From contig NZ_VISE01000001.1 of NCBI RefSeq assembly GCF_007827275.1, forward strand, positions 3,534,001 through 3,598,000: a stretch of 64,000 nt of DNA, written 5' to 3'. A program made the position numbers and the translations under genes. This document shows positions 1 to 64,000 of the stretch, piece after piece; the first letter of the stretch is position 1, and each line of letters opens with the position of its first letter. A model generated the notes under the pieces. That model ran no database searches, was not told the DNA's origin, and saw only the letters and a program-made list of their open reading frames with translations. This stretch comes from Gillisia sp. Hel_I_86. Lineage in GTDB: Bacteria > Bacteroidota > Bacteroidia > Flavobacteriales > Flavobacteriaceae.

Positions 1-1
1 T

Positions 2-817
2 ATAGTTTACTTAATAGGAATTTCCACAGGCCACTATAAGCATTTTCCATTTAGTTTGTTGTTTGGTTTTAAGGAACATTTCGCCCCCATGCCAGAAAAT
101 AAGAGAAATTTTGATACGAGCAATTTGAAGGAAAGGAATTTATCCATAGATACTACAACTGGAATATACTTGACCTATGGGCAATCAAATGCCGCAAATC
201 ATGGGCAAATTGGATATGAAGTCGAAAATGAGGTTTTTCAATATCTTGACGGGAAGGCATATCCCTATAAAGACCCCTCATTGGGTGCAACTGGGGATGA
301 TGGTTCTGTGTGGGGAATGGTTGGTGATAAATTGATAAAAAACAATGTGCACAAGAAGGTTGTTTTTTCTAATAATGGGTATGGAGGAAGAAAAATAGAA
401 GACCTAAACAAGGAACCTTATTTAAATTACTTGATTAAAAATTACAATCAATTATATAGGGATTATGGCAGGGTGGATGCTATTCTTTTTCATCAAGGTG
501 AAATTAATCATTCCAATAAATATGGTAATTCTAATTATTATAAGGATTTTGAAATTTTAGTTAATTCTTTAAAAGCTCAAGGGATTATAGTTCCAATCTA
601 CCTATCAAGGACTTCAATCTGTAATACTGATTCAGATGCTGAATTGATAAAAATTCAAAATAAGATTATCCATGATATGGATATAGTTTTTCCAGGTCCG
701 AATACAGATTTGCTTTTAGAGAAAAAATTTAGATTGCCCGATAATTGTCATTTTTCACGGTTGGGATATGAGAAATTTTCCGATATGTGGGTTATTTCCT
801 TGAGCAAAGGAATTTAA
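2..817 (+). CDS. SGNH/sialate O-acetylesterase-like hydrolase, 5' end cut by the window edge
   Basis: The reading frame is open to the left edge, so the true start probably lies outside the window; a TTG at 56 is the first start-like codon but cuts into the fold. The GQSN motif near nt 179-190 is the nucleophile block of the SGNH/SASA esterase fold. The segment LFHQGEIN matches the block that carries the oxyanion/Gln residues, and DNCHFSRLGYEKF near the C-terminus supplies the Asp-x-x-His pair. Family members remove or move O-acyl groups on sugars. Its position at the head of a polysaccharide locus suggests tailoring of the glycan, but the substrate is unknown. The frame upstream of 56 is hydrophobic in part, so a membrane anchor or signal peptide is possible but cannot be seen in full. 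Confidence 0.7.
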   Translation: MVYLIGISTGHYKHFPFSLLFGFKEHFAPMPENKRNFDTSNLKERNLSIDTTTGIYLTYGQSNAANHGQIGYEVENEVFQYLDGKAYPYKDPSLGATGDDGSVWGMVGDKLIKNNVHKKVVFSNNGYGGRKIEDLNKEPYLNYLIKNYNQLYRDYGRVDAILFHQGEINHSNKYGNSNYYKDFEILVNSLKAQGIIVPIYLSRTSICNTDSDAELIKIQNKIIHDMDIVFPGPNTDLLLEKKFRLPDNCHFSRLGYEKFSDMWVISLSKGI

Positions 818-1032
818 TCCATTATTGAGGGTTTAATTTACCAAAGCTTGCCTCGACTTTTTGTAAAAGTATTTCTCCCCGATGTTCTTATTGATTTTTC
901 TCATGGATAAATTCGTTCATCTATTTTTATATACTTTCCATATCGCTTTAAAATAAGAAACGCGCTTAGTAATGAACGTCACAAATCCCCAAAAAATATT
1001 TAAGCTGTACAGGTATTTATTTTTACCCAAGT

Positions 1033-1364
1033 TCGGTTATCGAAATAGCAAAACCCGTAACTCATAGTGAGCGTGGGGAGCTCGAAATCACTAGTGTAAA
1101 TAAGGAATATTTAAAAGCTGGAGATCTAGAAGTGGAACTCATGGGCGGGGTTTTGCTTGGCTGGACACGGGAACCCATGAATCCTTTTTGGAAGCCTCAA
1201 ATTTTGTACATACAATAGAAAAACGACAAGGATTAAAAATAGCTTGTTTGGAGGAGATTGCCTTTAGAAAAGAATTTATAGATAAAAATCATTTGGTTAA
1301 GTGGGCAAAAAATAATTATAAAAATGAATATGGAGCTTATTTAACAAAATTAGTTAGTGGGTAA
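1033..1364 (+). pseudogene. rmlA 3' remnant (glucose-1-phosphate thymidylyltransferase), frameshifted
   Basis: Translation gives the C-terminal third of RmlA: SVIEIAKPV, then RGELEIT, then, after a shift of frame, [17 protein letters not shown] and [18 protein letters not shown], ending in a stop at 1362-1364. The frame breaks near 1145, where one base is missing; a restored C would give Gly-Arg-Gly as in the family. The N-terminal nucleotide-binding half is absent and nothing recognisable replaces it: 818-1032 holds no gene I can see. The piece cannot encode an active enzyme. A complementary N-terminal rmlA stump lies at 22464-22836. The two do not overlap, so they may derive from one ancestral gene. 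Confidence 0.8.
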
Positions 1365-1442
1365 AAATTTCAAAAATGGCAAAACAGTTTCTCTTTCACA
1401 TTAATTTAGGATTATCAATACTAAGGCTTAGTACAGAAATAC

Positions 1443-1450
1443 TATCTTTG
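1443..1450 (+). promoter_or_regulatory. Possible Bacteroidota -7 box for the wbpP-wbpO genes
   Basis: TATCTTTG fits the TAnnTTTG consensus of the primary Bacteroidota sigma factor and lies 29 nt before the ATG at 1480. No clear TTG/TTTG is seen at the expected upstream distance, so only half of the promoter is supported. Confidence 0.35.
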
Positions 1451-1479
1451 CCGCTTGTTAATCAAAACATTCGCATTTA

Positions 1480-2475
1480 ATGCAAGAACAATTTTCTAAA
1501 TTAAAATCTTCAAAAATATTGGTTACCGGTGGGGCAGGTTTTATAGGTTCCAATCTTTGTGAAACACTTCTTAACCTTGGGGCACAAGTAGTATGTTTGG
1601 ATAATTTTGCTACTGGGAAACTTGAGAACTTGGAAGCTTTTAAAGATAATCCTATGTTCACCTTAATAGAAGGGGATATCAGGAATCTGGACACTTGCCA
1701 TAAAGCAGTTAAGGGGGTAGACTATATTTTGCACGAAGCTGCTTTGGGTTCTGTTCCAAGATCCCTAAAAAATCCAATTACAAGTAACGAAGTAAATGTA
1801 TCGGGTTTTTTGAATATGCTGGTAGCTGCTCGTGACGCAAAAGTAAAACGCTTTATATATGCTGCAAGTTCTTCTACTTATGGAGATTCAGAAAATTTGC
1901 CAAAAGTGGAACATATTATCGGGAAGCCACTATCTCCATATGCAATTACCAAATATGTGAATGAACTTTACGCCGATATTTTCAAAAATGCATACGATCT
2001 AGATACTGTGGGGCTTCGCTATTTTAATGTATTCGGGAGAAAACAAGACCCTGATGGAGGCTATGCCGCGGTTATTCCAAAATTTGTTATTCAATTAATG
2101 AATCATGAATCTCCTTTAATTAATGGAGATGGAACTTATTCCCGTGATTTCACTTATATAGATAATGTAATCCAGATGAATCTTTTGGCGCTCACATCAG
2201 ACAATAAGGAAGCTTTAAATGAAGTATATAATACAGCGGTAGGAGATAGAACAAACTTACTGGAATTAACAAATTTGCTGAAAGAATATTTAGCGAAATA
2301 TGACCCTGAAATTGCAAGTATAGAAATTAAGCATGGCCCAAATCGTGCTGGAGATATACCGCATTCTTTGGCTTCTATAGATAAAGCAAAAACAAATTTT
2401 GGGTATGATCCAAAATATAATATAAAGGCAGGTTTGGAAGAGGCCGTGGATTGGTATTGGCAGAACCTTAAATAA
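1480..2475 (+). CDS. wbpP: UDP-N-acetylglucosamine 4-epimerase (WbpP/TviC type)
   Basis: An extended short-chain dehydrogenase of 331 residues, the usual length. It has the NAD-binding GGAGFIG motif (residues 17-23), the Ser-rich catalytic strand ASSSTYG (129-135), and the Tyr-x-x-x-Lys pair Y154/K158. The stretch around AALGSVPRS and the block KPLSPYAITKYVNELYA match the WbpP/WbgU/TviC group, which interconverts UDP-GlcNAc and UDP-GalNAc rather than UDP-Glc and UDP-Gal. The gene is followed after 24 nt by a UDP-HexNAc 6-dehydrogenase. That pair makes UDP-GalNAcA in Vi antigen and in Pseudomonas O6, so the same product is inferred here. The symbol is given by family resemblance; substrate choice is not proven by sequence alone. 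Confidence 0.85.
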   Translation: MQEQFSKLKSSKILVTGGAGFIGSNLCETLLNLGAQVVCLDNFATGKLENLEAFKDNPMFTLIEGDIRNLDTCHKAVKGVDYILHEAALGSVPRSLKNPITSNEVNVSGFLNMLVAARDAKVKRFIYAASSSTYGDSENLPKVEHIIGKPLSPYAITKYVNELYADIFKNAYDLDTVGLRYFNVFGRKQDPDGGYAAVIPKFVIQLMNHESPLINGDGTYSRDFTYIDNVIQMNLLALTSDNKEALNEVYNTAVGDRTNLLELTNLLKEYLAKYDPEIASIEIKHGPNRAGDIPHSLASIDKAKTNFGYDPKYNIKAGLEEAVDWYWQNLK

Positions 2476-2499
2476 TATTGATAATATAATTATTATATA

Positions 2500-3783
2500 A
2501 TGAATAACGATATAAAAATTGCAGTAATTGGCCTAGGATATGTGGGTTTGCCACTTGCCAGATTATTTGCTACCAAATTTCCAGTTATAGGATTTGATAT
2601 CAATCAAACTAGGGTAAAAGAATTAATGAATGGTAAGGATGCTACTCTAGAGGTGGAAGATGATATCTTAAAAGCATCTTTGCTTTCGAAACCATCTAAT
2701 GAAGATGGTCTTTATTGTTCTACAAATTTAGAAGATATCAAAGATTGTAATTACTACATTATAACCGTTCCAACACCGGTAGATAAAAACAATAGACCAG
2801 ATCTTACGCCATTATATAAAAGCAGTGAAACTGTAGGGAAAGTTCTAAAAAAAGGAGATATAGTAATATATGAATCTACGGTATATCCAGGGGTTACAGA
2901 AGATGAATGTGTTCCTGTTCTCGAAAAAATAAGTGGGCTAAAATTCAACCAGGATTTCTTTGCGGGATATTCTCCAGAGCGAATTAATCCAGGAGATAAA
3001 GAGCACACAGTAGATAAAATTCTTAAAGTGACAGCTGGTTCCACGCCCGAGGTCGGAAAAAAAATAAATGAGCTTTATAAAACTGTAATTACTGCTGGGA
3101 CTCATTTAGCGCCCACCATTAAAGTTGCAGAAGCAGCAAAAGTTATAGAAAATTCACAACGGGATATTAATATTGCCTTTGTAAATGAACTGGCAAAGAT
3201 CTTTAACATGCTCGATATAGACACCAATGATGTTTTAGAAGCAGCTGGCACAAAATGGAATTTTTTACCATTTAAGCCAGGGCTGGTTGGAGGACATTGT
3301 ATAGGAGTGGATCCTTATTATTTAGCCCAAAAAGCTCAAGAAGTGGGGTATCATCCAGAAATCATTCTTGCCGGAAGAAGAATGAACGATAGTATGGGAC
3401 AATACGTTGCAAGTGAAGTTGTAAAACTGATGCTACAACATGACATAAAAGTCAAAGGAGCAGAAGTGTTGGTTTTGGGAATCACTTTTAAGGAAAACTG
3501 CCCAGATGTGCGAAACACAAAGGTTGTGGATGTTATTAAGAATTTAAAGGAATATGGTGTATACATCACCATTTATGATCCATTGGCGAATCCAGAAGAG
3601 GTTAAACATGAATATGAGTTGACAACATCTAAAGCATTGCCAGAGAAAAAGTTTGATGCGATTGTTTTGACGGTGGCTCATAAGGAATTTTTAAATTTGG
3701 AGTTCAAAAAGCTTAAATCTGGAAATGCAGTGGTCTATGATGTTAAGGGAGTTCTAGGGGATAAATGTGATAAGAAATTGTAA
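2500..3783 (+). CDS. wbpO: UDP-N-acetyl-hexosamine 6-dehydrogenase (WbpO/TviB type)
   Basis: A nucleotide-sugar dehydrogenase of 427 residues. The N-terminal Rossmann motif is GLGYVGLPLA (residues about 11-20). The catalytic Cys is C267, within GGHCIGVDPYY, the form typical of the UDP-GlcNAc/GalNAc dehydrogenases (WecC, WbpA, WbpO, TviB) rather than GGSC of UDP-Glc dehydrogenase. The C-terminal UDP-binding domain has GITFKENCPDVRNTKV. It should oxidise C6 of UDP-HexNAc in two NAD-dependent steps to the uronic acid. Pairing with the epimerase upstream favours UDP-GalNAcA. The gene ends inside a run of GAAGTGA-type micro-repeats. Confidence 0.85.
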   Translation: MNNDIKIAVIGLGYVGLPLARLFATKFPVIGFDINQTRVKELMNGKDATLEVEDDILKASLLSKPSNEDGLYCSTNLEDIKDCNYYIITVPTPVDKNNRPDLTPLYKSSETVGKVLKKGDIVIYESTVYPGVTEDECVPVLEKISGLKFNQDFFAGYSPERINPGDKEHTVDKILKVTAGSTPEVGKKINELYKTVITAGTHLAPTIKVAEAAKVIENSQRDINIAFVNELAKIFNMLDIDTNDVLEAAGTKWNFLPFKPGLVGGHCIGVDPYYLAQKAQEVGYHPEIILAGRRMNDSMGQYVASEVVKLMLQHDIKVKGAEVLVLGITFKENCPDVRNTKVVDVIKNLKEYGVYITIYDPLANPEEVKHEYELTTSKALPEKKFDAIVLTVAHKEFLNLEFKKLKSGNAVVYDVKGVLGDKCDKKL

Positions 3784-3998
3784 CGAAGTGATGAAGAAAC
3801 GAAGTAATGTTGGGATGAAGTGATTTTGTAACGAAGTGAAAACAAACTACGTTGTTCAGTAAAATGGTAACCTCGTAATATGTAAAAATAAAACTACATT
3901 ACTCCGTCACTTCGTCATAAGGTCACTGCATAAGAAATGAAGTTAAAATAAAACTATTTTGCAGTGTCACAGGATCACAACGTAACAATTTAAAGAAT
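3782..3998 (+). repeat. GAAGTGA/TCACTTC micro-repeat tract, left flank of the four-helix-bundle gene
   Basis: This gap is made of short degenerate units: aacgaagtga, gaagtaatg, gatgaagtga, and then complementary units such as actccgtcacttcgtcat and gtcacaggatcacaacg. Direct copies sit on the left and complementary copies on the right, so the tract is roughly palindromic. The same vocabulary returns at 4347-4547 and 40405-40560. Confidence 0.6.
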
Positions 3999-4346
3999 AT
4001 GAAATCCCACAAGGACTTGACTGTTTATAAAACAAGTATTGATCTTGTTGTTGCAGTTTACAATTTAACGAAAAATTTTCTTGTTGATGAAAGATTTGGT
4101 TTAATAAGTCAGCTTAGAAGAGCGGCGGTTTCTGTTCCCTCAAATATTGCAAAAGGTGCTGCCCGGAACAGTAAAAAGGAATTTATTCGCTTTCTATATA
4201 TTTCGTTGGGTTCACTGGCAGAATTGGAAACGCAAATGGAAATCGCCGGTCGATTGAAATTTATTTCAGAAAATAATGAATTAAAAGAACAATCCATTTA
4301 CATTCGCAGAATGTTGTTGAAATTAATACAAAGTTTGAAGGAGTGA
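3999..4346 (+). CDS. Four-helix-bundle protein (23S rRNA IVS / S23 family)
   Basis: A 115-residue, all-helical protein of the 23S rRNA intervening-sequence family (PF05635/TIGR02436 type). Typical features are the opening KSHKDLTVYKTSIDLV, the loop RFGLISQLRRAAVSVPSNIAKGAAR, and the block FIRFLYISLGSLAELETQ. The biochemical function of the family is not settled. Members occur inside 23S rRNA insertions and as lone genes in Bacteroidota genomes, and Avd of diversity-generating retroelements is structurally related. No reverse transcriptase or variable-repeat pair is seen here. The gene sits alone between two sugar dehydrogenase genes and is framed on both sides by micro-repeats, which suggests that it arrived as a discrete unit. 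Confidence 0.8.
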   Translation: MKSHKDLTVYKTSIDLVVAVYNLTKNFLVDERFGLISQLRRAAVSVPSNIAKGAARNSKKEFIRFLYISLGSLAELETQMEIAGRLKFISENNELKEQSIYIRRMLLKLIQSLKE

Positions 4347-4547
4347 AGAAGTGATGATGTAAAGTAATATTTTATAAAAGTGACGATATATTGAAGTTAA
4401 ATGAAACTACGTAACTGCGTCACTTGGTCACAACATCACATTTTTACTCCGTCACAAGGTTATTGCGTTAAATTTTTACTCCGTAACATGATCACAACGT
4501 TACATGGTTACTCCGTTACTTAAACTATAAGAAAAGAAAATATTAAG
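4347..4547 (+). repeat. Micro-repeat tract, right flank of the four-helix-bundle gene
   Basis: The tract starts with gaagtgatgatgtaaagtaat and passes into complementary units: gtaactgcgtcacttggtca, actccgtcacaaggtta, actccgtaacatgatcacaacg and actccgttactt. It mirrors 3782-3998 in composition and order. No ORF longer than a few codons and no clear promoter is visible in it. Confidence 0.6.
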
Positions 4548-5945
4548 ATGACTACAATTAAAAACATTTGCTGCATAGGAGCAGGATACGTAGGAGGCCC
4601 GACCATGGCAATTATAGCTCAAAAATGTCCTGATATCAAAGTAACGGTAGTAGATATAAATGAAAAAAGGATCGCTGCCTGGAATGACGAGGATGTAAAT
4701 AAGATTCCAATTTATGAGCCAGGTTTATCAGAAATAGTGAAAGAAGCGAAGGGCAGAAACTTGTTTTTTTCGACAGATGTCGACAGTGCAATTGATAATG
4801 CTGAGATGATCTTCATTTCGGTAAATACGCCCACTAAAACTTACGGAATGGGCAAGGGGATGGCTGCCGATCTTAAATATATAGAGCTATGTGCAAGACA
4901 AATTGCCCGAGTTGCTAAAAATGATAAGATTGTAGTTGAAAAATCAACTTTACCGGTAAGAACTGCTCAAGCATTAAAGGATATTTTAGAAAATACAGGG
5001 AATGGTGTTGATTTTCAAATTTTATCCAATCCAGAATTTTTAGCAGAAGGAACTGCTGTAGAGGATTTAAATAATCCAGATCGAGTACTAATAGGTGGGG
5101 ATATTGATACTGCTGAAGGTAAAAAAGCGGTACAATCCCTTGTGGATATTTATTCTAATTGGGTTCCGGCTGAACATATTCTCACAACAAATATTTGGTC
5201 TTCTGAACTTTCAAAACTAACAGCGAACGCATTTCTTGCTCAGCGAGTGTCGTCTATAAATGCGATGAGTGAATTGTGTGAGAAAACAGGTGCCAACGTA
5301 AACGAGGTAGCAAAGGCTGTAGGAATGGATTCCAGAATAGGGTCTAAATTTTTGCAATCTTCTGTTGGATTTGGAGGTTCGTGTTTTCAGAAGGATATCT
5401 TGAACTTGGTATATATAGCTAAATCATTTGGATTGAATGAAGTTGCAGATTTTTGGGAACAAGTGATTATTTTAAATGATCATCAAAAGCGCAGATTTGC
5501 CGCTAATATTGTAAAAACTTTATTCAATACAGTTTCAGGTAAAAAAATAACTATTTTAGGCTGGGCATTTAAGAAAGACACGAATGATACAAGGGAATCT
5601 GCAGCAATTTATGTTTCAGATTATCTCTTAAATGAGCAAGCTGAAATTGTGGTGTACGATCCTAAAGTGACTGCGGAACAAATTTATGCAGATTTAGATT
5701 ATTTAGGAACAAGACCAGATTCTGAAAACAGGTCTCTGGTAAAAGTGGTTAATACTGCTGAAGAAGCATGCAAAGACTCGCATGCAGTTGCTGTTTTAAC
5801 CGAATGGGATGAATTTAAGGAACTGGATTGGAAAAAGATCTATGATGATATGCTAAAACCAGCATTCCTTTTTGATGGGAGAAGGTTACTAGATCGAAAA
5901 ACAAAAGAAGAACTTGGTTTTGAATTCTATGCAATAGGTAGTTGA
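4548..5945 (+). CDS. ugd: UDP-glucose 6-dehydrogenase (eukaryote-like type)
   Basis: A 465-residue enzyme close in length and motifs to the long UGDH form found in animals and many Bacteroidota. The Rossmann motif is [20 protein letters not shown] and [11 protein letters not shown] follow. The catalytic Cys is C279 in [17 protein letters not shown], and the C-terminal domain has [14 protein letters not shown]. It should oxidise UDP-Glc to UDP-GlcA. The downstream UDP-GlcA 4-epimerase at 17681 could use that product to make UDP-GalA. The gene follows the micro-repeat tract and is separated by 168 nt from the next gene, so it may form its own transcription unit. Confidence 0.9.
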
Positions 5946-6113
5946 TTATTGTAAAATTAAGGTTTAACACTTAAGTATCAAATTTGATTTATTCTATTGC
6001 CTATTTTAGAATTTCATCATTTTTGGAATCCCTTTTTTTTAGGATCAGTTATTTTTTTAAATTTCTGTAAATTATTTGAGATAAGAACTAATAATTAGTA
6101 TAATTCATATATT

Positions 6114-6953
6114 GTGAATAAAAATAAAATTATAGTCAATTTCTGTCCTACGGGAATGATCCCAACAAAAGCCATGACTTCCCATGTTCCCATTTCTCCC
6201 AATGAAATAATAGAACAAACTCATGAAGCTTATGAGATAGGGATTACCATGGCACATCTACATGCACGGGAAGAGAACCAAGTTCCAACATGGAAACCAG
6301 AAGTGTATAGGGAAATTTTTGAGGGAGTTCGTAAACACTGCCCAGATTTAATAATATGTGGTAGTACCTCTGGTCGAAATTTTCCTGAATTCGAAAAGCG
6401 ATCTGCAGTAATAGAACTGAAACCAGATATGTGCTCCTTAACACTTTCATCTCTAAATTTTTTACGTCAAGCTTCTATAAATGATCCGGAAATAATTATT
6501 AGGCTGGTTGAAAAAATGTCAGGCTATGGCGTTGTTCCCGAGTTGGAATGTTTTGATCTGGGAATGATTAATTACGGCAAATATTTAATAAATAAAGAAT
6601 ATATTAAAGGTCCATTTTACTGGAACTTATTATTTGGGAATATAGCAGGTTTTCAAGCTTCGTATTTACAAATTGGAACAGCAGTGAATGAAATTCCCAA
6701 AGACCATTTTGTGTCCTTAGCTGGTTTGGGCGCAGAACAATTGCCAGTTAATGCAACTGCTATTTCAATGGGTTATGGCGCAAGAGTGGGTCTAGAAGAT
6801 AATATTTGGTGGGATTCAAGTAGAACGAGACTTGTTTCGAATGTTGAGTTGATTAAGAGAACGCATGAGTTGATTGAGATTAACCAAAAAGAATTTTTTA
6901 AACCTAAGGATTTTGGAGCATTAGGTTTTTATAATCGTCATAGGAATGGATAA
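6114..6953 (+). CDS. BKACE-family (beta-keto acid cleavage, DUF849) enzyme
   Basis: GTG start. This 279-residue TIM-barrel protein belongs to the BKACE family, known from 3-keto-5-aminohexanoate cleavage enzyme: beta-keto acid plus acetyl-CoA gives acetoacetate plus a new acyl-CoA. The zinc ligands are visible as HLH (H48, H50) and E228 in ARVGLEDN, with the substrate-binding Arg equivalent at R224. PELECFD (about 142-148) is also conserved. The usual GGHVRVG is changed to GYGARVG here, so the substrate may differ. Such an enzyme is unexpected in a polysaccharide locus. It overlaps the next gene, a NeuD-like acyltransferase, by 8 nt. I infer that it may supply an acyl-CoA for sugar acylation. 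Confidence 0.75.
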   Translation: MNKNKIIVNFCPTGMIPTKAMTSHVPISPNEIIEQTHEAYEIGITMAHLHAREENQVPTWKPEVYREIFEGVRKHCPDLIICGSTSGRNFPEFEKRSAVIELKPDMCSLTLSSLNFLRQASINDPEIIIRLVEKMSGYGVVPELECFDLGMINYGKYLINKEYIKGPFYWNLLFGNIAGFQASYLQIGTAVNEIPKDHFVSLAGLGAEQLPVNATAISMGYGARVGLEDNIWWDSSRTRLVSNVELIKRTHELIEINQKEFFKPKDFGALGFYNRHRNG

Positions 6954-7614
6954 AAAAATTCAAATTTTGGGAATGTCGCAGTATTTAGTTAGTGTGATTT
7001 TTGATATTTTAAATGATAATGGGCAGGCAAATTTTTTGGATATTTTCCTTAATTTGAAAATGAAAGCCATACCGCAAATGCCAAATTTCGAATTTCCATA
7101 TGCCCTTCATGAATTAGGAAATGGTCCAGATAAAAAAAATCCGGTGATCTTTGGTGCATCAGGACCCAAAAACAAATTTCCTATCTTCAATTATTTCAAG
7201 GACACTTATAAACTTTCAATAAAGCAGTTTATAAATGTGGTTCACCAAACGTCCTATATATCAAAATCGGTAACTTTGGATGCTGGGTGTTTCGTGGAGC
7301 AAAATGTGACCATAAGTTCTCAAACAAAACTTGGTTTTGGGATAACCATAAAACGAGGTGCATTAATTGGGCATCATTGTATAATTGGGGATTTTGTGGA
7401 CATTAACCCTGGGGCTATTATAGCAGGTAAAGTTATTCTTGGCAAAGGATCTGTAATTGGAGCAGGCGCTACTATATTGGATGGAATTAATATAGGAAAA
7501 AATTCTGTGATAGGAGCGGGGAGTTTGGTTACTAAAGATATCCCCTCTGGGGTAATTGCTTATGGGAATCCATGTAAAATTATTCGAAATAATTCAAAAT
7601 GGAATATAGAATAA
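6946..7614 (+). CDS. NeuD/PglD-like sugar acyltransferase (left-handed beta-helix)
   Basis: A 222-residue protein. Its C-terminal half (about 105-210) is a run of hexapeptide repeats: VTLDAGCFVEQNVTI, IGHHCIIGDFVDINPGAIIAG, VIGAGATILDG, NSVIGAGSLVTKDIPSG and the closing GNPCKII. The His pair in GHHCIIGD is placed like the catalytic His of PglD/NeuD enzymes, which transfer acyl groups from acyl-CoA to sugars. The N-terminal part is less like a standard NeuD Rossmann fold. Start and upstream stop overlap by 8 nt, so it is translationally coupled to the BKACE enzyme. The acceptor is unknown; the amino group made by the WecE-like enzyme at 8701 is one candidate. Confidence 0.75.
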   Translation: MDKKIQILGMSQYLVSVIFDILNDNGQANFLDIFLNLKMKAIPQMPNFEFPYALHELGNGPDKKNPVIFGASGPKNKFPIFNYFKDTYKLSIKQFINVVHQTSYISKSVTLDAGCFVEQNVTISSQTKLGFGITIKRGALIGHHCIIGDFVDINPGAIIAGKVILGKGSVIGAGATILDGINIGKNSVIGAGSLVTKDIPSGVIAYGNPCKIIRNNSKWNIE

Positions 7615-7681
7615 CAATTAATATCCTTAAAATGTTAATTTAATTTCAGTTATACTCGAGAATATCACAAATATTAAATCA

Positions 7682-8608
7682 ATGTCATTAATTTCAATAA
7701 TTATTCCTGTTTATAAAAGTTCGGAGAGTCTTAAGATCATAGCTTCAGAACTTTCGAAGATGGAAACCGAATTAGGGTATAGCTTTGAAATTATATTTGT
7801 AAATGACAGTCCTTTTTTCTTGGAAACAAAAAAAATGTTGGATTACTTGGAGCAGGAGTATGTGAATATAAAAACAATTGCTTTCAGGAAAAACCAAGGT
7901 CAACACATTGCTACCCTAGCTGGAATTAATAGGTCCAATGGAGATTACGTAATCACAATGGATGATGACCTTCAGCACCCAATTAACGAAATTCCCAAAT
8001 TAATAAACGCTATTACTTCTAATGTTGTTATAGAAGGGGTTTTTGCTGTTCCAAATTATTTGGAAAGGAAACACTCCTTATGGAGGTCTTTTGGGAGTTA
8101 TGTTTTTAAAAAGATAGATGTCATTTTTCTAGATAAACCAAAAGGTCTGGTCCTTTCCTCATTTAGAATTATGAGTAGGGATTTGGGAAAGTCCATAACC
8201 AAGAATTATAATGCGATGCCTGCTGTTTCCAGCCTGATGGTTAATGCTACCAGTAATTTAAAAAACATCAAGGTTGATCATGAAAACAGGATGTTTGAAA
8301 GTACTAATTATAATTTATCGAAATTGATAACACTTTCCCTTAATGGGATTTTGTATTATTCCTCACTACCATTAAGAATATTGGGTTTTATTGGCATAAT
8401 AGGGTTTTTAGGATCAATGATTTTTATTTTTTCCATCGTATTTAGAAAACTATTGATAGGTATAGATTATCCAGGATATGCTTCTACAGTATCCCTTATT
8501 AGTTTTTTTGGGGGACTAAATTTATTGGCCTTTGGAATAATAGGGGAATATTTAATTAGGATTATTAAGGAGCAACAAAAAACGGAACTAGAGGATTTGA
8601 TTAAATAA
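7682..8608 (+). CDS. Family 2 glycosyltransferase, polyprenyl-phosphate sugar transferase type (ArnC/GtrB-like)
   Basis: A 308-residue inner-membrane protein. The N-terminal GT-A domain begins SLISIIIPVYKSSESL and has the acidic DDDLQHP motif (residues 94-100) that binds the metal and nucleotide. Two C-terminal hydrophobic segments lie at about 232-253 and 265-290, as in ArnC, GtrB and DPM1-like enzymes that move a sugar from a nucleotide to undecaprenyl phosphate. Its place between an acyltransferase and an aminotransferase suggests that it handles the amino sugar made there. The lipid-linked monosaccharide could then be used by the membrane glycosyltransferase at 9827. Confidence 0.8.
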   Translation: MSLISIIIPVYKSSESLKIIASELSKMETELGYSFEIIFVNDSPFFLETKKMLDYLEQEYVNIKTIAFRKNQGQHIATLAGINRSNGDYVITMDDDLQHPINEIPKLINAITSNVVIEGVFAVPNYLERKHSLWRSFGSYVFKKIDVIFLDKPKGLVLSSFRIMSRDLGKSITKNYNAMPAVSSLMVNATSNLKNIKVDHENRMFESTNYNLSKLITLSLNGILYYSSLPLRILGFIGIIGFLGSMIFIFSIVFRKLLIGIDYPGYASTVSLISFFGGLNLLAFGIIGEYLIRIIKEQQKTELEDLIK

Positions 8609-8700
8609 GATAATAATGAAAATCATTATTGCCAATAATCCAATAATGAAAAGTAGGGTTTAATGCCTTATACAAGTAAAAAAAGCCGATTTGATATAAA

Positions 8701-9849
8701 ATGAATATTCCTTTTAACAAACCATATATATCTGGTAATGAGCTAAGTTATATTAAAGTAGCCATGGCTTCCGGGAAACTTTCCGGTGCCGGGAAATTCA
8801 CGAATAAATGTCAGCGTTTTTTTGAAGAAAAATACAAGTTTGGGAAGTGCTTATTGACAACTTCATGTACAGACGCTTTGGAGATGGCTGCGATTTTAAT
8901 AAATATACAACCCGGGGATGAAGTGATAATGCCAGCTTATACTTTTGTAAGCACTGCGAATGCATTTGTTCTTAGGGGAGCCAAAATAATTTTTGTTGAT
9001 AGTAGAGATGACCATCCTGGGATGGACGAATCTAAAATAGAATCATTAATTAGTCCGAGAACCAAGGCAATTGTCCCTGTACACTATGCAGGCGTGGCTT
9101 GCGATATGGATATAATTATGGGATTGGCCAATAGATATGATCTATTTGTTATTGAAGATGTAGCCCATGCCATTGATAGCTATTATATTGGTAATGATGG
9201 TGTTAAAAGCGCATTGGGCTCCTTTGGTCATTTAAGTACTTTTTCTTTTCATGAAACAAAAAATATAATTTCTGGTGAGGGAGGGATGTTGGTGATCAAT
9301 GATTCCAGTTTAATGGAAAGGTCAGAGATTATTTGGGAAAAAGGCACTAACCGTTCAGCTTTTTTTAGAGGTGAAATAGCAAAATATAGTTGGGTGGATA
9401 TTGGAAGTTCATTTCTTCCTTCAGAAATTACAGCGGCATTTTTATGGGCACAATTGGAACATTTAGAAGAAATTCAAAAGCGAAGGATTGAAATATGGAA
9501 CTTATATCGGGAAAAACTTCAGCATTTAAGTGAAGCCTTTATGGTAAAACTTCCAGTTATTCCCAATTACGCAACAAATAATGGGCATATGTTTTATATG
9601 GTTTGTGAAAATATGGAACTACGTTCACTCCTTATAGAAAGACTTAAAGAGAATGACATTTTAGCCGTTTTTCATTACTTAAGCTTGCATAAAAGCCCGT
9701 TTTATTCCGAAAAATATCACGGAACAGAATTGAAAAATTCAGATAGATATAGCCAGTGTTTACTAAGATTGCCCTTCTATTTTGAACTTGGGAAAAATAC
9801 AATAGATTTAATTACCAATACAATAGATGAAACGATTAAAGCTAATTAA
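8701..9849 (+). CDS. wecE: dTDP-4-amino-4,6-dideoxygalactose transaminase (WecE/RffA type)
   Basis: A PLP-dependent DegT/DnrJ/EryC1/StrS aminotransferase of 382 residues. The match to WecE is strong along the chain: IPFNKPYISG, AMASGKLSG, GDEVIMPAYTFVSTANAFVLRGAKI, VPVHYAGVACDMD, and FSFHETKN with the PLP lysine at K187. WecE aminates C4 of dTDP-4-keto-6-deoxy-glucose to give dTDP-Fuc4N. The keto sugar would come from RmlB at 18701, but the rmlA pieces in the window are broken, so dTDP-Glc must come from a gene elsewhere. The next gene starts inside its last 23 nt. Confidence 0.85.
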   Translation: MNIPFNKPYISGNELSYIKVAMASGKLSGAGKFTNKCQRFFEEKYKFGKCLLTTSCTDALEMAAILINIQPGDEVIMPAYTFVSTANAFVLRGAKIIFVDSRDDHPGMDESKIESLISPRTKAIVPVHYAGVACDMDIIMGLANRYDLFVIEDVAHAIDSYYIGNDGVKSALGSFGHLSTFSFHETKNIISGEGGMLVINDSSLMERSEIIWEKGTNRSAFFRGEIAKYSWVDIGSSFLPSEITAAFLWAQLEHLEEIQKRRIEIWNLYREKLQHLSEAFMVKLPVIPNYATNNGHMFYMVCENMELRSLLIERLKENDILAVFHYLSLHKSPFYSEKYHGTELKNSDRYSQCLLRLPFYFELGKNTIDLITNTIDETIKAN

Positions 9850-11041
9850 CTTTTTTTGGGGAATTGTTCTTTTTTTTCTGCTTCTTTTAAGTGTGGTTTT
9901 CGCTTATATTAGTACAGATGCCCCTTACTATCTTTCTATGGCCAGGGATATTGCTCTAGGCTATATACCATATAGGGATATTTTCAGTAGTTATACACCT
10001 ATAGCTATGTATCTTAACTCTCTTGTAAGATTATTGACAGATAATCCTTCCTATCACCTTTTCCTGACTTTTCAATATTGTATAATAGCAATATCGGTTT
10101 TGTTTTTCTACAAAATAAGTAGGAGCGAAGGCCTTGGAAAAGCACTATCTGCTTTCTTAAGTCTTTTTCTGTTTATAGCCGTTTTAAGTTCAGACGGTTC
10201 TTATATAAACCTTGAGGTATATGTGATTATGTTTTGCTTTATGGCATACTATCTTTTAATTAAAAAGAAATTCTTTTGGTGTGGATTTTTTCTGGCTTTA
10301 GGTTTCTTTTCCAAACAATATGGCATTTTCAATTTTCTGCCATTTTTTGTGTTAATATTTGTGTATCACGGTTATCAAAAGGATTATTTCGTAAAATTCA
10401 TATTAGGAATGTTTTTACCCTTGATTATTTTTTTAACCTATTTTGTTCTTGTGCAACAGGTTAGTTTCACGGCTTTATCACTACAGTTAACCGGTTCTGG
10501 ATACGACCAGGAGATGATAGAGTTGGAGGCTACCTGGTTCAGGTTTTTGGCAGGTGCAAAGATTTTCATCTTATTAGTAATACCAATTATATTTGTTCGC
10601 ATTAATCCATTTCGGAATAAAATTGATACAGTTTTGATTCTCGGGATTTTCGTTAATCTTTTACCATTATATATACAAACCGTAGCTCATTATTTTATAC
10701 TTAGCTTTCCATTTGTTTTTATATTGTTAGCAAGGAATTTAGACCTATCCAATAAAAAATTCTTTATGATTTCAAATCTTGTATTAGCAATAATAGCAGG
10801 TTTGTTGTTTGCTAGGATAAATAGGTATAAAGGGGTATATAATGAACAATTGGAGATCGCTGAAGAAACCCGGAGAGATTATCCTGTAGGTTCTGATGTT
10901 TTCTTATACAAACACTTTAGATTTTTATATATTTTAAATGATTACCGCAATCCAGTGCTTGAAGAAATAGGGTACAGATATGGCTTTAAACCGGATGGGG
11001 AGTTTAGGGAAAAATATGAAGTTCTTTCACTAGAAGATTAA
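9827..11041 (+). CDS. Multi-pass membrane glycosyltransferase-like protein (GT-C fold candidate)
   Basis: A 404-residue protein with about ten hydrophobic segments. After the first segment it has TDAPYYLSMARDIALGYIPYRDIFSSYTP, an acidic loop of the kind found in GT-C enzymes (ArnT, GT39/GT83 and relatives) that use polyprenyl-phosphate sugars. The start overlaps wecE by 23 nt, which suggests coupled translation. With the GT2 enzyme at 7682 it could form a pair, one loading the sugar on the lipid and the other transferring it in the periplasm. A decayed copy of its N-terminus is found at 13950-14118. The acceptor is unknown. Confidence 0.6.
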   Translation: MKRLKLINFFWGIVLFFLLLLSVVFAYISTDAPYYLSMARDIALGYIPYRDIFSSYTPIAMYLNSLVRLLTDNPSYHLFLTFQYCIIAISVLFFYKISRSEGLGKALSAFLSLFLFIAVLSSDGSYINLEVYVIMFCFMAYYLLIKKKFFWCGFFLALGFFSKQYGIFNFLPFFVLIFVYHGYQKDYFVKFILGMFLPLIIFLTYFVLVQQVSFTALSLQLTGSGYDQEMIELEATWFRFLAGAKIFILLVIPIIFVRINPFRNKIDTVLILGIFVNLLPLYIQTVAHYFILSFPFVFILLARNLDLSNKKFFMISNLVLAIIAGLLFARINRYKGVYNEQLEIAEETRRDYPVGSDVFLYKHFRFLYILNDYRNPVLEEIGYRYGFKPDGEFREKYEVLSLED

Positions 11042-11127
11042 TCTGTTTGAGAAATTTTCTATTCATATTATTTCCGATGGGAAGAGATAAAATATTAGTA
11101 TGCAGAGGTTGTTAATTTTAGTTTAAC

Positions 11128-12936
11128 TTGAATAGAAAAGTGGATTTTTTTAAAAAATTTATTAAAAGGTATTTTGCAGGCCTCTCCTATTTTTATTCTT
11201 TTTTAGGATACAGAATTTTTGTGATTGTTTTTCTCAGTGTAATTGTAGGGCTCTTGGATGGCCTAGGTTTAACAATGTTTTTACCCCTACTACAGTTAGT
11301 AAGTGAATCAGCGACGGTTAATCCTGATTCTTTGGGGAGATTACGTTTTTTAGTAGATTTTTTCGAAGTGATAGGTATACCCTTGAATTTAGTTTCTATT
11401 CTTTGCCTTATGTTGGTTTTTTTCTTCGGAAAAGGCGTGATGCTCTACGTTTCAGGTATATATAAGGTGAATGTGCAACAATGGTTTATTAAAAAATTAA
11501 GAGTAAGTCTTGTAAAAGGATTGAATAGGCTTTCATATAAATTTTTCGTAAATACTAATTTTGGAAGAGTTCAAAATACTTTAACAGGAGAGATAAATAA
11601 GGTCTCAGGTGCATATACTGAATATTTTACATCCTTCCAGTACGGTATCCTGGTTTTTATATATATGGTTTTTGCTTTCTTTATAGATGCCCAGTTTGCT
11701 GTTTTAGTGAGTTTGGGAGGGGTTTTAACCAATTTTCTTTATAAAAATTTATATAAGAACACTAAAAAAGCTTCTCGAAAATTAACTGGTGAAAATAATG
11801 TTTTTGAAAACTTGGTAATTCAGAATATTGGAAATTTCAAGTACCTTAAAGCCACAGGAGCATCAGATAAATATACCAAAAGGCTTATAGATTCAACGAG
11901 TAGGATTGAGCAGAGCAATAAAAAAATCGGTAAACTCGATGCTTTGCTCAATGCTGGAAGAGAACCTATTCTAATAACTGTTGTAGTAGCTGTAATTATT
12001 ATTCAAATCACCTATTTCGATTCCGATCTCGGTCCTATTATAATCAGCTTAATATTTTTCTATAGGGCTTTAGGTTATTTAGTGCATTTGCAGATAAGAT
12101 GGAATAAGTTCTTGGGAACGTCTGGGTCTTTAGAGAATATGACAAAATTTAGCAGAGAATTACAAGTTAATCAGGAAAAAAGAGGAACTGTAAACTTTGA
12201 AGAACCAATTCAAACTATAGAATTGTCAAATGTTTCTTTCAATTATGAAAAAACTTCAATATTAAAAGATATTTCCTTCAGAATAAATAAAAAGGAGACT
12301 ATTGCTTTAGTGGGAGAAAGCGGCAGTGGGAAAACCACTTTAGTAAATATTATTGCCGGTTTATTGCCAGTTGATCAAGGTGAATTCCTTATAAATAAGA
12401 TACCAACGAAAGATATAAATATTAATAATCTACAAAAAAGAATAGGATATATTACTCAGGATCCTGTGGTTTTTGATGATTCGCTTTTTAACAATATTTC
12501 TTTTTGGGCCGAACGAACGGAGAAAAACCTAGAACGGTTTTGGAAGGCAGTAAATAAGGCTGCGCTTTCAGATTTTGTTAATTCCCTTCCCGAAAAAGAA
12601 AATGAACCACTTGGTCATAGCGGCATCAAATTAAGTGGTGGTCAAAAACAACGTATTTCTATTGCAAGAGAATTGTATAAAGAAGTAGAGGTTCTTATTT
12701 TGGACGAAGCAACTTCAGCATTGGATTCTGAAACAGAAATGGTCATTCAGCATAATATGGACAACCTAAAAGGAGATTATATAATTATTATTATAGCCCA
12801 TAGGATTGCCACCATTAAAAATGCTGATAAAATTGTAATAATGAAAAATGGAAGAATTTCGGAAATAGCCAGTTATGATAAATTGATTAGAGAATCGCCC
12901 TATTTCAAAAAAATGGTCCGGTTGCAGGAAATCTAA
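11128..12936 (+). CDS. ABC transporter, fused permease and ATPase (MsbA/PglK-like flippase)
   Basis: TTG start, 602 residues. The N-terminal half holds about six membrane segments; the C-terminal ATPase has Walker A GESGSGKTT (396-404), the signature LSGGQ (502-506), Walker B VLILDE (522-527) and a switch His in IIAHR. This half-transporter layout is that of MsbA and of PglK, which flips lipid-linked oligosaccharides. Because a MOP-family Wzx also exists at 33085, the locus carries two different export routes. Degraded copies of the same kind of transporter lie at 16868-17296 (C-terminal) and 23008-23460 (N-terminal). Confidence 0.85.
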   Translation: MNRKVDFFKKFIKRYFAGLSYFYSFLGYRIFVIVFLSVIVGLLDGLGLTMFLPLLQLVSESATVNPDSLGRLRFLVDFFEVIGIPLNLVSILCLMLVFFFGKGVMLYVSGIYKVNVQQWFIKKLRVSLVKGLNRLSYKFFVNTNFGRVQNTLTGEINKVSGAYTEYFTSFQYGILVFIYMVFAFFIDAQFAVLVSLGGVLTNFLYKNLYKNTKKASRKLTGENNVFENLVIQNIGNFKYLKATGASDKYTKRLIDSTSRIEQSNKKIGKLDALLNAGREPILITVVVAVIIIQITYFDSDLGPIIISLIFFYRALGYLVHLQIRWNKFLGTSGSLENMTKFSRELQVNQEKRGTVNFEEPIQTIELSNVSFNYEKTSILKDISFRINKKETIALVGESGSGKTTLVNIIAGLLPVDQGEFLINKIPTKDININNLQKRIGYITQDPVVFDDSLFNNISFWAERTEKNLERFWKAVNKAALSDFVNSLPEKENEPLGHSGIKLSGGQKQRISIARELYKEVEVLILDEATSALDSETEMVIQHNMDNLKGDYIIIIIAHRIATIKNADKIVIMKNGRISEIASYDKLIRESPYFKKMVRLQEI

Positions 12937-13126
12937 GACCTATGCTTATCCAAAAGAATACTTTTTATAGTATGGTGATTATTGGCAACAAATACTTTTA
13001 TATATGGGGAGGAACAATTTTAGTTGTAATTTTGATTTTTCAAACAACGTTACATAAGATCAATTTAGGACTATGCAGTGGTCTCTAATAGGTTCGAAAG
13101 AAATACTAAACTGCCGTTACATCACT

Positions 13127-13873
13127 ATGCTGAACTTAAGAAAACACAATTTATTGAGAAGGAGCAATCTTTTTGGAAGGTTATTAAGATTGCCTTTTTT
13201 AATAATTCCAAAGAGTATGGTAATCCCCATTCTTACTGGACCCCTGAGAGGAAAAAAATGGATTGCAGGTTCACATAACAATAGTGTTTGGCTAGGCACT
13301 TACGAGAGTAATCAGAGCTTAAAATTTGTTCAAAAATCTAAAGAATCCCAAATATTTTTGGATTTAGGCGCTCATGCAGGATATTATACGCTTTTATATA
13401 AATCTGTAAATAAAGCAGCTACTGTTTATAGCTTCGAACCAGTGGAAACGAATTATGGCTTTTTGCAGAAACATATTAAAATGAATAATCTTAATAATAT
13501 TTTTCATTTTAAAAAAGCGGTAGCAGATAAAGAAGGCGTTTTAAGATTTGCAAGAGGGAATTCCGTAGGAGGTAAACTGAGTTTGGAAGGCGATATGAAC
13601 GTATGTGCTATAAAACTTAGCAGATTTATTAAAGAAAAGATAATTCAGTTTCCAGATTTAATAAAAATGGATATCGAAGGAGCAGAATACCAGGTTCTCA
13701 AAGATCTGGAACCTTTTTTAAAGTCTCAGAAACCTGTAATTTTCCTCTCTACACACGGGGACGACATTCGGGAGGCCTGTTTGAATCTCATGAAAAGCTT
13801 GGATTATAAAATAATTCCTTTAGATGAAAAAAGTATGATAAAGGCACGTGAGTATTTAATGGAGCCAAAATAA
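13127..13873 (+). CDS. FkbM-family SAM-dependent methyltransferase
   Basis: The frame opens at 13073, but the ATG at 13127 gives a start that fits the family better. The SAM-binding motif is FLDLGAHAGYYTLLY, followed by YSFEPVETNYGFLQKHI and the block LIKMDIEGAEYQVLKDL, both diagnostic of FkbM enzymes (Methyltransf_21). These usually O-methylate sugars or polyketides; O-methylation of a glycan residue is inferred from context. A remnant of a membrane glycosyltransferase follows, so the gene borders a recombination scar. Confidence 0.8.
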   Translation: MLNLRKHNLLRRSNLFGRLLRLPFLIIPKSMVIPILTGPLRGKKWIAGSHNNSVWLGTYESNQSLKFVQKSKESQIFLDLGAHAGYYTLLYKSVNKAATVYSFEPVETNYGFLQKHIKMNNLNNIFHFKKAVADKEGVLRFARGNSVGGKLSLEGDMNVCAIKLSRFIKEKIIQFPDLIKMDIEGAEYQVLKDLEPFLKSQKPVIFLSTHGDDIREACLNLMKSLDYKIIPLDEKSMIKAREYLMEPK

Positions 13874-13949
13874 AAGTTTGTTAAGAATGAAAACTCCTCT
13901 AAGTGCTACCCGCATTTTATCTAAACCTATGTGCATTCTAAAATTTAAT

Positions 13950-14118
13950 TTAAGTGAGAAATTCCTATACCTATTTTCTTAATATATTTAGTAGGGTTTT
14001 CGCATATATTAGTACAAATGCTCCCTACTATTTTTTTATGGATAGGGATGTGTCCTGGGAATTAATCCCCTATCCGGATGTTAACAGCAGCTATAACCCG
14101 GTAATTAGGGATACGGAT
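13950..14118 (+). pseudogene. Stump of a membrane glycosyltransferase like the one at 9827
   Basis: The text reads VFAYISTNAPYYFFMDRDVSWELIPYPD and then NSSYNP, which lines up with the N-terminal VFAYISTDAPYYLSMARDI and IPYRDIFSSYTP of the 9827 protein. Everything after about 50 residues is missing. An ORF of 68 codons (13954-14160) spans it but runs into unrelated sequence, so it is not a working gene. Confidence 0.7.
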
Positions 14119-14208
14119 TTTATCCAGACAAAGAATTCAGGTAAAAATATCGTGTTCTAACTAATGAAAAGTATTTGAACCCTACAGAATAATAATACCA
14201 AAGCATAT

Positions 14209-15108
14209 ATGCGCAGCATATTTTATCTCTTTTTAAGTTTTTTGAGCCCTGTTACAAGGTATTTGTATCGCAATAGGTTACGGGTTCTGGCCTATCACGA
14301 AGTTCCCGATCCTGTTCCATTCGAAAAGCAACTTCGGCATTTAAAAGCCAAATATTCCATTATTCGCATTTCCCAGCTTCATGATTATTTATATTGTAAA
14401 GAGAAAGCTTTCAGCTTACCTAAGTATCCGTTATTATTAACCTTCGATGATGGAATTTATAACTTAAAGGAAAATGGGCTTCCGTTGCTAAAGAAATACG
14501 AAATTCCGGCCTGTGTTTTTGTGGTTACCGAAGCAATTAATTCCAATCAGGAATTTTGGTGGGATACGCTGGCGAGAAAAAAAGCACAGGAAGGAAAGGG
14601 CCAGGCCGAAATTAGGAGCTGTTTAAACAGCTTAAAAAAAGTTCCCAACAGGGAAAGAAGAAAAGTAAAAAAGGAAACAATACCTGTTTATGGAAAACAA
14701 TTGACAAGTGAAGATTTACATTATTTTGAAGATTCTAATATTGAAATAGGGAATCATTCCCATACTCATCCTATGTTTGATAAATGTGAAACAGAAGAGA
14801 TAATTTCAGAACTGGATAATTCCAAAAGATGTTTTAAGGATTGGCAGGTAGGGACATTTGAGTATTTTGCTTATCCAAACGGAAATCATAGTGGCAGGGC
14901 CGAAAAAATTCTTAAAGAATATTCAGTGAAACTGGCATTTTTATTTGAACATAAAATTAACGAGAAAGACTTAAACCCTCTTAGAATAGCGAGAATTGCT
15001 GCCAACTCCTATATGAGCCTTCCAGAATTAAAGGCAAAGGTTTCTGGCGCCCACTCCACCTATACTCATCTCGTTGCAAGATTAAAAGGAGTTAAGGAAA
15101 ATTACTAA
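14209..15108 (+). CDS. Polysaccharide deacetylase (NodB-like, CE4)
   Basis: A 299-residue protein with the NodB fold. Motif 1 is LTFDDGIYN, with the catalytic and metal-binding Asp pair; motif 2 is NHSHTHPMF (the H-x-x-x-H-P metal ligands); the later EYFAYPNG block supplies the substrate-loop residues. Members remove N- or O-acetyl groups from glycans in the periplasm or at the membrane. A hydrophobic N-terminus (SIFYLFLSFLSPVTRYLY) may anchor it. A GNAT-type gene follows after 10 nt. A similar deacetylase-plus-GNAT pairing is seen at 40574-43891, so the two enzymes may act on the same sugar. Confidence 0.85.
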   Translation: MRSIFYLFLSFLSPVTRYLYRNRLRVLAYHEVPDPVPFEKQLRHLKAKYSIIRISQLHDYLYCKEKAFSLPKYPLLLTFDDGIYNLKENGLPLLKKYEIPACVFVVTEAINSNQEFWWDTLARKKAQEGKGQAEIRSCLNSLKKVPNRERRKVKKETIPVYGKQLTSEDLHYFEDSNIEIGNHSHTHPMFDKCETEEIISELDNSKRCFKDWQVGTFEYFAYPNGNHSGRAEKILKEYSVKLAFLFEHKINEKDLNPLRIARIAANSYMSLPELKAKVSGAHSTYTHLVARLKGVKENY

Positions 15109-15118
15109 TATTAAAATT

Positions 15119-15997
15119 ATGATCGAGTATAGGGCTTTTGACTTAGAAAAGGATATTGAAGAAACGGTAAAACACATTCATGCTTATAAGAATAAACGCT
15201 ACACTAAAGAATTACTGCTATGGAAACATACTCGTAATCCTTTTGGGGAATCTAAAGGAGGACTTGCTTTATACAATGGTAAAATTATTGCTACCGTAAT
15301 TTATATGAAATATAATTTTCAGTCTAAAGATAAAGGAGTAATTCGTTGTCTTAGGGGAGTAGATGGTTGTACGGCACCAGAACATAGGGGAAAAGGAATT
15401 TTCAAACATTTATTGCGGTTTTCCCTGGATTTACACGAGGGAAATTATGAATTTTTATATGCAAACCCCAATCAAAATAGTCATCCCGAAATGATGAAAG
15501 TAGGGTGGCGCTCTTTACATAGGGATTTTCACTATAGGGTGGGGGTTGTGGTACCTTCTACCAAAAACCATGGTGAAATTAGGGATTTTAATCCAGAAGA
15601 TGCTTCCAAAAAACTTTATTACAATTATTATACAAGCGCAAATTCTACGGAATTTTTAAAATGGAGGTACGAAAGAAAGGAGTATAAATTAAAGGAGTTT
15701 TCCTTTCAGGGTAGCAAGAATTATTTGGCCTACAGGATCAATAGGTACAAAGCAATTAAATATATTATATTTTGCGATTACGTTGGGGATATAAATAGTA
15801 TAAACTACGCGGTTAAAGCGCTTTGCAAATATGAACAATGCTATATAATTTATTATTTTCCAAATGTTATCACTAACCAAATTAACTTTCTTTACACCAA
15901 AAAAGATCGAAATGTGGTACTTGTTTATCAGGAAAACAACTTTCATATTGATGATAAATTAATCATGACTTGCGGAGATGCCGAGGGAATACTATAA
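15119..15997 (+). CDS. GNAT-family N-acyltransferase
   Basis: A 292-residue protein. The acetyl-CoA binding motif is seen as RCLRGVDGCTAPEHRGKGIFKHLL (about residues 76-99; Arg-x-x-Gly-x-Gly/Ala loop), followed by FLYANPNQNSHPEMMKVGW, a block shared with the protein at 40574. The donor and acceptor are unknown; acylation of an amino sugar is inferred. It lies 10 nt behind the deacetylase and 30 nt before a methyltransferase, in one likely operon. Confidence 0.7.
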   Translation: MIEYRAFDLEKDIEETVKHIHAYKNKRYTKELLLWKHTRNPFGESKGGLALYNGKIIATVIYMKYNFQSKDKGVIRCLRGVDGCTAPEHRGKGIFKHLLRFSLDLHEGNYEFLYANPNQNSHPEMMKVGWRSLHRDFHYRVGVVVPSTKNHGEIRDFNPEDASKKLYYNYYTSANSTEFLKWRYERKEYKLKEFSFQGSKNYLAYRINRYKAIKYIIFCDYVGDINSINYAVKALCKYEQCYIIYYFPNVITNQINFLYTKKDRNVVLVYQENNFHIDDKLIMTCGDAEGIL

Positions 15998-16027
15998 ATA
16001 CCACAGGACTAAATAAAAAATAAAATT

Positions 16028-16774
16028 TTGAATAAAAAATTTAAAATACAGGAACTGGAGTACCACTTTCCCTATCATCATTTACCTCATTTAGATAACC
16101 AGGACAATGTAGTGAATTACCGTAGCCTTGCCTGGGGTTATAAATATTTCTGCTATTTATTGCATTGTAAAAAAATCATAGAATCCTTAAGAGCAAATTC
16201 GGTGTTGGATGTAGGCTGTGGGGAAGGTCGGTTTTTAGGTTTATTAGGTAAGGAGGTACCTAAAAAAATAGGGGTAGATCTTTCTAAGCGGGCCATAGGC
16301 TTTGCAAAGGCTTTCCATCCGGAGATTGAGTTCTTTCCTAAAGATGCTTCCGAAATTGAAGAAAAGTTTGATATAGTCACCGCAATTGAGGTTTTAGAGC
16401 ATATTCCGGATGAAGAAGTAAGCGATTTTTTCACTAAACTTGCCGCAAGGACAAACGAACAGGGCAAAATACTAATAAGTGTTCCAAGCACGGTAAAACC
16501 GGTTTCTGCAAAGCACTATAGACATTATAACCAGGAATTGTTTGAAAATCAGCTTCAGGCGGCGAACATCCCCTTCGAAATTGAAAAAGTGGAATACGTA
16601 TATAGGGAACCTAAATGGTTAAAGTTCTATATAAAACTCACCAATAATAAATTTGGGTCACTTCAGGTTAAATATTTCAATAATTTAATATGGAAATATA
16701 TTCAGAAAAATCTTTGTATTAGTGATGTTGAACATGGCGAAGAGTTAATAGTTTTGCTAAAGAGGCAGCAATAG
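16028..16774 (+). CDS. Class I SAM-dependent methyltransferase
   Basis: TTG start, 248 residues. The SAM-binding motif I is VLDVGCGEGRFL (59-70), motif II falls near FDIVTAIEVLEHIPDEE, and the domain is of the Methyltransf_11/23 type. The substrate cannot be read from the sequence. In this context a sugar or glycan end-group is likely. The gene is the last intact one before a stretch of decayed sequence (16775-17680). Confidence 0.8.
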   Translation: MNKKFKIQELEYHFPYHHLPHLDNQDNVVNYRSLAWGYKYFCYLLHCKKIIESLRANSVLDVGCGEGRFLGLLGKEVPKKIGVDLSKRAIGFAKAFHPEIEFFPKDASEIEEKFDIVTAIEVLEHIPDEEVSDFFTKLAARTNEQGKILISVPSTVKPVSAKHYRHYNQELFENQLQAANIPFEIEKVEYVYREPKWLKFYIKLTNNKFGSLQVKYFNNLIWKYIQKNLCISDVEHGEELIVLLKRQQ

Positions 16775-16867
16775 CTGAATTAAAATCTAGCCTGGAATTG
16801 CTAGTTGGTTACATTAATTAGGATTCCATCATTTTTAATGATACTATTTTAATAATGTGCGCTTTCG

Positions 16868-17296
16868 GGCGAAACTTTCAGAGAAAAACAAAACGAGTTT
16901 CAGGAAGCAATAAAGAAGGTAGCTGTAACAGAATTTATTCAAAATTTGCCCTTATTTGAGCATACCATGTTGAAAAATAATGGAATTAATTTAAGTGGAG
17001 GGCAAAAACAGCATATTTCCATAGCCCGTGAGCTGCATAAAGATGTGGAAATATTGATTTTAGACGAGGCTACTTCCCCATTGGGTTGTGAGACGGAGAA
17101 GGCCATACAATTGAGTATTGAGCAACTTATAGGAAATTACACTCTTATTAATAATTACCCATAAAATTGCCACTATAAAAAATGCAGATAGAATCGTTAT
17201 AATCAAAGGCAGTAAAATTTTAGACCTTATTAGATATGAAAATTTAATTTCCGAATCTCCATATTTCAGGAAATTGGGGGAATTGCAGGGAGCGTA
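16868..17296 (+). pseudogene. C-terminal remnant of an ABC flippase ATPase
   Basis: The region translates as the last 140 or so residues of a transporter like that at 11128: NLSGGQKQHISIARELHKDVEILILDEATS, then, after a frameshift near 17150, HKIATIKNADRIVI and SPYFRKLGELQGA followed by a stop. The Walker A half and the membrane part are missing. Part of it appears as a 72-codon ORF (16946-17164). The matching N-terminal part of such a transporter lies downstream at 23008-23460, in reversed gene order. Confidence 0.8.
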
Positions 17297-17680
17297 AAAT
17301 ATGAAAGAATCGGTTGATTGGAGAAATAGAGTTATCCATATTATCGAAAAAGACTGTTATATAAAAGCTAAAGTATGTTTTGTTAAAGGAGAACTGCCTT
17401 TAAAAAGTTAAGTTTGCACAAAAAATTTCCTGCGGGAGAAATTAAAATTTAAAAATAATTTGGCTAAAGCTTATTTACATCTTTCAGGAAGCGTATAAAA
17501 ATGATCACGCTGTGGCATTTTTAAGTGTATGGGAGCGATTGAAGATCTGGAAAAGAAAGTAGTTTATGAGGATATGCTGTAATAGGCATTTTTATTTGAG
17601 GATAGGTGATTATTGGATAAAGCTGATTTTAAAAAAATTGGGTCTTAGTTTTTTATGATTGGAAGTTAATTGGATTAATT
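17297..17680 (+). other. Decayed intergenic sequence with no recognisable gene
   Basis: It holds a short open frame of 36 codons starting at 17301 (MKESVDWRNRVIHII) and fragments that look coding-like (GAIEDLEKKVVYEDML), but no family could be recognised. It follows the ABC remnant and precedes the intact epimerase at 17681, so it is probably further gene debris. Confidence 0.4.
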
Positions 17681-18691
17681 ATGAAAAATATTTTAGTTAC
17701 AGGAGTAGCTGGTTTTATTGGCTTTCATTTGGCGGAGAAACTTTTAAAAGAAGGTTTTAATGTTGTTGGTATTGATAATATCAATAATTACTATGACGTA
17801 AATCTGAAATACGACAGGTTGAAGGAATTGGGAATTGAGAGATCCGGGGCAGAAATTTTTAATAAGCCTGTTTCCAGTAATAAATATGACCATCTTAAGT
17901 TTATAAGACTTAATTTGGAGGATAGGGAAAACCTTCCGGAGATTTTCAAGGAATACAATTTCGAAATTGTTTGTAACCTCGCTGCGCAAGCAGGTGTGCG
18001 CTATAGTATTGAAAATCCTGAAGCGTATATAGACAGCAATGTTGTAGGTTATCTTAATCTTCTGGAATGTTGCAGGCATCATAATGTCAAACATTTAATT
18101 TACGCGAGCAGTTCTAGCGTTTATGGACTAAATACAAAAGTTCCTTTTTCCACTGAAGACAATGTAGATCATCCTATAAGCCTATATGCCGCAACTAAAA
18201 AGAGCAATGAATTAATGGCTTATACCTACAGCCATTTATATGGATTTAAAACAACAGGTTTAAGATTTTTCACTGTTTACGGACCGTGGGGGAGACCTGA
18301 TATGGCTATGTTTTTATTTACCGATGCCATAATAAAAGAAAATCCCGTTAAGGTATTTAACCAAGGAAATCTTGAGCGTGACTTTACTTATATTGATGAT
18401 ATCATAGATGGTGTTGTCAAGGTGATAAACCAAGAGAATGAGGGAGAAAAATATTCTTTATATAATATAGGCAATAGCAAACCTGTAAAACTTTTGGATT
18501 TTATCGAAGAAATTGAAAAACAATTGGGTATCGAAGCTAAAAAAGAAATGTTTCCAATGCAAGCTGGTGATGTAAACCGGACCTGGGCAGATGTAGACTC
18601 ATTAAAGCAGGTTTTTGATTATAATCCAAAAACTAATGTTAGTGAAGGCGTGAATAAATTCATTGTTTGGTACAAACAATATTACAAATAA
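17681..18691 (+). CDS. UDP-glucuronate 4-epimerase (LpsL/WbnF type)
   Basis: A 336-residue extended SDR. It has GVAGFIGFHLAEKLL for NAD binding, the group-specific segment NINNYYDVNLKYDRLKELG, the catalytic ASSSSVYG and the YAATKKSNE pair of Tyr and Lys, and FTVYGPWGRPDMA, which is typical of UDP-GlcA/UDP-GalA epimerases. With the UDP-Glc dehydrogenase at 4548 it predicts UDP-GalA supply. Its C-terminal coding sequence (from about 18546) is nearly repeated at 22837-22980, where a second, broken copy is joined to an rmlA stump. Confidence 0.85.
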   Translation: MKNILVTGVAGFIGFHLAEKLLKEGFNVVGIDNINNYYDVNLKYDRLKELGIERSGAEIFNKPVSSNKYDHLKFIRLNLEDRENLPEIFKEYNFEIVCNLAAQAGVRYSIENPEAYIDSNVVGYLNLLECCRHHNVKHLIYASSSSVYGLNTKVPFSTEDNVDHPISLYAATKKSNELMAYTYSHLYGFKTTGLRFFTVYGPWGRPDMAMFLFTDAIIKENPVKVFNQGNLERDFTYIDDIIDGVVKVINQENEGEKYSLYNIGNSKPVKLLDFIEEIEKQLGIEAKKEMFPMQAGDVNRTWADVDSLKQVFDYNPKTNVSEGVNKFIVWYKQYYK

Positions 18692-18700
18692 TAATTAATC

Positions 18701-19741
18701 ATGAAGATTTTAATTACTGGAGGTGCAGGTTTTATTGGTTCTCATGTAGTGAGGTTGTTTGTGAATAAATATCCGGAATACGAGATATTTAATTTGGATG
18801 CATTGACCTATGCCGGTAACCTGGAAAACTTGGTGGACATAGAAGATAGATCGAATTATCATTTTATAAAAGCGGATATAAATAATATCCTGGAAATTAA
18901 TAGTTTATTCGAAAAATATAAGTTTGATAAAGTTATCCATTTAGCTGCAGAGTCTCATGTAGATCGTTCCATTAAAGATCCGTTGGCATTCGTAAAAACA
19001 AATGTAATTGGAACTATGAATTTATTGAATGCAGCGAAAGATCACTGGTCTAAAGATTATAAAAACAACTTGTTTTATCATATAAGTACAGATGAAGTAT
19101 ATGGAACTTTAGGAGAAACAGGATTATTTACTGAAAGTACCTCATATGATCCAAATTCTCCATACTCAGCTTCAAAGGCAAGTTCAGACCATTTTGTGAG
19201 AGCATACGGTGAAACTTATGATCTACCCTATATTATAACAAATTGTTCAAATAATTACGGGCCTAATCAATTTCCTGAAAAACTAATTCCACTTTTTATT
19301 AATAACATTATTGATAATATAAATTTACCTGTATATGGTGATGGAAAATATACTAGAGATTGGTTATATGTTATAGATCATGCAGTAGCAATAGATTTAG
19401 CTTTTCATAATGGTAAATTAAAAAGCACCTATAATATCGGTGGATTTAATGAATGGCAGAATATTGATTTAGTTAAATTACTATGTGATATAATGGATGT
19501 GAAATTAGGTCGAGATAAAGGTACATCTGAAAAATTGATAACATATATTAAGGATAGACCTGGCCATGATAAAAGATATGCAATAGATGCAACTAAAATA
19601 AATAAAGAATTAGGATGGAAACCATCTGTTACTTTTGAAGAAGGGTTAGAAAAAACAATAGATTGGTATTTAAATAATAAAAAATGGTTGGATAATGTAA
19701 CTTCTGGGGACTATCAAAAGTATTATAATGAGCAATATTAA
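18701..19741 (+). CDS. rmlB: dTDP-glucose 4,6-dehydratase
   Basis: A 346-residue extended SDR with GGAGFIGSHVVRLF, NLDALTYAGNLENL, the catalytic STDEVYG (Thr-Asp-Glu) and YSASKASSDHFVRAYGETY, all hallmarks of RmlB. It converts dTDP-Glc to dTDP-4-keto-6-deoxy-Glc. No intact rmlA, rmlC or rmlD is in the window, so the product is more likely used by the WecE-like aminotransferase at 8701 than for rhamnose. It starts 9 nt after the UDP-GlcA epimerase stop, in the same operon. The next gene follows after 258 nt of sequence without a gene. Confidence 0.92.
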   Translation: MKILITGGAGFIGSHVVRLFVNKYPEYEIFNLDALTYAGNLENLVDIEDRSNYHFIKADINNILEINSLFEKYKFDKVIHLAAESHVDRSIKDPLAFVKTNVIGTMNLLNAAKDHWSKDYKNNLFYHISTDEVYGTLGETGLFTESTSYDPNSPYSASKASSDHFVRAYGETYDLPYIITNCSNNYGPNQFPEKLIPLFINNIIDNINLPVYGDGKYTRDWLYVIDHAVAIDLAFHNGKLKSTYNIGGFNEWQNIDLVKLLCDIMDVKLGRDKGTSEKLITYIKDRPGHDKRYAIDATKINKELGWKPSVTFEEGLEKTIDWYLNNKKWLDNVTSGDYQKYYNEQY

Positions 19742-19999
19742 TAATTGTTTAATTTTAAGTTCAGTCCAAATAGAGGCTGTTTAAAGCAACATTCTATACT
19801 TACTATACTTAATTTTGATAATAATTCATTAATGTTGAATAAATAATAGAAGGTCACAATTAGAATTCGTATGGTGATAAGCGATTGGCATAATTATTTA
19901 GATAATTTTTATGAAACTATTTTAAAATGAACGTTACTCATGATCGTTTTATTTATATTCAAGTTTTAGAAGAAAATACTTCAGTTAAAATAATTAAAT

Positions 20000-20341
20000 A
20001 TGGAACATGACATAAGACCATGGGGTCAATATTGGGTATTGGAAGAGGCCGATACCCACAAAGTGAAAAGAATAGAAGTAAATCCAGGAGGAAGGCTTTC
20101 CTATCAATATCATCATAAAAGGGCGGAAGTCTGGACAATCGTGCATGGAACAGGTAGAATTACAATAGATGGAGAAGTGAGAGATTATAAGGCAGGGGAA
20201 GTAGTAATTATTCCATTGGGTGCAAAACATAGAATTGAAAACCCATTTAAAGAACCTTTAGTATTTGTAGAAGTTCAGCACGGGACATATTTTGGAGAAG
20301 ACGATATAGTAAGGATTGAGGACGATTATAATAGAAATTAG
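20000..20341 (+). CDS. Stand-alone cupin, mannose-6-phosphate isomerase-like
   Basis: A 113-residue single cupin domain like the C-terminal isomerase domain of bifunctional ManC. It opens RPWGQYWVLEE and has NPGGRLSYQYHHKRAEVWTIVHG (metal-binding His-x-His and Glu), then PLGAKHRIENP with the fourth His ligand. Such short proteins are annotated as phosphomannose isomerase type II or as phosphomannose cupins. It is 3 nt before gmd, so a role in mannose-phosphate supply for GDP-fucose is plausible. The guanylyltransferase (ManC) and phosphomannomutase (ManB) are not in the window. Confidence 0.75.
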   Translation: MEHDIRPWGQYWVLEEADTHKVKRIEVNPGGRLSYQYHHKRAEVWTIVHGTGRITIDGEVRDYKAGEVVIIPLGAKHRIENPFKEPLVFVEVQHGTYFGEDDIVRIEDDYNRN

Positions 20342-20344
20342 AGA

Positions 20345-21457
20345 ATGAAAGTAGCATTAATAACCGGTGTTACCGGACAGGACGGCGCATATTTAAGTGA
20401 ATTCCTTTTAAAAAAGGGATATATCGTACATGGTTTAAAAAGAAGGGCCTCTCAATTCAATACAGATAGAATAGATCATTTATACCAGGATCCTCATGAA
20501 GAAAACCAACGCTTTATTCTACACTATGGGGATATGACTGATAGCACAAATTTAATACGTCTTATACAGCAAATTCAGCCGGATGAGATTTATAATTTAG
20601 CAGCGATGAGCCATGTACATGTATCTTTCGAGATTCCTGAATATACAGGTAATGCAGATGGACTTGGGACTTTACGAATTTTAGATGCGGTTAGGATCTT
20701 AGGTTTGGAAAAGAAGACAAGGATTTATCAGGCTTCTACTTCCGAGCTTTATGGGAAAGTACAAGAAGTTCCGCAATCTGAAACTACCCCATTTTATCCA
20801 AGAAGTCCGTATGCAGTTGCAAAAATGTATGCTTATTGGATCACAGTGAATTATAGGGAAGCCTATAATATGTTTGCTTGCAATGGGATCTTGTTCAATC
20901 ACGAATCTCCTATTAGAGGGGAAACATTTGTTACCCGAAAAATTACCAGAGCTACTTCCCGTATTGCATTGGGGTTACAGGATAAATTCTATTTAGGAAA
21001 TTTAGATGCCCAACGTGACTGGGGTCATGCCAAGGATTATGTGAGAATGATGTGGATGATCCTTCAGGCTGAGGAAGCAGAGGATTGGGTAATTGCTACC
21101 GGAAAGACAACTCCTGTTAGAGATTTCGTGAGTATGAGTTTTGCAGAGGTTGGCATAGAGCTTAAGTTCGAAGGAGAAGGTGTTAACGAGAAAGCTTATG
21201 TAGTAACTTGTAGCAATCCTGAATTCCAATTGAAAGAAGGGAAAGAAGTTTTAGCGGTAGATCCAAAATATTTCAGACCAACAGAAGTGGAATTGCTTAT
21301 TGGTAATGCATCAAAAGCAAACACAAAACTTGGATGGATTCCAGAATTTGATTTACAAGACTTGGTTAAAGACATGATGGAAAGCGATGTGAAATTAATG
21401 CAGAAAGAACAGCATTTGCAAGAAGGAGGATATAATATTTTAAATTATTTCGAGTAG
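20345..21457 (+). CDS. gmd: GDP-mannose 4,6-dehydratase
   Basis: A 370-residue extended SDR. The NADP-binding [15 protein letters not shown], the [15 protein letters not shown] segment, the catalytic [10 protein letters not shown] (S131-T132, E134) and [12 protein letters not shown] (Y156, K160) identify Gmd with confidence, as do [21 protein letters not shown] and the [10 protein letters not shown] block. It makes GDP-4-keto-6-deoxy-mannose for the next enzyme, Fcl. Gmd and Fcl are neighbours, with 53 nt between them. Confidence 0.95.
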
Positions 21458-21510
21458 TAGGCTCGCTTATTGGTCATTTTGAACTTGCTTCGGAATTTAA
21501 AACTATTGAA

Positions 21511-22458
21511 ATGAATATAGATTCAAAAATATACATCGCCGGTCATCACGGAATGGTGGGTTCTGCAATCTGGAGAGCTTTGACTATTAAAGGATATTCT
21601 AATCTTTTGGGGAAGACCAGCAAAGAATTGGACCTTCGAGATCAAAAAGCAGTGTCCAACTTTTTTGAAAAAGAAAAACCTGAAGTGGTTATTGATGCTG
21701 CAGCACGGGTTGGAGGCATCCTTGCTAACAATGAATACCCATACCAGTTCTTAATGGAGAACTTACAAATTCAGAATAACTTAATAGATAATGCTCATAA
21801 AACTAAAGTAGAGAAATTCATCTTTTTAGGAAGTTCATGTATCTACCCAAGGCTTGCCCCACAACCACTTAAAGAAGATTATTTACTCACCGGAAGTTTA
21901 GAGCCGACCAATGAGTCCTATGCAATTGCTAAAATAGCCGGAGTTAAAGCCTGTGAAGCGATAAGAAAACAATTTGGGAAGGATTATGTGAGTTTAATGC
22001 CAACTAATTTATATGGAACCCATGATAATTTCGATTTAAAAACTTCGCACGTTTTACCTGCAATGATTAGAAAATTTCATGAAGCGAAAGTAAATAGTAA
22101 GTCCGTCGAACTATGGGGTAGCGGCAGTCCGATGCGGGAATTTTTACATGTAGACGACATGGCAGATGCCGTTGTTTTTGCAGTAGAGAATAAATTGCCC
22201 GAGCATCTATATAATATAGGAACAGGAAGAGATCTTTCTATTAAAGAATTGGCAGAGTTAATTCAAAAAGTTGTAGGTCATAAAGGAGAAATAGTATGGG
22301 ATAGTTCAAAGCCAGATGGTACTCCACGTAAGTTAATGAATGTGGATAAAATGAGAAATGCCGGATGGGAGGCCAAAACTAGCCTAGAGATAGGTGTTAA
22401 AGCTACTTATAATTGGTTCTTGGAAAATAAATATAATTATAAACAAGTAAAAATTTAA
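21511..22458 (+). CDS. fcl: GDP-L-fucose synthase
   Basis: A 315-residue epimerase/reductase with [15 protein letters not shown] for NADP binding, the catalytic [31 protein letters not shown] (Tyr and Lys), [14 protein letters not shown] and [16 protein letters not shown]. These are the standard Fcl/WcaG blocks. It converts the Gmd product to GDP-L-fucose. The next start, of a truncated rmlA, lies 5 nt downstream. Confidence 0.95.
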
Positions 22459-22463
22459 TAATT

Positions 22464-22836
22464 ATGAAAGGTATAATATTAGCGGGAGGATCTGGAACCC
22501 GTTTATATCCAATAACAATTTCTGTTAGCAAACAATTGTTACCTGTTTATGACAAGCCAATGATCTATTACCCGCTTTCGGTATTAATGATTGCTGGAAT
22601 TAGGGAAATATTAATCATCACGACCCCACATGATCAGGAGGCCTTTAAGAATTTACTGGGAGATGGTGCTCAAGTGGGTTGTAAATTTGAATATGCTGTA
22701 CAACCTGAACCAAATGGTTTAGCGGAAGCTTTTGTTATAGGAGAGGAATTTATTGGGAAAGATAAAGTTGCTCTAATATTAGGTGACAATATATTTTATG
22801 GTAGTGGTTTTGGATCTTTAATTAGAACTAAAACAA
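22464..22836 (+). pseudogene. rmlA 5' stump (glucose-1-phosphate thymidylyltransferase)
   Basis: The first 124 or so codons are a clean RmlA N-terminus: [16 protein letters not shown] (nucleotide-binding loop), [33 protein letters not shown] and [14 protein letters not shown]. The frame then runs into an unrelated 3' end at 22837, which is out of frame with the epimerase tail found there, and stops at 22859. All the sugar-binding and C-terminal parts are missing, so it should be inactive. The promoter side and coupling to fcl are intact, so it is probably still transcribed. The missing C-terminal third is similar to that at 1033-1364. Confidence 0.85.
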
Positions 22837-22980
22837 ATGTTTCCAATGCAAGCTGGTGATGTAAACCGGACTTGGGCAGATGTGGAATCTTTGATTAAAG
22901 ATTATGATTATAGTCCCAGTACTTCAATAAGTAAAGGGATTAAAGAGTTCGTTGCGTGGTACAAACAGTATTATCATTAA
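22837..22980 (+). pseudogene. C-terminal tail of a UDP-GlcA 4-epimerase-like gene
   Basis: 48 codons read [19 protein letters not shown], then a short variable part and FVAWYKQYYH before a stop. This matches the end of the intact epimerase at 17681 ([18 protein letters not shown], then FIVWYKQYYK), and the DNA is nearly identical over the first 35 nt. The body of the gene is absent. The join to rmlA at 22836/22837 is a chimeric junction and not a gene fusion that could be expressed in frame. Confidence 0.85.
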
Positions 22981-23007
22981 ATATTTAAAAAGAGAATAAA
23001 TCCTACA

Positions 23008-23460
23008 ATGTATAATTTAAAAAAAAATACAATTTTGGTAAAAAAAATAAGTAAAAAATACTTTGAGAGTTTGGCTTATTTTTATTCTCATTTGTGATAC
23101 CACAATTTCATTGTGTTTGCGCTATGCCTTTTAATTGGAGTTTTGGATGGGTTGGGATTGACGATGTTTTTGTCTCAAATGGTGAGTGGCACCAGTTCGA
23201 TAGATACGGAAAGTCTTAGGGGATTGATTTTTTTATTAGAAGGTATAGATGCTCTGGGAATTGAACTCAATTTATTTTTTTTTACTCATTATGGAGATGT
23301 TTTTTCTATGTTAAATAAATTAATCATTATGCTGTGGGGGTGAATAAAGTGAATGTCTAAGAACATTTTATAAGAGGCTCCTTATAAAAAACTTAGACAA
23401 AATTTTTGTCATGAAAAGCGACGAAATGTTCAGTATGAGAAGCTTCTTTAAAATGATGTA
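23008..23460 (+). pseudogene. N-terminal remnant of an ABC flippase
   Basis: The translation resembles the first 150 or so residues of the transporter at 11128: KKYFESLAYFYSHL, then LIGVLDGLGLTMFL and SIDTESLRGLIFLLEG, then a broken VNKVNV. Several stops and frameshifts interrupt it. The 76-codon ORF at 23113-23343 is part of this debris. The ATPase end is missing; the complementary end lies at 16868-17296. Confidence 0.75.
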
Positions 23461-23523
23461 GAAACTGGAATAAATTAAAAATTTAAACTAATTACAAGAA
23501 ATTTAAACAAATGATTGACAGCT

Positions 23524-24540
23524 ATGTTAGACTTAAAAGATAAATCTATTCTCATAACCGGAGGAACCGGTTCTCTCGGAAGAGCTTTAACAGCTCATAT
23601 TTTAAAAAAATACCCAGATGTAAAAAAACTAATTATTTTTTCTCGCGACGAACAAAAGCAGTTCGAGATGGCTCAGGATTATCCCACGTCAGAATATCCA
23701 CAACTTCGTTTTTTCATCGGGGATGTTAGGGATGAAGCCAGAGTAAAAAGAGCTTTAAAAGGCATAGATTATGTTATTCATGCTGCCGCCATGAAGCATG
23801 TCCCTATTGCTGAGTACAATCCTATGGAATGTGTAAAAACCAATATCATGGGTGCAGAAAATATTATTAATGCTTGTTTAGAAACAGAAGTTTCTCGCGT
23901 TGTAGCACTTTCTACTGATAAGGCTGCCGCTCCTATTAATTTATATGGCGCCACCAAACTAGCTTCCGATAAATTATTTGTTGCAGCAAACAATATTACA
24001 GGTTGGAACCCTATAAAGTTCTCTGTAGTAAGATATGGTAATGTTATGGGTTCGAATGGTTCCGTAATTCCGTTTTTCTTGAAAAAGAAGAGTGGGGGAG
24101 TTTTGCCAATAACAGACCCAACAATGACCCGTTTTAATATCTCATTACAGGGAGGTGTAGATATGGTAATGCATGCCTTAGAACACGCATGGGGTGGTGA
24201 GATATTTGTTCCAAAAATTCCTTCTTACAAAATTACTGATGTAGCTGAAGCAATTGGACCTAAATGCGAAAAGCCTGTTATTGGAATTCGTCCAGGTGAA
24301 AAGATTCATGAAGAAATGATTACCGCATCGGATTCTTATTACACCTACGATTTAGGTAAATATTATACCATCCTTCCTTCAACCCATAAATGGAAATTAG
24401 AGGAATTTATTAATAATTTTAATGCTGAGAAGGTAAAACCTGGTTTTCAGTATAATTCTGCTGAAAATGAAGAATGGGAGTCGATAGAAGGCCTCAGAGA
24501 TTTAATAAAAGAACATGTAGATTCAACCTTTGAAGTATAA
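23524..24540 (+). CDS. pseB: UDP-N-acetylglucosamine 4,6-dehydratase (inverting), pseudaminic acid step 1
   Basis: The frame opens at a TTG at 23515, but the ATG at 23524 puts the catalytic residues exactly at PseB numbering: D132 and K133 in LSTDKAAAP, and Y141 in NLYGATK. NADP binds at TGGTGSLG (12-19). RDEQKQFEMA and MKHVPIAEYNPMECVKTN are also PseB blocks. It dehydrates and epimerises UDP-GlcNAc to UDP-2-acetamido-2,6-dideoxy-beta-L-arabino-hex-4-ulose. The PseC aminotransferase gene follows after 3 nt. Confidence 0.93.
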   Translation: MLDLKDKSILITGGTGSLGRALTAHILKKYPDVKKLIIFSRDEQKQFEMAQDYPTSEYPQLRFFIGDVRDEARVKRALKGIDYVIHAAAMKHVPIAEYNPMECVKTNIMGAENIINACLETEVSRVVALSTDKAAAPINLYGATKLASDKLFVAANNITGWNPIKFSVVRYGNVMGSNGSVIPFFLKKKSGGVLPITDPTMTRFNISLQGGVDMVMHALEHAWGGEIFVPKIPSYKITDVAEAIGPKCEKPVIGIRPGEKIHEEMITASDSYYTYDLGKYYTILPSTHKWKLEEFINNFNAEKVKPGFQYNSAENEEWESIEGLRDLIKEHVDSTFEV

Positions 24541-24543
24541 TTT

Positions 24544-25788
24544 ATGAACAATTCAATTCCCTACGGTCGACAAAATATTACAGAAGAAGATATTGAGGCA
24601 GTAGTAAGCACTCTAAAATCTGATTACCTAACGCAGGGTCCTAAAATTGCAAATTTTGAAGAAGCTTTTGCAAATTATGTAGGTAGTAAATATGCGGTGG
24701 CGATTTCTAATGGGACTGCTGCGTTGCATCTATGTGCCATGGCTTTAAATGTTCAGCAAGGAGATAAGGTGATCACTACTCCTATTACTTTTGCGGCATC
24801 TGCGAATTGTGTAAGGTACTGTGGTGGGGAAGTTGTTTTTGCAGATATTGATCCTAAAACCTATTTACTGGATATTGATAAAGTAAAAGAACTTCTAAAA
24901 GCATCTCCTAAAGGCACCTATAAAGGAATAATTCCTGTAGATTTTGCTGGCAGGGCGGTTGATCTTGAAGCTTTTAGAAAACTTGCTAATGAATATGGTT
25001 TATGGATAATTGAAGATTCCTGTCACGCACCCGGTGGATATTTTATGGATAGCGATTCAAATAAACAGCACTGTGGGAATGGGAATTTTGCAGATTTGGC
25101 AATATTTTCATTTCATCCAGTAAAACATATCGCCTGTGGTGAAGGTGGAATGATCACTACCAATGATGAGGAATTATATGAAAAGCTTCTCCAATTAAGG
25201 ACCCACGGAATTACCAAAAATGAAGATCAATATAAAAACTCAATAGAATTCGCCATTGGCTCGCCCGTCATGTCGAGCGGAGTCGAGACATCGGACGGAT
25301 CCCGGATTCCGAATCCCGAATCCCATGATTATCCAAACTGGTACATGGAAATGCAGGATTTAGGATATAATTACCGCTTAACCGATTTTCAGGCGGCCTT
25401 GGGTATTAGCCAGTTAAAAAGAGCAGATAAAGGTTTGGCTAAAAGAAGAGAAATTGCAGCCACCTATCTTGAGGCTTTTCAAGGTAAAGAATTTATCAAA
25501 GGTCAATCCAGAGTTGTAGAAGGCCATGCGTATCATTTATACGTACTTGAAGTAGATAACAGATTAGGCTTGTATAATTATTTACGTGAAAATAATATAT
25601 ACGCACAAATTCATTATATCCCTTGTCATTTAATGCCTTATTACAGAAATTTTGGTTGGAAGGAAGAGGATATGCCGAATGCAGAAAAGTATTATCAGCA
25701 TTGTATTAGTTTACCAATGTATCCCACGCTTACTAATGAGGAGCAAATATTTGTTATTAAAAAGGTGAACCAGTTTTATGATAAATAG
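24544..25788 (+). CDS. pseC: UDP-4-amino-4,6-dideoxy-L-AltNAc transaminase with an internal repeat insertion
   Basis: A PLP aminotransferase of 414 residues, about 40 longer than H. pylori PseC. It has IPYGRQNITEEDI, SNGTAALHLCAMAL, TPITFAASANCVRY, EDSCHAPGG and the PLP lysine K194 in FSFHPVKHIACGEGG. It aminates C4 of the PseB product. Between HGITKN (221-226) and YPNWYMEMQDLGYNYRLTDFQAALG (from 263) about 27 extra residues occur, encoded by a GC-rich palindromic repeat (25252-25335) that stays in frame. The insertion falls at a loop before the highly conserved tyrosine region, so activity may be kept. The next gene starts inside its last 11 nt. Confidence 0.9.
   Translation: MNNSIPYGRQNITEEDIEAVVSTLKSDYLTQGPKIANFEEAFANYVGSKYAVAISNGTAALHLCAMALNVQQGDKVITTPITFAASANCVRYCGGEVVFADIDPKTYLLDIDKVKELLKASPKGTYKGIIPVDFAGRAVDLEAFRKLANEYGLWIIEDSCHAPGGYFMDSDSNKQHCGNGNFADLAIFSFHPVKHIACGEGGMITTNDEELYEKLLQLRTHGITKNEDQYKNSIEFAIGSPVMSSGVETSDGSRIPNPESHDYPNWYMEMQDLGYNYRLTDFQAALGISQLKRADKGLAKRREIAATYLEAFQGKEFIKGQSRVVEGHAYHLYVLEVDNRLGLYNYLRENNIYAQIHYIPCHLMPYYRNFGWKEEDMPNAEKYYQHCISLPMYPTLTNEEQIFVIKKVNQFYDK
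25252..25335 (+). repeat. REP-like palindromic repeat inside pseC
   Basis: The text gtcatgtcgagcggagtc followed by gagacatc is an imperfect palindrome of the type common between genes in Bacteroidota (atgtc...gacat ends, gtcgag pieces). It is followed by a short tandem run of gaatccc units. The base composition is far richer in GC than the surrounding gene, and the insertion keeps the reading frame without stops. Confidence 0.75.
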
Positions 25789-26611
25789 GCAAAAAATAGG
25801 TCTTGGCACTGTTCAATTTGGATTAGCTTATGGAATAGCCAATGTTAATGGCCAAACTAAGGTTAGAGAAGTTACTGAGATTCTAGCTTTGGCAAAAAAA
25901 TATGGAATAAAGATATTAGATTCCGCTTCTGCTTATGGAAATGCTGAGGAAGTAATAGGAAATAACACTTTAAATGATTTCAAAATTGTTTCCAAATTTA
26001 TAGCTCCAAAAAATCAGGCTGTAAATGTACAATTGGAAAATAGTCTGAAAAACTTGGGTGTAAAACAATTGTATGGATACTTGGCTCATAGACCCATGGA
26101 ATTGTTAGAGTATCCAACTCAATGGAAAGAATTGCTTGAATTTAAAGAACATGGTAAAGTACAAAAAATAGGTTTTTCATTAAATGAGCCAGAAGAGCTG
26201 GAGAAATTATTGAAAAAAAATTATATACCAGATCTCGTTCAAGTTCCGTTCAATTATTTTGATAATAGATTTGAAGAATCATTAGTATATTTGAAAAGCA
26301 TTGGATGCGAGATTCATACAAGATCATCCTTTTTACAGGGATTGTTTTTTATGAAACCAGAGCTATTATCATCTTATTTTAGCGAGATAAAAGAAAATCT
26401 TAGGGAATTACAATTACTGCAAGAAGATCTTTCGGTTTCGTTACTTCGTTTTGTACTGGATAAAAGTTATATAGATAAAGTAATTATTGGAGTTGAGAAT
26501 TCTAAACAATTGAAGCAAAATATAGAAGGTTTAAAAAATGCCAAGGAATTACCCATTTTAAATAAGGATATTTCCAGGCAAATTCTTAATCCTTCGTTAT
26601 GGAAAAAATAA
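25778..26611 (+). CDS. Aldo-keto reductase in the nonulosonate module
   Basis: A 277-residue AKR-fold protein. The catalytic tetrad can be placed at D48 and Y53 (ILDSASAYG), K73 (IVSKFI) and H104 (YLAHRP). It opens IGLGTVQFGLAYGIA, as in many uncharacterised AKRs of sugar loci. It should reduce or oxidise a sugar carbonyl with NAD(P)H. It overlaps pseC by 11 nt and is followed 7 nt later by an SDR. Such a pair is not part of the canonical six-enzyme pseudaminic pathway, so it may build a variant nonulosonic acid. Confidence 0.8.
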   Translation: MINRQKIGLGTVQFGLAYGIANVNGQTKVREVTEILALAKKYGIKILDSASAYGNAEEVIGNNTLNDFKIVSKFIAPKNQAVNVQLENSLKNLGVKQLYGYLAHRPMELLEYPTQWKELLEFKEHGKVQKIGFSLNEPEELEKLLKKNYIPDLVQVPFNYFDNRFEESLVYLKSIGCEIHTRSSFLQGLFFMKPELLSSYFSEIKENLRELQLLQEDLSVSLLRFVLDKSYIDKVIIGVENSKQLKQNIEGLKNAKELPILNKDISRQILNPSLWKK

Positions 26612-26618
26612 ATCATAT

Positions 26619-27401
26619 ATGATCTACAATTTCGATCTTGGTGAAAAAACAATATTGGTTACTGGAGGGTATGGATATCTAGGCAAGGCTATTGCAGAAA
26701 GTTTGTTGTTCCATAATGCTAAGGTAATTGTGTTGGGAAGGAGTATAGAGAAATTTAAAAACGCTTTTAAGGAGAATGAATTTCTTAATAGCACCCTCTT
26801 ATTTCAAAATTGTGACATTTCAAAAACAGAGAGTATTAAGAGTGCTTTTCTTGAAATTTCAAAAAATCATTCCATCTCGGTATTAGTTAATAATGCTTTT
26901 TATTCTTCAGGGCAATCTCCGGAAAAAATGGAAGACAAAGATTGGGAAAATGGAATTGACGGTTCTTTAAATTCTGTTTTTAGAGCAATTAGAGAAATAA
27001 TCCCTTATTTTAAAAGTAGTACTGGTGGAAAAATTATAAACGTATCATCTATGTATGGAGTGGTAGCCCCAGATTTTTCGGTTTATGAAGATTCTCCTAA
27101 CTTTTTAAATCCACCTCATTACGGTGCTGCGAAAGCTGGTGTAATTCAATTAACAAAATACTATGCCTCTTATTTAGGTAAATACAATGTGAATGTAAAT
27201 ACGGTAACTCCTGGTCCTTTTCCTTCAGAATCTGTACAACAAGATGAGCGTTTTGTTAAAGCACTTGCAGATAAAACTTGTTTAAATAGAATAGGAAAAC
27301 CAAATGATTTAGGTGGTATTTTTACCTTCTTGTCTTCAGATGCCGCTAATTTTATCACCGGACAAAATATAGTAGTCGATGGTGGCTGGACCATCAAATA
27401 A
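26619..27401 (+). CDS. Short-chain dehydrogenase/reductase, PtmA-like in context
   Basis: A classical SDR of 260 residues. The cofactor motif is TGGYGYLG (15-22); the NNA strand motif appears as LVNNAFY, catalytic Ser in NVSSM (143-144), and Y168/K172 in HYGAAKAG. The C-terminal block FLSSDAANFITGQNIVVDGG is typical. In Campylobacter, the SDR PtmA belongs to the legionaminic acid locus, and a similar role is inferred here. It sits between the AKR and the NeuB-like fusion with 9 nt spacing, so one operon is likely. Confidence 0.8.
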   Translation: MIYNFDLGEKTILVTGGYGYLGKAIAESLLFHNAKVIVLGRSIEKFKNAFKENEFLNSTLLFQNCDISKTESIKSAFLEISKNHSISVLVNNAFYSSGQSPEKMEDKDWENGIDGSLNSVFRAIREIIPYFKSSTGGKIINVSSMYGVVAPDFSVYEDSPNFLNPPHYGAAKAGVIQLTKYYASYLGKYNVNVNTVTPGPFPSESVQQDERFVKALADKTCLNRIGKPNDLGGIFTFLSSDAANFITGQNIVVDGGWTIK

Positions 27402-27410
27402 ATTAAAAAT

Positions 27411-29189
27411 ATGTCATATACCATTATAGAAGTCGCAAATACTCATGGAGGAAATGCAGAATACTTGAATACACTAATTGATTCCTTTTCTCAATACAAT
27501 GAAAATATAGGTATCAAATTCCAACCCTTACACCCAGATAAATTAGCTACTACTGATTTTGTAGCTTATGAAATTTATAAAAAGTTACATTTTGAAAATG
27601 GACAGTGGAAATCTTTTATTGTTAATGCAAGCAGGACTAAAGATGTTTGGCTTGATTTGTTTGATGATTACGGAGTAGAGGTTTTAGAAGACAATATCCA
27701 ATTGGTACATGGTATCAAACTTCAAGTATCGGTGTTGTTTAATTTTTCATTGGTAGAAAAGCTTTCAGGCTTAGATTTATCAAATCTGAAGCTAATTATC
27801 AACGTTGCTTCGTTGAATGAAGAAGAGATACGATATCATTATGATAAAATCAAAGCATCGTTGAACGTAAAAGAATTACTTATTGAAGTTGGTTTTCAAG
27901 CGTATCCGACAACTATCACTGATTCTGGACTTTCAAAGATACAGGTTGTTAAAGACCTCTTTAATTGTAAAATTGTTTTTGCTGACCACGTTGATGGAAC
28001 TAACGAATTGGCGCTTTGGTTACCTGTTTTAGCTATTGCTTCAGGTGCCGATTGTATCGAAAAGCATGTGATGTTGAGTGATGATTTTAACACAGAATTC
28101 GACTTTTACTCGAGCATAACTCCTAAGAAATTTGACATCCTTATGGAAAGGGTTGCGCTTTACGACAGTTTGATGAAGGAACCTTTTATCAATAATAGAG
28201 AACAAATATATCTAACTAATTCTATTTTAAAACCTATATTAAAGAAGGATAAATATAATGGAAATGGAATTTCTCTAGTTAATGATCTTGAATATAAAAG
28301 ATCCAACAAAAATGGCATAAATGCTATAGAAATTGAGAAATTATTAAATTCATATCATATTTTATCATCAGATATAAAGGCAGGGTCGACCTTAATGAAA
28401 CATGATTTTAAGAAAGCTACCATAGCAGTTGTGATAGCTGCAAGATTGAAATCCTCGCGTTTAAAGGAGAAGGCTCTATTAAAGATAGGCTCTTTGACAA
28501 CGATTGAAAAATGTATTAAAAATGCATGTGCCTTTGAAAATGTGAATAATGTAATACTAGCGACTTCAACTTTAGATAGTGATACCCCTTTAAAAAATTA
28601 TACTTTCAGTGATAAGGTTATATTTCATAGAGGAGATCCTGATGATGTAATTGATAGGTATTTGCAAATTGTGCGTGATTTAAAAATTGATGTGATTATT
28701 AGAGTTACAGGAGATAACCCATTTATTGACAATAGTATATTACAAATTCTTCTTAATTCCCATTTTAAAACAGGAGCAGATTATACTACAGCAAAAGAGG
28801 CTGCTATTGGTACTAATTTAGAAATTATAAATTCTTCTGCATTGGAAGAGGTAAAATCCTATTTCCCTAATGCAGCCTATTCAGAGTATATGACTTGGTA
28901 TTTTACCAATAATGAAAGTTATTTCAATCTGAACTTTGTAAACCTTCCCAATGAACTAATTAGACCTTATAGATTAACATTGGATTATGATTTAGATTTA
29001 GAAATGTTTCGTAAGATTCATGAACATTTGAGCGTAAATAATACCGATTATAATCTTAAGGATGTTTTTACTTTTTTGGATGCCAATAATGAAATAAGTT
29101 CTATAAATTCCCATATCAGCGCAAAATATAAAACTGACCAGTCATTGATTGACACTTTAAATGAAAAAACAAAAATCAAGACCTTGTAA
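27411..29189 (+). CDS. Fusion of a NeuB-like synthase domain and an SpsF-like cytidylyltransferase domain
   Basis: A 592-residue two-part protein. Residues 1 to about 270 form a NeuB-type TIM barrel: IIEVANTHGGNAEYL, IGIKFQPLHPDKL, GFQAYPTTITD, VFADHVDG and GADCIEKHVML, all typical of sialic, legionaminic and pseudaminic acid synthases. A linker and small domain follow (about 270-335; SAF-like region possible). Residues about 340 to 560 match the CTP_transf_3/SpsF family: VVIAARLKSSRLKEKALL, FHRGDPDDVIDRYL, VIIRVTGDNPFID and RLTLDYDLDLEMF. It may both make and CMP-activate a nonulosonic acid. A second, complete PseI synthase lies at 30648, so this barrel may do a different job. Confidence 0.8.
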   Translation: MSYTIIEVANTHGGNAEYLNTLIDSFSQYNENIGIKFQPLHPDKLATTDFVAYEIYKKLHFENGQWKSFIVNASRTKDVWLDLFDDYGVEVLEDNIQLVHGIKLQVSVLFNFSLVEKLSGLDLSNLKLIINVASLNEEEIRYHYDKIKASLNVKELLIEVGFQAYPTTITDSGLSKIQVVKDLFNCKIVFADHVDGTNELALWLPVLAIASGADCIEKHVMLSDDFNTEFDFYSSITPKKFDILMERVALYDSLMKEPFINNREQIYLTNSILKPILKKDKYNGNGISLVNDLEYKRSNKNGINAIEIEKLLNSYHILSSDIKAGSTLMKHDFKKATIAVVIAARLKSSRLKEKALLKIGSLTTIEKCIKNACAFENVNNVILATSTLDSDTPLKNYTFSDKVIFHRGDPDDVIDRYLQIVRDLKIDVIIRVTGDNPFIDNSILQILLNSHFKTGADYTTAKEAAIGTNLEIINSSALEEVKSYFPNAAYSEYMTWYFTNNESYFNLNFVNLPNELIRPYRLTLDYDLDLEMFRKIHEHLSVNNTDYNLKDVFTFLDANNEISSINSHISAKYKTDQSLIDTLNEKTKIKTL

Positions 29190-29190
29190 T

Positions 29191-29643
29191 ATGATAACAG
29201 ACAGAATAGAAAATATTGATAAATATACATTGTTGTTTTCAGGAGTATCTCGATTAATAAAAATATTGGAATCGAAGCAATTATCTGATATCAATAGTAA
29301 AGAATCTATAGATGGCATTGACCTGATTCCCATCTTTAGTGATTCTGTTTCAGCAATTTTTGACGAAAGTGTTTTAGAAGCCCACAAAATTTTTATGGAT
29401 ATTCACATTACCTTGGAAGGAACGGATATTATTGCGTATGCTGATTTAAAAAATGAAGCTACTATTTTTCAAGAATACGATGAAACCAATGATTATTTAC
29501 TGGCAAAATCAGGTGAAATAAAAACACTAACAGTGCCGAAGGGTTATTTTTGTATAATCCCAAACACTTTTGCTCATATGGCTCTTTATAAGAATCATAG
29601 CAAAGTAAAAAAAATGGTAGTTAAAATGCCCGTTGATTTTTAA
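29191..29643 (+). CDS. YhcH/YjgK/YiaL-family protein (DUF386)
   Basis: The frame opens at 29161, but the ATG at 29191 lies 1 nt after the previous stop and gives the usual family start, MITDRIENIDKY. Conserved parts are EAHKIFMDIHITLEG, with the His and Asp of the metal site, YDETNDY, FCIIPNTFAHMALY with a second His, and the closing VKKMVVKMP. The family is a beta-sandwich with a cupin-like metal site; YhcH lies in the sialic acid operon of E. coli and an epimerase/mutarotase role has been proposed. Here it lies between nonulosonate genes, so a sugar-ring or isomer conversion is an inference. Confidence 0.8.
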   Translation: MITDRIENIDKYTLLFSGVSRLIKILESKQLSDINSKESIDGIDLIPIFSDSVSAIFDESVLEAHKIFMDIHITLEGTDIIAYADLKNEATIFQEYDETNDYLLAKSGEIKTLTVPKGYFCIIPNTFAHMALYKNHSKVKKMVVKMPVDF

Positions 29644-29646
29644 ACG

Positions 29647-30651
29647 ATGAATTATTATAAAGTCCTCAATAAACAAGTTTATACATTTGGAAAGTATTCT
29701 ATAGTGCCACTTAGGACAGAAGATCGCTATGAGATTATGAAATGGCGCAATGAACAGATGTACCATTTAAGACAAAATGAACCTTTAACCAAAGAAAAAC
29801 AAGATAGTTATTTTGATGTTGTAATTTCAAAACTCTTTGAGACAGATAAACCAGATCAAATTTTGTTTTCTTATTTAGAAGGAAAAAAATGTATTGGTTA
29901 TGGTGGCTTGGTACATATCAACTGGGTAGATAAACATGCGGAGATTTCTTTTATAATGGATACTGAATTAGAAAAGGAATATTTTGATACCCATTGGAGT
30001 AATCTTTTAAATTTGATTGAACAAGTTGCGACAAAACTTAAATTACATAAGATTTTTACCTATGCCTATGACTTAAGACCTCATTTATATTCGGTATTGG
30101 AAAACAATAACTACAGGAGGGAAGCAGTTCTGAATGAGCATTGTTTTTTTGAAGATAAATATCTTGATGTAATTATCCACTCCAAAATGCTTAGAAACTG
30201 TATTTTAAGGAAGGCTACTAAGACCGATGTTGATATAACTTTTCGATGGGTGAATGACCCTGAAATAAGAAGCTTTTCGTATAATCAAAATAAAGTTTCC
30301 CAAAAAAATCATACTCAGTGGTTTTATTCAAAATTGCATGATACCAATTGTGAATATTATATATTGGAAAATCATGGCACAGCTACAGGTTCATTGCGTT
30401 TTGATTTTAATGATAGGAACGAGGCAAAAATAAGTTATTTGATAGATTCCAAATTTAAAGGGAAAGGCTTAGGTACAACAATTTTAAAGAAAGGTATAAT
30501 CTCAATCAAAAATGATAGACCTGATATAAAAAGCGTTTTTGGCTATGTATTAGAGGGAAATAAAGCTTCAATTCGAATCTTCGAGAAGTTAAAATTTGAC
30601 CTTATAGAGAGAAATGACTCGGAATTTAAATATGAAAAAGAAATAAAATGA
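29647..30651 (+). CDS. Tandem GNAT acyltransferase, candidate PseH function
   Basis: A 334-residue protein with two GNAT-like halves. The first (about 15-180) reads IVPLRTEDRYEIMKWRNEQ; the second (about 185-334) reads LRKATKTDVDITFRWVNDPEIR and has the acyl-CoA loop KFKGKGLGTTIL and the terminal NKASIRIFEKLKF. Both begin like the RimJ/RimL-type enzymes that also include PseH, which acetylates the C4 amine of the PseC product. The protein overlaps pseI by 4 nt, so it belongs to the same operon. The first half lacks a clear Gly-rich loop and may be inactive or structural. Confidence 0.7.
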   Translation: MNYYKVLNKQVYTFGKYSIVPLRTEDRYEIMKWRNEQMYHLRQNEPLTKEKQDSYFDVVISKLFETDKPDQILFSYLEGKKCIGYGGLVHINWVDKHAEISFIMDTELEKEYFDTHWSNLLNLIEQVATKLKLHKIFTYAYDLRPHLYSVLENNNYRREAVLNEHCFFEDKYLDVIIHSKMLRNCILRKATKTDVDITFRWVNDPEIRSFSYNQNKVSQKNHTQWFYSKLHDTNCEYYILENHGTATGSLRFDFNDRNEAKISYLIDSKFKGKGLGTTILKKGIISIKNDRPDIKSVFGYVLEGNKASIRIFEKLKFDLIERNDSEFKYEKEIK

Positions 30652-31673
30652 AAATAGGAAATTATAATATAAATAATGATTCACCAGTATTTATTATCGC
30701 AGAATTATCTGCAAACCATAACGGGAGTTTAGAAACAGCATTAAAAACTGTAGAAGCAGCTAAAAGGGCAGGGGCAGATTGTATTAAGCTACAAACCTAT
30801 ACAGCTGATACTATAACAATAGATAGTGACAAAGAAGACTTTAAGATAAAAGGAACCATTTGGGAAGGGAAAAATTTATACAATTTATATCAAGAGGCCT
30901 ATACGCCTTGGGAATGGCATAAGGAAATAATGGAAGCCGCTAAGAAAGAGGGTTTATTGTGTTTTTCATCTCCCTTTGATAAAACGGCGGTAGATTTTTT
31001 GGAAGGTTTAGACGTTCCAGCTTATAAAATAGCCTCTTTCGAAATTACCGATATTCCTTTAATAGAATATACTGCCTCAAAAGGGAAACCTATAATAATT
31101 TCTACAGGAATTGCCGAGAAAGAGGACATTGAACTGGCTTTAGACGCTTGTATAAGAATGGGGAATAAGGATATTGCATTGTTGAAATGTACCTCCTCGT
31201 ATCCTGCACCCATAGAAGAAGCCAATATGGTCATGGTAAAGGACTTGGCAGATCGTTACGGAGTAATCTCCGGACTGTCGGACCATACTATGGGAAGTAC
31301 CGTGCCTGTGGTTGCAACCTGTTTTGGGGCCAAGATTATTGAAAAACATTTTATTCTAGATAAATCTATTGGAGGTCCTGACGCTTCATTTTCTATGGAT
31401 GAAAAAGAATTTACAGATATGGTAACAGCGGTTAGAGAGGCAGAAAAGGCCATGGGAAAAGTGGATTATTCCCTTACCGAAAAACAAAAAAAAGGGAGAG
31501 ATTTTAGCCGATCACTTTATGTAGTAGAAGACATTAAAATGGGAGAAGTGATTACTAAAAAAAATGTAAGGAGTATTAGACCGGGCTTCGGGATGCATCC
31601 TAAGTATTTAAAAGACTTTCTGGGAGAAAAGGCAGATAAGAACTGGATAAAGGGTGATCGATTTACTAAATAA
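30648..31673 (+). CDS. pseI: Pseudaminic acid synthase
   Basis: A 341-residue NeuB-family enzyme. It has FIIAELSANHNGSLETAL, ADCIKLQTYTADTITID, AYKIASFEITDIPLIEY, LKCTSSYPAPIEEANM, GLSDHTMG and IIEKHFILDKSIGGPDASFSM, then a C-terminal SAF domain with RSLYVVEDIKMGE and the PseI-type ending RSIRPGFGMHPKYL. It condenses the dephosphorylated 6-deoxy sugar with phosphoenolpyruvate to give pseudaminic acid. Pathway steps PseB, PseC and PseI are present, but no PseG (UDP-sugar hydrolase) or canonical PseF was found in the window. Confidence 0.92.
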   Translation: MKIGNYNINNDSPVFIIAELSANHNGSLETALKTVEAAKRAGADCIKLQTYTADTITIDSDKEDFKIKGTIWEGKNLYNLYQEAYTPWEWHKEIMEAAKKEGLLCFSSPFDKTAVDFLEGLDVPAYKIASFEITDIPLIEYTASKGKPIIISTGIAEKEDIELALDACIRMGNKDIALLKCTSSYPAPIEEANMVMVKDLADRYGVISGLSDHTMGSTVPVVATCFGAKIIEKHFILDKSIGGPDASFSMDEKEFTDMVTAVREAEKAMGKVDYSLTEKQKKGRDFSRSLYVVEDIKMGEVITKKNVRSIRPGFGMHPKYLKDFLGEKADKNWIKGDRFTK

Positions 31674-31699
31674 TTTATTTACTTACTTGCAATGAATCT

Positions 31700-32815
31700 A
31701 TGATAGATGAAAATTTTATAAGCACTGCATATAGCACAATGGAAAGAGGTTTTCCTGAAATCCGTAAAAGGAAAAGGCAAATGGCGGGTCGCTCTCTATT
31801 AAAAATTTTTCTACGAATATTTTTTGTTAAACCGGAAGAGACCCACGAGAAAATATTTTTGCTGCACCCCAAACCGGAAATTCAAAAAATATTTACAGAT
31901 GCTATAAAACTGGATATAAATAATTCAGCATTTTTAAAGAAAGCCTTATTTTATCTTCAGCTTGGGTATATATCTCCAAATGATAGAATTCGTGTTTGGG
32001 CAGCAAAGAGGGGTTATAATTATTTGCAATACTATTTTAGGCCGTCAAATATTACAATCTTAAACTGTGGCCCTTCCATATTAAGTCCGTTTTTGGCAAA
32101 ATTATGTGAAGATAAGAATGATGATAGTAAGTATTATATTATTCAACATGGTTTATATCAACTTAATAATATGCCTTATGAATTTGAATTCAGTATAAAG
32201 GCCAGCAGATCTGTTGTATGGAGTAGCCTGCTTGCCCAAAATTATATTGCTTTAGGGATTGCTTCTGAAAAAATTCATGTGCTGCCCACCTATTTATTCA
32301 GGGAAATAAAAGAGCTGAATAGATCTAATAAAGTTTTAATTATTGGTGAATCGTTAAATAAAATTAACACTGAATTTGATGTGGAATATCAGGAAAAATT
32401 ACTGGAAGTTATAAATTATTTAAAGTTGAATTCAAAGTACAATGATTTTCATTTTAAAAAGCATCCACGTGCTTTATCATCTCCTGAATTAGATACTGCT
32501 TTAGAAAATAATTCTGTAAAACTCACGGATAAAATTAATTTAAACAATTACGGCTTGGTAATTGGTGCCATTTCCACTTTAATGATTGAAGCCATGGCTG
32601 AAGGCTGTCGCGTGTTACAAATTTCCCTGGAGAATTGTCAATCTTTAAACGTGGGGGATTATTCTTTACATACTAGCGCTGAGAATTTACAGGATATTAG
32701 AGAAGTAAGCAAAAAAATAGGCAGTTTGGACAATTTAGAATATAATTTTATAAACAGAGAATTTTTACGAGTGGATAATAATTTTGAAGATTACTATAAA
32801 CAATTATTAGAGTAA
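31700..32815 (+). CDS. Putative GT-B glycosyltransferase, candidate nonulosonate transferase
   Basis: A 371-residue protein that I cannot place by full-length resemblance. Two short motifs are suggestive: KKHPRAL near residue 254 and GAISTLMIEAMAEGCRV near 291. An HP motif followed by an S-S/T motif is shared by bacterial sialyltransferase families GT38, GT52 and GT80, which use CMP-sugars. It directly follows pseI with 26 nt spacing, where a transferase for the CMP-nonulosonate would be expected. The N-terminal 60 residues are basic with a short hydrophobic stretch (SLLKIFLRIFFV). This assignment is inference from motifs and context. Confidence 0.5.
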   Translation: MIDENFISTAYSTMERGFPEIRKRKRQMAGRSLLKIFLRIFFVKPEETHEKIFLLHPKPEIQKIFTDAIKLDINNSAFLKKALFYLQLGYISPNDRIRVWAAKRGYNYLQYYFRPSNITILNCGPSILSPFLAKLCEDKNDDSKYYIIQHGLYQLNNMPYEFEFSIKASRSVVWSSLLAQNYIALGIASEKIHVLPTYLFREIKELNRSNKVLIIGESLNKINTEFDVEYQEKLLEVINYLKLNSKYNDFHFKKHPRALSSPELDTALENNSVKLTDKINLNNYGLVIGAISTLMIEAMAEGCRVLQISLENCQSLNVGDYSLHTSAENLQDIREVSKKIGSLDNLEYNFINREFLRVDNNFEDYYKQLLE

Positions 32816-32824
32816 TAAATTTAT

Positions 32825-33042
32825 TAAGGACATCCAATAATTGGGGATAGGATACTAAATGAGCCAGACGCCGTAGTGTTAGGGAAGATAAGGATTGGTA
32901 ATGACGCATTAAGGTATCTCCAATTATTGTAAATATTTATTTGCAGCGTAAAGAAGTGGTATTGAGGAATTCTGCTAAAATTATAAGTGATTGGGAAAGT
33001 GCTGGTTCCTTGAAAAAGTTTCTTTTAAACCCTTCTTTCTAA
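32825..33042 (+). pseudogene. Decayed C-terminus of a serine acetyltransferase-like gene
   Basis: Fragments in shifting frames read PIIGDRI, AVVLGKIRIGNDA and, near the end, AKIISDWESAGSLKKFLLNP before a stop at 33040-33042. These fit the hexapeptide coil and tail of CysE-like acetyltransferases in polysaccharide loci. No full frame is left. A second such remnant is found at 36010-36541. Confidence 0.5.
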
Positions 33043-33084
33043 AGTTAGATTTTTTTTTTCAGTTAATAAAACGATTATTCTTTT

Positions 33085-34527
33085 ATGCCCAATTTAAAAT
33101 CGCAGGCTGTATTCGGGTTAGTCTGGACATTTGCCCAGCAGTTTGGTACTCAACTAGTTAGTTTTATTGTCTCTATTTTTCTTGCACGACTTCTTTTGCC
33201 AGAGCAGTTTGGGCTTATTGGGATGATCGCTGTTTTTATACATGTAGGCGATGCTCTCCTAAAATCTGGTCTTACCCAATCCCTAATTAGAAATACAGAT
33301 ATTGAGCAGGATGATTATGCAACGGTGTTTTATTATAATCTTGGTGCAAGTATTATTCTCTATTTTGTTGCCTATTTTTCGGCACCTTTAATTGCTAATT
33401 TTTATGAGGAACCGGTTTTAACACCTTTGGTCCAGCTTTATTGTTTGGTTTTTATAATATCTGCTTTTACTGCTGTACAGCAAACACGGATGACCATCGA
33501 GATGGATTTTAAGAAACAAACCATCATTTCAATTCCATCTATTATTATTGGAGGTATAACTGGAATCGTTTTGGCTATTAATGGATTTGGAGTTTGGAGT
33601 TTAGTATGGAATCAATTGGTTACAGCAGTAATAAGAAGTATTCAGTTTTGGATCTATTCTGATTGGAAACCTACTTGGGAGTTTAATGTAAAAAAATTCA
33701 AAGTACATTTTAATTTTGGCTACAAGATTACACTTTCTACTCTTATCCAACGCATTTTTGCTAATTTGTATATTCTGGTAATCGGTAAATTTTTTAGCGC
33801 TGCCCAGGTAGGATTTTATACCAGAGCAGAAACAATGAAAAACCTTCCTGTAACTAATCTAACCATGGCTTTAGAAAAAGTTACCTTTCCGCTTTTTTCT
33901 AAAATTCAAAATGATACAGAGAAATTAAAAAGGGTGTATCGAAAAGTCATTATGATGGTGATATTTGTTATTGCCCCCTTTATGCTTTCACTTGGGGTTC
34001 TGGCTGAACCAATATTTCGGATTTTATTTACTGAGAAATGGTTGCCAGCAGTGCCATACTTTCAAATCTTATGTATTTCAGGTATTTTTTATCCTCTGCA
34101 TATTTACAATTCCAATGTGTTTATGGTGAAAGGGCGAACTGATATCTTTTTACGGTTGACTATTGTTAAACAGGTGTTATTAGTTTTGGGTGTAATTGTG
34201 GGACTCCAATTTGGAGTCTTGGGTTTAATGTGGTCTCAAGTTGTAGTTTCAATTGTTTCGTTCTTTATTATTGGTCATTACACAAGTAAAATGATAAATT
34301 ATTCTGCTTGGGCTCAGATTTTAGATATTTTGCCAATGTTGGGTGTTTCAATTTTTGTAGCCGCTTGCATGTATTTTTTAGACTTATATATCAACAAAGC
34401 TTCAGATATTGTCCGGATTTTAACTGGAGCATTAATGAGTATAGTCTTTTATTTAGGTTTAAGCTATTTATTTAATTTTAAAACTCTTATGGACTTCAAA
34501 GATTTAATTCCCGCGAAAAAGCGATAA
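33085..34527 (+). CDS. wzx: MOP-family polysaccharide flippase (Wzx)
   Basis: A 480-residue protein with about 12-14 hydrophobic segments. The opening AVFGLVWTFAQQFGTQLVSFIVSIFLARLLLP and the loop EQFGLIGMIAVF are characteristic of the RfbX/WzxC group. It should flip undecaprenyl-linked repeat units over the inner membrane for Wzy-type polymerisation. It is followed by glycosyltransferase genes and, further on, by two Wzy-like candidates (41517 and 44271). It is the second exporter in the locus besides the ABC transporter at 11128. Confidence 0.85.
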   Translation: MPNLKSQAVFGLVWTFAQQFGTQLVSFIVSIFLARLLLPEQFGLIGMIAVFIHVGDALLKSGLTQSLIRNTDIEQDDYATVFYYNLGASIILYFVAYFSAPLIANFYEEPVLTPLVQLYCLVFIISAFTAVQQTRMTIEMDFKKQTIISIPSIIIGGITGIVLAINGFGVWSLVWNQLVTAVIRSIQFWIYSDWKPTWEFNVKKFKVHFNFGYKITLSTLIQRIFANLYILVIGKFFSAAQVGFYTRAETMKNLPVTNLTMALEKVTFPLFSKIQNDTEKLKRVYRKVIMMVIFVIAPFMLSLGVLAEPIFRILFTEKWLPAVPYFQILCISGIFYPLHIYNSNVFMVKGRTDIFLRLTIVKQVLLVLGVIVGLQFGVLGLMWSQVVVSIVSFFIIGHYTSKMINYSAWAQILDILPMLGVSIFVAACMYFLDLYINKASDIVRILTGALMSIVFYLGLSYLFNFKTLMDFKDLIPAKKR

Positions 34528-34738
34528 TATATAGCCAGGTATTTATCTTTGATCAAACAATGACTTGTTGTAATTATATCACTTATTCTAAATCCAATTG
34601 ATTTTTTATTATAAACGGAAAGTGCCTTGATTTGATACCCAAAAATTAGTATTTTTATCATTTCATAAAAATCGCCAAATAAATTCAATTTGAAAAGGAA
34701 TATTAATTCTTTACATGTAATAGTCTATTATACTATTT

Positions 34739-35992
34739 GTGATAGGATTCATTTTGAGGAACAACTTCTTTACCTTAAAAAACCATTCAATTATTTCAAT
34801 TGAGCAACCACATCTGGAAATAAAACAAAATAAAATAAGGGAATTGGATAAGAAAATTAAAGTTTTATTTATAATTGACACTTTAGAAACTGGTGGAGCT
34901 GAAAAAAGTCTAGTAAAAATAGCAATCAATTTTAAGAATGTCACACCAGTATTTCTCCAAATTTATCAAGGTTCAACACTTAGTAGTATATTGTTGGCGA
35001 ACGGAATACAAGTCACTAATTTAGATATTGTTCCAGGATATCACTTTAAAAGGATAATAAAACTTTTAATTCCAATTGTAGAGGAGATAAATCCGGATAT
35101 TATACACACGACTCTTTTTAAATCGGATATTATAGGAAGAAAATTAAAAAGGCACTTTAATGTACCTTTAGTAAACAGCTTAGTGAATAATTCATATATA
35201 AAACAACGATATACAAATTTGAACTATTATGGTAAACTAAAACTTTATTTATTTCAACTTTATGACAGGTTTACTTGTAGAGATGTCGATTTATTTATAT
35301 CCAACTCCAAAGCGATTCAAGCTACTAATGCATCAGCACTAAAAATTCCGTTAAATAAAATTCAAGTAATTCATCGTGGAAGAGATATTAACGAATTTAA
35401 ACAAATTGGAATCAATAAAATTCAGGAATTAAAAGATGAAATTGGGATTGCTAATAAAACAATCCTTCTAAATGTAAGTCGGTTATTAGCCAGGAAAGGG
35501 CAGCTAGATTTATTAAAGGCATTTAAAACAGTTAGTAAAACTTATCCAAATCTGGTCTTATTGATTGCAGGAGAGGGACAATATAGAGATATTTTGGAAA
35601 ATTTCATTTCTAAAAACAACCTTCAAAATAAAATAAAATTACTGGGAAGCAGGAATGATATACCTTCACTACTAGAAATTTCAGATATATTTGTTTTCCC
35701 CAGTTGGTATGAGGGGTTACCTGGAGCCTTAATTGAAGCTATGATGGCAGAAACCCCTATAGTAGCTTCAAACATTCCTGAAAATTTAGAATGTTTGGCT
35801 TATGATGAAGCAGTAATTTTTAGAAAAGGAAATATTGAGGATTTAACAGAAAAATTAATTTGGGCCCTACAAAATGGAAAGGAGATGAAAGAAATAGCCC
35901 AAAAGGCTCGAGAATCTGCAATCCACAAATTTGAAATTTCTCAAATTTCTGATCAATATGAAAAAGTTTATCAGGATTTAATTAATAAATAG
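34739..35992 (+). CDS. Family 4 glycosyltransferase
   Basis: GTG start, 417 residues. The conserved core begins only at KVLFIIDTLETGGAEKSLVKIA (about residue 41), so 40 residues come before it; no ATG is available nearby. The C-terminal GT1/GT4 domain has NVSRLLARKGQLDLLKAF, LIAGEGQYRDIL, LLGSRNDIPSLLEISDIFVFPS and EGLPGALIEAMMAETPIVAS, which carries the E-x7-E nucleotide-sugar site. It should be a GT-B retaining enzyme in the cytoplasm. Donor and acceptor are unknown. Confidence 0.85.
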   Translation: MIGFILRNNFFTLKNHSIISIEQPHLEIKQNKIRELDKKIKVLFIIDTLETGGAEKSLVKIAINFKNVTPVFLQIYQGSTLSSILLANGIQVTNLDIVPGYHFKRIIKLLIPIVEEINPDIIHTTLFKSDIIGRKLKRHFNVPLVNSLVNNSYIKQRYTNLNYYGKLKLYLFQLYDRFTCRDVDLFISNSKAIQATNASALKIPLNKIQVIHRGRDINEFKQIGINKIQELKDEIGIANKTILLNVSRLLARKGQLDLLKAFKTVSKTYPNLVLLIAGEGQYRDILENFISKNNLQNKIKLLGSRNDIPSLLEISDIFVFPSWYEGLPGALIEAMMAETPIVASNIPENLECLAYDEAVIFRKGNIEDLTEKLIWALQNGKEMKEIAQKARESAIHKFEISQISDQYEKVYQDLINK

Positions 35993-36009
35993 TTATTTAT
36001 AATTTTATT

Positions 36010-36541
36010 GAAATAGTTAGAGTGATTAAAGCCGATTTTAATAGTTATAGTAATGAATCTAATAACGATATAGGAGAAATCTTTTTAATTCAATTGGGGG
36101 CAAGATTTGTGTTTATTAATAGAATATCTCTTAAGTATAAAAAAATCATGTCATTTAGAGCTTATTTATCGTATATGGTATAAACTTTTAAATTTCCAAT
36201 TAATGTAGAAATTCCGCATTTATATAATTTGGGAAAAGGATTATTTTTGGTCGTTTTATAAATATTATTATTCAAAATGTGATGATAGGAGAAAATTGTA
36301 ATATTATGTAGGAATGTACAATTGGGCACGAAAGTAGAGGAAAAAGAGAGGGATCACCACTAATTTGTAATAGAGTTCTAATTGGTGTCATTCTACTTTT
36401 GTTGGAAATATTAAAATTAGGAATGATGTATTAATAAGACCATTTACATTAATGAATTTCGATATTCCCATATATTTAGTGGTAATTAGCAATCCTAGTA
36501 AGATGTTTAACCATAATGAAAGTCTCGATTATAAAAAGTAG
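36010..36541 (+). pseudogene. Decayed serine acetyltransferase-like gene
   Basis: Pieces in all three frames line up with a CysE-like O-acetyltransferase of polysaccharide loci: VIKADFNSYSNES, RAYLSYMVYKLL, IPHLYNLGKG, ECTIGHESRGK, VGNIKIRNDV and ISNPSK followed by HNESLDY and a stop at 36539-36541. At least four frameshifts or stops are needed to join them. The gap between 35992 and 36557 holds nothing else. Confidence 0.7.
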
Positions 36542-36556
36542 ATTTTAATTTTGCAA

Positions 36557-38782
36557 ATGAAAATACTCCACCTCATCCAAAAACCCCAAAATCGAGGAGC
36601 AGAAATGTTTACCTGTCAGTTATCAAATCATTTGATTAAATCAGGACATCAGGTTAAAATTGTGGCCCTTTTTGAAGAAGAAGTTGTTTTGCCTTTCAAT
36701 GGTGAGATCACTTCTTTAAAAGCATCATCAAAAAATAGGTTTTTTGATATCTCTGCATGGAAGAAATTGACAAGGATAGTAAAAAATTTCAATCCTGATA
36801 TAATCCAAGCGAATGCCGGTGATACTCTAAAATATGCTGTTTTTTCTAAAATATTTTTTGGATGGAAAACACCTATTATTTCCCGAAATGCAAGTGAAGT
36901 TGGGCGCTATTTAAAATCTCCAATTCAAAAAGGTTTAAATTCCTTTTTTTATAAAAATGTGGAATTTGTTATTTCAGTTTCCCAGGCATCAGAAAAAGAC
37001 ATTTTAATCCATTTTCCATTTCTAGCAGGTAACACCACTGTAATTCCTGTAGGATTGGAAACGATTTCAGATATTAAAGAAATCGAACTACAACCTGAGG
37101 ACAGTCAGCATATAGTTCATGTTGGAGGTTTTACTTTTGAAAAGAACCATGAAGGTCTTTTAAGAATATTTAATGAGGTTCTAAAAACAAATCAAAACAT
37201 TCATCTGCACCTTATAGGAGATGGTCCTTTGAAACCTCAGATTGAAAAAGAGGTTAATAAAAAGGAATTAAACTCAAAAGTCACATTTTATGGTTTTGTT
37301 AATAATCCCCTTTCTTATATAAAGGCAGCGGATGTGTTCATCCTTCCCAGTATAATAGAAGGTTTACCTGCTGTTATTTTAGAGGCTATGTATTGTGAAA
37401 TCCCGGTGATTGCTTATGATGTTGGGGGTATAAGCGAGATAGTAGTGAATGGCATAACCGGCTGTTTGGTTGAAAAAAACGATGAATCTGGATTTAAAAA
37501 CACGTTAGAAATAGTATTGGGAAATCGTGAGAACAATTCTTTAATGATTGAGAATGCAAAAAAAATGGTAATTGATCACTACTCTAATGATATTATTACC
37601 AATGAATTTCTTGATTGTTATAATAATGTTATAAATTCTCCAAAACCTTCACCCCGTGGTAAAATGAAAATTTTACAAATTGTTACCAAACGGCAATATA
37701 GGGGTGCAGAGCTTTTTGCGGCATATCTCAGTAGTGAATTGATAAAATTAGGTCATGAAGTAATTTTTGTGGGGTTGTACGAGAATGAGAAGGATGTTTT
37801 AAGTGTTGAAAAGGCAGATAACAGAGATCTGGTTTCTACCAAGAACGGAAAATTTTCAATTAATATAGTGAAAAAGATTGTTAGTCTGGTAAAAGAAATC
37901 AAACCCGACATAATTCAGTGTAATGGATCAGATACTCTTAAATATACGGTTACAGCATCTTTGTTTTTCGGAAATATTCCTTTGGTTTATAGAAATATAA
38001 GTATAATAAGTGAATGGATTTCAAGTAGGCCACAAAAAATATTATATAAGAAAATGTTTCAGCGTATTGCTCATGTAACATCGGTTGGAGATGAGGCTAT
38101 GGCAGATTTTATTAAAACATATAATTATCCTAAAATAAGGACTGAGGTCATAAGGAGAGGTATTCCTATAAAAGGTGTGGATAGATCCAAGCTTTATGAA
38201 GATTTAAGGAAGAATCTTAGAATTCATGAAAAATCCAAAATAGCCATGCATATAGGGAATTTCAGTCCGGAAAAAAACCACGAGTTCCTATTGGATATCT
38301 TTGATGAATTAAAAAACGAAGGTTCAGGCATCAAACTTGTTTGTGTTGGAAACGGAATTATGCTTGAAAAAATCAAGCGAATTGCCGAGCAAAAAGGCTT
38401 GTCCCAAAATGTCTTTTTTCTTGGATTTAGAAAGGATATTCCTGAGCTTTTGGCTGCATCAGATTGCCTTGTTCTTTGTAGTAAAATAGAAGGGGTGCCT
38501 GGGGTTGTTTTGGAAGCGGGAACCCAGAAAATCCCTTCTATATCCACAAATGTAGGGGGGGTATCGGAGGTTTTAATAAATGGGCAGACTGGATTTTTAA
38601 TAGAGGAATTTAATAAAGATGAATTTAAAGAGAAATTATTAGAATTAATGCATGATTCTCAATTGAGAAAGGTTTTGGGAGAAAATGCTTTTAACATGAT
38701 ATCCAAAGGTTTTGATCCGGAAATAAATGCTAAGAAATTTGAGAACTTATATCGGAATTTAATTGCATCAGCTAATAGATAA
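36557..38782 (+). CDS. Double family 4 glycosyltransferase (two tandem GT4 modules)
   Basis: The frame opens with a TTG at 36551, but the ATG at 36557 is the natural start. The protein has two complete GT-B modules. Module 1 (about 1-367): MKILHLIQKPQNRGAEMFTC, HVGGFTFEKNHEGLLRIF, EGLPAVILEAMYCEIPVIA. Module 2 (about 372-741): MKILQIVTKRQYRGAELFAA, HIGNFSPEKNHEFLLDIF, EGVPGVVLEAGTQKIPSIS. Both keep the E-x7-E type motif. The modules resemble each other from end to end, so they arose by duplication and fusion. It may add two sugars in turn. The second module starts at an internal Met preceded by no stop, so one long chain is expected. Confidence 0.85.
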   Translation: MKILHLIQKPQNRGAEMFTCQLSNHLIKSGHQVKIVALFEEEVVLPFNGEITSLKASSKNRFFDISAWKKLTRIVKNFNPDIIQANAGDTLKYAVFSKIFFGWKTPIISRNASEVGRYLKSPIQKGLNSFFYKNVEFVISVSQASEKDILIHFPFLAGNTTVIPVGLETISDIKEIELQPEDSQHIVHVGGFTFEKNHEGLLRIFNEVLKTNQNIHLHLIGDGPLKPQIEKEVNKKELNSKVTFYGFVNNPLSYIKAADVFILPSIIEGLPAVILEAMYCEIPVIAYDVGGISEIVVNGITGCLVEKNDESGFKNTLEIVLGNRENNSLMIENAKKMVIDHYSNDIITNEFLDCYNNVINSPKPSPRGKMKILQIVTKRQYRGAELFAAYLSSELIKLGHEVIFVGLYENEKDVLSVEKADNRDLVSTKNGKFSINIVKKIVSLVKEIKPDIIQCNGSDTLKYTVTASLFFGNIPLVYRNISIISEWISSRPQKILYKKMFQRIAHVTSVGDEAMADFIKTYNYPKIRTEVIRRGIPIKGVDRSKLYEDLRKNLRIHEKSKIAMHIGNFSPEKNHEFLLDIFDELKNEGSGIKLVCVGNGIMLEKIKRIAEQKGLSQNVFFLGFRKDIPELLAASDCLVLCSKIEGVPGVVLEAGTQKIPSISTNVGGVSEVLINGQTGFLIEEFNKDEFKEKLLELMHDSQLRKVLGENAFNMISKGFDPEINAKKFENLYRNLIASANR

Positions 38783-38936
38783 TTTTTTAGTTCACTTATG
38801 ATAAAATAGTTTAAACCTTCCTATATATGGTTAAATCTAATTATACAATTTTCTATAAAATTTAAGGCTTTTCTAATACTTATGCTTAAGGATCTAAATA
38901 GGATAAGGAAAATAAAAATTGATTATTTTATTTTTT

Positions 38937-39100
38937 TATATCCGCTTTTTGTCCTAATTGTTCTCTCGTCACGCTGAATTTATTTCAGGGTCTTAATATG
39001 GTATTGATTACCAATGTACTGAGATTCTGAAACTCCCGAACGGTCGGGACAGAATGACGTCCTTTTTCAGTTTAGGACGCTTTACGGAAAAACAAATTTT
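38937..39100 (+). repeat. REPIN-like palindromic element, copy 1
   Basis: Two palindromic arms lie in inverted order. The left arm is gtcacgctgaatttatttcag; the right arm is gattctgaaa, then the hairpin tcccgaacggtcggga, then cagaatgacgtc. Flanking text (atatccgctttttgtcctaa to the left, tcagtttaggacgctttacgg to the right) is also shared with copy 2 in reverse orientation. The rest of the gap 38783-39289 shows no gene. Confidence 0.7.
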
Positions 39101-39289
39101 ATTTTGTATCATCTTCTATAATTGTTATCCTTTCTTCTTTTTGCTTTTATCAAATTCCAATTCAAGATGTACTTATTTGAAAACATAGATATTATTATAT
39201 TCTACATATAATCTTGTTCTAAAACCTTAAAAGGTTAATTTTACCACGTAATTTAAAGTTAATGCAATTTCAATTAGCTATACTAGGGA

Positions 39290-40417
39290 ATGAATAAAAT
39301 AAAAGTTCTTCATATAATAAAATCTTTAGGTAGAGGGGGTGCAGAGATGTTGCTGCCTGAGACCTTGAAAATTCATACTACTTCTAAATTTGAATTCCAC
39401 TATATTTATTTCTTGCCATGGAAAGATCAGATGGTTTCTAGTTTAGAGGAGGCTGGAGGTAAAGTGACTTGTTTTTCGGCATCCAACAATATAAAACTAT
39501 TGCAACAGTATTCAAGGGTTATTGATTATTGCAAGACAAATACAATAGATATTATCCATTGTCATCTTCCTTGGGCAGGTTTTTTGGGAAGACTGGTTTT
39601 TGCTAAAACCAAAGTTCCGGTAGTTTATACAGAGCATAATATGCAAGAGCGATATCATATTGCTACCAAAAAGATCAATCAATTCACGTTTAATTCCCAA
39701 AGTTTGGCATTGGGGGTTTCAGAAGATGTAACCAATTCAATAAAGAATAATATAAACCCAAAAATTCCAGTTAAAACACTGCTAAACGGAGCAAATACTG
39801 ATACTTTTAGAAGAGATCCTGATTTGGGTATTAAAATAAAAAGGGAATTGAGCATTTCGAAAGATGCATTGGTTATAGGGAACGTAGCAGTCTTTCGCTT
39901 TCAGAAAAGACTTGTGGAATGGTTACAGGTATTTAAGAAAATTGAAACTAAAAATCCAAATGTATATGGAATAATAGTAGGCGCCGGGCCATTGGAAGAA
40001 GAAATAATTCAGGAGTTAAAAAGATTGAAATTAGAAAAAAAGGTGAAATTTACAGGGCTACAAACTGACGTTAAGCCCTATTTTTCGGCGATGGATATCT
40101 TTATGATGAGCAGTTCTTTTGAAGGCTTACCAATTGCGCTTTTAGAGGCTATGAGCATGGAGTGCGCCGTGGTGTCAACAGATGCGGGTGGTATAAAAGA
40201 AGTTATTCGGGATGAGCAGGATGGATTGATGTGTAAAATTGGAGAGTGGGAAAAACTCTCTGGTTTGTGCCAGGTTTTAATTGATGATCCTGAAAAGTTA
40301 CTGGAACTTAAAAAAGCTGCTCGCGAACGCGCTGTGAATTCGTTTAGTTTAAAAAGGATGGTGGATTCTTTGGAGGATATTTATGGTTCGTTAGTTAGTG
40401 AAGGAGTTAAGGAGTGA
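39290..40417 (+). CDS. Family 4 glycosyltransferase
   Basis: A 375-residue GT-B enzyme. It opens KVLHIIKSLGRGGAEMLLPE, as in many GT4 enzymes, and its C-terminal domain has NVAVFRFQKRLVEWLQVF, IVGAGPLEEEIIQEL, FTGLQTDVKPYFSAMDIFMMSS and EGLPIALLEAMSMECAVVSTDAGG, with the E-x7-E donor site. Donor and acceptor are not known. It lies between a REPIN-like element and a micro-repeat tract, whose units already begin in its last codons (gtgaaggagttaaggag). Confidence 0.87.
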   Translation: MNKIKVLHIIKSLGRGGAEMLLPETLKIHTTSKFEFHYIYFLPWKDQMVSSLEEAGGKVTCFSASNNIKLLQQYSRVIDYCKTNTIDIIHCHLPWAGFLGRLVFAKTKVPVVYTEHNMQERYHIATKKINQFTFNSQSLALGVSEDVTNSIKNNINPKIPVKTLLNGANTDTFRRDPDLGIKIKRELSISKDALVIGNVAVFRFQKRLVEWLQVFKKIETKNPNVYGIIVGAGPLEEEIIQELKRLKLEKKVKFTGLQTDVKPYFSAMDIFMMSSSFEGLPIALLEAMSMECAVVSTDAGGIKEVIRDEQDGLMCKIGEWEKLSGLCQVLIDDPEKLLELKKAARERAVNSFSLKRMVDSLEDIYGSLVSEGVKE

Positions 40418-40560
40418 AGGACTAACGCAGTGAAGAAGTGATGGAGTAAAGTAGTGAAGAAGTGGCGGAACAATAAACATGTGATGAAGGCGAAAATTAT
40501 CGAACTATCGAATCCCAAATCACAACATCACAGCGTCACTACATTACAAGATTAAACAAA
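40405..40560 (+). repeat. GAAGTGA micro-repeat tract without an inserted gene
   Basis: Direct units (gaaggagtgaag, cagtgaagaagtga, gtagtgaagaagtgg) run into complementary ones (atcacaacatcacagcgtca). This is the same order as at 3782-3998 and 4347-4547, where a four-helix-bundle gene lies between. Here the halves are close together with only about 60 nt between. Confidence 0.55.
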
Positions 40561-40573
40561 AAGAGAAAAGAAA

Positions 40574-41515
40574 ATGCAGATAAGGGAAGCAACCGATAAA
40601 GACATACCAGGTATCCTTGAAGTTTTAAAAGCTAGTCTTGGAGAGACATCTTCAAAAAAGACGGAGGAAGTATGGAGATACAAACATGTTGGTAATCCAT
40701 TTGGGAGATCTCTTGTTTTGCTAGCAGTAGAAAATAATGAAATTATCGGGATTCGAGCATTCATGAGCTGGAAATGGCAAAAAATAAATGTGGATTATTT
40801 GGCTTACAGGGCAGTTGATACCGCAACCCATCCATCGCATCAAGGAAAAGGTGTATTTAAAAAATTAACCTTAGCTGCAATAGACATAGCAAAGTCCAAA
40901 GGTGTTCATTTAATTTTCAATACTCCTAATGTAAAAAGTAAACCAGGCTATATTAAGATGGGATGGGAGGAAGTTGGGAAGCTAAACATTCGGGTTGTAT
41001 TAAACAATCCATTTAAATGGTCATTCGATTCTCCAGATAAAGCATACGAAACAAACTTAAAATCTGATGATTCTCAATTTTTAAATTTAATTTCAGAATA
41101 TAATTCGATCATGGGTGAAAGACAAAGATTTTTTACTCCTAAATCGTTAAGCTATCTTTTATGGCGATATGAAAACAATCCATTACAAGGCTACGAAATT
41201 TTGGGAGATGAAGATTTTTATATGGCCGCCTATGTTAAAAAACATAAATACTTTAAAGAGCTAAGAGTGACTGATCAAATCTTTACTACTAAACTAGGAC
41301 GATCAAAAGTAATGAAAACTATTAATACCCTTAGCATTAAACATGGAACTCAAATAGTAACTGCTTCTAATGACTTAAACTCCAATTTCGGTTTTTCTGG
41401 AAATTTCGGCCCGGTTCTTACCTTGAAAAATTTGAACCTAAATATAGAGTTTCACAAAAAGTTATTACAAATTAATAATTGGAATTATTCCCTTGGAGAT
41501 TTAGAATTATTCTAA
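40574..41515 (+). CDS. GNAT-family N-acyltransferase, paralogue of the 15119 gene
   Basis: A 313-residue protein that opens MQIREATDKDIPGILEVLKAS. The acyl-CoA loop region is RAVDTATHPSHQGKGVFKKLTL (Gln-x-Gly-x-Gly), then LIFNTPNVKSKPGYIKMGWE, matching the equivalent block of the 15119 protein. A later half without clear motifs (about 160-313) is shared in outline. Acylation of an amino sugar is inferred from context only. The stop is 1 nt before the next start, so it is coupled to the Wzy-like gene. Confidence 0.72.
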   Translation: MQIREATDKDIPGILEVLKASLGETSSKKTEEVWRYKHVGNPFGRSLVLLAVENNEIIGIRAFMSWKWQKINVDYLAYRAVDTATHPSHQGKGVFKKLTLAAIDIAKSKGVHLIFNTPNVKSKPGYIKMGWEEVGKLNIRVVLNNPFKWSFDSPDKAYETNLKSDDSQFLNLISEYNSIMGERQRFFTPKSLSYLLWRYENNPLQGYEILGDEDFYMAAYVKKHKYFKELRVTDQIFTTKLGRSKVMKTINTLSIKHGTQIVTASNDLNSNFGFSGNFGPVLTLKNLNLNIEFHKKLLQINNWNYSLGDLELF

Positions 41516-41516
41516 G

Positions 41517-42734
41517 ATGATTGGCACATTTTTTTTGTTAATATTTCTTTATATAATTTCTCAAGCAATTTTTAATTCCTTGAGAAAGAAACATGCTTTT
41601 TTTTCAAAAAAGCTAATGAATATTTTATTTTGGTATCATTTTATATTTTGGGGAATTTATTATGCCTATGCTTTCTTTAATAATTCTGATTCTAAAACTT
41701 ATTTTACAAGGCCTCAAAATCCAGAATTTGGATGGTTCGATTTTTTCGGAACTGGGACTACATTTATAGATTTTATTTCTTATCCATTTATTAATTATTT
41801 GCATTTCAATTATGAAATGATGATGCTGCTTTTTTCATGGTTTGGATATATTGGATTTGTATATGCTTATCTTCTTTTTCGTGAAAATATCCCTATCAAA
41901 GTTAAAGTTTTCAAGAGAATTGATTTATTAACACTTATTTTGTTTTTTCCAAACATGCATTTCTGGACTGCCTCTCTCGGAAAAGGTTCTGCTATTTTTA
42001 TGGGACTAATGATGTTTGCATATGCTATTAAAGTTCCGAAATCGAGGTTGTTTATTTTGGTTTTGGGATCGTGTATTATCTATTTCATTAGACCACATGT
42101 TTTTTTGTTCATTGCAGTAGGAACTGTGTTGGGTTATATGAGTGGGAGTGAAAAAATAGCATTTTGGAAAAAAGCTCTAATTTACATTTCATTGATTGGA
42201 GGATTAATTATTGTACAGGATCAAATTTTAGGTATTGCAGGATTGGAAGGATCAGAAAATTTGGTGGAAGATTTTGAAAGTTTTTCGGATACTAGAGCTG
42301 AAGAACTGGGTAAATCTGGTTCGGGAGTAGATATGTCGTCTTATCCACTTCCACTTAAATTATTTACTTTCTGGTTTCGACCTTTATTTATAGATGCACC
42401 CAATATCTTAGGAATTATAACTTCTATTGAGAATTTATTGTATTTGCTCTTGTTTTTCAAGATTCTAAATAAAAAATTCATGAAATTTATTCTTAAATCT
42501 CCGGTCCTGGTAAAAATGAGCCTAGTAGTTTTCCTCCTATCATCTTTTGCTATGACCTTTGTAATGTCCAATTTGGGGATAATTATGAGACAGAAATCCA
42601 TGGTAATGTATTTTGCCTTTTTTGTTATTTATTACTTTTTAGCTCAAGAGAAATATGATAGAATCATGAGGTTAAGGAAGTTGAAACTTAGTAGAGAAAT
42701 AGAATTGAAAAGAGGAGATTCTTTAGTTTTGTAA
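41517..42734 (+). CDS. Multi-pass membrane protein, Wzy-like polymerase candidate (copy A)
   Basis: A 405-residue protein with about ten hydrophobic segments. I do not recognise a named family with certainty. Conserved blocks shared with the 44271 protein are FIDFISYPFINYL, YEMMMLLFSW, FPNMHFWTASLGKGS, FWFRPLF.DAP and FAMTFVMSNLGII-RQKSMVMYF. A periplasmic loop near the middle and the motif of an aromatic residue plus Gly-Lys-Gly are compatible with O-antigen polymerase-like proteins, and no other polymerase candidate lies in the locus. The last codons run into micro-repeats (taacgaagtga). Confidence 0.5.
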   Translation: MIGTFFLLIFLYIISQAIFNSLRKKHAFFSKKLMNILFWYHFIFWGIYYAYAFFNNSDSKTYFTRPQNPEFGWFDFFGTGTTFIDFISYPFINYLHFNYEMMMLLFSWFGYIGFVYAYLLFRENIPIKVKVFKRIDLLTLILFFPNMHFWTASLGKGSAIFMGLMMFAYAIKVPKSRLFILVLGSCIIYFIRPHVFLFIAVGTVLGYMSGSEKIAFWKKALIYISLIGGLIIVQDQILGIAGLEGSENLVEDFESFSDTRAEELGKSGSGVDMSSYPLPLKLFTFWFRPLFIDAPNILGIITSIENLLYLLLFFKILNKKFMKFILKSPVLVKMSLVVFLLSSFAMTFVMSNLGIIMRQKSMVMYFAFFVIYYFLAQEKYDRIMRLRKLKLSREIELKRGDSLVL

Positions 42735-42928
42735 CGAAGTGACATTGTGATGAAGTAAAAAAAGCAAGGGAGAAAATGAAATAGGGGAAGGCACATGAAA
42801 CTTTTAGTTTAATAATATAATTATCTTCGTAAATCTATGATCAATTTAGTTTTCACGAGTAGGGCATCACGACTGTGCTCGATGTGAAATTTCGTAGATT
42901 ATCTAATCCTAGAAATAATAAATCACAA

Positions 42929-43891
42929 ATGAACAATAAAGGTTTTTTAGTAATATCATTGGATTTTGAACTGCTTTGGGGAGTGTTCGATAAGGTAGAT
43001 CATAAGGATAAAAAACTTTACTTTGAAAATACAAGAAAGGTAATTCCTAAAATACTAAACTTATTTTCTGAATATAACATTCATTGTACCTGGGCAACGG
43101 TTGGTATGTCGTTTAATAGGAACTTTGAGGAGTGGGAAGCGAATAAGCCTACCACACTTCCGGAATATATAAATTCTTCTCTTTCGGCATATCAATATGG
43201 GGATTTACTAAAGACGGAATTGTCCGATCTGTCATGCTTTGCAAAAGATCTTATTTCACAAATTAAAAACACTCCCAACCAGGAAATAGGTACCCATACC
43301 TATTCACATTATTATTGTCTAGAGGATGGACAAACCCTCGCATCTTTTAAAGCTGATTTGGAAAAATCTATATCTGTAGCTAGAGCTATGGATATTGAAC
43401 TTAAATCCCTTGTTTTTCCCAGGAACCAGTTCAATGAATCTTATCTAAAAGTTTGTTATGAACTTGGAATCGAAAATGTTCGTTCGAATCCAACAGACTG
43501 GTATTGGAAGGATACACAAAGCACTTCCCTTAAGAATAAGCTTTTTCGCACTGGCGATGCATATTTTGGTTCTAACAACAAATCTTATAAGATTAAGGAA
43601 TTAAATAAGATAGATGGAAAACCGCTATCCCAAAAAGCAAGTCGATTGCTTAGGCCATATTCCACTAATTTTTTTCTGAATAGCCTAAAATTGAAAAGAA
43701 TTACATCTGAAATGACTTATGCTGCAAAAAATGGTGAAATATATCATTTATGGTGGCACCCACATAATTTTGGTAATAATCCTAACGAAAATCTCTCAGA
43801 CCTAAGAAAATTACTCGAACACTATAAAAAGTGTGGAATAAAATATGGTTTTGGATCTTTGACCATGAGTGAGCTCAACTCCTTTGTGTAA
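42929..43891 (+). CDS. Polysaccharide deacetylase-family protein
   Basis: The frame opens at a GTG at 42875; the ATG at 42929 gives the likelier start. Motif 1 is SLDFELLWGVFD, a variant with Asp and Glu at the metal/catalytic places; motif 2 is EIGTHTYSHYYC, with the His pair. LVFPRNQFN is the third block, and the C-terminus has HLWWHPHNFG, which carries the last conserved His. Members deacetylate glycans; the target here is unknown. It is placed like the deacetylase at 14209, with a GNAT gene in the same module. Confidence 0.78.
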   Translation: MNNKGFLVISLDFELLWGVFDKVDHKDKKLYFENTRKVIPKILNLFSEYNIHCTWATVGMSFNRNFEEWEANKPTTLPEYINSSLSAYQYGDLLKTELSDLSCFAKDLISQIKNTPNQEIGTHTYSHYYCLEDGQTLASFKADLEKSISVARAMDIELKSLVFPRNQFNESYLKVCYELGIENVRSNPTDWYWKDTQSTSLKNKLFRTGDAYFGSNNKSYKIKELNKIDGKPLSQKASRLLRPYSTNFFLNSLKLKRITSEMTYAAKNGEIYHLWWHPHNFGNNPNENLSDLRKLLEHYKKCGIKYGFGSLTMSELNSFV

Positions 43892-44104
43892 CTTCAAGCA
43901 GTCCTGCTTTACTGTTTTCTATGTAATATTTCCACACATTTCTGGGGTATCTCAAGTGTTTGGTATGCAGGATAGTAAATAATTTCTAAACGAGAAACCC
44001 TTAAAACCCTAGTAATTAGTTTATTATTTGACTTCATAGATGGAAAATTTAAATTCACTTCCAAGAGGTCTTATAATTGTAATGTGAAATGCTTTAATAA
44101 TTTT

Positions 44105-44260
44105 TTGCTTGTCCGTAAAGTATCCTAACTGAAAAATGACGTCATTCTGAACTTGTTTCAGAATCTCATTTCAATGTAAATCAATGCAATATTGAGACCC
44201 TGAAATAAATTCAGGGTGACGAAAGAGCTTTTAGGACAGAAAACGGATATACATTATAAT
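44105..44260 (-). repeat. REPIN-like palindromic element, copy 2 (inverted relative to copy 1)
   Basis: On the minus strand it reads gtcaccctgaatttatttca, ggg, tctcaatattgcattg, then a right arm gattctgaaacaagttcag and aatgacgtc. The long outer flanks match copy 1 in reverse. The other part of the gap 43892-44270 shows no gene. Confidence 0.72.
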
Positions 44261-44270
44261 TTTATTAAGC

Positions 44271-45497
44271 ATGGGGATATTGACTATGGATTTTATTAAT
44301 TTAATTCAAACTAGTTTATTATTGTTGGTTTTGTTCTTTATTAATCAGCATATTTTTTCAAAATTACAATTGAGGCATTCTTTTTTTAATAAAAAATTAC
44401 TGAATGTGCTTTCATTATATCATTTAGCCTTTGGGGGTATTTATTATGTGTATGCGCTTTTCAATAGATCCGATTCCGTTAGATATTATAATGTTCCTAA
44501 CAATACAAATAAAGGATGGTTGGATTTTTTTGGAACTGAAACCACCTTTATCGATTTTATTTCCTATCCTTTTATTAATTACTTAGGATTTAGCTATGAG
44601 ATGATGATGTTGCTGTTTGCTTGGATAGGATATATGGGATTTGTTTATGCATACCTGTTTTTTAAAGAAAATATTCCTTTAAATGTAAAAGTGTTTAGAA
44701 AAGTTGATTTGCTCACCCTTATTCTTTTTCTTCCAAATATGCATTTCTGGACGGCTTCTTTAGGTAAAGGTTCCCTTATATTTTTAGGATTAATGCTTTT
44801 TGGATATGCAATTTCAAAACCCAAAGAGCGCGTTGTTACCTTACTACTTGGTTCCCTCTTGGTTTTTTATATTCGCCCCCATATTTTCCTGATTTTGGCT
44901 ATTGGATCCCTCCTAGGAGTGTTGACGGGTATCGGAAAATTTACATGGAAACAAAAAAGTGTTGCATTTTGTGTTTTCATTTTAAGTTTAGTATTGCTTC
45001 AAAACTCAATTCTTTCGGTGGTGAACCTGGAAAATTCAAACGATCTTATTTCAGATTTTCTAACGTTCACCTCAAATAGGGCAGACTCACTAAGTCATTC
45101 GGGCTCTGGTTTAAATATGGCGGAATATTCCCTTCCAGAAAAAATATTTAGTTTTTGGTTTCGACCATTATTTTTTGATGCCCCGGGTATTTTGGGGGTA
45201 ATCGTTTCAATTGAAAATTTGATCTATATTTTGTTATTTATGAAAATTATGAAATTGGATTTCTTTAAGTTTATTAAGCTGGCACCTATGAATGTAAAAA
45301 TGAGCCTGGCTTTATTTCTAATCACTTCTTTTGCGATGACTTTTGTAATGTCCAATCTTGGGATTATTATACGTCAAAAATCAATGATCATGTATTTTAT
45401 ATTTTTCGTGATTTATTATTACCTGGCTCATGAGATGCAGCAAAATTCGAAAGGAATTTTAAAAATGGATGCTAAACCCATATTACATACTGCTTAA
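44271..45497 (+). CDS. Multi-pass membrane protein, Wzy-like polymerase candidate (copy B)
   Basis: A 408-residue protein paralogous to the one at 41517 along its whole length: FIDFISYPFINYLGF, YEMMMLLFAWIGYMGFVYAY, LPNMHFWTASLGKGS, FWFRPLFFDAPGILGVI and SFAMTFVMSNLGIIIRQKSM. An inner ATG at 44286 is an alternative start. Copy A and copy B are separated only by the deacetylase gene and copy 2 of the repeat. They could be polymerases with different linkage specificity, or one may be a spare. Confidence 0.5.
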   Translation: MGILTMDFINLIQTSLLLLVLFFINQHIFSKLQLRHSFFNKKLLNVLSLYHLAFGGIYYVYALFNRSDSVRYYNVPNNTNKGWLDFFGTETTFIDFISYPFINYLGFSYEMMMLLFAWIGYMGFVYAYLFFKENIPLNVKVFRKVDLLTLILFLPNMHFWTASLGKGSLIFLGLMLFGYAISKPKERVVTLLLGSLLVFYIRPHIFLILAIGSLLGVLTGIGKFTWKQKSVAFCVFILSLVLLQNSILSVVNLENSNDLISDFLTFTSNRADSLSHSGSGLNMAEYSLPEKIFSFWFRPLFFDAPGILGVIVSIENLIYILLFMKIMKLDFFKFIKLAPMNVKMSLALFLITSFAMTFVMSNLGIIIRQKSMIMYFIFFVIYYYLAHEMQQNSKGILKMDAKPILHTA

Positions 45498-45619
45498 AAT
45501 ACGAGTGCAATAAAATTTGCGAGATTGCCACACAGGCTTACGCCTTTAATTAATTAGTAGTTATAGCATATACCGGATTTCAATTAATATTTTTATGTAT
45601 ACCCATTTTTTCCCATAAT

Positions 45620-45706
45620 AGTTATGTCGTCACCCTGAATTTATTTCAGGGTCTCAAATTATTGTATTGGTTTACATTGAAATGAGATTCTTATACTCCT
45701 GAATCA
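45620..45706 (+). repeat. REPIN-like palindromic element, copy 3, cut by the insertion element
   Basis: It reads gtcgtcaccctgaatttatt tcagggtctca, then gtattggtttacattgaaat and gagattc, then a degenerate right arm (cctgaatca) that stops at the insertion-element end. The left arm has a perfect stem of ccctgaa with ttcaggg. Confidence 0.72.
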
Positions 45707-47165
45707 TCCTATCGTGTGGACACAATTATTTACTAGTTTAAGGGATTAGCATTAATTTTACTCAAAAAATGAGAAGGGGGTTCACAGGCTTAGGGGATAA
45801 ACGTTTGGTTTATCGGGGCAACAAGATTTTATCGGACCTGTTCAGCAAGAGCGTCCATTCGATCCGTCAGCTCAGCAGGAACGAATCAGACGCAAAGGCC
45901 GTTTACCGTTTTTTGCAGAACGATAGGGTCAGTGAAGAAGATATAGTAGAGAACCTGGTACATAATTGCCAGATGGCTTGTGCGGGCAAATTTGTTGTCT
46001 GTATCCAAGATACCACGGAGGTCAACCTAAGCAGCCATGGTAATAGGATCAACAAAGATGGCTTTGTGGGCACGACCAATGCGAAGAATTCCCAGGGACT
46101 GGGGTTCTTTGTCCACCCAAGTTTGGTCTTGGATGCCGTGAGCGGCACCCCCTACGGCTATTCTGATATTAAGATCTGGAACAGGTCCTTGGACTTCAAA
46201 TCAAAGCATGAAAGACAGTACGGCAAGCTGCCCATGGAAGAAAAAGAGTCCTATAAGTGGATAGAGGTGTCCAAAAACACACAGGCCTCACTAAGGGACG
46301 TGGTAGCGGGAATGGTGATCGTACAAGATAGGGAAGGGGATATCTACGAACAGTTTGCAAGCATACCAGATGCACGAACAGATCTATTGATAAGGGCCCG
46401 TGCGGATAGGGCCTTGGCGGATGGGTCAAAATTGTTCAGCTGCCTGGCGGACCAGCCCTGTCAAGGGTCCTATGAGGTACAGGTGGATGCCTGTGCAAAG
46501 ACCAGAAGGAAAAAAAGGACCGCAAAAATTGAAATCAGATATAAAGAGGTAGAACTGAAAAGGACCAGGGCGGCCAGCAAGGCAGTGGCGGCCAGCATAA
46601 AACTATATCTGGTGGAGGCCAAAGAGGCTAACCGGGCCGGGCCGGGCAGGGTGTGCTGGAGGTTATTGACAAGCCTGCCCATAGAGACCCTGGAAATGGC
46701 AGAAATGTGCGTGGAATGGTATAAGTGGAGGTGGACGATAGAAGAGGTGTTCAAGATATTGAAAAAAGAGGGCTACAATATCGAGGCGTCAGAGCTGGAG
46801 CATGGGTCATCGGTAAGAAAACTGAGCTTGTTGATAATGGAGGTCATCATCCAACTGTTCTTGATGCGGCTGGCGTATGCAGTACCAGAAGGAGAGATGA
46901 GCGCCGATAGCTGTTTCACGGAAGAAGAGCAAGCGTTTTTAGAGCACCAGATAATAAGACTGGAAGGTAGGACAGGGAAACAAAAAAACCCGTACAAGGA
47001 AAAAGGGCTAAAAAGATATGTTTGGGCGATAGCTAGACTTGGCGGATGGAAAGGCTATGAAAGCAAAAGGCATCCCGGCATAACGACCCTATGGATAGGA
47101 CTGAAATATTTTAAGGCGGCCATGGAAGGGTGGACGATTCATAAAGATGTGTCCACACGATAGGA
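45707..47165 (+). mobile_element. IS4-family insertion sequence (IS50/Tn5-like group)
   Basis: The ends are perfect 18-bp inverted repeats: TCCTATCGTGTGGACACA at 45707-45724 and its reverse complement at 47148-47165. The only gene inside is the transposase. The element is much richer in GC than its surroundings, which suggests recent arrival. No target-site duplication is visible beside the two ends; IS50-like elements usually leave about 9 bp. Confidence 0.85.
45769..47163 (+). CDS. IS4-family transposase (Tn5-like)
   Basis: A 464-residue DDE transposase that ends inside the right inverted repeat. The N-terminal helical region opens GLGDKRLVYRGNKIL and has AKAVYRFLQNDRVSEEDI, as in the Tn5-type N-terminal domain. 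The catalytic residues are in VCIQDTTEVN (first Asp), VIVQDREGDIYEQF (second Asp) and the Y-x2-RW-x2-EE block, WYKWRWTIEEVFKILKKEGYNIE written here in two parts (WYKWRWTIEE and VFKILKKEGYNIE). The start lacks about ten residues that occur before GDKRL in some relatives, but no earlier start is available. It should cut and paste the element. Confidence 0.88.
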   Translation: MRRGFTGLGDKRLVYRGNKILSDLFSKSVHSIRQLSRNESDAKAVYRFLQNDRVSEEDIVENLVHNCQMACAGKFVVCIQDTTEVNLSSHGNRINKDGFVGTTNAKNSQGLGFFVHPSLVLDAVSGTPYGYSDIKIWNRSLDFKSKHERQYGKLPMEEKESYKWIEVSKNTQASLRDVVAGMVIVQDREGDIYEQFASIPDARTDLLIRARADRALADGSKLFSCLADQPCQGSYEVQVDACAKTRRKKRTAKIEIRYKEVELKRTRAASKAVAASIKLYLVEAKEANRAGPGRVCWRLLTSLPIETLEMAEMCVEWYKWRWTIEEVFKILKKEGYNIEASELEHGSSVRKLSLLIMEVIIQLFLMRLAYAVPEGEMSADSCFTEEEQAFLEHQIIRLEGRTGKQKNPYKEKGLKRYVWAIARLGGWKGYESKRHPGITTLWIGLKYFKAAMEGWTIHKDVSTR

Positions 47166-47245
47166 CGAGGGAGGGATCTCAATAAAAAAATTCTGCTTCG
47201 TTGAGATCCTTCAGTGCGCTACGCTCCCTTCAGGATGACAGTCAG
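47166..47245. repeat. Palindromic repeat/terminator at the right of the insertion element
   Basis: A perfect 9-bp stem ggatctcaa (47174-47182) with ttgagatcc (47201-47209) spans an 18-nt AT-rich loop. It is followed by a second palindrome, tccttcagtgcgctacgctc and ccttcagga, then tgacag. It may serve as transcription terminator between the + strand locus and the minus-strand operon. It resembles the arms of the REPIN-like copies. Confidence 0.6.
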
Positions 47246-47265
47246 ATGTCAGTTGTAAAATTAGA

Positions 47266-48462
47266 TTACTCCTCCTTGATATTAGAAACCTTTCTACAAA
47301 CCAAAACAATTTTATCGTTTTTTAAATCTGTTGTAAAAAAGAGGTAATTATTGCCTCCATCTTCAATTTTCAGTTCTTTTCTTATCTCACTTACAGATTT
47401 TGGAAAATTCCTTGTGGTAATATTTGCCTTATTAAGTTTCAAAGACCTTCTTAAAGCTTTTTTATGGTAGGGGAGAATTTCCATAATCTCGAAGCTTCTC
47501 CCTGGGAAAGGTTGTAATTCTTCAGAAGTAAATAAATGGGAATTGGATTGTAGTTTATAGGTATGGGTTTCAGCAGATAAGGCTCCAAAAAGCTTACTTT
47601 TCATAATTGCCGGATTTGGTTCGTACAAAAATTTTAATGCTAAGCTATATTTTGAAGGTTCGGTTTCATCATTTAAAACAGCTTCAAAATATTGAGTTTC
47701 TTTTTTGGTTATATTGATTGTCTTGACCTTTATTTCCTTCGAAATATTCCTGTTCAAGATCCATAATAATTCCTTTACCTCATTGTTTACCGATACGATA
47801 TGTATTTCCATCACTTTGCGCAATTCAGCTATTCCGGCGGTAAGATCCAGAAGGGGAGAGGATTTAATCAAGATATTATAGGATTTTTGAAATAGCAATT
47901 TTAAGTTGGCCGGCACATTTGGGGTGCATTGTTCCAAAAGGAACACTTTTCCTCCATAATCATCCCTTCGGGCAGGATCCAGATAAATCCAATCATGTTT
48001 TTTTTCGGTTTTCCTTAAATATACCAAGCTGTCACCAACTATTGTTTTGATATTGGAGACACCCAATACTGAGAAATTATGGGCTGCTAGCTCAGAAAGA
48101 TCTTCATTGAGTTCACAATGGAGTACTGTTTTAAAACTTTTCGAAAAATGATAATCGTCAATTCCAAAACCCCCAGTAAGATCGATAAGGGTATCACCTC
48201 CAATTAAACCGCTTTTATACTTTGCAGTGACTTCTGAAGAGGTTTGTTCTAAATTCAGATTTTGGGGATACAAAATATCCCTGTTCCCAAACCAAGTAGG
48301 CAATTTGTTTTTGGCCTTTTTTATCCCGGTTATTTGGGTCGCAATTTCTTGAATACTAACTTCTGGAAAAGGGGATCCTTTTAAAATAAGGGTAGTAAGG
48401 TCCCCGTTTAGGTGCTCCTGAATGAATTTTTTGACTTCTGGATATAAAAGTGCTTTGTTCAA
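47266..48462 (-). CDS. Class I methyltransferase with THUMP-like C-terminal domain
   Basis: A 398-residue protein of the Bacteroidota-wide group annotated as class I SAM methyltransferase with THUMP-like domain. The SAM motif is LIDLTGGFGIDDYHFS (about residues 91-106), followed by VLHCELNEDLSELA, and the DPARR (YLDPARRDDYGGK) catalytic region. The C-terminal THUMP-like part has FPGRSFEIMEILPYHKKALRRSL. An RNA substrate is probable from family resemblance, but not shown. It is the last gene of the minus-strand operon, 10 nt behind the permease gene. Confidence 0.8.
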   Translation of the reverse strand: MNKALLYPEVKKFIQEHLNGDLTTLILKGSPFPEVSIQEIATQITGIKKAKNKLPTWFGNRDILYPQNLNLEQTSSEVTAKYKSGLIGGDTLIDLTGGFGIDDYHFSKSFKTVLHCELNEDLSELAAHNFSVLGVSNIKTIVGDSLVYLRKTEKKHDWIYLDPARRDDYGGKVFLLEQCTPNVPANLKLLFQKSYNILIKSSPLLDLTAGIAELRKVMEIHIVSVNNEVKELLWILNRNISKEIKVKTINITKKETQYFEAVLNDETEPSKYSLALKFLYEPNPAIMKSKLFGALSAETHTYKLQSNSHLFTSEELQPFPGRSFEIMEILPYHKKALRRSLKLNKANITTRNFPKSVSEIRKELKIEDGGNNYLFFTTDLKNDKIVLVCRKVSNIKEE

Positions 48463-48472
48463 GCTAATGGAT

Positions 48473-49561
48473 TTAAAGATCTCTAGTAAGTCTCTTAACG
48501 ATCTTATATTCGCTCAATGTTTCCTTCGCAATCACTTTTAAGGCAGTATAAAATGGAATCGCTACCACCATCCCTATAATTCCGAATAAAAGTCCGGAGA
48601 TTAGAATAATTAGAAATATCTCTAAGGGATGCGATCTAACGCTGGCCCCAAAGATCATTGGCTGACTTATTAAATTGTCTATTAGTTGAGCAATGGCGTA
48701 CCCCATCATCACAAAAATAAGGTTTGGCAAGATCACTACTTGAAAATCGGCGCCAAGATTACTGGAGATTACGAACAAAGCCATTAAGATCCCAGCGAAA
48801 ATAGGCCCCAAATAGGGAACTAAATTTAAGAACGCACATATAAAGGCAATGGCCAAGGGATTGTTTATTTCAAAAATACTTAGCAATAAATAGTACAAAA
48901 CAAACAAAACAAAGACTTGCATGGTTAGACCCACAAAATATCTGGAAAGCAAGATCTTTATCTTATTGAAAACCCGCTGAAATTTATCTTCTTCTCCTTT
49001 ATTTGCGAAAACCAAAATACTGTTCAGCATCAATTTGCTATCCTTCAGCAGAAAAAAGGATATAAACATGATAGCAAAAACAGCTATCAAAGTCGCTCCC
49101 AAGATCCCAAAAACACTGTTTAAGAACTTCGGAATAAGATTTACATCCAAGCTTTGAGCTATCTCACTTTTCCTTAAGCTTTCCATCAAATTAATATCTT
49201 TAACTCCCAGATAATCATTAATTTGATCGTTCATTAAGTTGATATCACTCTTAAAGGCTTCTATATCTATTTGACCTAAATGATGGCTTTGTTCAATTAC
49301 AATTGGTACAAAAACCAAAATTATTCCAATAAAAATTGCTAAAACCAGAAGAAGCACAATTAGTACGGCAGCCAGATTGGGCACTTTAAGCCGTGATCTT
49401 AGAAAGATCACGACTGGCCTTCCTATCAAGGAAATAACTCCAGCGATAGCTATATATACTAAAACGGACTGGATCTTATATAGAAAAAACAAGAGGGCAA
49501 AAATTCCCAATAAAATCCCTATTGCCCTAAGTATCCCGTAAGAAAAAGTTTTTGCGTTCAC
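48473..49561 (-). CDS. AI-2E family transporter (PerM/YdiK-type permease)
   Basis: A 362-residue membrane protein with about eight hydrophobic segments and a central soluble part (about 95-150). The C-terminal blocks NLVPYLGPIFAGILMAL and DNLISQPMIFGASVRSHPLEIFLIILISG are the family signature. Members were first linked to autoinducer-2 export, but many do other jobs, including ion/proton antiport. The true substrate is open here. It is separated from its upstream neighbour by 12 nt. Confidence 0.85.
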   Translation of the reverse strand: MNAKTFSYGILRAIGILLGIFALLFFLYKIQSVLVYIAIAGVISLIGRPVVIFLRSRLKVPNLAAVLIVLLLVLAIFIGIILVFVPIVIEQSHHLGQIDIEAFKSDINLMNDQINDYLGVKDINLMESLRKSEIAQSLDVNLIPKFLNSVFGILGATLIAVFAIMFISFFLLKDSKLMLNSILVFANKGEEDKFQRVFNKIKILLSRYFVGLTMQVFVLFVLYYLLLSIFEINNPLAIAFICAFLNLVPYLGPIFAGILMALFVISSNLGADFQVVILPNLIFVMMGYAIAQLIDNLISQPMIFGASVRSHPLEIFLIILISGLLFGIIGMVVAIPFYTALKVIAKETLSEYKIVKRLTRDL

Positions 49562-49573
49562 AGGGTAAAGATA

Positions 49574-50098
49574 TTATTTCTGGCGAAAGGTAAGAAAGGT
49601 TTTTGAAATTTCGTACAAAGCAATTCCTGTAGCCTGCGAAACGTTCATGCTACTGTTGTTTCCAAACATTGCAATATGAACTTTAGTTGGGACAACATCT
49701 AGTACCATTTGACTTATTCCGTGCCGTTCATTTCCCACAATCAGTAAAATTTTTGAATCCTTTTTTAAGTTTAGAGTATCTAAAGCCACACTGTCTGAGG
49801 TGATTTCCAGGGCGATAGGTTTATAACCCTTGGATTTATAACTTTCAATAGCATCTATAATATCTTTGGTATGATCAAAATTCACTTTTTCGAAAGTGCC
49901 CCTCGCAGTTCTGCGCAGCCTGTTGCTTTTTAAATTGATTGGCGTACCCGAAAAGATCAATTTTTCAATATTAAAGGCATCCGCAAGCCTAAATAAGCTT
50001 CCAATATTGGCTTCGCCCATTATATTATCCGTGAGGATAATGATGGGAAATTTATTTTCAGATTCGGAATGCCTGGAATGATCTAGTTGTAAACTCAA
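49574..50098 (-). CDS. TrmH-family (SPOUT) RNA 2'-O-methyltransferase
   Basis: A 174-residue SPOUT enzyme. Motif 1 is NIGSLFRLADAFNIEKLIFSG, motif 2 is LIVGNERHGIS and motif 3 is NSSMNVSQATGIALYEI, which form the knotted SAM site. It should methylate the 2'-OH of a tRNA or rRNA ribose; the exact position is unknown. It overlaps the upstream DUF4159 gene by 4 nt. Confidence 0.87.
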   Translation of the reverse strand: MSLQLDHSRHSESENKFPIIILTDNIMGEANIGSLFRLADAFNIEKLIFSGTPINLKSNRLRRTARGTFEKVNFDHTKDIIDAIESYKSKGYKPIALEITSDSVALDTLNLKKDSKILLIVGNERHGISQMVLDVVPTKVHIAMFGNNSSMNVSQATGIALYEISKTFLTFRQK

Positions 50099-50739
50099 TT
50101 TTCAAAAACATATTTAATGATGTTAGCACCCATTTGGAGTGCTTTTAAACGCACTTCCGGTGGATCGTTGTGCACAGCAGGATCTTCCCAGCCATCACCA
50201 AGATCACTTTCAAAAGTAAAAAGCAAAATGAGACGTTCCTTATCGTATATTCCAAAAGCTTGTGGTGCCAAGCCATCATGTTCGTGGATCTTTGGCAATC
50301 CGTTGGGGAAATTAAAAGCACTGCTAAAAATAGGATGCGATGCAGGTAATTCTTGTAATTCCTTGTTGGGAAACACTTTTTTCAATTCGGCTCTTATAAA
50401 ATTGTTCATCCCATAATTATCATCGATATGGAGAAATCCACCCCCCAATAAATACGTTCTAAGGTTTTCTGCCTCTTCATTGCTAAAAAACACATTTCCA
50501 TGACCCGTCATGTGGACAAATGGATATTGAAATAAAGAAATGCTTTCAGGCGTAACAGTTTCGACCTTATTCTTTATTGCGGTATTGATGTTTTGATTAC
50601 AAAATTTTACAAGATTAGGAAGTGCCGTGGGGTTTGCATACCAATCTCCGCCTCCTTGATATTTCAATAAGGCGATCTCCTGCGCAGTCATAGATAGACT
50701 AAACAGAAAAAAAAGGATTATGGCAAGAAATCGTTTCAT
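50095..50739 (-). CDS. Secreted DUF4159-domain protein
   Basis: A 214-residue protein with a signal peptide (KRFLAIILFFLFSLSMTAQ, cleavage near residue 20). The DUF4159 domain shows KYQGGGDWYANPTALPNL, FVHMTGHGNVFFS, GGFLHIDDNYGMNNFI and SHPIFSSAF, which look like a class I amidotransferase-like fold of unknown reaction. Members occur with MoxR/von Willebrand type envelope proteins in some phyla; here it is in an RNA-modification operon. Function unknown. Confidence 0.82.
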   Translation of the reverse strand: MKRFLAIILFFLFSLSMTAQEIALLKYQGGGDWYANPTALPNLVKFCNQNINTAIKNKVETVTPESISLFQYPFVHMTGHGNVFFSNEEAENLRTYLLGGGFLHIDDNYGMNNFIRAELKKVFPNKELQELPASHPIFSSAFNFPNGLPKIHEHDGLAPQAFGIYDKERLILLFTFESDLGDGWEDPAVHNDPPEVRLKALQMGANIIKYVFEN

Positions 50740-50745
50740 TTAAAA

Positions 50746-51456
50746 TTATTCTTCGTTGAACAAAGCCACCGTATGGCAAGCAACAATTGCAGCGGTTTCT
50801 GTTCTTAATCTTGTGTTCCCTAAGCTAACGGGATTCCACTCATGTTGTTTTGCCAACTCTATTTCTTCAGTAGAAAAATCCCCTTCAGGACCTATTAAAA
50901 TAATGCATTTTTCGCCTAGTGCTAAAGAATGTTGCAATGATTTTTTATCTATTTCGGCTTCGCAATGTGCTATGAATTTGCTTCCTTCAGGGGTATCGGT
51001 AACAAATTCAGAAAACCGAACCGGCTGATTGAGCTTTGGAAGTGTAAAATGCAAAGATTGCTTCATGGCACTTTGTAATACCCTTTCAAAACGATCCAGT
51101 TTCACCACTTTTCGTTCGCTATGATCGCAAATAATTGGAGTGATCTCCATAACACCAATCTCGGTTGCTTTCTCCAGGAACCACTCGTAACGATCGTTCA
51201 TTTTAGTGGGCGCCACTGCCATATGTAAATAATACTTTGGTTTTTCCTCCTTTTTAACTTCTATTACTTTGGCAATGCACTGTTGTGCCGTGATCAAAGT
51301 TAATTCTGAAATAAACAAAAAACCCTTCCCGTTGGTGACATGCAAAAGATCACCTTCCTTTTTGCGCAATACCTTTACGATATGTTTGCTCTCCTCTCGA
51401 GGAAAAATAATTTGTTGCGCTTCTTCTGCGATATCTGGATGGTAAAATAACTGCAT
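50746..51456 (-). CDS. rsmE: 16S rRNA (uracil1498-N3)-methyltransferase
   Basis: A 236-residue RsmE. The PUA-like N-terminal part (1-70) has HIVKVLRKKEGDLLHVTNGKG. The SPOUT part has PTKMNDRYEWFLEKATEIGV, ICDHSERKVVKLDRFERVL, SAMKQSLH, ILIGPEGDFSTEE and SLGNTRLRTETAAI, all typical. It methylates N3 of U1498 in 16S rRNA. It lies between tsaD (3 nt) and the DUF4159 gene (6 nt) in one operon. Confidence 0.93.
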   Translation of the reverse strand: MQLFYHPDIAEEAQQIIFPREESKHIVKVLRKKEGDLLHVTNGKGFLFISELTLITAQQCIAKVIEVKKEEKPKYYLHMAVAPTKMNDRYEWFLEKATEIGVMEITPIICDHSERKVVKLDRFERVLQSAMKQSLHFTLPKLNQPVRFSEFVTDTPEGSKFIAHCEAEIDKKSLQHSLALGEKCIILIGPEGDFSTEEIELAKQHEWNPVSLGNTRLRTETAAIVACHTVALFNEE

Positions 51457-51459
51457 GTC

Positions 51460-52482
51460 TTATATTTTATATCTCGGTTGGGCGGTTACTGAAAGATCTA
51501 CAAACTCTTTTGCCAAATATTTATAATAACCAACAATACCAATCATCGCTGCATTATCTGTGGTGTATTCGAATTTTGGGACATAGGTTTTCCAAGCGTA
51601 TTTGCCTTCAGCTTCTTTTAAAGCTTTTCGAATTCCGCTGTTGGCCGAAACTCCACCCCCAATTGCTATTTGAGTAATTCCAGTTTCTTTTACTGCTTTT
51701 TTCAGCTTATCCATTAAGATATTTACAATGGTATATTGAATGGAGGCACAGATATCATTTCTGTTTTCTTCAATAAAATTCGGGTTCTCCTTTACTTGTT
51801 TCTGAATAAAATAAAGAATGGCAGTTTTTAAGCCACTGAAGCTAAAATCCAAGCCTCCCACTTTTGGCTTGGTAAATTTATAGGCCTTGGGATCTCCAAG
51901 TTGGGCATATTTATCAATTAGTGGACCACCAGGATAGGGCAATCCCAGGATTTTTGCGCTTTTATCGTAGGCTTCTCCCACTGCATCGTCTATGGTTTGG
52001 CCAATGACTTCCATTTCAAAATGACTCTCCACTTTTACAATTTGGGTATGGCCACCACTAATAGTAAGTGCAAGAAATGGAAATTGCGGAATATCAAAAT
52101 TTTCTTCTTTAATGAAATGAGCCAAAATATGCGCTTGCATATGGTTCACTTCTATTAAAGGAATGTTAAGGCCAAGCGCTAAAGATTTGGCAAAAGAGGT
52201 TCCAACTAGGAGGGAGCCCATTAAACCAGGTCCTCTGGTAAAGGCGATTGCAGATATGTCTTTTTTGTCGATATTTGCCTGGGCAATTGCCTGATGAATA
52301 ACAGGGACAATATTTTGTTGATGCGCTCTGGATGCAAGTTCGGGGACAACACCACCAAATTTTTGATGCACATCCTGCGTGGCAACAATATTGGACAATA
52401 GAGTATCGTTTTTGAGTATAGCGGCAGCTGTATCATCGCAAGAAGATTCAATAGCCAGAATGTATATATTTTGGGAAGCCAT
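51460..52482 (-). CDS. tsaD: tRNA N6-adenosine threonylcarbamoyltransferase
   Basis: A 340-residue TsaD. It opens ILAIESSCDDTAAAIL, has FTRGPGLMGSLLVGTSFAKSLA, the metal-binding HMQAH (about 113-117), TISGGHTQIV, the DDAVGEAYDK block and GGGVSANSGIR, and ends with a DNAAMIG motif. It transfers the threonylcarbamoyl group to A37 of ANN-decoding tRNAs, with TsaB and TsaE, which are not in the window. It is the first gene of the minus-strand operon, with a candidate promoter 40 nt upstream. Confidence 0.96.
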   Translation of the reverse strand: MASQNIYILAIESSCDDTAAAILKNDTLLSNIVATQDVHQKFGGVVPELASRAHQQNIVPVIHQAIAQANIDKKDISAIAFTRGPGLMGSLLVGTSFAKSLALGLNIPLIEVNHMQAHILAHFIKEENFDIPQFPFLALTISGGHTQIVKVESHFEMEVIGQTIDDAVGEAYDKSAKILGLPYPGGPLIDKYAQLGDPKAYKFTKPKVGGLDFSFSGLKTAILYFIQKQVKENPNFIEENRNDICASIQYTIVNILMDKLKKAVKETGITQIAIGGGVSANSGIRKALKEAEGKYAWKTYVPKFEYTTDNAAMIGIVGYYKYLAKEFVDLSVTAQPRYKI

Positions 52483-52520
52483 TAAGAAAAGGTAGGCATA
52501 TTAATTGTTAATATTGTTTA

Positions 52521-52548
52521 CAAAGTTAAAACATAAAAGCATATCAAA
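52521..52548 (-). promoter_or_regulatory. Candidate promoter of the tsaD operon
   Basis: On the minus strand TTTG (52548-52545) is followed after 16 nt by TAACTTTG (52528-52521), a good match to TAnnTTTG. The spacer is about 3 nt short of the usual one. The start codon at 52482 is about 40 nt downstream. Confidence 0.4.
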
Positions 52549-52554
52549 AAATTC

Positions 52555-55500
52555 TTGAAAATACTAATTAGAACAGTAGTAGCGCTGCTGTTGTTTTTCG
52601 TTTTTTTATTGATTTTATTTTCTATCCCTGCCGTGCAAACCTCGGTGGCAAAAAAGATAACAAATTCCATACAAGAGCGTTCAGATGTCGACGTGTCTGT
52701 TGGAAGGGTGAGTCTTTCGTATTTTGGAAAAATAAAGCTGAACGAGGTTTTAATAAAAGATCACCATGCCAATACCTTGCTAGATATCCAGGAATTTAGA
52801 ACTTCTATCCTTGGAGTTTCCAATCTCCTTGTAAACAATCCCAGTCTAGGGAGTTCCACTGCTGAGGGTTTTATTTTTAAGATGAAACGCTATAAAGGAG
52901 AAGAGTCAGACAACCTTAGCATGCTGCTGGATAAATTGAAAACCGAGCCTACTGGAGAGCCAAAACAATTCAAACTTAAGGTTCGGGATATTTTTATTTC
53001 TGATGGCCATTACAGTTATGTTGATGAAAACGTCACTTATCCAGAAATAATTATTTTGGATAAGCTGGAACTACAAGCTGAATATCTCGACGTAATCGAT
53101 CAGGAATTTAAGATAAACATAAATTCTTTGCAGGCCGAAGAAGGCCGTGGCATGGATATTCTGGACTTGCAAACAGATTTTTCGTATTCGCCAACAAAGA
53201 TGATCCTAGATTCTTTTTTGCTTATTACCCCATATTCCAGGTTGGATGCTTCTATTGAAATGGACTATGCACTTCAGGATTTTTCAGATTTTCTAAATAA
53301 AGTTCAGCTTAAAGCTTCTTTTAAAGACTCGAATATTTCCACCAACGATCTTGTGAATTTTTATGCTCCTTTTGGGAGCAACCAGAATATACAGCTTACA
53401 ACAGATCTAGTGGGAACCCTGAATGATTTTGAACTGAGGAACCTAAATCTTAAGGGGATGGACAGGAGCCGAATTGATGGCTTTGTAAATTTAAAAGGAG
53501 CATTTTCTGAAGGGATGAACGATTTTGTGCTTTTTGGAGAATTTAATGAGTTGGCTTCCAATTATTACGATCTCGTGAACCTTTTGCCAACTATCTTAAA
53601 AGATAAATTGCCGCTAACGCTTCGTGAATTTGGTAATCTAAGATTAACAGGGAAAACGACTGTAACGAAGAATTCCCTAGATGCCGATGTTCTTATAGAT
53701 ACACAACTGGGTAGTGCAAAGGCGGACTTTGTAATGAACAATATAAGCAATGATAAAAATGTTAATTATAAGGGGAACCTGGTTTTTAATCAATTCAATA
53801 TCGGGCGGTTATTGGATAATAAAGATCTGGGAACAACCAGCCTAAACCTCAATATAAATGGGAATGGGTTCACCCAAGAGTCCCTCAACACTCAAATTCG
53901 TGGGAAAATATCTAGATTGAATTTTAAGGATTATACCTATTCAGACATCAGTATTTTAGGGAATGTAAGAAATTCGGTTTTTAATGGGAACTTCAACTCC
54001 AACGATCCAAATTTTAAATTGGAATTCAATGGGCTGGTGGATATTTCCCAGAAAGTAAATATCTACGACTTTCAGGCTTCCATAGCCTATGCAGACTTAA
54101 ATGAGCTCAATCTAATAACACGTGACAGTATTTCGGTATTAAAAGGGGATATCCTTATAAATATGCAGGGAAATACGCTGGATAATGTTGCGGGAAAAGT
54201 GTTGTTGTTGAACACCTCTTATCAAAACCAGAACGATCTGTACTATTTTGATGACCTTGAGGTGAATTCCACTTTTGATGCTGAAGGGGTGAGAACCATT
54301 GCCGTAAATTCTCCAGATGTGATCAATGGACAGGTTATTGGGAAATTTAAAATTGCTGAAATGGGGGATTTAATAAACAACTCGATTGGAAGCATTTATA
54401 CCAATTATAGGCCCAATGTAATTACTACAAATCAATATCTGGAATTCGATTTCGATATCTATAATAAGATCGTGGAAGTATTCTATCCAAAAGTGGCATT
54501 GGCACCAAACACTTATATTCGGGGGAGGATCGAGTCTGATGAATCTGAATTCAAGCTAACATTCAAATCTCCCAAGATCGAGGCTTTCGGGAATATGATG
54601 CAGGATATCAATATTCAGGTAGATAATAATAATCCTATTTATAATATGTACGTGGAAGCCGATAGTGTTTCTACACAGTTTTATAATTTTTCAGAATTCA
54701 GCTTAATTAATGTGACCTTGCGGGATACCTTGTTTATACGTTCAGAATTGCAAGGCGGAAAGAACAACAAGGATGTCTTCAATCTTAACTTTTATCATAC
54801 CATAAACGAACAGAATAAATCGGTGGTTGGGGTTCAACGATCTGATGTGGTATTTAAAGACAATCTTTGGTTTTTAAACGAAAACAACAACCGAAGCAAC
54901 AAGATTGTATTCGATAATAAATTCACAGATGTAATGATAGATTCTTTGGTGTTGAGCCATAATCAAGAATTCATCAGGTTAAATGGGAGTTTGAGGGATA
55001 GCACGTACAAAGATTTTAAGATAGCATTTGAAGATGTGGATATTGGTAAGATCACGCCAGATATAGATAGCCTGGATGTGGAAGGAATACTAAATGGTAA
55101 TTTGAATTTACAACAACAAAAAGGAGCTTATTATCCCAATACATCTTTGAAAATACAAAATCTCACGGTAAATGATAATTTATTGGGGAACTTAAAATTG
55201 GATGTAGAGGGCAATGAGGACCTTTCATTTTATAATGTGGATGCCACTATTGCCAATAAGGGTTTTGAGTCCTTGAATGCCAATGGGGGTATTAATGTGG
55301 GCAACAACCCAACTATAGATCTGGATGTGAATCTCAGGAAATTCAATATGGCTGCCTTTAGTGCGTTAGGTAGGGATGCCATAGATAATATTAGGGGGTT
55401 CGCCTCTGGAGATGCCAAAGTGAGCGGCAATTATAAAAATCCGGATATTACCGGGAAATTAACTTTGGAAAAAGCGGGACTTCGGATTCCTTATTTAAAC

Positions 55501-56973
55501 GTAGACCTGGATTTTAGGGAAAATGCCACTGTAAACCTCACAAAGCAGCAATTTAATTTTGATGAAATAGAAATAGTAGATACCAAATACAAAACTTCGG
55601 GAATTTTAGATGGGATTATCTCCCATAAGAATTTTAAAAAATGGTTTTTAGACCTTAGTGTTACCAGTGATAGATTGCTGGTATTGGATACAGAGGCTAC
55701 TGAAGATGCATTATATTACGGTACAGCTTACATAGATGGTTTTGCAAGTATAAAAGGGCCTACAGATGAACTGGTGATAGATGTGAATGCTTCTACCGCA
55801 AAGGGAACTATTTTTAAGATCCCATTAAGCGACACCGAATCTATTGGCGATAACTCTTATATCTATTTTTTGAGTCCTGAGGAAAAAGCATCTCGTTTAG
55901 CAGGTATCCCTATTCAAATTAAGGAAGTAAAAGGTTTGGAACTTAATTTTGACCTGGACATCACCAATGATGCCGAATTGGAGGTGGTTGTGGACCAAAC
56001 TAGCGGAAGTACTTTACGTGGTCATGGAGCAGGAAATTTGTTGTTGGAGATCAATACCAATGGAAAGTTTAATATGTGGGGGGATTTTGTGGTATATCAA
56101 GGAGTTTATAATTTCAAATATGCAGGCCTTGTACAAAAGGTGTTCCAAGTGCGTTCCGGGGGAAGTATAAACTGGGATGGGAACCCAGCCCAAGCCCAGC
56201 TAGATGTAAGTGCGGTATACGAAGTAAATGCCAACCCGGCGGTATTATTGGAAAACCCATCCATCAATAGAAAGATCCCTGTAGAAGTCATTATTTTATT
56301 ACAAGGGCAAATTGCACAACCCGATATTACTTTTAATGTGGAATTCCCCAATGCAAGTTCGGTAGTCCGTTCAGAATTGGAATATAGAATTAGTGATAGG
56401 GCAAGTAGGGAGTTACAAGCATTGTTTTTGGTCACCCAAGGATCATTTTATAGTGAATTTGCCATTGGGCAGAACGCCATTACCGGAAATTTAGTTGAAA
56501 GAGCTTCTTCTTTGGTAAATGATATTTTTGCGGATGAAGACGGAAAATTCCAGGTAGGTGTAAATTATGTACAAGGGGATCGTACTCCAGATCAGCAAAC
56601 TGTAGATAGGTTTGGACTTACACTTTCTACCCAAATCACCAATAGAGTACTTATAAATGGGCAAGTAGGAGTCCCGGTAGGGGGTGTTACAGAATCTATA
56701 ATTGTGGGCGATGTGGAAATTGAATTTCTTTTAAATGAAGACGGGAGCTTACGCGCAAAGGTTTTCAACAGGGAAAATAATATTCAGTTTATCGGGGAAG
56801 AAATTGGTTTTACCCAAGGAATAGGACTTTCCTATTCTGTTGATTTCGATACTTTTAAAGAATTGGTCAGAAAGATCATAAACAAAGAAATAGTAAAATC
56901 TGTAGAAGAAAAAGAGCAAGAAGAATCTGCCAAATCTTTGGCGCCAGATTATATAGTTTTTCCAAAACAATAA
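52555..56973 (+). CDS. tamB: TamB-like (DUF490) translocation/assembly module protein
   Basis: TTG start; 1472 residues, typical of Bacteroidota TamB-like proteins. One N-terminal membrane anchor (about residues 5-28, VVALLLFFVFLLILFSI) is followed by a long periplasmic beta-rich repeat part, and the C-terminal DUF490 domain (about 1050-1440) includes LRGHGAGNLLLEINTNGKF, MWGDFVVYQGVYNFKY and ELEYRISDRASRELQALF. Such proteins form a hydrophobic groove between inner and outer membrane and are linked to phospholipid transport and outer membrane assembly. It is divergent from tsaD over 72 nt. No TamA-like partner is next to it. Confidence 0.88.
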   Translation: MKILIRTVVALLLFFVFLLILFSIPAVQTSVAKKITNSIQERSDVDVSVGRVSLSYFGKIKLNEVLIKDHHANTLLDIQEFRTSILGVSNLLVNNPSLGSSTAEGFIFKMKRYKGEESDNLSMLLDKLKTEPTGEPKQFKLKVRDIFISDGHYSYVDENVTYPEIIILDKLELQAEYLDVIDQEFKININSLQAEEGRGMDILDLQTDFSYSPTKMILDSFLLITPYSRLDASIEMDYALQDFSDFLNKVQLKASFKDSNISTNDLVNFYAPFGSNQNIQLTTDLVGTLNDFELRNLNLKGMDRSRIDGFVNLKGAFSEGMNDFVLFGEFNELASNYYDLVNLLPTILKDKLPLTLREFGNLRLTGKTTVTKNSLDADVLIDTQLGSAKADFVMNNISNDKNVNYKGNLVFNQFNIGRLLDNKDLGTTSLNLNINGNGFTQESLNTQIRGKISRLNFKDYTYSDISILGNVRNSVFNGNFNSNDPNFKLEFNGLVDISQKVNIYDFQASIAYADLNELNLITRDSISVLKGDILINMQGNTLDNVAGKVLLLNTSYQNQNDLYYFDDLEVNSTFDAEGVRTIAVNSPDVINGQVIGKFKIAEMGDLINNSIGSIYTNYRPNVITTNQYLEFDFDIYNKIVEVFYPKVALAPNTYIRGRIESDESEFKLTFKSPKIEAFGNMMQDINIQVDNNNPIYNMYVEADSVSTQFYNFSEFSLINVTLRDTLFIRSELQGGKNNKDVFNLNFYHTINEQNKSVVGVQRSDVVFKDNLWFLNENNNRSNKIVFDNKFTDVMIDSLVLSHNQEFIRLNGSLRDSTYKDFKIAFEDVDIGKITPDIDSLDVEGILNGNLNLQQQKGAYYPNTSLKIQNLTVNDNLLGNLKLDVEGNEDLSFYNVDATIANKGFESLNANGGINVGNNPTIDLDVNLRKFNMAAFSALGRDAIDNIRGFASGDAKVSGNYKNPDITGKLTLEKAGLRIPYLNVDLDFRENATVNLTKQQFNFDEIEIVDTKYKTSGILDGIISHKNFKKWFLDLSVTSDRLLVLDTEATEDALYYGTAYIDGFASIKGPTDELVIDVNASTAKGTIFKIPLSDTESIGDNSYIYFLSPEEKASRLAGIPIQIKEVKGLELNFDLDITNDAELEVVVDQTSGSTLRGHGAGNLLLEINTNGKFNMWGDFVVYQGVYNFKYAGLVQKVFQVRSGGSINWDGNPAQAQLDVSAVYEVNANPAVLLENPSINRKIPVEVIILLQGQIAQPDITFNVEFPNASSVVRSELEYRISDRASRELQALFLVTQGSFYSEFAIGQNAITGNLVERASSLVNDIFADEDGKFQVGVNYVQGDRTPDQQTVDRFGLTLSTQITNRVLINGQVGVPVGGVTESIIVGDVEIEFLLNEDGSLRAKVFNRENNIQFIGEEIGFTQGIGLSYSVDFDTFKELVRKIINKEIVKSVEEKEQEESAKSLAPDYIVFPKQ

Positions 56974-57072
56974 GATTTCACCCTCCATTTATTATATTAA
57001 GGTTAAATAGTTCTTCACTTTTTAAGAATTTGAAATATACTTTGTAATTTTAAAATTCAAAAAAAAATATTT

Positions 57073-58059
57073 ATGGTTAACAAAATCAAACGGATTGGTG
57101 TAATGACCTCTGGTGGGGATTCTCCTGGGATGAATGCAGCAATTCGAGCTGTCGTGAGATCCTGCGCTTATTATAATGTAGAATGTGTAGGATTTTATCG
57201 TGGATTCCAAGGAATGGTCGAAGGGGATTATATGGAAATGGATGCGAGGAGTGTTCGAAATATTATTTCCAGGGGAGGTACCATATTAAAGTCGGCCAGA
57301 TCCAAGGATTTTCTCACTCCGCAAGGCAGAAAAAAAGCTGCCAATAGTTTAAGCAAGGCCAAAGTAGATGCCATGATTTTAATTGGGGGAGATGGGACAT
57401 TTCGTGGTGGTAAGATATTTAGTGAGGAGCATGGTTTTCCGGTAATAGGTGTTCCAGGCACCATAGATAACGATATTTTTGGGACCCATTATACCATTGG
57501 TTACGATACCGCTTTAAATACAGTTGTAGAAGCAATCGATAAAATAAGGGATACTGCAAGTTCCCATAATAGATTGTTTTTTGTGGAAGTGATGGGCAGG
57601 GATGCAGGTTTTATTGCATTGAACAGTGGAATTGGAGCTGGAGCTGAAGAAATCCTGATTCCCGAAGAAGATCTTGGGTTAGATCGCTTATTGGCTTCTT
57701 TAGAGCGCAGCCGAAAATCTGGCAAAATGTCCAGTATCGTGGTTGTTTCTGAAGGTGATAAAATTGGAAAGAATGTTTTTGAATTGGCAGAATATGTAAC
57801 CAAAAACTTGCCCGATTACGACTCCAAGGTAACTGTGTTGGGCCATATTCAGCGAGGCGGAAGCCCTAGTTGTTTCGACAGGGTCTTGGCCAGCAGGCTA
57901 TGTGTAAAAGCAGTAGAATTATTACTCGATGGGCAAAAAAATGTCATGGTAGGCTTTGTAAATAACCAAATTGAATCCTGTAGCCTAGTGAGTGCCCTAA
58001 AAGAAAAGCATGATATTAATCGGGACTTATTAAGAATTTCAGACATCTTATCTACTTAA
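57073..58059 (+). CDS. pfkA: ATP-dependent 6-phosphofructokinase
   Basis: A 328-residue group A PFK. It has VMTSGGDSPGMNAAIRAVV (ATP site), GGDGTFRGG, PGTIDNDIFGTHYTIGYDTA with the catalytic Asp, EVMGRDAGFIAL, and VTVLGHIQRGGSPSCFDRVLA. The Gly at GGDGT favours ATP rather than pyrophosphate as donor. It is followed after 3 nt by methylglyoxal synthase, so both are probably co-transcribed. Confidence 0.95.
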   Translation: MVNKIKRIGVMTSGGDSPGMNAAIRAVVRSCAYYNVECVGFYRGFQGMVEGDYMEMDARSVRNIISRGGTILKSARSKDFLTPQGRKKAANSLSKAKVDAMILIGGDGTFRGGKIFSEEHGFPVIGVPGTIDNDIFGTHYTIGYDTALNTVVEAIDKIRDTASSHNRLFFVEVMGRDAGFIALNSGIGAGAEEILIPEEDLGLDRLLASLERSRKSGKMSSIVVVSEGDKIGKNVFELAEYVTKNLPDYDSKVTVLGHIQRGGSPSCFDRVLASRLCVKAVELLLDGQKNVMVGFVNNQIESCSLVSALKEKHDINRDLLRISDILST

Positions 58060-58062
58060 AAC

Positions 58063-58425
58063 ATGACAATTGCAATTATAGCCCACAATGGAAAAAAACC
58101 AGAAATGGTTCAATTTTTAAATGAATATAAAGATATTCTTCATCTAAAACATATTAAACTTATGGCCACTGGGACAACAGGAGCAAAAACCGAAGCTGCT
58201 GGTTTTGAGGTAGAAAAATTATTGTCTGGACCAATGGGCGGCGATGCGCAAATTGCCTCCAGAGTGGCGGAAGGCAAAGTGGATATGGTGCTTTTCTTTA
58301 GGGATCCATTAGATAAGCATCCTCATGAACCAGATATTTTTATGTTGATGCGATTGTGTGATGTGCATAATATTCCCTTGGCCACAAATCCCGCAACCGC
58401 AAGCTTGTTAATGAAAGCTATTTAG
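58063..58425 (+). CDS. mgsA: Methylglyoxal synthase
   Basis: A 120-residue MgsA. It has IAIIAHNGKKPEMVQFL, LMATGTTGAKTEAA (phosphate site), LLSGPMGGDAQIASRVAEGK with the catalytic Asp, FFRDPLDKHPHEPD and LATNPATASLLM. It converts dihydroxyacetone phosphate to methylglyoxal when phosphate is low. The immediate neighbour pfkA makes the precursor pool. Its last 8 nt overlap the convergent ridA stop. Confidence 0.93.
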   Translation: MTIAIIAHNGKKPEMVQFLNEYKDILHLKHIKLMATGTTGAKTEAAGFEVEKLLSGPMGGDAQIASRVAEGKVDMVLFFRDPLDKHPHEPDIFMLMRLCDVHNIPLATNPATASLLMKAI

Positions 58426-58798
58426 AAGCAATCACACTAATTTCAACATTTACGAATTTTGGGAGATTTGCAACCTCTACTGTTTCTCTTGCTGGAGCGG
58501 TTTCAGCATTAAAATATCGGGCGTAGACTTCATTGATCTGCGCAAAGTTGTTCATGTCGCTAATAAAAATAGATGATTTTAAAACATTTTCGAAAGTCAT
58601 TCCTGCTTTTGTAAGAATTGCTTTTAAATTCTCCATCACTAATTCTGTTTCATTCTGAATGGTATCTGTCACCAGATTTCCTGTTTTTGGATCTATTGCG
58701 ATCTGGCCAGAAGTAAACAGCATATCGCCTTTTAAAACAGCTTGATTGTATGGTCCTATGGGAGCAGGAGCATTGGAAGTTTTGATTATTTTTTTCAT
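58418..58798 (-). CDS. ridA: RidA-family reactive intermediate deaminase
   Basis: A 126-residue RidA/YjgF protein. It has SNAPAPIGPYNQAVLKGDMLFTSGQIAIDP, NLKAILTKAGMTFENVLKSSIFISDM, the Arg in APARETVEVANLP (binds the acid group) and the closing FVNVEISVIASK. It hydrolyses enamine/imine intermediates. The gene is 12 nt behind the lptD stop on the same strand. Confidence 0.95.
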   Translation of the reverse strand: MKKIIKTSNAPAPIGPYNQAVLKGDMLFTSGQIAIDPKTGNLVTDTIQNETELVMENLKAILTKAGMTFENVLKSSIFISDMNNFAQINEVYARYFNAETAPARETVEVANLPKFVNVEISVIASK

Positions 58799-58810
58799 AA
58801 CATATATATT

Positions 58811-61516
58811 TTATAAATTTTTGTCCGGCTCTAGGCGCTTGTCATATTTAATATCACTTAATATTGAAGATTTAATTCCTATAAAGAAATTCCAAGAACT
58901 ACGCTCGCTAAATGGTATCCAATTAAAACTCATCCTCCAACTGTCAAGATCTCTTTGAAACCGCAATTGGGTATATGTAAATCCGCCATCTTTTATATCG
59001 AATCCAGAAGATGCCCCTATTACCCATTTTGGTGCAATTTCCACATCTCCAGAGAACATAATAGAATGGGAAGAGATTTCATTTTGTCTGGCATTATTAC
59101 TATAGGTCATGGTGTATGCAAGCCTTAGGTCCCAAGGAATCTTGTAATTATACCATTCATTTTTCTTCTTGTCTTCTTGTTTATCAAAAACATCCTCTTC
59201 TTCATCGTATAGTTTTCCGTCTATGCCTTGAGATTTCCCAAACAAATCATCTGGACGGCCGCCATTTCTAAAGGTTTCATTTTCAGATTTATCTTTATTA
59301 GTTCCCCCCAATTCAAAATCTTTACTGGAGAGCGCATATCCAAAACTAATATTGGCAGATGTCATTCTAAAGAGGCTCCCTCCATTATTTATATTTAGCT
59401 TGTCTACCCTTCTGTTGTTATTGTCCAGTGTATAGATATCCAGGTTTGCTCCAAAATTAATGTCTAATTTATTCTCTACAAGGGGGATGCTGCCACGCAT
59501 GCTTATTGGAGATAAACTTAGTGAATCCGCAGCTAAATTATAAGCAGTGCTCACGCTAAAATTGTTCAATAATTTTATTTTTTTAGCCTCTGTAGCGGTG
59601 CTATCTTTATCCCTTACTTTTGCTTCCAACGTATTGCTAACAGACAAACCAATAGAGCTGGAAAAAAGCTGGCCAGGAACACCAAATAACGATCCTTGAA
59701 ACCTTGTGTAATCTACGGTTTTATTTTGGGTAGGATCTAGATCATCTATAACCTCATATTGATCGTAATATTGATCGAAACCTGGATTAATATTGTAACT
59801 AATTGAAGGCCTCATTACATGACGAATGGCTTGGATCTTTTTATCTTCTCCAAAATTCTTCATTCCATAGATAGTAGTTCCCATACTGGTACTAAAGTTA
59901 TAGGTCCTAAAAGAATCAAAACCATCTATGGTATCTATTACTTCTACCTGATTTTCCTGATCATAGGATCTTTCAAAAGTTTTGAAAACCCAATTCTCCT
60001 CATAGTTGGCATTGGCACTCACACTTAAATAGTTCAATAACTTAAAGTTGGTGGAAATTGGGATGCTGTGTTGGGCACCGTAGGTTGCATCCCTAAACAT
60101 TTCGGGTTTAAAGAACAAGGAATCGAAAGTCTGGATCCTATTCTCCCCCCTAAAATTGTATTGAAAATTGATATTCTCAATAATTCCTTTTTTTGCACCC
60201 AATTTGGGAGCCAAAGGATAGACCCTAGAAACGCTTCCTTGAACCGTAGGCAATGTCATGCTTATTGCCCCTGTATTACTGTTTTGGGTATGAGTAGCTG
60301 CAACACTAACATTTACCTGTGGCTCGCCCTGAAAGGTCTTTGAATAAGATACCGAAGAACTTAACGTATTGTTCAAAAAATTAGCGGTGTTGGTTTGATT
60401 GATGGATTCTTGGTAATAAGTACTGCTTCCCAAGTTTACAGAAGCAGAAAACCTGGAACTAGGACTGGACTTGGTATCCTGAGAATGGCTCCATCTTAAA
60501 TTATAAACAGAACTTTGTGAAAAATCTGGGAAGCCTCGTTCGCTATTTAACAGGTTCTCATATCTAAAACTTAAGTTCCCACGAAATTTATAGCGCAGGG
60601 CATAACTGGATTCCAGCCGTAGGCCATAACTCCCGTTGGTATAATAATCCCCAAGTGCCAAAAGATCTATATAATCGCTAATCGCAAAATAATATCCTCC
60701 ATTTTGTAAACTATAGCCTCTATTATTACTCTGCCCGTAAGATGGAATAATAAATCCGGAGGTTTCTTCTTCGGTCAATGGAAAATATCCAAAAGGGAGA
60801 CCCAAGGGTGTTGGTACATCTGCAATATACATATTTACCAAGCCAGTAACAATCTTCTTTTTAGGCACAAATTTTATCCTTCGGGCGAAAAAATAATAAT
60901 CTGGATCCTCCTCATTTTCAGAAGTGGTGAACTTTACATTTTGCATAAAATAGACCGAATCATTCTCTCTTTTTGTTACTTCCCCCTTTACCTTGAATGC
61001 TCCTTCTTCAGTATTGGAATTATAAACCAGTGCTTTCTTGGATTTAAAATTGAAGCGTATGGAATCTGGCCTTACCGTATTTTGAGCTTGAGTGAAGATT
61101 GGGGTTTGCGAATAATTCCCCAAAGAATCTGGAATTCCAAAGGCGTACACCTCATTTTTTTCGTTATCCAAAATAATAAGTCCGGCCGTAATTACCATAT
61201 CCCCATATGTAATTTGCGCCTGATCGTATAAATACATTCTGTTTTCTCCTGGACTCAAACGCATATAATCTTCGGCCTTATAGGCCACAACATCGGTCAA
61301 TAAAGCAGGTTTTTTCTTTAAAGTATCCGTTTGTATTGGGTTGGGGATTAATTTTGCGGTTTTAGTGGAGAGAGAATCAGAAACAGTTATTGTGCTATCC
61401 CTGTGTGCGTTAATGCGGACTTCTTCTGTTGTTTTTATTTCTTGAGCTTGAGATAATACTGGCAAGATCAGCATTAAAACAATTGTAAAAAGAATATAAA
61501 GTGCGTTTGTCTGCAA
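58811..61516 (-). CDS. lptD: LPS-assembly protein LptD-like outer membrane protein
   Basis: A large beta-barrel protein with an OstA-like N-terminal part and a C-terminal barrel. The longest frame starts at an ATG at 61618, but the TTG at 61516 gives a clean signal peptide, MQTNALYILFTIVLMLILPV followed by LSQAQ (901 residues), and leaves room for a promoter box at 61564-61571. The plug/OstA region has LSPGENRMYLYDQAQITYGDM and VPTPLGLPFGYFPLTEEETSGFIIP, as in the Bacteroidota LptD_2 group. It should place LPS in the outer leaflet. Its partner LptE is not in the window. Confidence 0.85.
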   Translation of the reverse strand: MQTNALYILFTIVLMLILPVLSQAQEIKTTEEVRINAHRDSTITVSDSLSTKTAKLIPNPIQTDTLKKKPALLTDVVAYKAEDYMRLSPGENRMYLYDQAQITYGDMVITAGLIILDNEKNEVYAFGIPDSLGNYSQTPIFTQAQNTVRPDSIRFNFKSKKALVYNSNTEEGAFKVKGEVTKRENDSVYFMQNVKFTTSENEEDPDYYFFARRIKFVPKKKIVTGLVNMYIADVPTPLGLPFGYFPLTEEETSGFIIPSYGQSNNRGYSLQNGGYYFAISDYIDLLALGDYYTNGSYGLRLESSYALRYKFRGNLSFRYENLLNSERGFPDFSQSSVYNLRWSHSQDTKSSPSSRFSASVNLGSSTYYQESINQTNTANFLNNTLSSSVSYSKTFQGEPQVNVSVAATHTQNSNTGAISMTLPTVQGSVSRVYPLAPKLGAKKGIIENINFQYNFRGENRIQTFDSLFFKPEMFRDATYGAQHSIPISTNFKLLNYLSVSANANYEENWVFKTFERSYDQENQVEVIDTIDGFDSFRTYNFSTSMGTTIYGMKNFGEDKKIQAIRHVMRPSISYNINPGFDQYYDQYEVIDDLDPTQNKTVDYTRFQGSLFGVPGQLFSSSIGLSVSNTLEAKVRDKDSTATEAKKIKLLNNFSVSTAYNLAADSLSLSPISMRGSIPLVENKLDINFGANLDIYTLDNNNRRVDKLNINNGGSLFRMTSANISFGYALSSKDFELGGTNKDKSENETFRNGGRPDDLFGKSQGIDGKLYDEEEDVFDKQEDKKKNEWYNYKIPWDLRLAYTMTYSNNARQNEISSHSIMFSGDVEIAPKWVIGASSGFDIKDGGFTYTQLRFQRDLDSWRMSFNWIPFSERSSWNFFIGIKSSILSDIKYDKRLEPDKNL

Positions 61517-61536
61517 TGCTATAAGTGCTATTTTTG
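61506..61536 (+). promoter_or_regulatory. Promoter of the amidase-mlaD genes
   Basis: TTTG at 61506-61509, 19 nt of spacer, then TATTTTTG at 61529-61536. Both boxes and spacing fit the Bacteroidota consensus. Transcription would start near 61543, leaving about 110 nt of leader before the ATG at 61655. The -33 box overlaps the first codons of lptD on the other strand if the TTG start is right. Confidence 0.6.
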
Positions 61537-61563
61537 TAAAGAATGGCTTGCTTTTTGAATAGT

Positions 61564-61571
61564 CAAAATTA
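61564..61571 (-). promoter_or_regulatory. Possible -7 box for lptD
   Basis: The minus strand reads TAATTTTG, a TAnnTTTG match, placing a transcription start near 61557. This lies downstream of the ATG at 61618 and about 40 nt upstream of the TTG at 61516, so it favours the shorter lptD. No clear -33 box is visible. Confidence 0.35.
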
Positions 61572-61654
61572 CATATATTTTTTAAGCTTCCTTTTGGGAA
61601 TTTAAAAAAACTGATCATTAAAATAATTGCTCTAACAGAATCGTTAACCTATAT

Positions 61655-62782
61655 ATGAAAGCCAACAGTCTTAAAGTTTTAGTCTTATTACTAACAGGGA
61701 TACTAATATCTGCGTCTACACCTAACAAAAACCACACCGAAAAAACCAAGTTTGTGGTGGTTTTGGATGCCGGTCATGGAGGAAAAGATCCTGGAAATAG
61801 AGGTGGAGGTTTCAAAGAGAAGGATATAGCGCTTAGTATTATCCTCAAGATCGGTAAAGAACTCGAGAAGAACAATGATATTAAAGTTATCTATACTAGG
61901 GATAAAGACGAGTTTATACCTTTAGATACGAGAGCAAAAATTGCAAATGATGCGAAAGCAGATCTTTTCGTGTCTGTTCACTGCAATGCCCACAACTCTC
62001 AAGCTTATGGTACCGAAACTTTTGTTCTAGGTTTGCATAGAAATCAGGCCAATTTTGAAGTTGCAAAACGTGAAAATTCGGTTATATTTTTGGAGGAAGA
62101 TTACCAGATAACCTATGATGGTTTCGATCCTAATTCCCCAGAATCTTACATTGGAATGACCATTATGCAAGAAGAATATCTGGATCAGAGTATTTTATTG
62201 GCAGATTTTGTTCAGAAAAAATTCACAAATGACCTTAATAGAAGTAATAGGGGAGTTAAGCAAGCTGGGTTTTTGGTTTTAAGGCAAACTTATATGCCCA
62301 GTGTGCTAATTGAAACAGGGTTTCTTACCAATACAAGTGAAGGCAAATATCTTAACAGTACAAATGGCCAAACAAAAGTGGCTGGTGCAATTGTAGGTGC
62401 AATTAAAGACTATAGCCACAGTATCAATCTTGGCGTATTGGATAATTTGGAGAATAATGCCAAAATCGAAGTTATTGCCCAAGAAAACAAGATCAAAGAG
62501 TTTACGGACAATTACGAAGGTATCACGTTTAAAGTTCAACTTGCTGCCAGTTCTAAAAAACTAGAACCAAAATCTTCGAACTTCAAAGGTCTTACACCGG
62601 TTTTTAGAGAGAAAGAGGGAAAATTGTTTAAATACTACTTTGGAGCCACCTCCAGTTATTCCCAGATCCAAAGCTTGCACGAACAAGCGAAAACCAAAGG
62701 CTATAAGACCAGTTATTTGGTCGCTTTTAAGGATGGGAATAAGATTACAGTTAACGACGCGTTAAAATCACAAGCCAAATAG
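61655..62782 (+). CDS. N-acetylmuramoyl-L-alanine amidase with C-terminal SPOR-like part
   Basis: A 375-residue secreted protein. A signal peptide (LKVLVLLLTGILISAST) comes first. The Amidase_3 domain (about 30-250) keeps all zinc and catalytic residues: VVLDAGHGGKDPG (His), FKEKDIAL (Glu), LFVSVHCNAHN (His) and PSVLIETGFLTN (Glu). The C-terminal stretch (about 287-370, ITFKVQLAASSKKLEP to SYLVAFKDGNKI) looks like a SPOR or SPOR-related peptidoglycan-binding fold. It cleaves the peptide from the glycan in peptidoglycan, probably in cell separation or remodelling. Confidence 0.92.
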   Translation: MKANSLKVLVLLLTGILISASTPNKNHTEKTKFVVVLDAGHGGKDPGNRGGGFKEKDIALSIILKIGKELEKNNDIKVIYTRDKDEFIPLDTRAKIANDAKADLFVSVHCNAHNSQAYGTETFVLGLHRNQANFEVAKRENSVIFLEEDYQITYDGFDPNSPESYIGMTIMQEEYLDQSILLADFVQKKFTNDLNRSNRGVKQAGFLVLRQTYMPSVLIETGFLTNTSEGKYLNSTNGQTKVAGAIVGAIKDYSHSINLGVLDNLENNAKIEVIAQENKIKEFTDNYEGITFKVQLAASSKKLEPKSSNFKGLTPVFREKEGKLFKYYFGATSSYSQIQSLHEQAKTKGYKTSYLVAFKDGNKITVNDALKSQAK

Positions 62783-62834
62783 CAGTACTTTCCTATATTT
62801 ATTTCTAAATTTGTACGTATCTAAAAAAAAGCTT

Positions 62835-63785
62835 TTGAAATATTCTAGAGAGGTTAAAACTGGTATCTTGGCAATTATAGCCATCGCAATATTGATTTTT
62901 GGTTATAGTTTTCTTAAAGGTAAAAACCTCTTGGATTCCAGCCGTAAATTTCATGCGGTTTATGCAGATGTGGAGGGGCTTTCCCCATCATCGGCAGTTA
63001 CCATTAATGGTTTAAAGGTTGGCCAAGTTAATAAAATAGATTTTTTAGATGGTACCGGGATTCTTCTGGTAACCTTTAGTGTAGATAGCGATTTTAAATT
63101 TTCAAGAAATAGTTTGGCACAAATTTATGGTGGTGGTTTAATAGGAGGGAAGTCCCTTGCTATTGTTCCAGATTATGAATCCAAGCAAATGGCAAAAACG
63201 GGCGATACTTTGCCTAGCGATATAGAAGAAGGTATCATGGAATTGGTAAATGAAAGGTTAACTCCCTTACAAGTTAAGGTAGAGCGGGTAATTGTAAGTA
63301 CCGATTCTTTGCTTACTGCTTTCAACCAGGTTTTAAATCCTGAAACCAGAAACAATATTTCTGCTACTTTCGATGACCTATCGGAAACAGTGCGTTCATT
63401 TAAAAATACGGCACGATCTTTAAATGGCATTGTAGCGGGTAATTCGGAAAAATTGGATAGAACTTTTACCAATTTAGATGAAATGTCCGGGAATTTCAAT
63501 AAGTTTTCAGACACCCTTGCTCGAGTAGATCTAAATGGAATGACCCAAAACTTGGAGAATGTTATTGCAGATTTCGAGCAATTATCCAGTAATTTAAATG
63601 ATGGAAAAGGGACGGCAGGGAAACTTTTAAATGACGATAAGGTATATGACAACCTGGATAGAGCAACCAGGCAATTGGAAGAATTACTACAAGATCTTAA
63701 ATTGAATCCCAAACGATATGTCCACTTTTCATTATTCGGTAAAAAACCGGGGTCATATCAGCCTCCCAAAGATTCTTTAAAATAG
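62835..63785 (+). CDS. MlaD-family (MCE) lipid-transport protein
   Basis: The frame opens at a TTG at 62811, but the TTG at 62835 gives MKYSREVKTGILAIIAI, the usual flavobacterial start, and the box TAAATTTG at 62806-62813 would fall outside the gene. A single membrane segment (about 9-27) is followed by the MCE domain (about 32-115: ADVEGLSPSSAVTINGLKVGQV, GGGLIGGKSLAI) and a helical, coiled-coil-like tail. MCE proteins form rings that pass phospholipids between membranes; the partner ABC genes (MlaE/F type) are not seen here. Confidence 0.87.
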   Translation: MKYSREVKTGILAIIAIAILIFGYSFLKGKNLLDSSRKFHAVYADVEGLSPSSAVTINGLKVGQVNKIDFLDGTGILLVTFSVDSDFKFSRNSLAQIYGGGLIGGKSLAIVPDYESKQMAKTGDTLPSDIEEGIMELVNERLTPLQVKVERVIVSTDSLLTAFNQVLNPETRNNISATFDDLSETVRSFKNTARSLNGIVAGNSEKLDRTFTNLDEMSGNFNKFSDTLARVDLNGMTQNLENVIADFEQLSSNLNDGKGTAGKLLNDDKVYDNLDRATRQLEELLQDLKLNPKRYVHFSLFGKKPGSYQPPKDSLK

Positions 63786-63793
63786 AATATCTT

Positions 63794-64000
63794 ATGCAAA
63801 TTATCGCTCAAATTGCCTTTCTAATTGTGCTTGTGGCAGGGATCGCATTTTTTACCAGAAACATCCGGCGTGTAATTCGCAACGTTAAATTAGGTAGAAA
63901 AGTAGATAGATCGGACAATCCCGGAGAACGCTTTGCCAAAATGGCTAGAGTTGCCCTGGGACAGTCAAAAATGGTTAAAAAGCCATTTGCTGGATTTCTA
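63794..64000 (+). CDS. (Fe-S)-binding protein N-terminus, cut by the right edge
   Basis: 69 codons are visible from the ATG 8 nt behind the mlaD-like stop. A membrane segment (IIAQIAFLIVLVAGIAFFT) precedes a basic helix (RNIRRVIRNVKLGRK) and GERFAKMARVALGQSKMVKKP. In Flavobacteriaceae a heterodisulfide-reductase-like (Fe-S)-binding protein with this start follows the MCE gene. The Cys-rich clusters would lie outside the window, so the call rests on the N-terminus and context. Confidence 0.6.
   Translation, partial: MQIIAQIAFLIVLVAGIAFFTRNIRRVIRNVKLGRKVDRSDNPGERFAKMARVALGQSKMVKKPFAGFL

Follow-up and report, generated by a model that had tools for sequence, protein, structure and literature searches.

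The canonical pathway to CMP-pseudaminic acid comprises PseB, PseC, PseH, PseG, PseI and PseF, and mass spectrometry would not separate the epimers of the sugar. SpsF-type enzymes in Pse operons have already been published (PMC7371886). The Vibrio sp. B9-25K2 cluster encodes PseB, PseC, an SpsF-type domain fused to an aldo-keto reductase (AKR), a dehydrogenase, a PseH domain and a NeuB homologue, retains PseG, and has a product reported as PseAc2 by mass spectrometry (PMC7371886). Two further papers describe the legionaminic acid pathway of the Bacillus subtilis sps genes, with SpsF as putative cytidylyltransferase and SpsE in the synthase position (PMC7439481), and EpaA and EpaB of Acinetobacter prophages, which make 8-epi-pseudaminic acid and of which EpaA combines CTP_transf_3 and Aldo_ket_red domains and EpaB is an adh_short_C2 SDR (PMC12053666).

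We analysed a window of 64,000 nucleotides (the whole stretch of DNA, to which all positions refer) from Gillisia sp. Hel_I_86 and observe an operon in the order PseB-PseC-AKR-SDR-NeuB-like/SpsF fusion-YhcH-tandem GNAT-PseI, with every open reading frame intact. The likeness to the canonical pathway lies in PseB, PseC and PseI, each complete, as the sequence-only reading of this DNA had stated, and over its curated cut-off, and in the presence of a PseH-type domain. However, no PseG was found, an SpsF-type half probably takes the place of PseF, and AKR, SDR and YhcH genes are added. The Vibrio cluster is similar in gene content, whereas it keeps PseG, and in the B. subtilis pathway the cytidylyltransferase and synthase are separate proteins (PMC7371886, PMC7439481). 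The features are:

23524..24540, + strand: PseB, UDP-GlcNAc 4,6-dehydratase (inverting); TIGR03589, 508 bits, cut-off 408
24544..25788, + strand: PseC aminotransferase; TIGR03588, 464 bits, cut-off 424
25778..26611, + strand: aldo-keto reductase (AKR), accessory resembling the EpaA C-terminal part, putatively in C8 epimerisation; PF00248, 95 bits
26619..27401, + strand: SDR, EpaB/AciE-like accessory, putatively in C8 epimerisation; PF13561, 148 bits
27411..28415, + strand: NeuB-like half of the fusion, a divergent NeuB barrel with a weak SAF-like end; PF03102, 48 bits
28416..29189, + strand: SpsF-type cytidylyltransferase half, probable CMP-nonulosonate synthetase (PseF role); PF02348, 84 bits
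29191..29643, + strand: YhcH/NanQ-like DUF386 protein, possible anomerase; PF04074, 86 bits
29647..30195, + strand: GNAT_N, a PseH-like GNAT-fold domain without the glycine loop for acetyl-CoA, putative substitute for PseG; member of profile A2, scoring 311 bits against it
30196..30651, + strand: GNAT_C, PseH-type N-acetyltransferase half with the loop intact; holds the best TIGR03585 stretch (191-324 of the tandem protein)
30648..31673, + strand: PseI, pseudaminic acid synthase; TIGR03586, 514 bits, cut-off 340
31700..32815, + strand: 371-aa protein, candidate nonulosonate glycosyltransferase; 27% identity, E 2e-5, to an ORF in L082

By eye, the region immediately upstream of the operon holds a truncated rmlA that runs on into the tail of an epimerase. 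The likely start of YhcH is 29191 rather than 29161, and the protein scores 43 bits against the N-acetylneuraminate anomerase model NF040884, under the cut-off of 160. For the 371-aa protein neither Pfam nor NCBIfam gives a match, and no solved structure in the PDB matches it credibly; its weak similarity is to the ORF that follows PseI in another Pse locus (L082), and it may be a nonulosonate glycosyltransferase.

We propose, with a probability of about two in three, that the operon encodes a predicted CMP-pseudaminic-acid-type pathway in which PseG is replaced by GNAT_N, a PseH-like GNAT-fold domain that would act as the hydrolase. That PseG is missing, as had been read from the operon, agrees with a TIGR03590 profile search of the complete genome (one contig, 4,245,106 bases), in which PseG was not found and the sole match (25 bits) lies inside MurG, which scores 298 bits to murG; B. 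subtilis, the control for this search, does match the PseG model. A profile built from four PseG-like proteins, which recovers PseG in 43 of the 47 PseG-bearing clusters described below and was run on the Gillisia genome with no control of its own, gave zero matches there up to E=10. The possibility raised earlier that PseG and PseF lie elsewhere in the genome was examined as well. Two other CTP_transf_3 proteins are present, one read as KdsB and one of NeuA type; the gene of the latter adjoins one of NeuC type and lies away from the operon, at 596-598 kb. PseG was not found.

We then compared GNAT_N and PseG across 395 Bacteroidota genomes, 56 of which carry PseI over the cut-off. PseG, counted at E<=1e-20, is present in 47 of the 56, none with a strong GNAT_N match, and the remaining 9 lack PseG and all carry GNAT_N. 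Profile A2 for GNAT_N scores 261-323 bits in exactly those nine genomes, which were chosen as PseI-positive and PseG-negative and from which it was built; the runner-up among the 395 reaches 80 bits. GNAT_N had first been recognised using the Gillisia domain alone as query, at 37-63% identity. PseG and a strong GNAT_N occur together in 0 of 395 genomes. By these profile matches, the pattern in the sampled genomes is one-to-one complementarity of GNAT_N and PseG. The chance of so perfect a split is 1/C(56,9)=1.3e-10 if genomes are treated as independent, which overstates their independence because one family holds 7 of the 9 GNAT_N genomes (three families in all). A hidden, divergent PseG was rejected: the Gillisia genome has none, and at E<=0.01 the 8 other PseG-less genomes yield nothing in 2 and only partial matches of 18-23 bits in 6. 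In 4 of the 47 PseG genomes the PseG profile left PseG unmarked in the stretch around PseI.

Several genomes lie at the edges of this census. The 56 exclude six whose PseI match falls under the cut-off; among these, G336 has PseG, G124 has the 80-bit GNAT_N-like gene in a nonulosonate-type cluster with no PseG, and G206, G224, G248 and G347 have neither. In ten genomes PseG is present while no PseI exceeds the cut-off, and the cluster of one of them (G261) was read. Weak GNAT_N matches (44-55 bits, 12 genomes) mostly show the loop glycines by eye, and none of their listed neighbouring ORFs is labelled PseB, PseC or PseI. One locus, L005, in a genome of unstated completeness (G679), has PseB, PseC, PseI, a formyltransferase, a NeuB-like/SpsF pair and a DUF218 gene, with neither PseG nor GNAT_N.

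GNAT_N occupies the slot of PseG in operons and shows the same kind of fusion to PseH (3 of 9 for GNAT_N, 26 of 47 for PseG), although it belongs to another superfamily, matching Acetyltransf_4 (PF13420) in 9/9 and TIGR03590 in 0/9. At E<=0.01 the nine members match GNAT models only, PseH most often; the PseH match is weak and occurs in 8 of 9 (28 bits in the Gillisia copy). The whole tandem protein scores 79 bits against the PseH model TIGR03585, under its cut-off of 93.1. Between beta4 and alpha3, where GNATs carry the glycine loop for acetyl-CoA, 39 of 39 PseH-like domains have a loop glycine and GNAT_C has an intact GKGLG, whereas GNAT_N has GxG in 0/9 and a lone glycine in 1/9. A further difference from PseH is that GNAT_N has as its neighbour a distinct PseH-type gene, or the gene presumed to have replaced it. 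The polar residues that are invariant across profile A2 include, numbered as in the Gillisia copy, R34, N35, R42, H90, E99, D142, R144, H165, D174 and H178. We infer that GNAT_N descends from a PseH-like GNAT, and it may share the UDP-sugar pocket of PseH. Folding the tandem GNAT from its sequence alone gave a poor model (pLDDT 42), which was not used. The sequence-only reading had listed the tandem GNAT but did not name it as a candidate for the UDP step.

Outside the cellular genomes, the sole IMG/VR match is a distant GNAT_N in a phage pseudaminate-like operon with no recognised PseG; a search for more viral relatives returned the same contig and nothing else, and there were no GNAT_N matches in plasmid records (E<=1e-5) or phage records (E<=1e-3). 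On balance we favour, by a small degree, the view that the loop-less domain hydrolyses a nucleotide sugar. An ancestral PseH, or a GNAT close to it, would have become the enzyme of the following step by retaining its UDP-sugar pocket and taking water in place of the acyl donor, giving a bifunctional GNAT-GNAT acetylase/hydrolase and a PseG replacement that recurs in Bacteroidota and a phage. We know of no GNAT-fold nucleotide-sugar hydrolase. Titles and abstract openings in the open-access literature gave nothing on a GNAT standing in for PseG, which does not imply that it is unreported.

Membership of Acetyltransf_4 and the weak PseH matches would also suit an acyltransferase acting at another position or a non-catalytic partner of PseH, with UDP freed by an unrelated or housekeeping enzyme and the census pattern reflecting inherited cassette linkage, as the concentration of 7 genomes in one family might suggest. 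We regard this as unlikely, while the most serious of the alternatives. The GxG loop of an acyltransferase is missing throughout the nine, and GNAT_N is retained where the PseH-type gene is replaced; its partners vary among a PseH-type gene, a formyltransferase, another GNAT or an ATP-grasp gene, so that GNAT_N is probably not the acylation step. In the minimal cluster of G154 (PseB-PseC-NeuA-[GNAT_N-PseH]-PseI), GNAT_N alone is without an assigned role, leaving no other unassigned gene for an unrelated enzyme. The cluster of G174 (PseB PseC NeuA GNAT_N formyltransferase PseI) differs from that of G092 (PseB PseC NeuA PseG formyltransferase PseI) in GNAT_N versus PseG. Against cassette linkage, a quick PseI tree requires at least 4 changes between PseG and GNAT_N, 2 of them forced by well-supported (starred) branches, with PseG-bearing G068 sister to GNAT_N-bearing G170, and the two genes never co-occur at strong scores.

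The earlier suggestion was that the NeuB-like barrel of the fusion, YhcH or the AKR/SDR pair releases UDP. These genes are present in an operon where PseG is missing, and L005 too has a NeuB-like/SpsF pair and no PseG, but the suggestion found little support and we consider it very improbable. We rejected these candidates because each either occurs alongside PseG or is missing from other PseG-less clusters: the nearest fused relatives (G363 and G070) carry PseB, PseC, PseG and PseI; AKR and SDR accompany PseG in G034, G171 and G108 and on a Priestia plasmid, and the combination of AKR, SDR and SpsF also occurs with PseG; YhcH occurs in 1 of 56 clusters (Gillisia only) and the fusion in 3 of 56, neither being present in the remaining 8 clusters that lack PseG. 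Still less credible is a decaying operon that has lost PseG and makes no nonulosonic acid, for despite the truncated rmlA upstream every operon gene is intact and the PseG-less GNAT_N arrangement is shared by 9 genomes from three families.

The proposed replacement of PseG by GNAT_N leaves the PseF role, for which the 592-aa fusion of NeuB and CTP_transf_3 domains is the candidate. The best Foldseek match of the SpsF-half model is 6oew (E 2.7e-14). In the stretches read around the G363 and G070 clusters no CMP-transferase other than the SpsF half is labelled, which makes this half the likely PseF replacement, as had been suggested from the sequence, and it is predicted probably to make the CMP-sugar. 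PseF is indeed missing, yet this is not unusual: an SpsF-type cytidylyltransferase is present in 35 of the 56 Bacteroidota pseudaminate clusters read. The NeuB-like half exceeds the PF03102 threshold (22.1 bits), and its structure model matches 3g8r, 8h2c and 1xuu. Compared at 43 positions near-invariant in 67 canonical synthases, it keeps 20, including E19, H24, K47, K127, H213, H234 and R311, and those lost include S130, S152-T153-G154 (STG), C181 and S211. Weaker matches of the fusion search, in the part of their neighbourhoods read, show SpsF alone or beside a separate NeuB-like gene, and other fusions: reversed SpsF-NeuB, NeuB-like-SpsF of another group, SpsF-aminotransferase and SpsF-AKR.

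The AKR occurs in 19 of the 56 Pse clusters, alone in some PseG-less ones. The SDR is 59% identical to that of a PseG-bearing Pse operon (L072); among the best 25 of 231 NCBIfam models none is over its cut-off, the highest being PRK09186 (166 bits, cut-off 255), with PtmA at 114 against 350. AKR, SDR and SpsF together make up the EpaA/EpaB domain set (PMC12053666), a match at the level of domains; the systems differ in that the Gillisia AKR and SDR each have a gene of their own, and the fusion partner of the cytidylyltransferase is a NeuB-like domain instead of the AKR. Used as query, the SpsF-AKR fusion from G342 found no EpaA/EpaB sequence among phage records. By analogy with EpaA/EpaB, AKR and SDR probably invert C8 to give 8-epi-pseudaminic acid. 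Of the earlier proposal of an isomer or a new derivative, the 8-epi isomer is plausible from the AKR/SDR pair.

We infer the following order of steps. PseB and PseC would yield UDP-4-amino-4,6-dideoxy-L-AltNAc, whose N4 would be acetylated by GNAT_C. The UDP-diacetamido sugar would be bound by GNAT_N of the same chain, in the site of its PseH-like ancestor, and UDP released. PseI would join the free sugar to phosphoenolpyruvate, the SpsF half would make the CMP-sugar, AKR and SDR would probably invert C8, and the 371-aa protein might transfer the sugar.

If this is true, annotation pipelines overlook complete pseudaminate pathways where PseG is replaced, because the GNAT_N hydrolase matches acetyltransferase models only. 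To our knowledge this chemistry would be new for the GNAT fold, and the domain would clearly exemplify an enzyme evolving from its neighbour in the pathway. The proposal further yields predictions of the Flavobacteriaceae-type genomes that make pseudaminic acid and, from AKR and SDR, of those that may make the 8-epimer.

Every gene of the operon at 23524-32815 of the window is present and intact. PseB, PseC and PseI exceed their curated NCBIfam cut-offs, and Pfam confirms the AKR, SDR, NeuB, CTP_transf_3 and DUF386 domains as well as two GNAT domains. The window genome (G000), searched as 1 contig of 4,245,106 bases, yielded no PseG: the sole match to the PseG model TIGR03590 (25 bits) is MurG, and A1, a profile built from four PseG-like proteins, gave zero matches up to E=10. 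TIGR03590 scores 129-210 bits on the PseG of three related clusters and finds a match in 57 of 395 genomes; A1 marks PseG in 43 of 47 PseG-bearing clusters. The sequence-only reading of an operon without PseG stands. Just upstream of pseB (22464-22981), a truncated rmlA of 131 aa continues into sequence that, judged by eye, seems to duplicate the 3′ end of an NAD-dependent epimerase gene (17681-18691); this junction is likely a recombination scar that bounds the Pse cassette on the left. Elsewhere on the contig, a second, sialic-acid-like pathway is suggested by a NeuC-like/NeuA-like pair (G000:C1 about 596-598 kb; L068 16065-17963) and by a NeuB-type gene about 28 kb from it (about 568 kb; L067 8023-9021).

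We sampled 395 Bacteroidota-type genomes from the window's phylum and found PseI over its cut-off in 56 and PseG at E≤1e-20 in 57, 47 of which are among the PseI genomes. The nine PseI genomes left without PseG are G000, G084, G154, G170, G174, G226 and G289 from the window's family, and G072 and G279 from two other families. Even at E≤0.01, the eight other than G000 gave no PseG match in two cases and 18-23 bits in six. A2, a profile of nine copies of GNAT_N, the first domain of the window's tandem GNAT, scores 261-323 bits in these nine genomes; G124 follows with 80 bits, and its other matches among the 395 stay <55 bits. The 56 PseI genomes thus split into 47 with PseG only and 9 with GNAT_N only, none having both or neither; the chance of this split under nine random assignments is 1.3e-10, with genomes treated as unrelated. 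Since A2 was built from the same nine genomes that it scores, independent support comes from two other results: the window domain alone, used as query, recognised homologues (37-63% identity) in all eight other PseG-less clusters, and the remaining 386 genomes hold no strong A2 match. Around PseI, A1 left PseG unmarked in G225, G275, G283 and G341, four of the 47 genomes that have it; genome searches placed the gene near PseI in G225 (101 bits) and on a different contig from PseI in G275, G283 and G341. G124 has PseI under the cut-off, no PseG, and a distant GNAT_N-like protein (80 bits; L112 16697-17236) in a nonulosonate-type cluster, perhaps a family intermediate.

On this sequence evidence, GNAT_N likely replaces PseG. 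This is a stronger finding than the UDP-step candidates proposed earlier (the fusion's NeuB-like barrel, YhcH or the AKR/SDR), which fit poorly, two relatives of the fusion (G363, G070) keeping PseG. GNAT_N occupies the operon slot of PseG and, like it, can be fused to a PseH-type domain (3 of 9 clusters for GNAT_N, 26 of 47 for PseG). The G154 cluster consists of PseB, PseC, NeuA, a GNAT_N-PseH fusion and PseI with no further unassigned gene, and the clusters of G174 and G092 have identical gene sets apart from GNAT_N in the former and PseG in the latter. GNAT_N stays constant while its presumed amine-acylating partner changes: PseH-type in five of nine, a formyltransferase in G174, another GNAT in G084, and in both G072 and G279 a PylC-like ATP-grasp, which in G279 is fused to GNAT_N itself. 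A quick tree built from 57 PseI proteins requires at least 4 switches between PseG and GNAT_N, and starred branches force 2 of these. In it, G068 (PseG) and G170 (GNAT_N) are sisters with support 90, as are G072 (GNAT_N) and G166 (PseG) with support 93.

GNAT_N is still a GNAT by profile (PF13420 in 9/9), and the named model its members match most often is PseH (8/9; 28 bits for the window copy). In a MAFFT alignment, the acetyl-CoA loop glycine is found in 39/39 PseH-like domains; at that loop GxG occurs in 0/9 GNAT_N domains and any glycine is absent in 8/9. H. pylori PseH has been modelled with a UDP-amino sugar bound in a nucleotide pocket (PMC4363471), suggesting a route by which an acetyltransferase could have become a hydrolase.

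One locus, L005, appears to have neither protein: its 3.1 Mb genome (G679) contains no PseG at E≤0.01 and no GNAT_N (best match 23 bits). The cluster nonetheless encodes PseB, PseC, PseI, a formyltransferase and a NeuB-like/SpsF pair, together with a DUF218 (YdcF-like) gene (62 bits; 11792-12367), which may be a third solution for UDP release, or the assembly may be incomplete. With A2 as the query, a pattern search of IMG/VR returned one match (28% identical), on a 52 kb tailed phage contig with terminase and portal genes (L109/L111, IMGVR_UViG_3300032053_000109). Its compact Pse-like operon, partly between the terminase small and large subunit genes, includes SpsF-type, PseC-like, formyltransferase, 197-aa NeuB-type, PseB (47%) and Maf-like proteins and, by eye, a Gfo/Idh-like protein. 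BLAST labels no ORF as PseG in 13.8 kb of this contig, and an RxxGxG-type motif was not seen in the phage GNAT_N-like protein.

The proposal that the SpsF half replaces PseF is probably right, though not new. SpsF instead of PseF is common: our census of 56 PseI clusters (about 11 kb each side, labels from BLAST and profiles) shows an SpsF-type CMP-transferase alone in 34, NeuA-type alone in 18, both in 1 and neither in 3. SpsF in PseF's place has been described for a Vibrio cluster (PMC7371886), and SpsF is reported as the putative cytidylyltransferase of B. subtilis legionaminate synthesis (PMC7439481). The window fusion has three close relatives, in G363 (53%, fused), G070 (51%, fused) and L005 (53%, two adjacent genes); the G363 and G070 clusters hold PseB, PseC, PseG and PseI, with no labelled CMP-transferase besides the fusion.

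An AlphaFold model of the fusion (six sequences, pLDDT 73.6; residues 252-293 and 301-334 <50) matches Leptospira cytidylyltransferase 6oew in one half and the NeuB-family synthases 3g8r, 8h2c, 6ncs and 1xuu in the other. Four window-type NeuB-like domains keep 20 of the 43 positions that are ≥93% conserved in 67 canonical synthases (kept in ≥3 of 4 domains). In window PseI numbering, E19, H24, K47, K127, H213, H234 and R311 are among those kept, and S130, S152-T153-G154, C181 and S211 among those lost. NeuB-like and SpsF-like pairs also occur in legionaminate-type operons (L056 9615-11486, L057 8340-10630) that already hold their own NeuB-family synthase, NeuC and a PtmE-like gene, with YhcH only in L057, and on archaeal contigs (L006, L007); several nonulosonate pathways thus seem to share the pair as a unit. 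We would tentatively guess that the NeuB-like half serves the CMP step by handling the nine-carbon product, and does not itself make that product. Fusions in reverse order, SpsF-type first and then a canonical NeuB-type synthase, are found at L059 7869-9614 and L071 8847-10640, each adjoined by a gene that is, by eye, HAD phosphatase-like.

An AKR is encoded in 19 of the 56 PseI clusters, and AKR with SDR in 4 (G000, G034, G171, G108). On a Priestia megaterium plasmid, the gene order is pseC, 'spore coat protein', AKR, SDR, pseG, pseH and pseI, the 'spore coat protein' being an SpsF-type gene by its place. Pse5Ac7Ac is reported to be converted to its 8-epimer by EpaA (CTP_transf_3 and Aldo_ket_red domains) and EpaB (an adh_short_C2 SDR) (PMC12053666). 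The window's SpsF half, AKR and SDR together match this pair in domain content, which makes 8-epi-Pse a likely product of the Gillisia operon, although the product of a similarly built Vibrio cluster was reported as PseAc2 by MS (PMC7371886).
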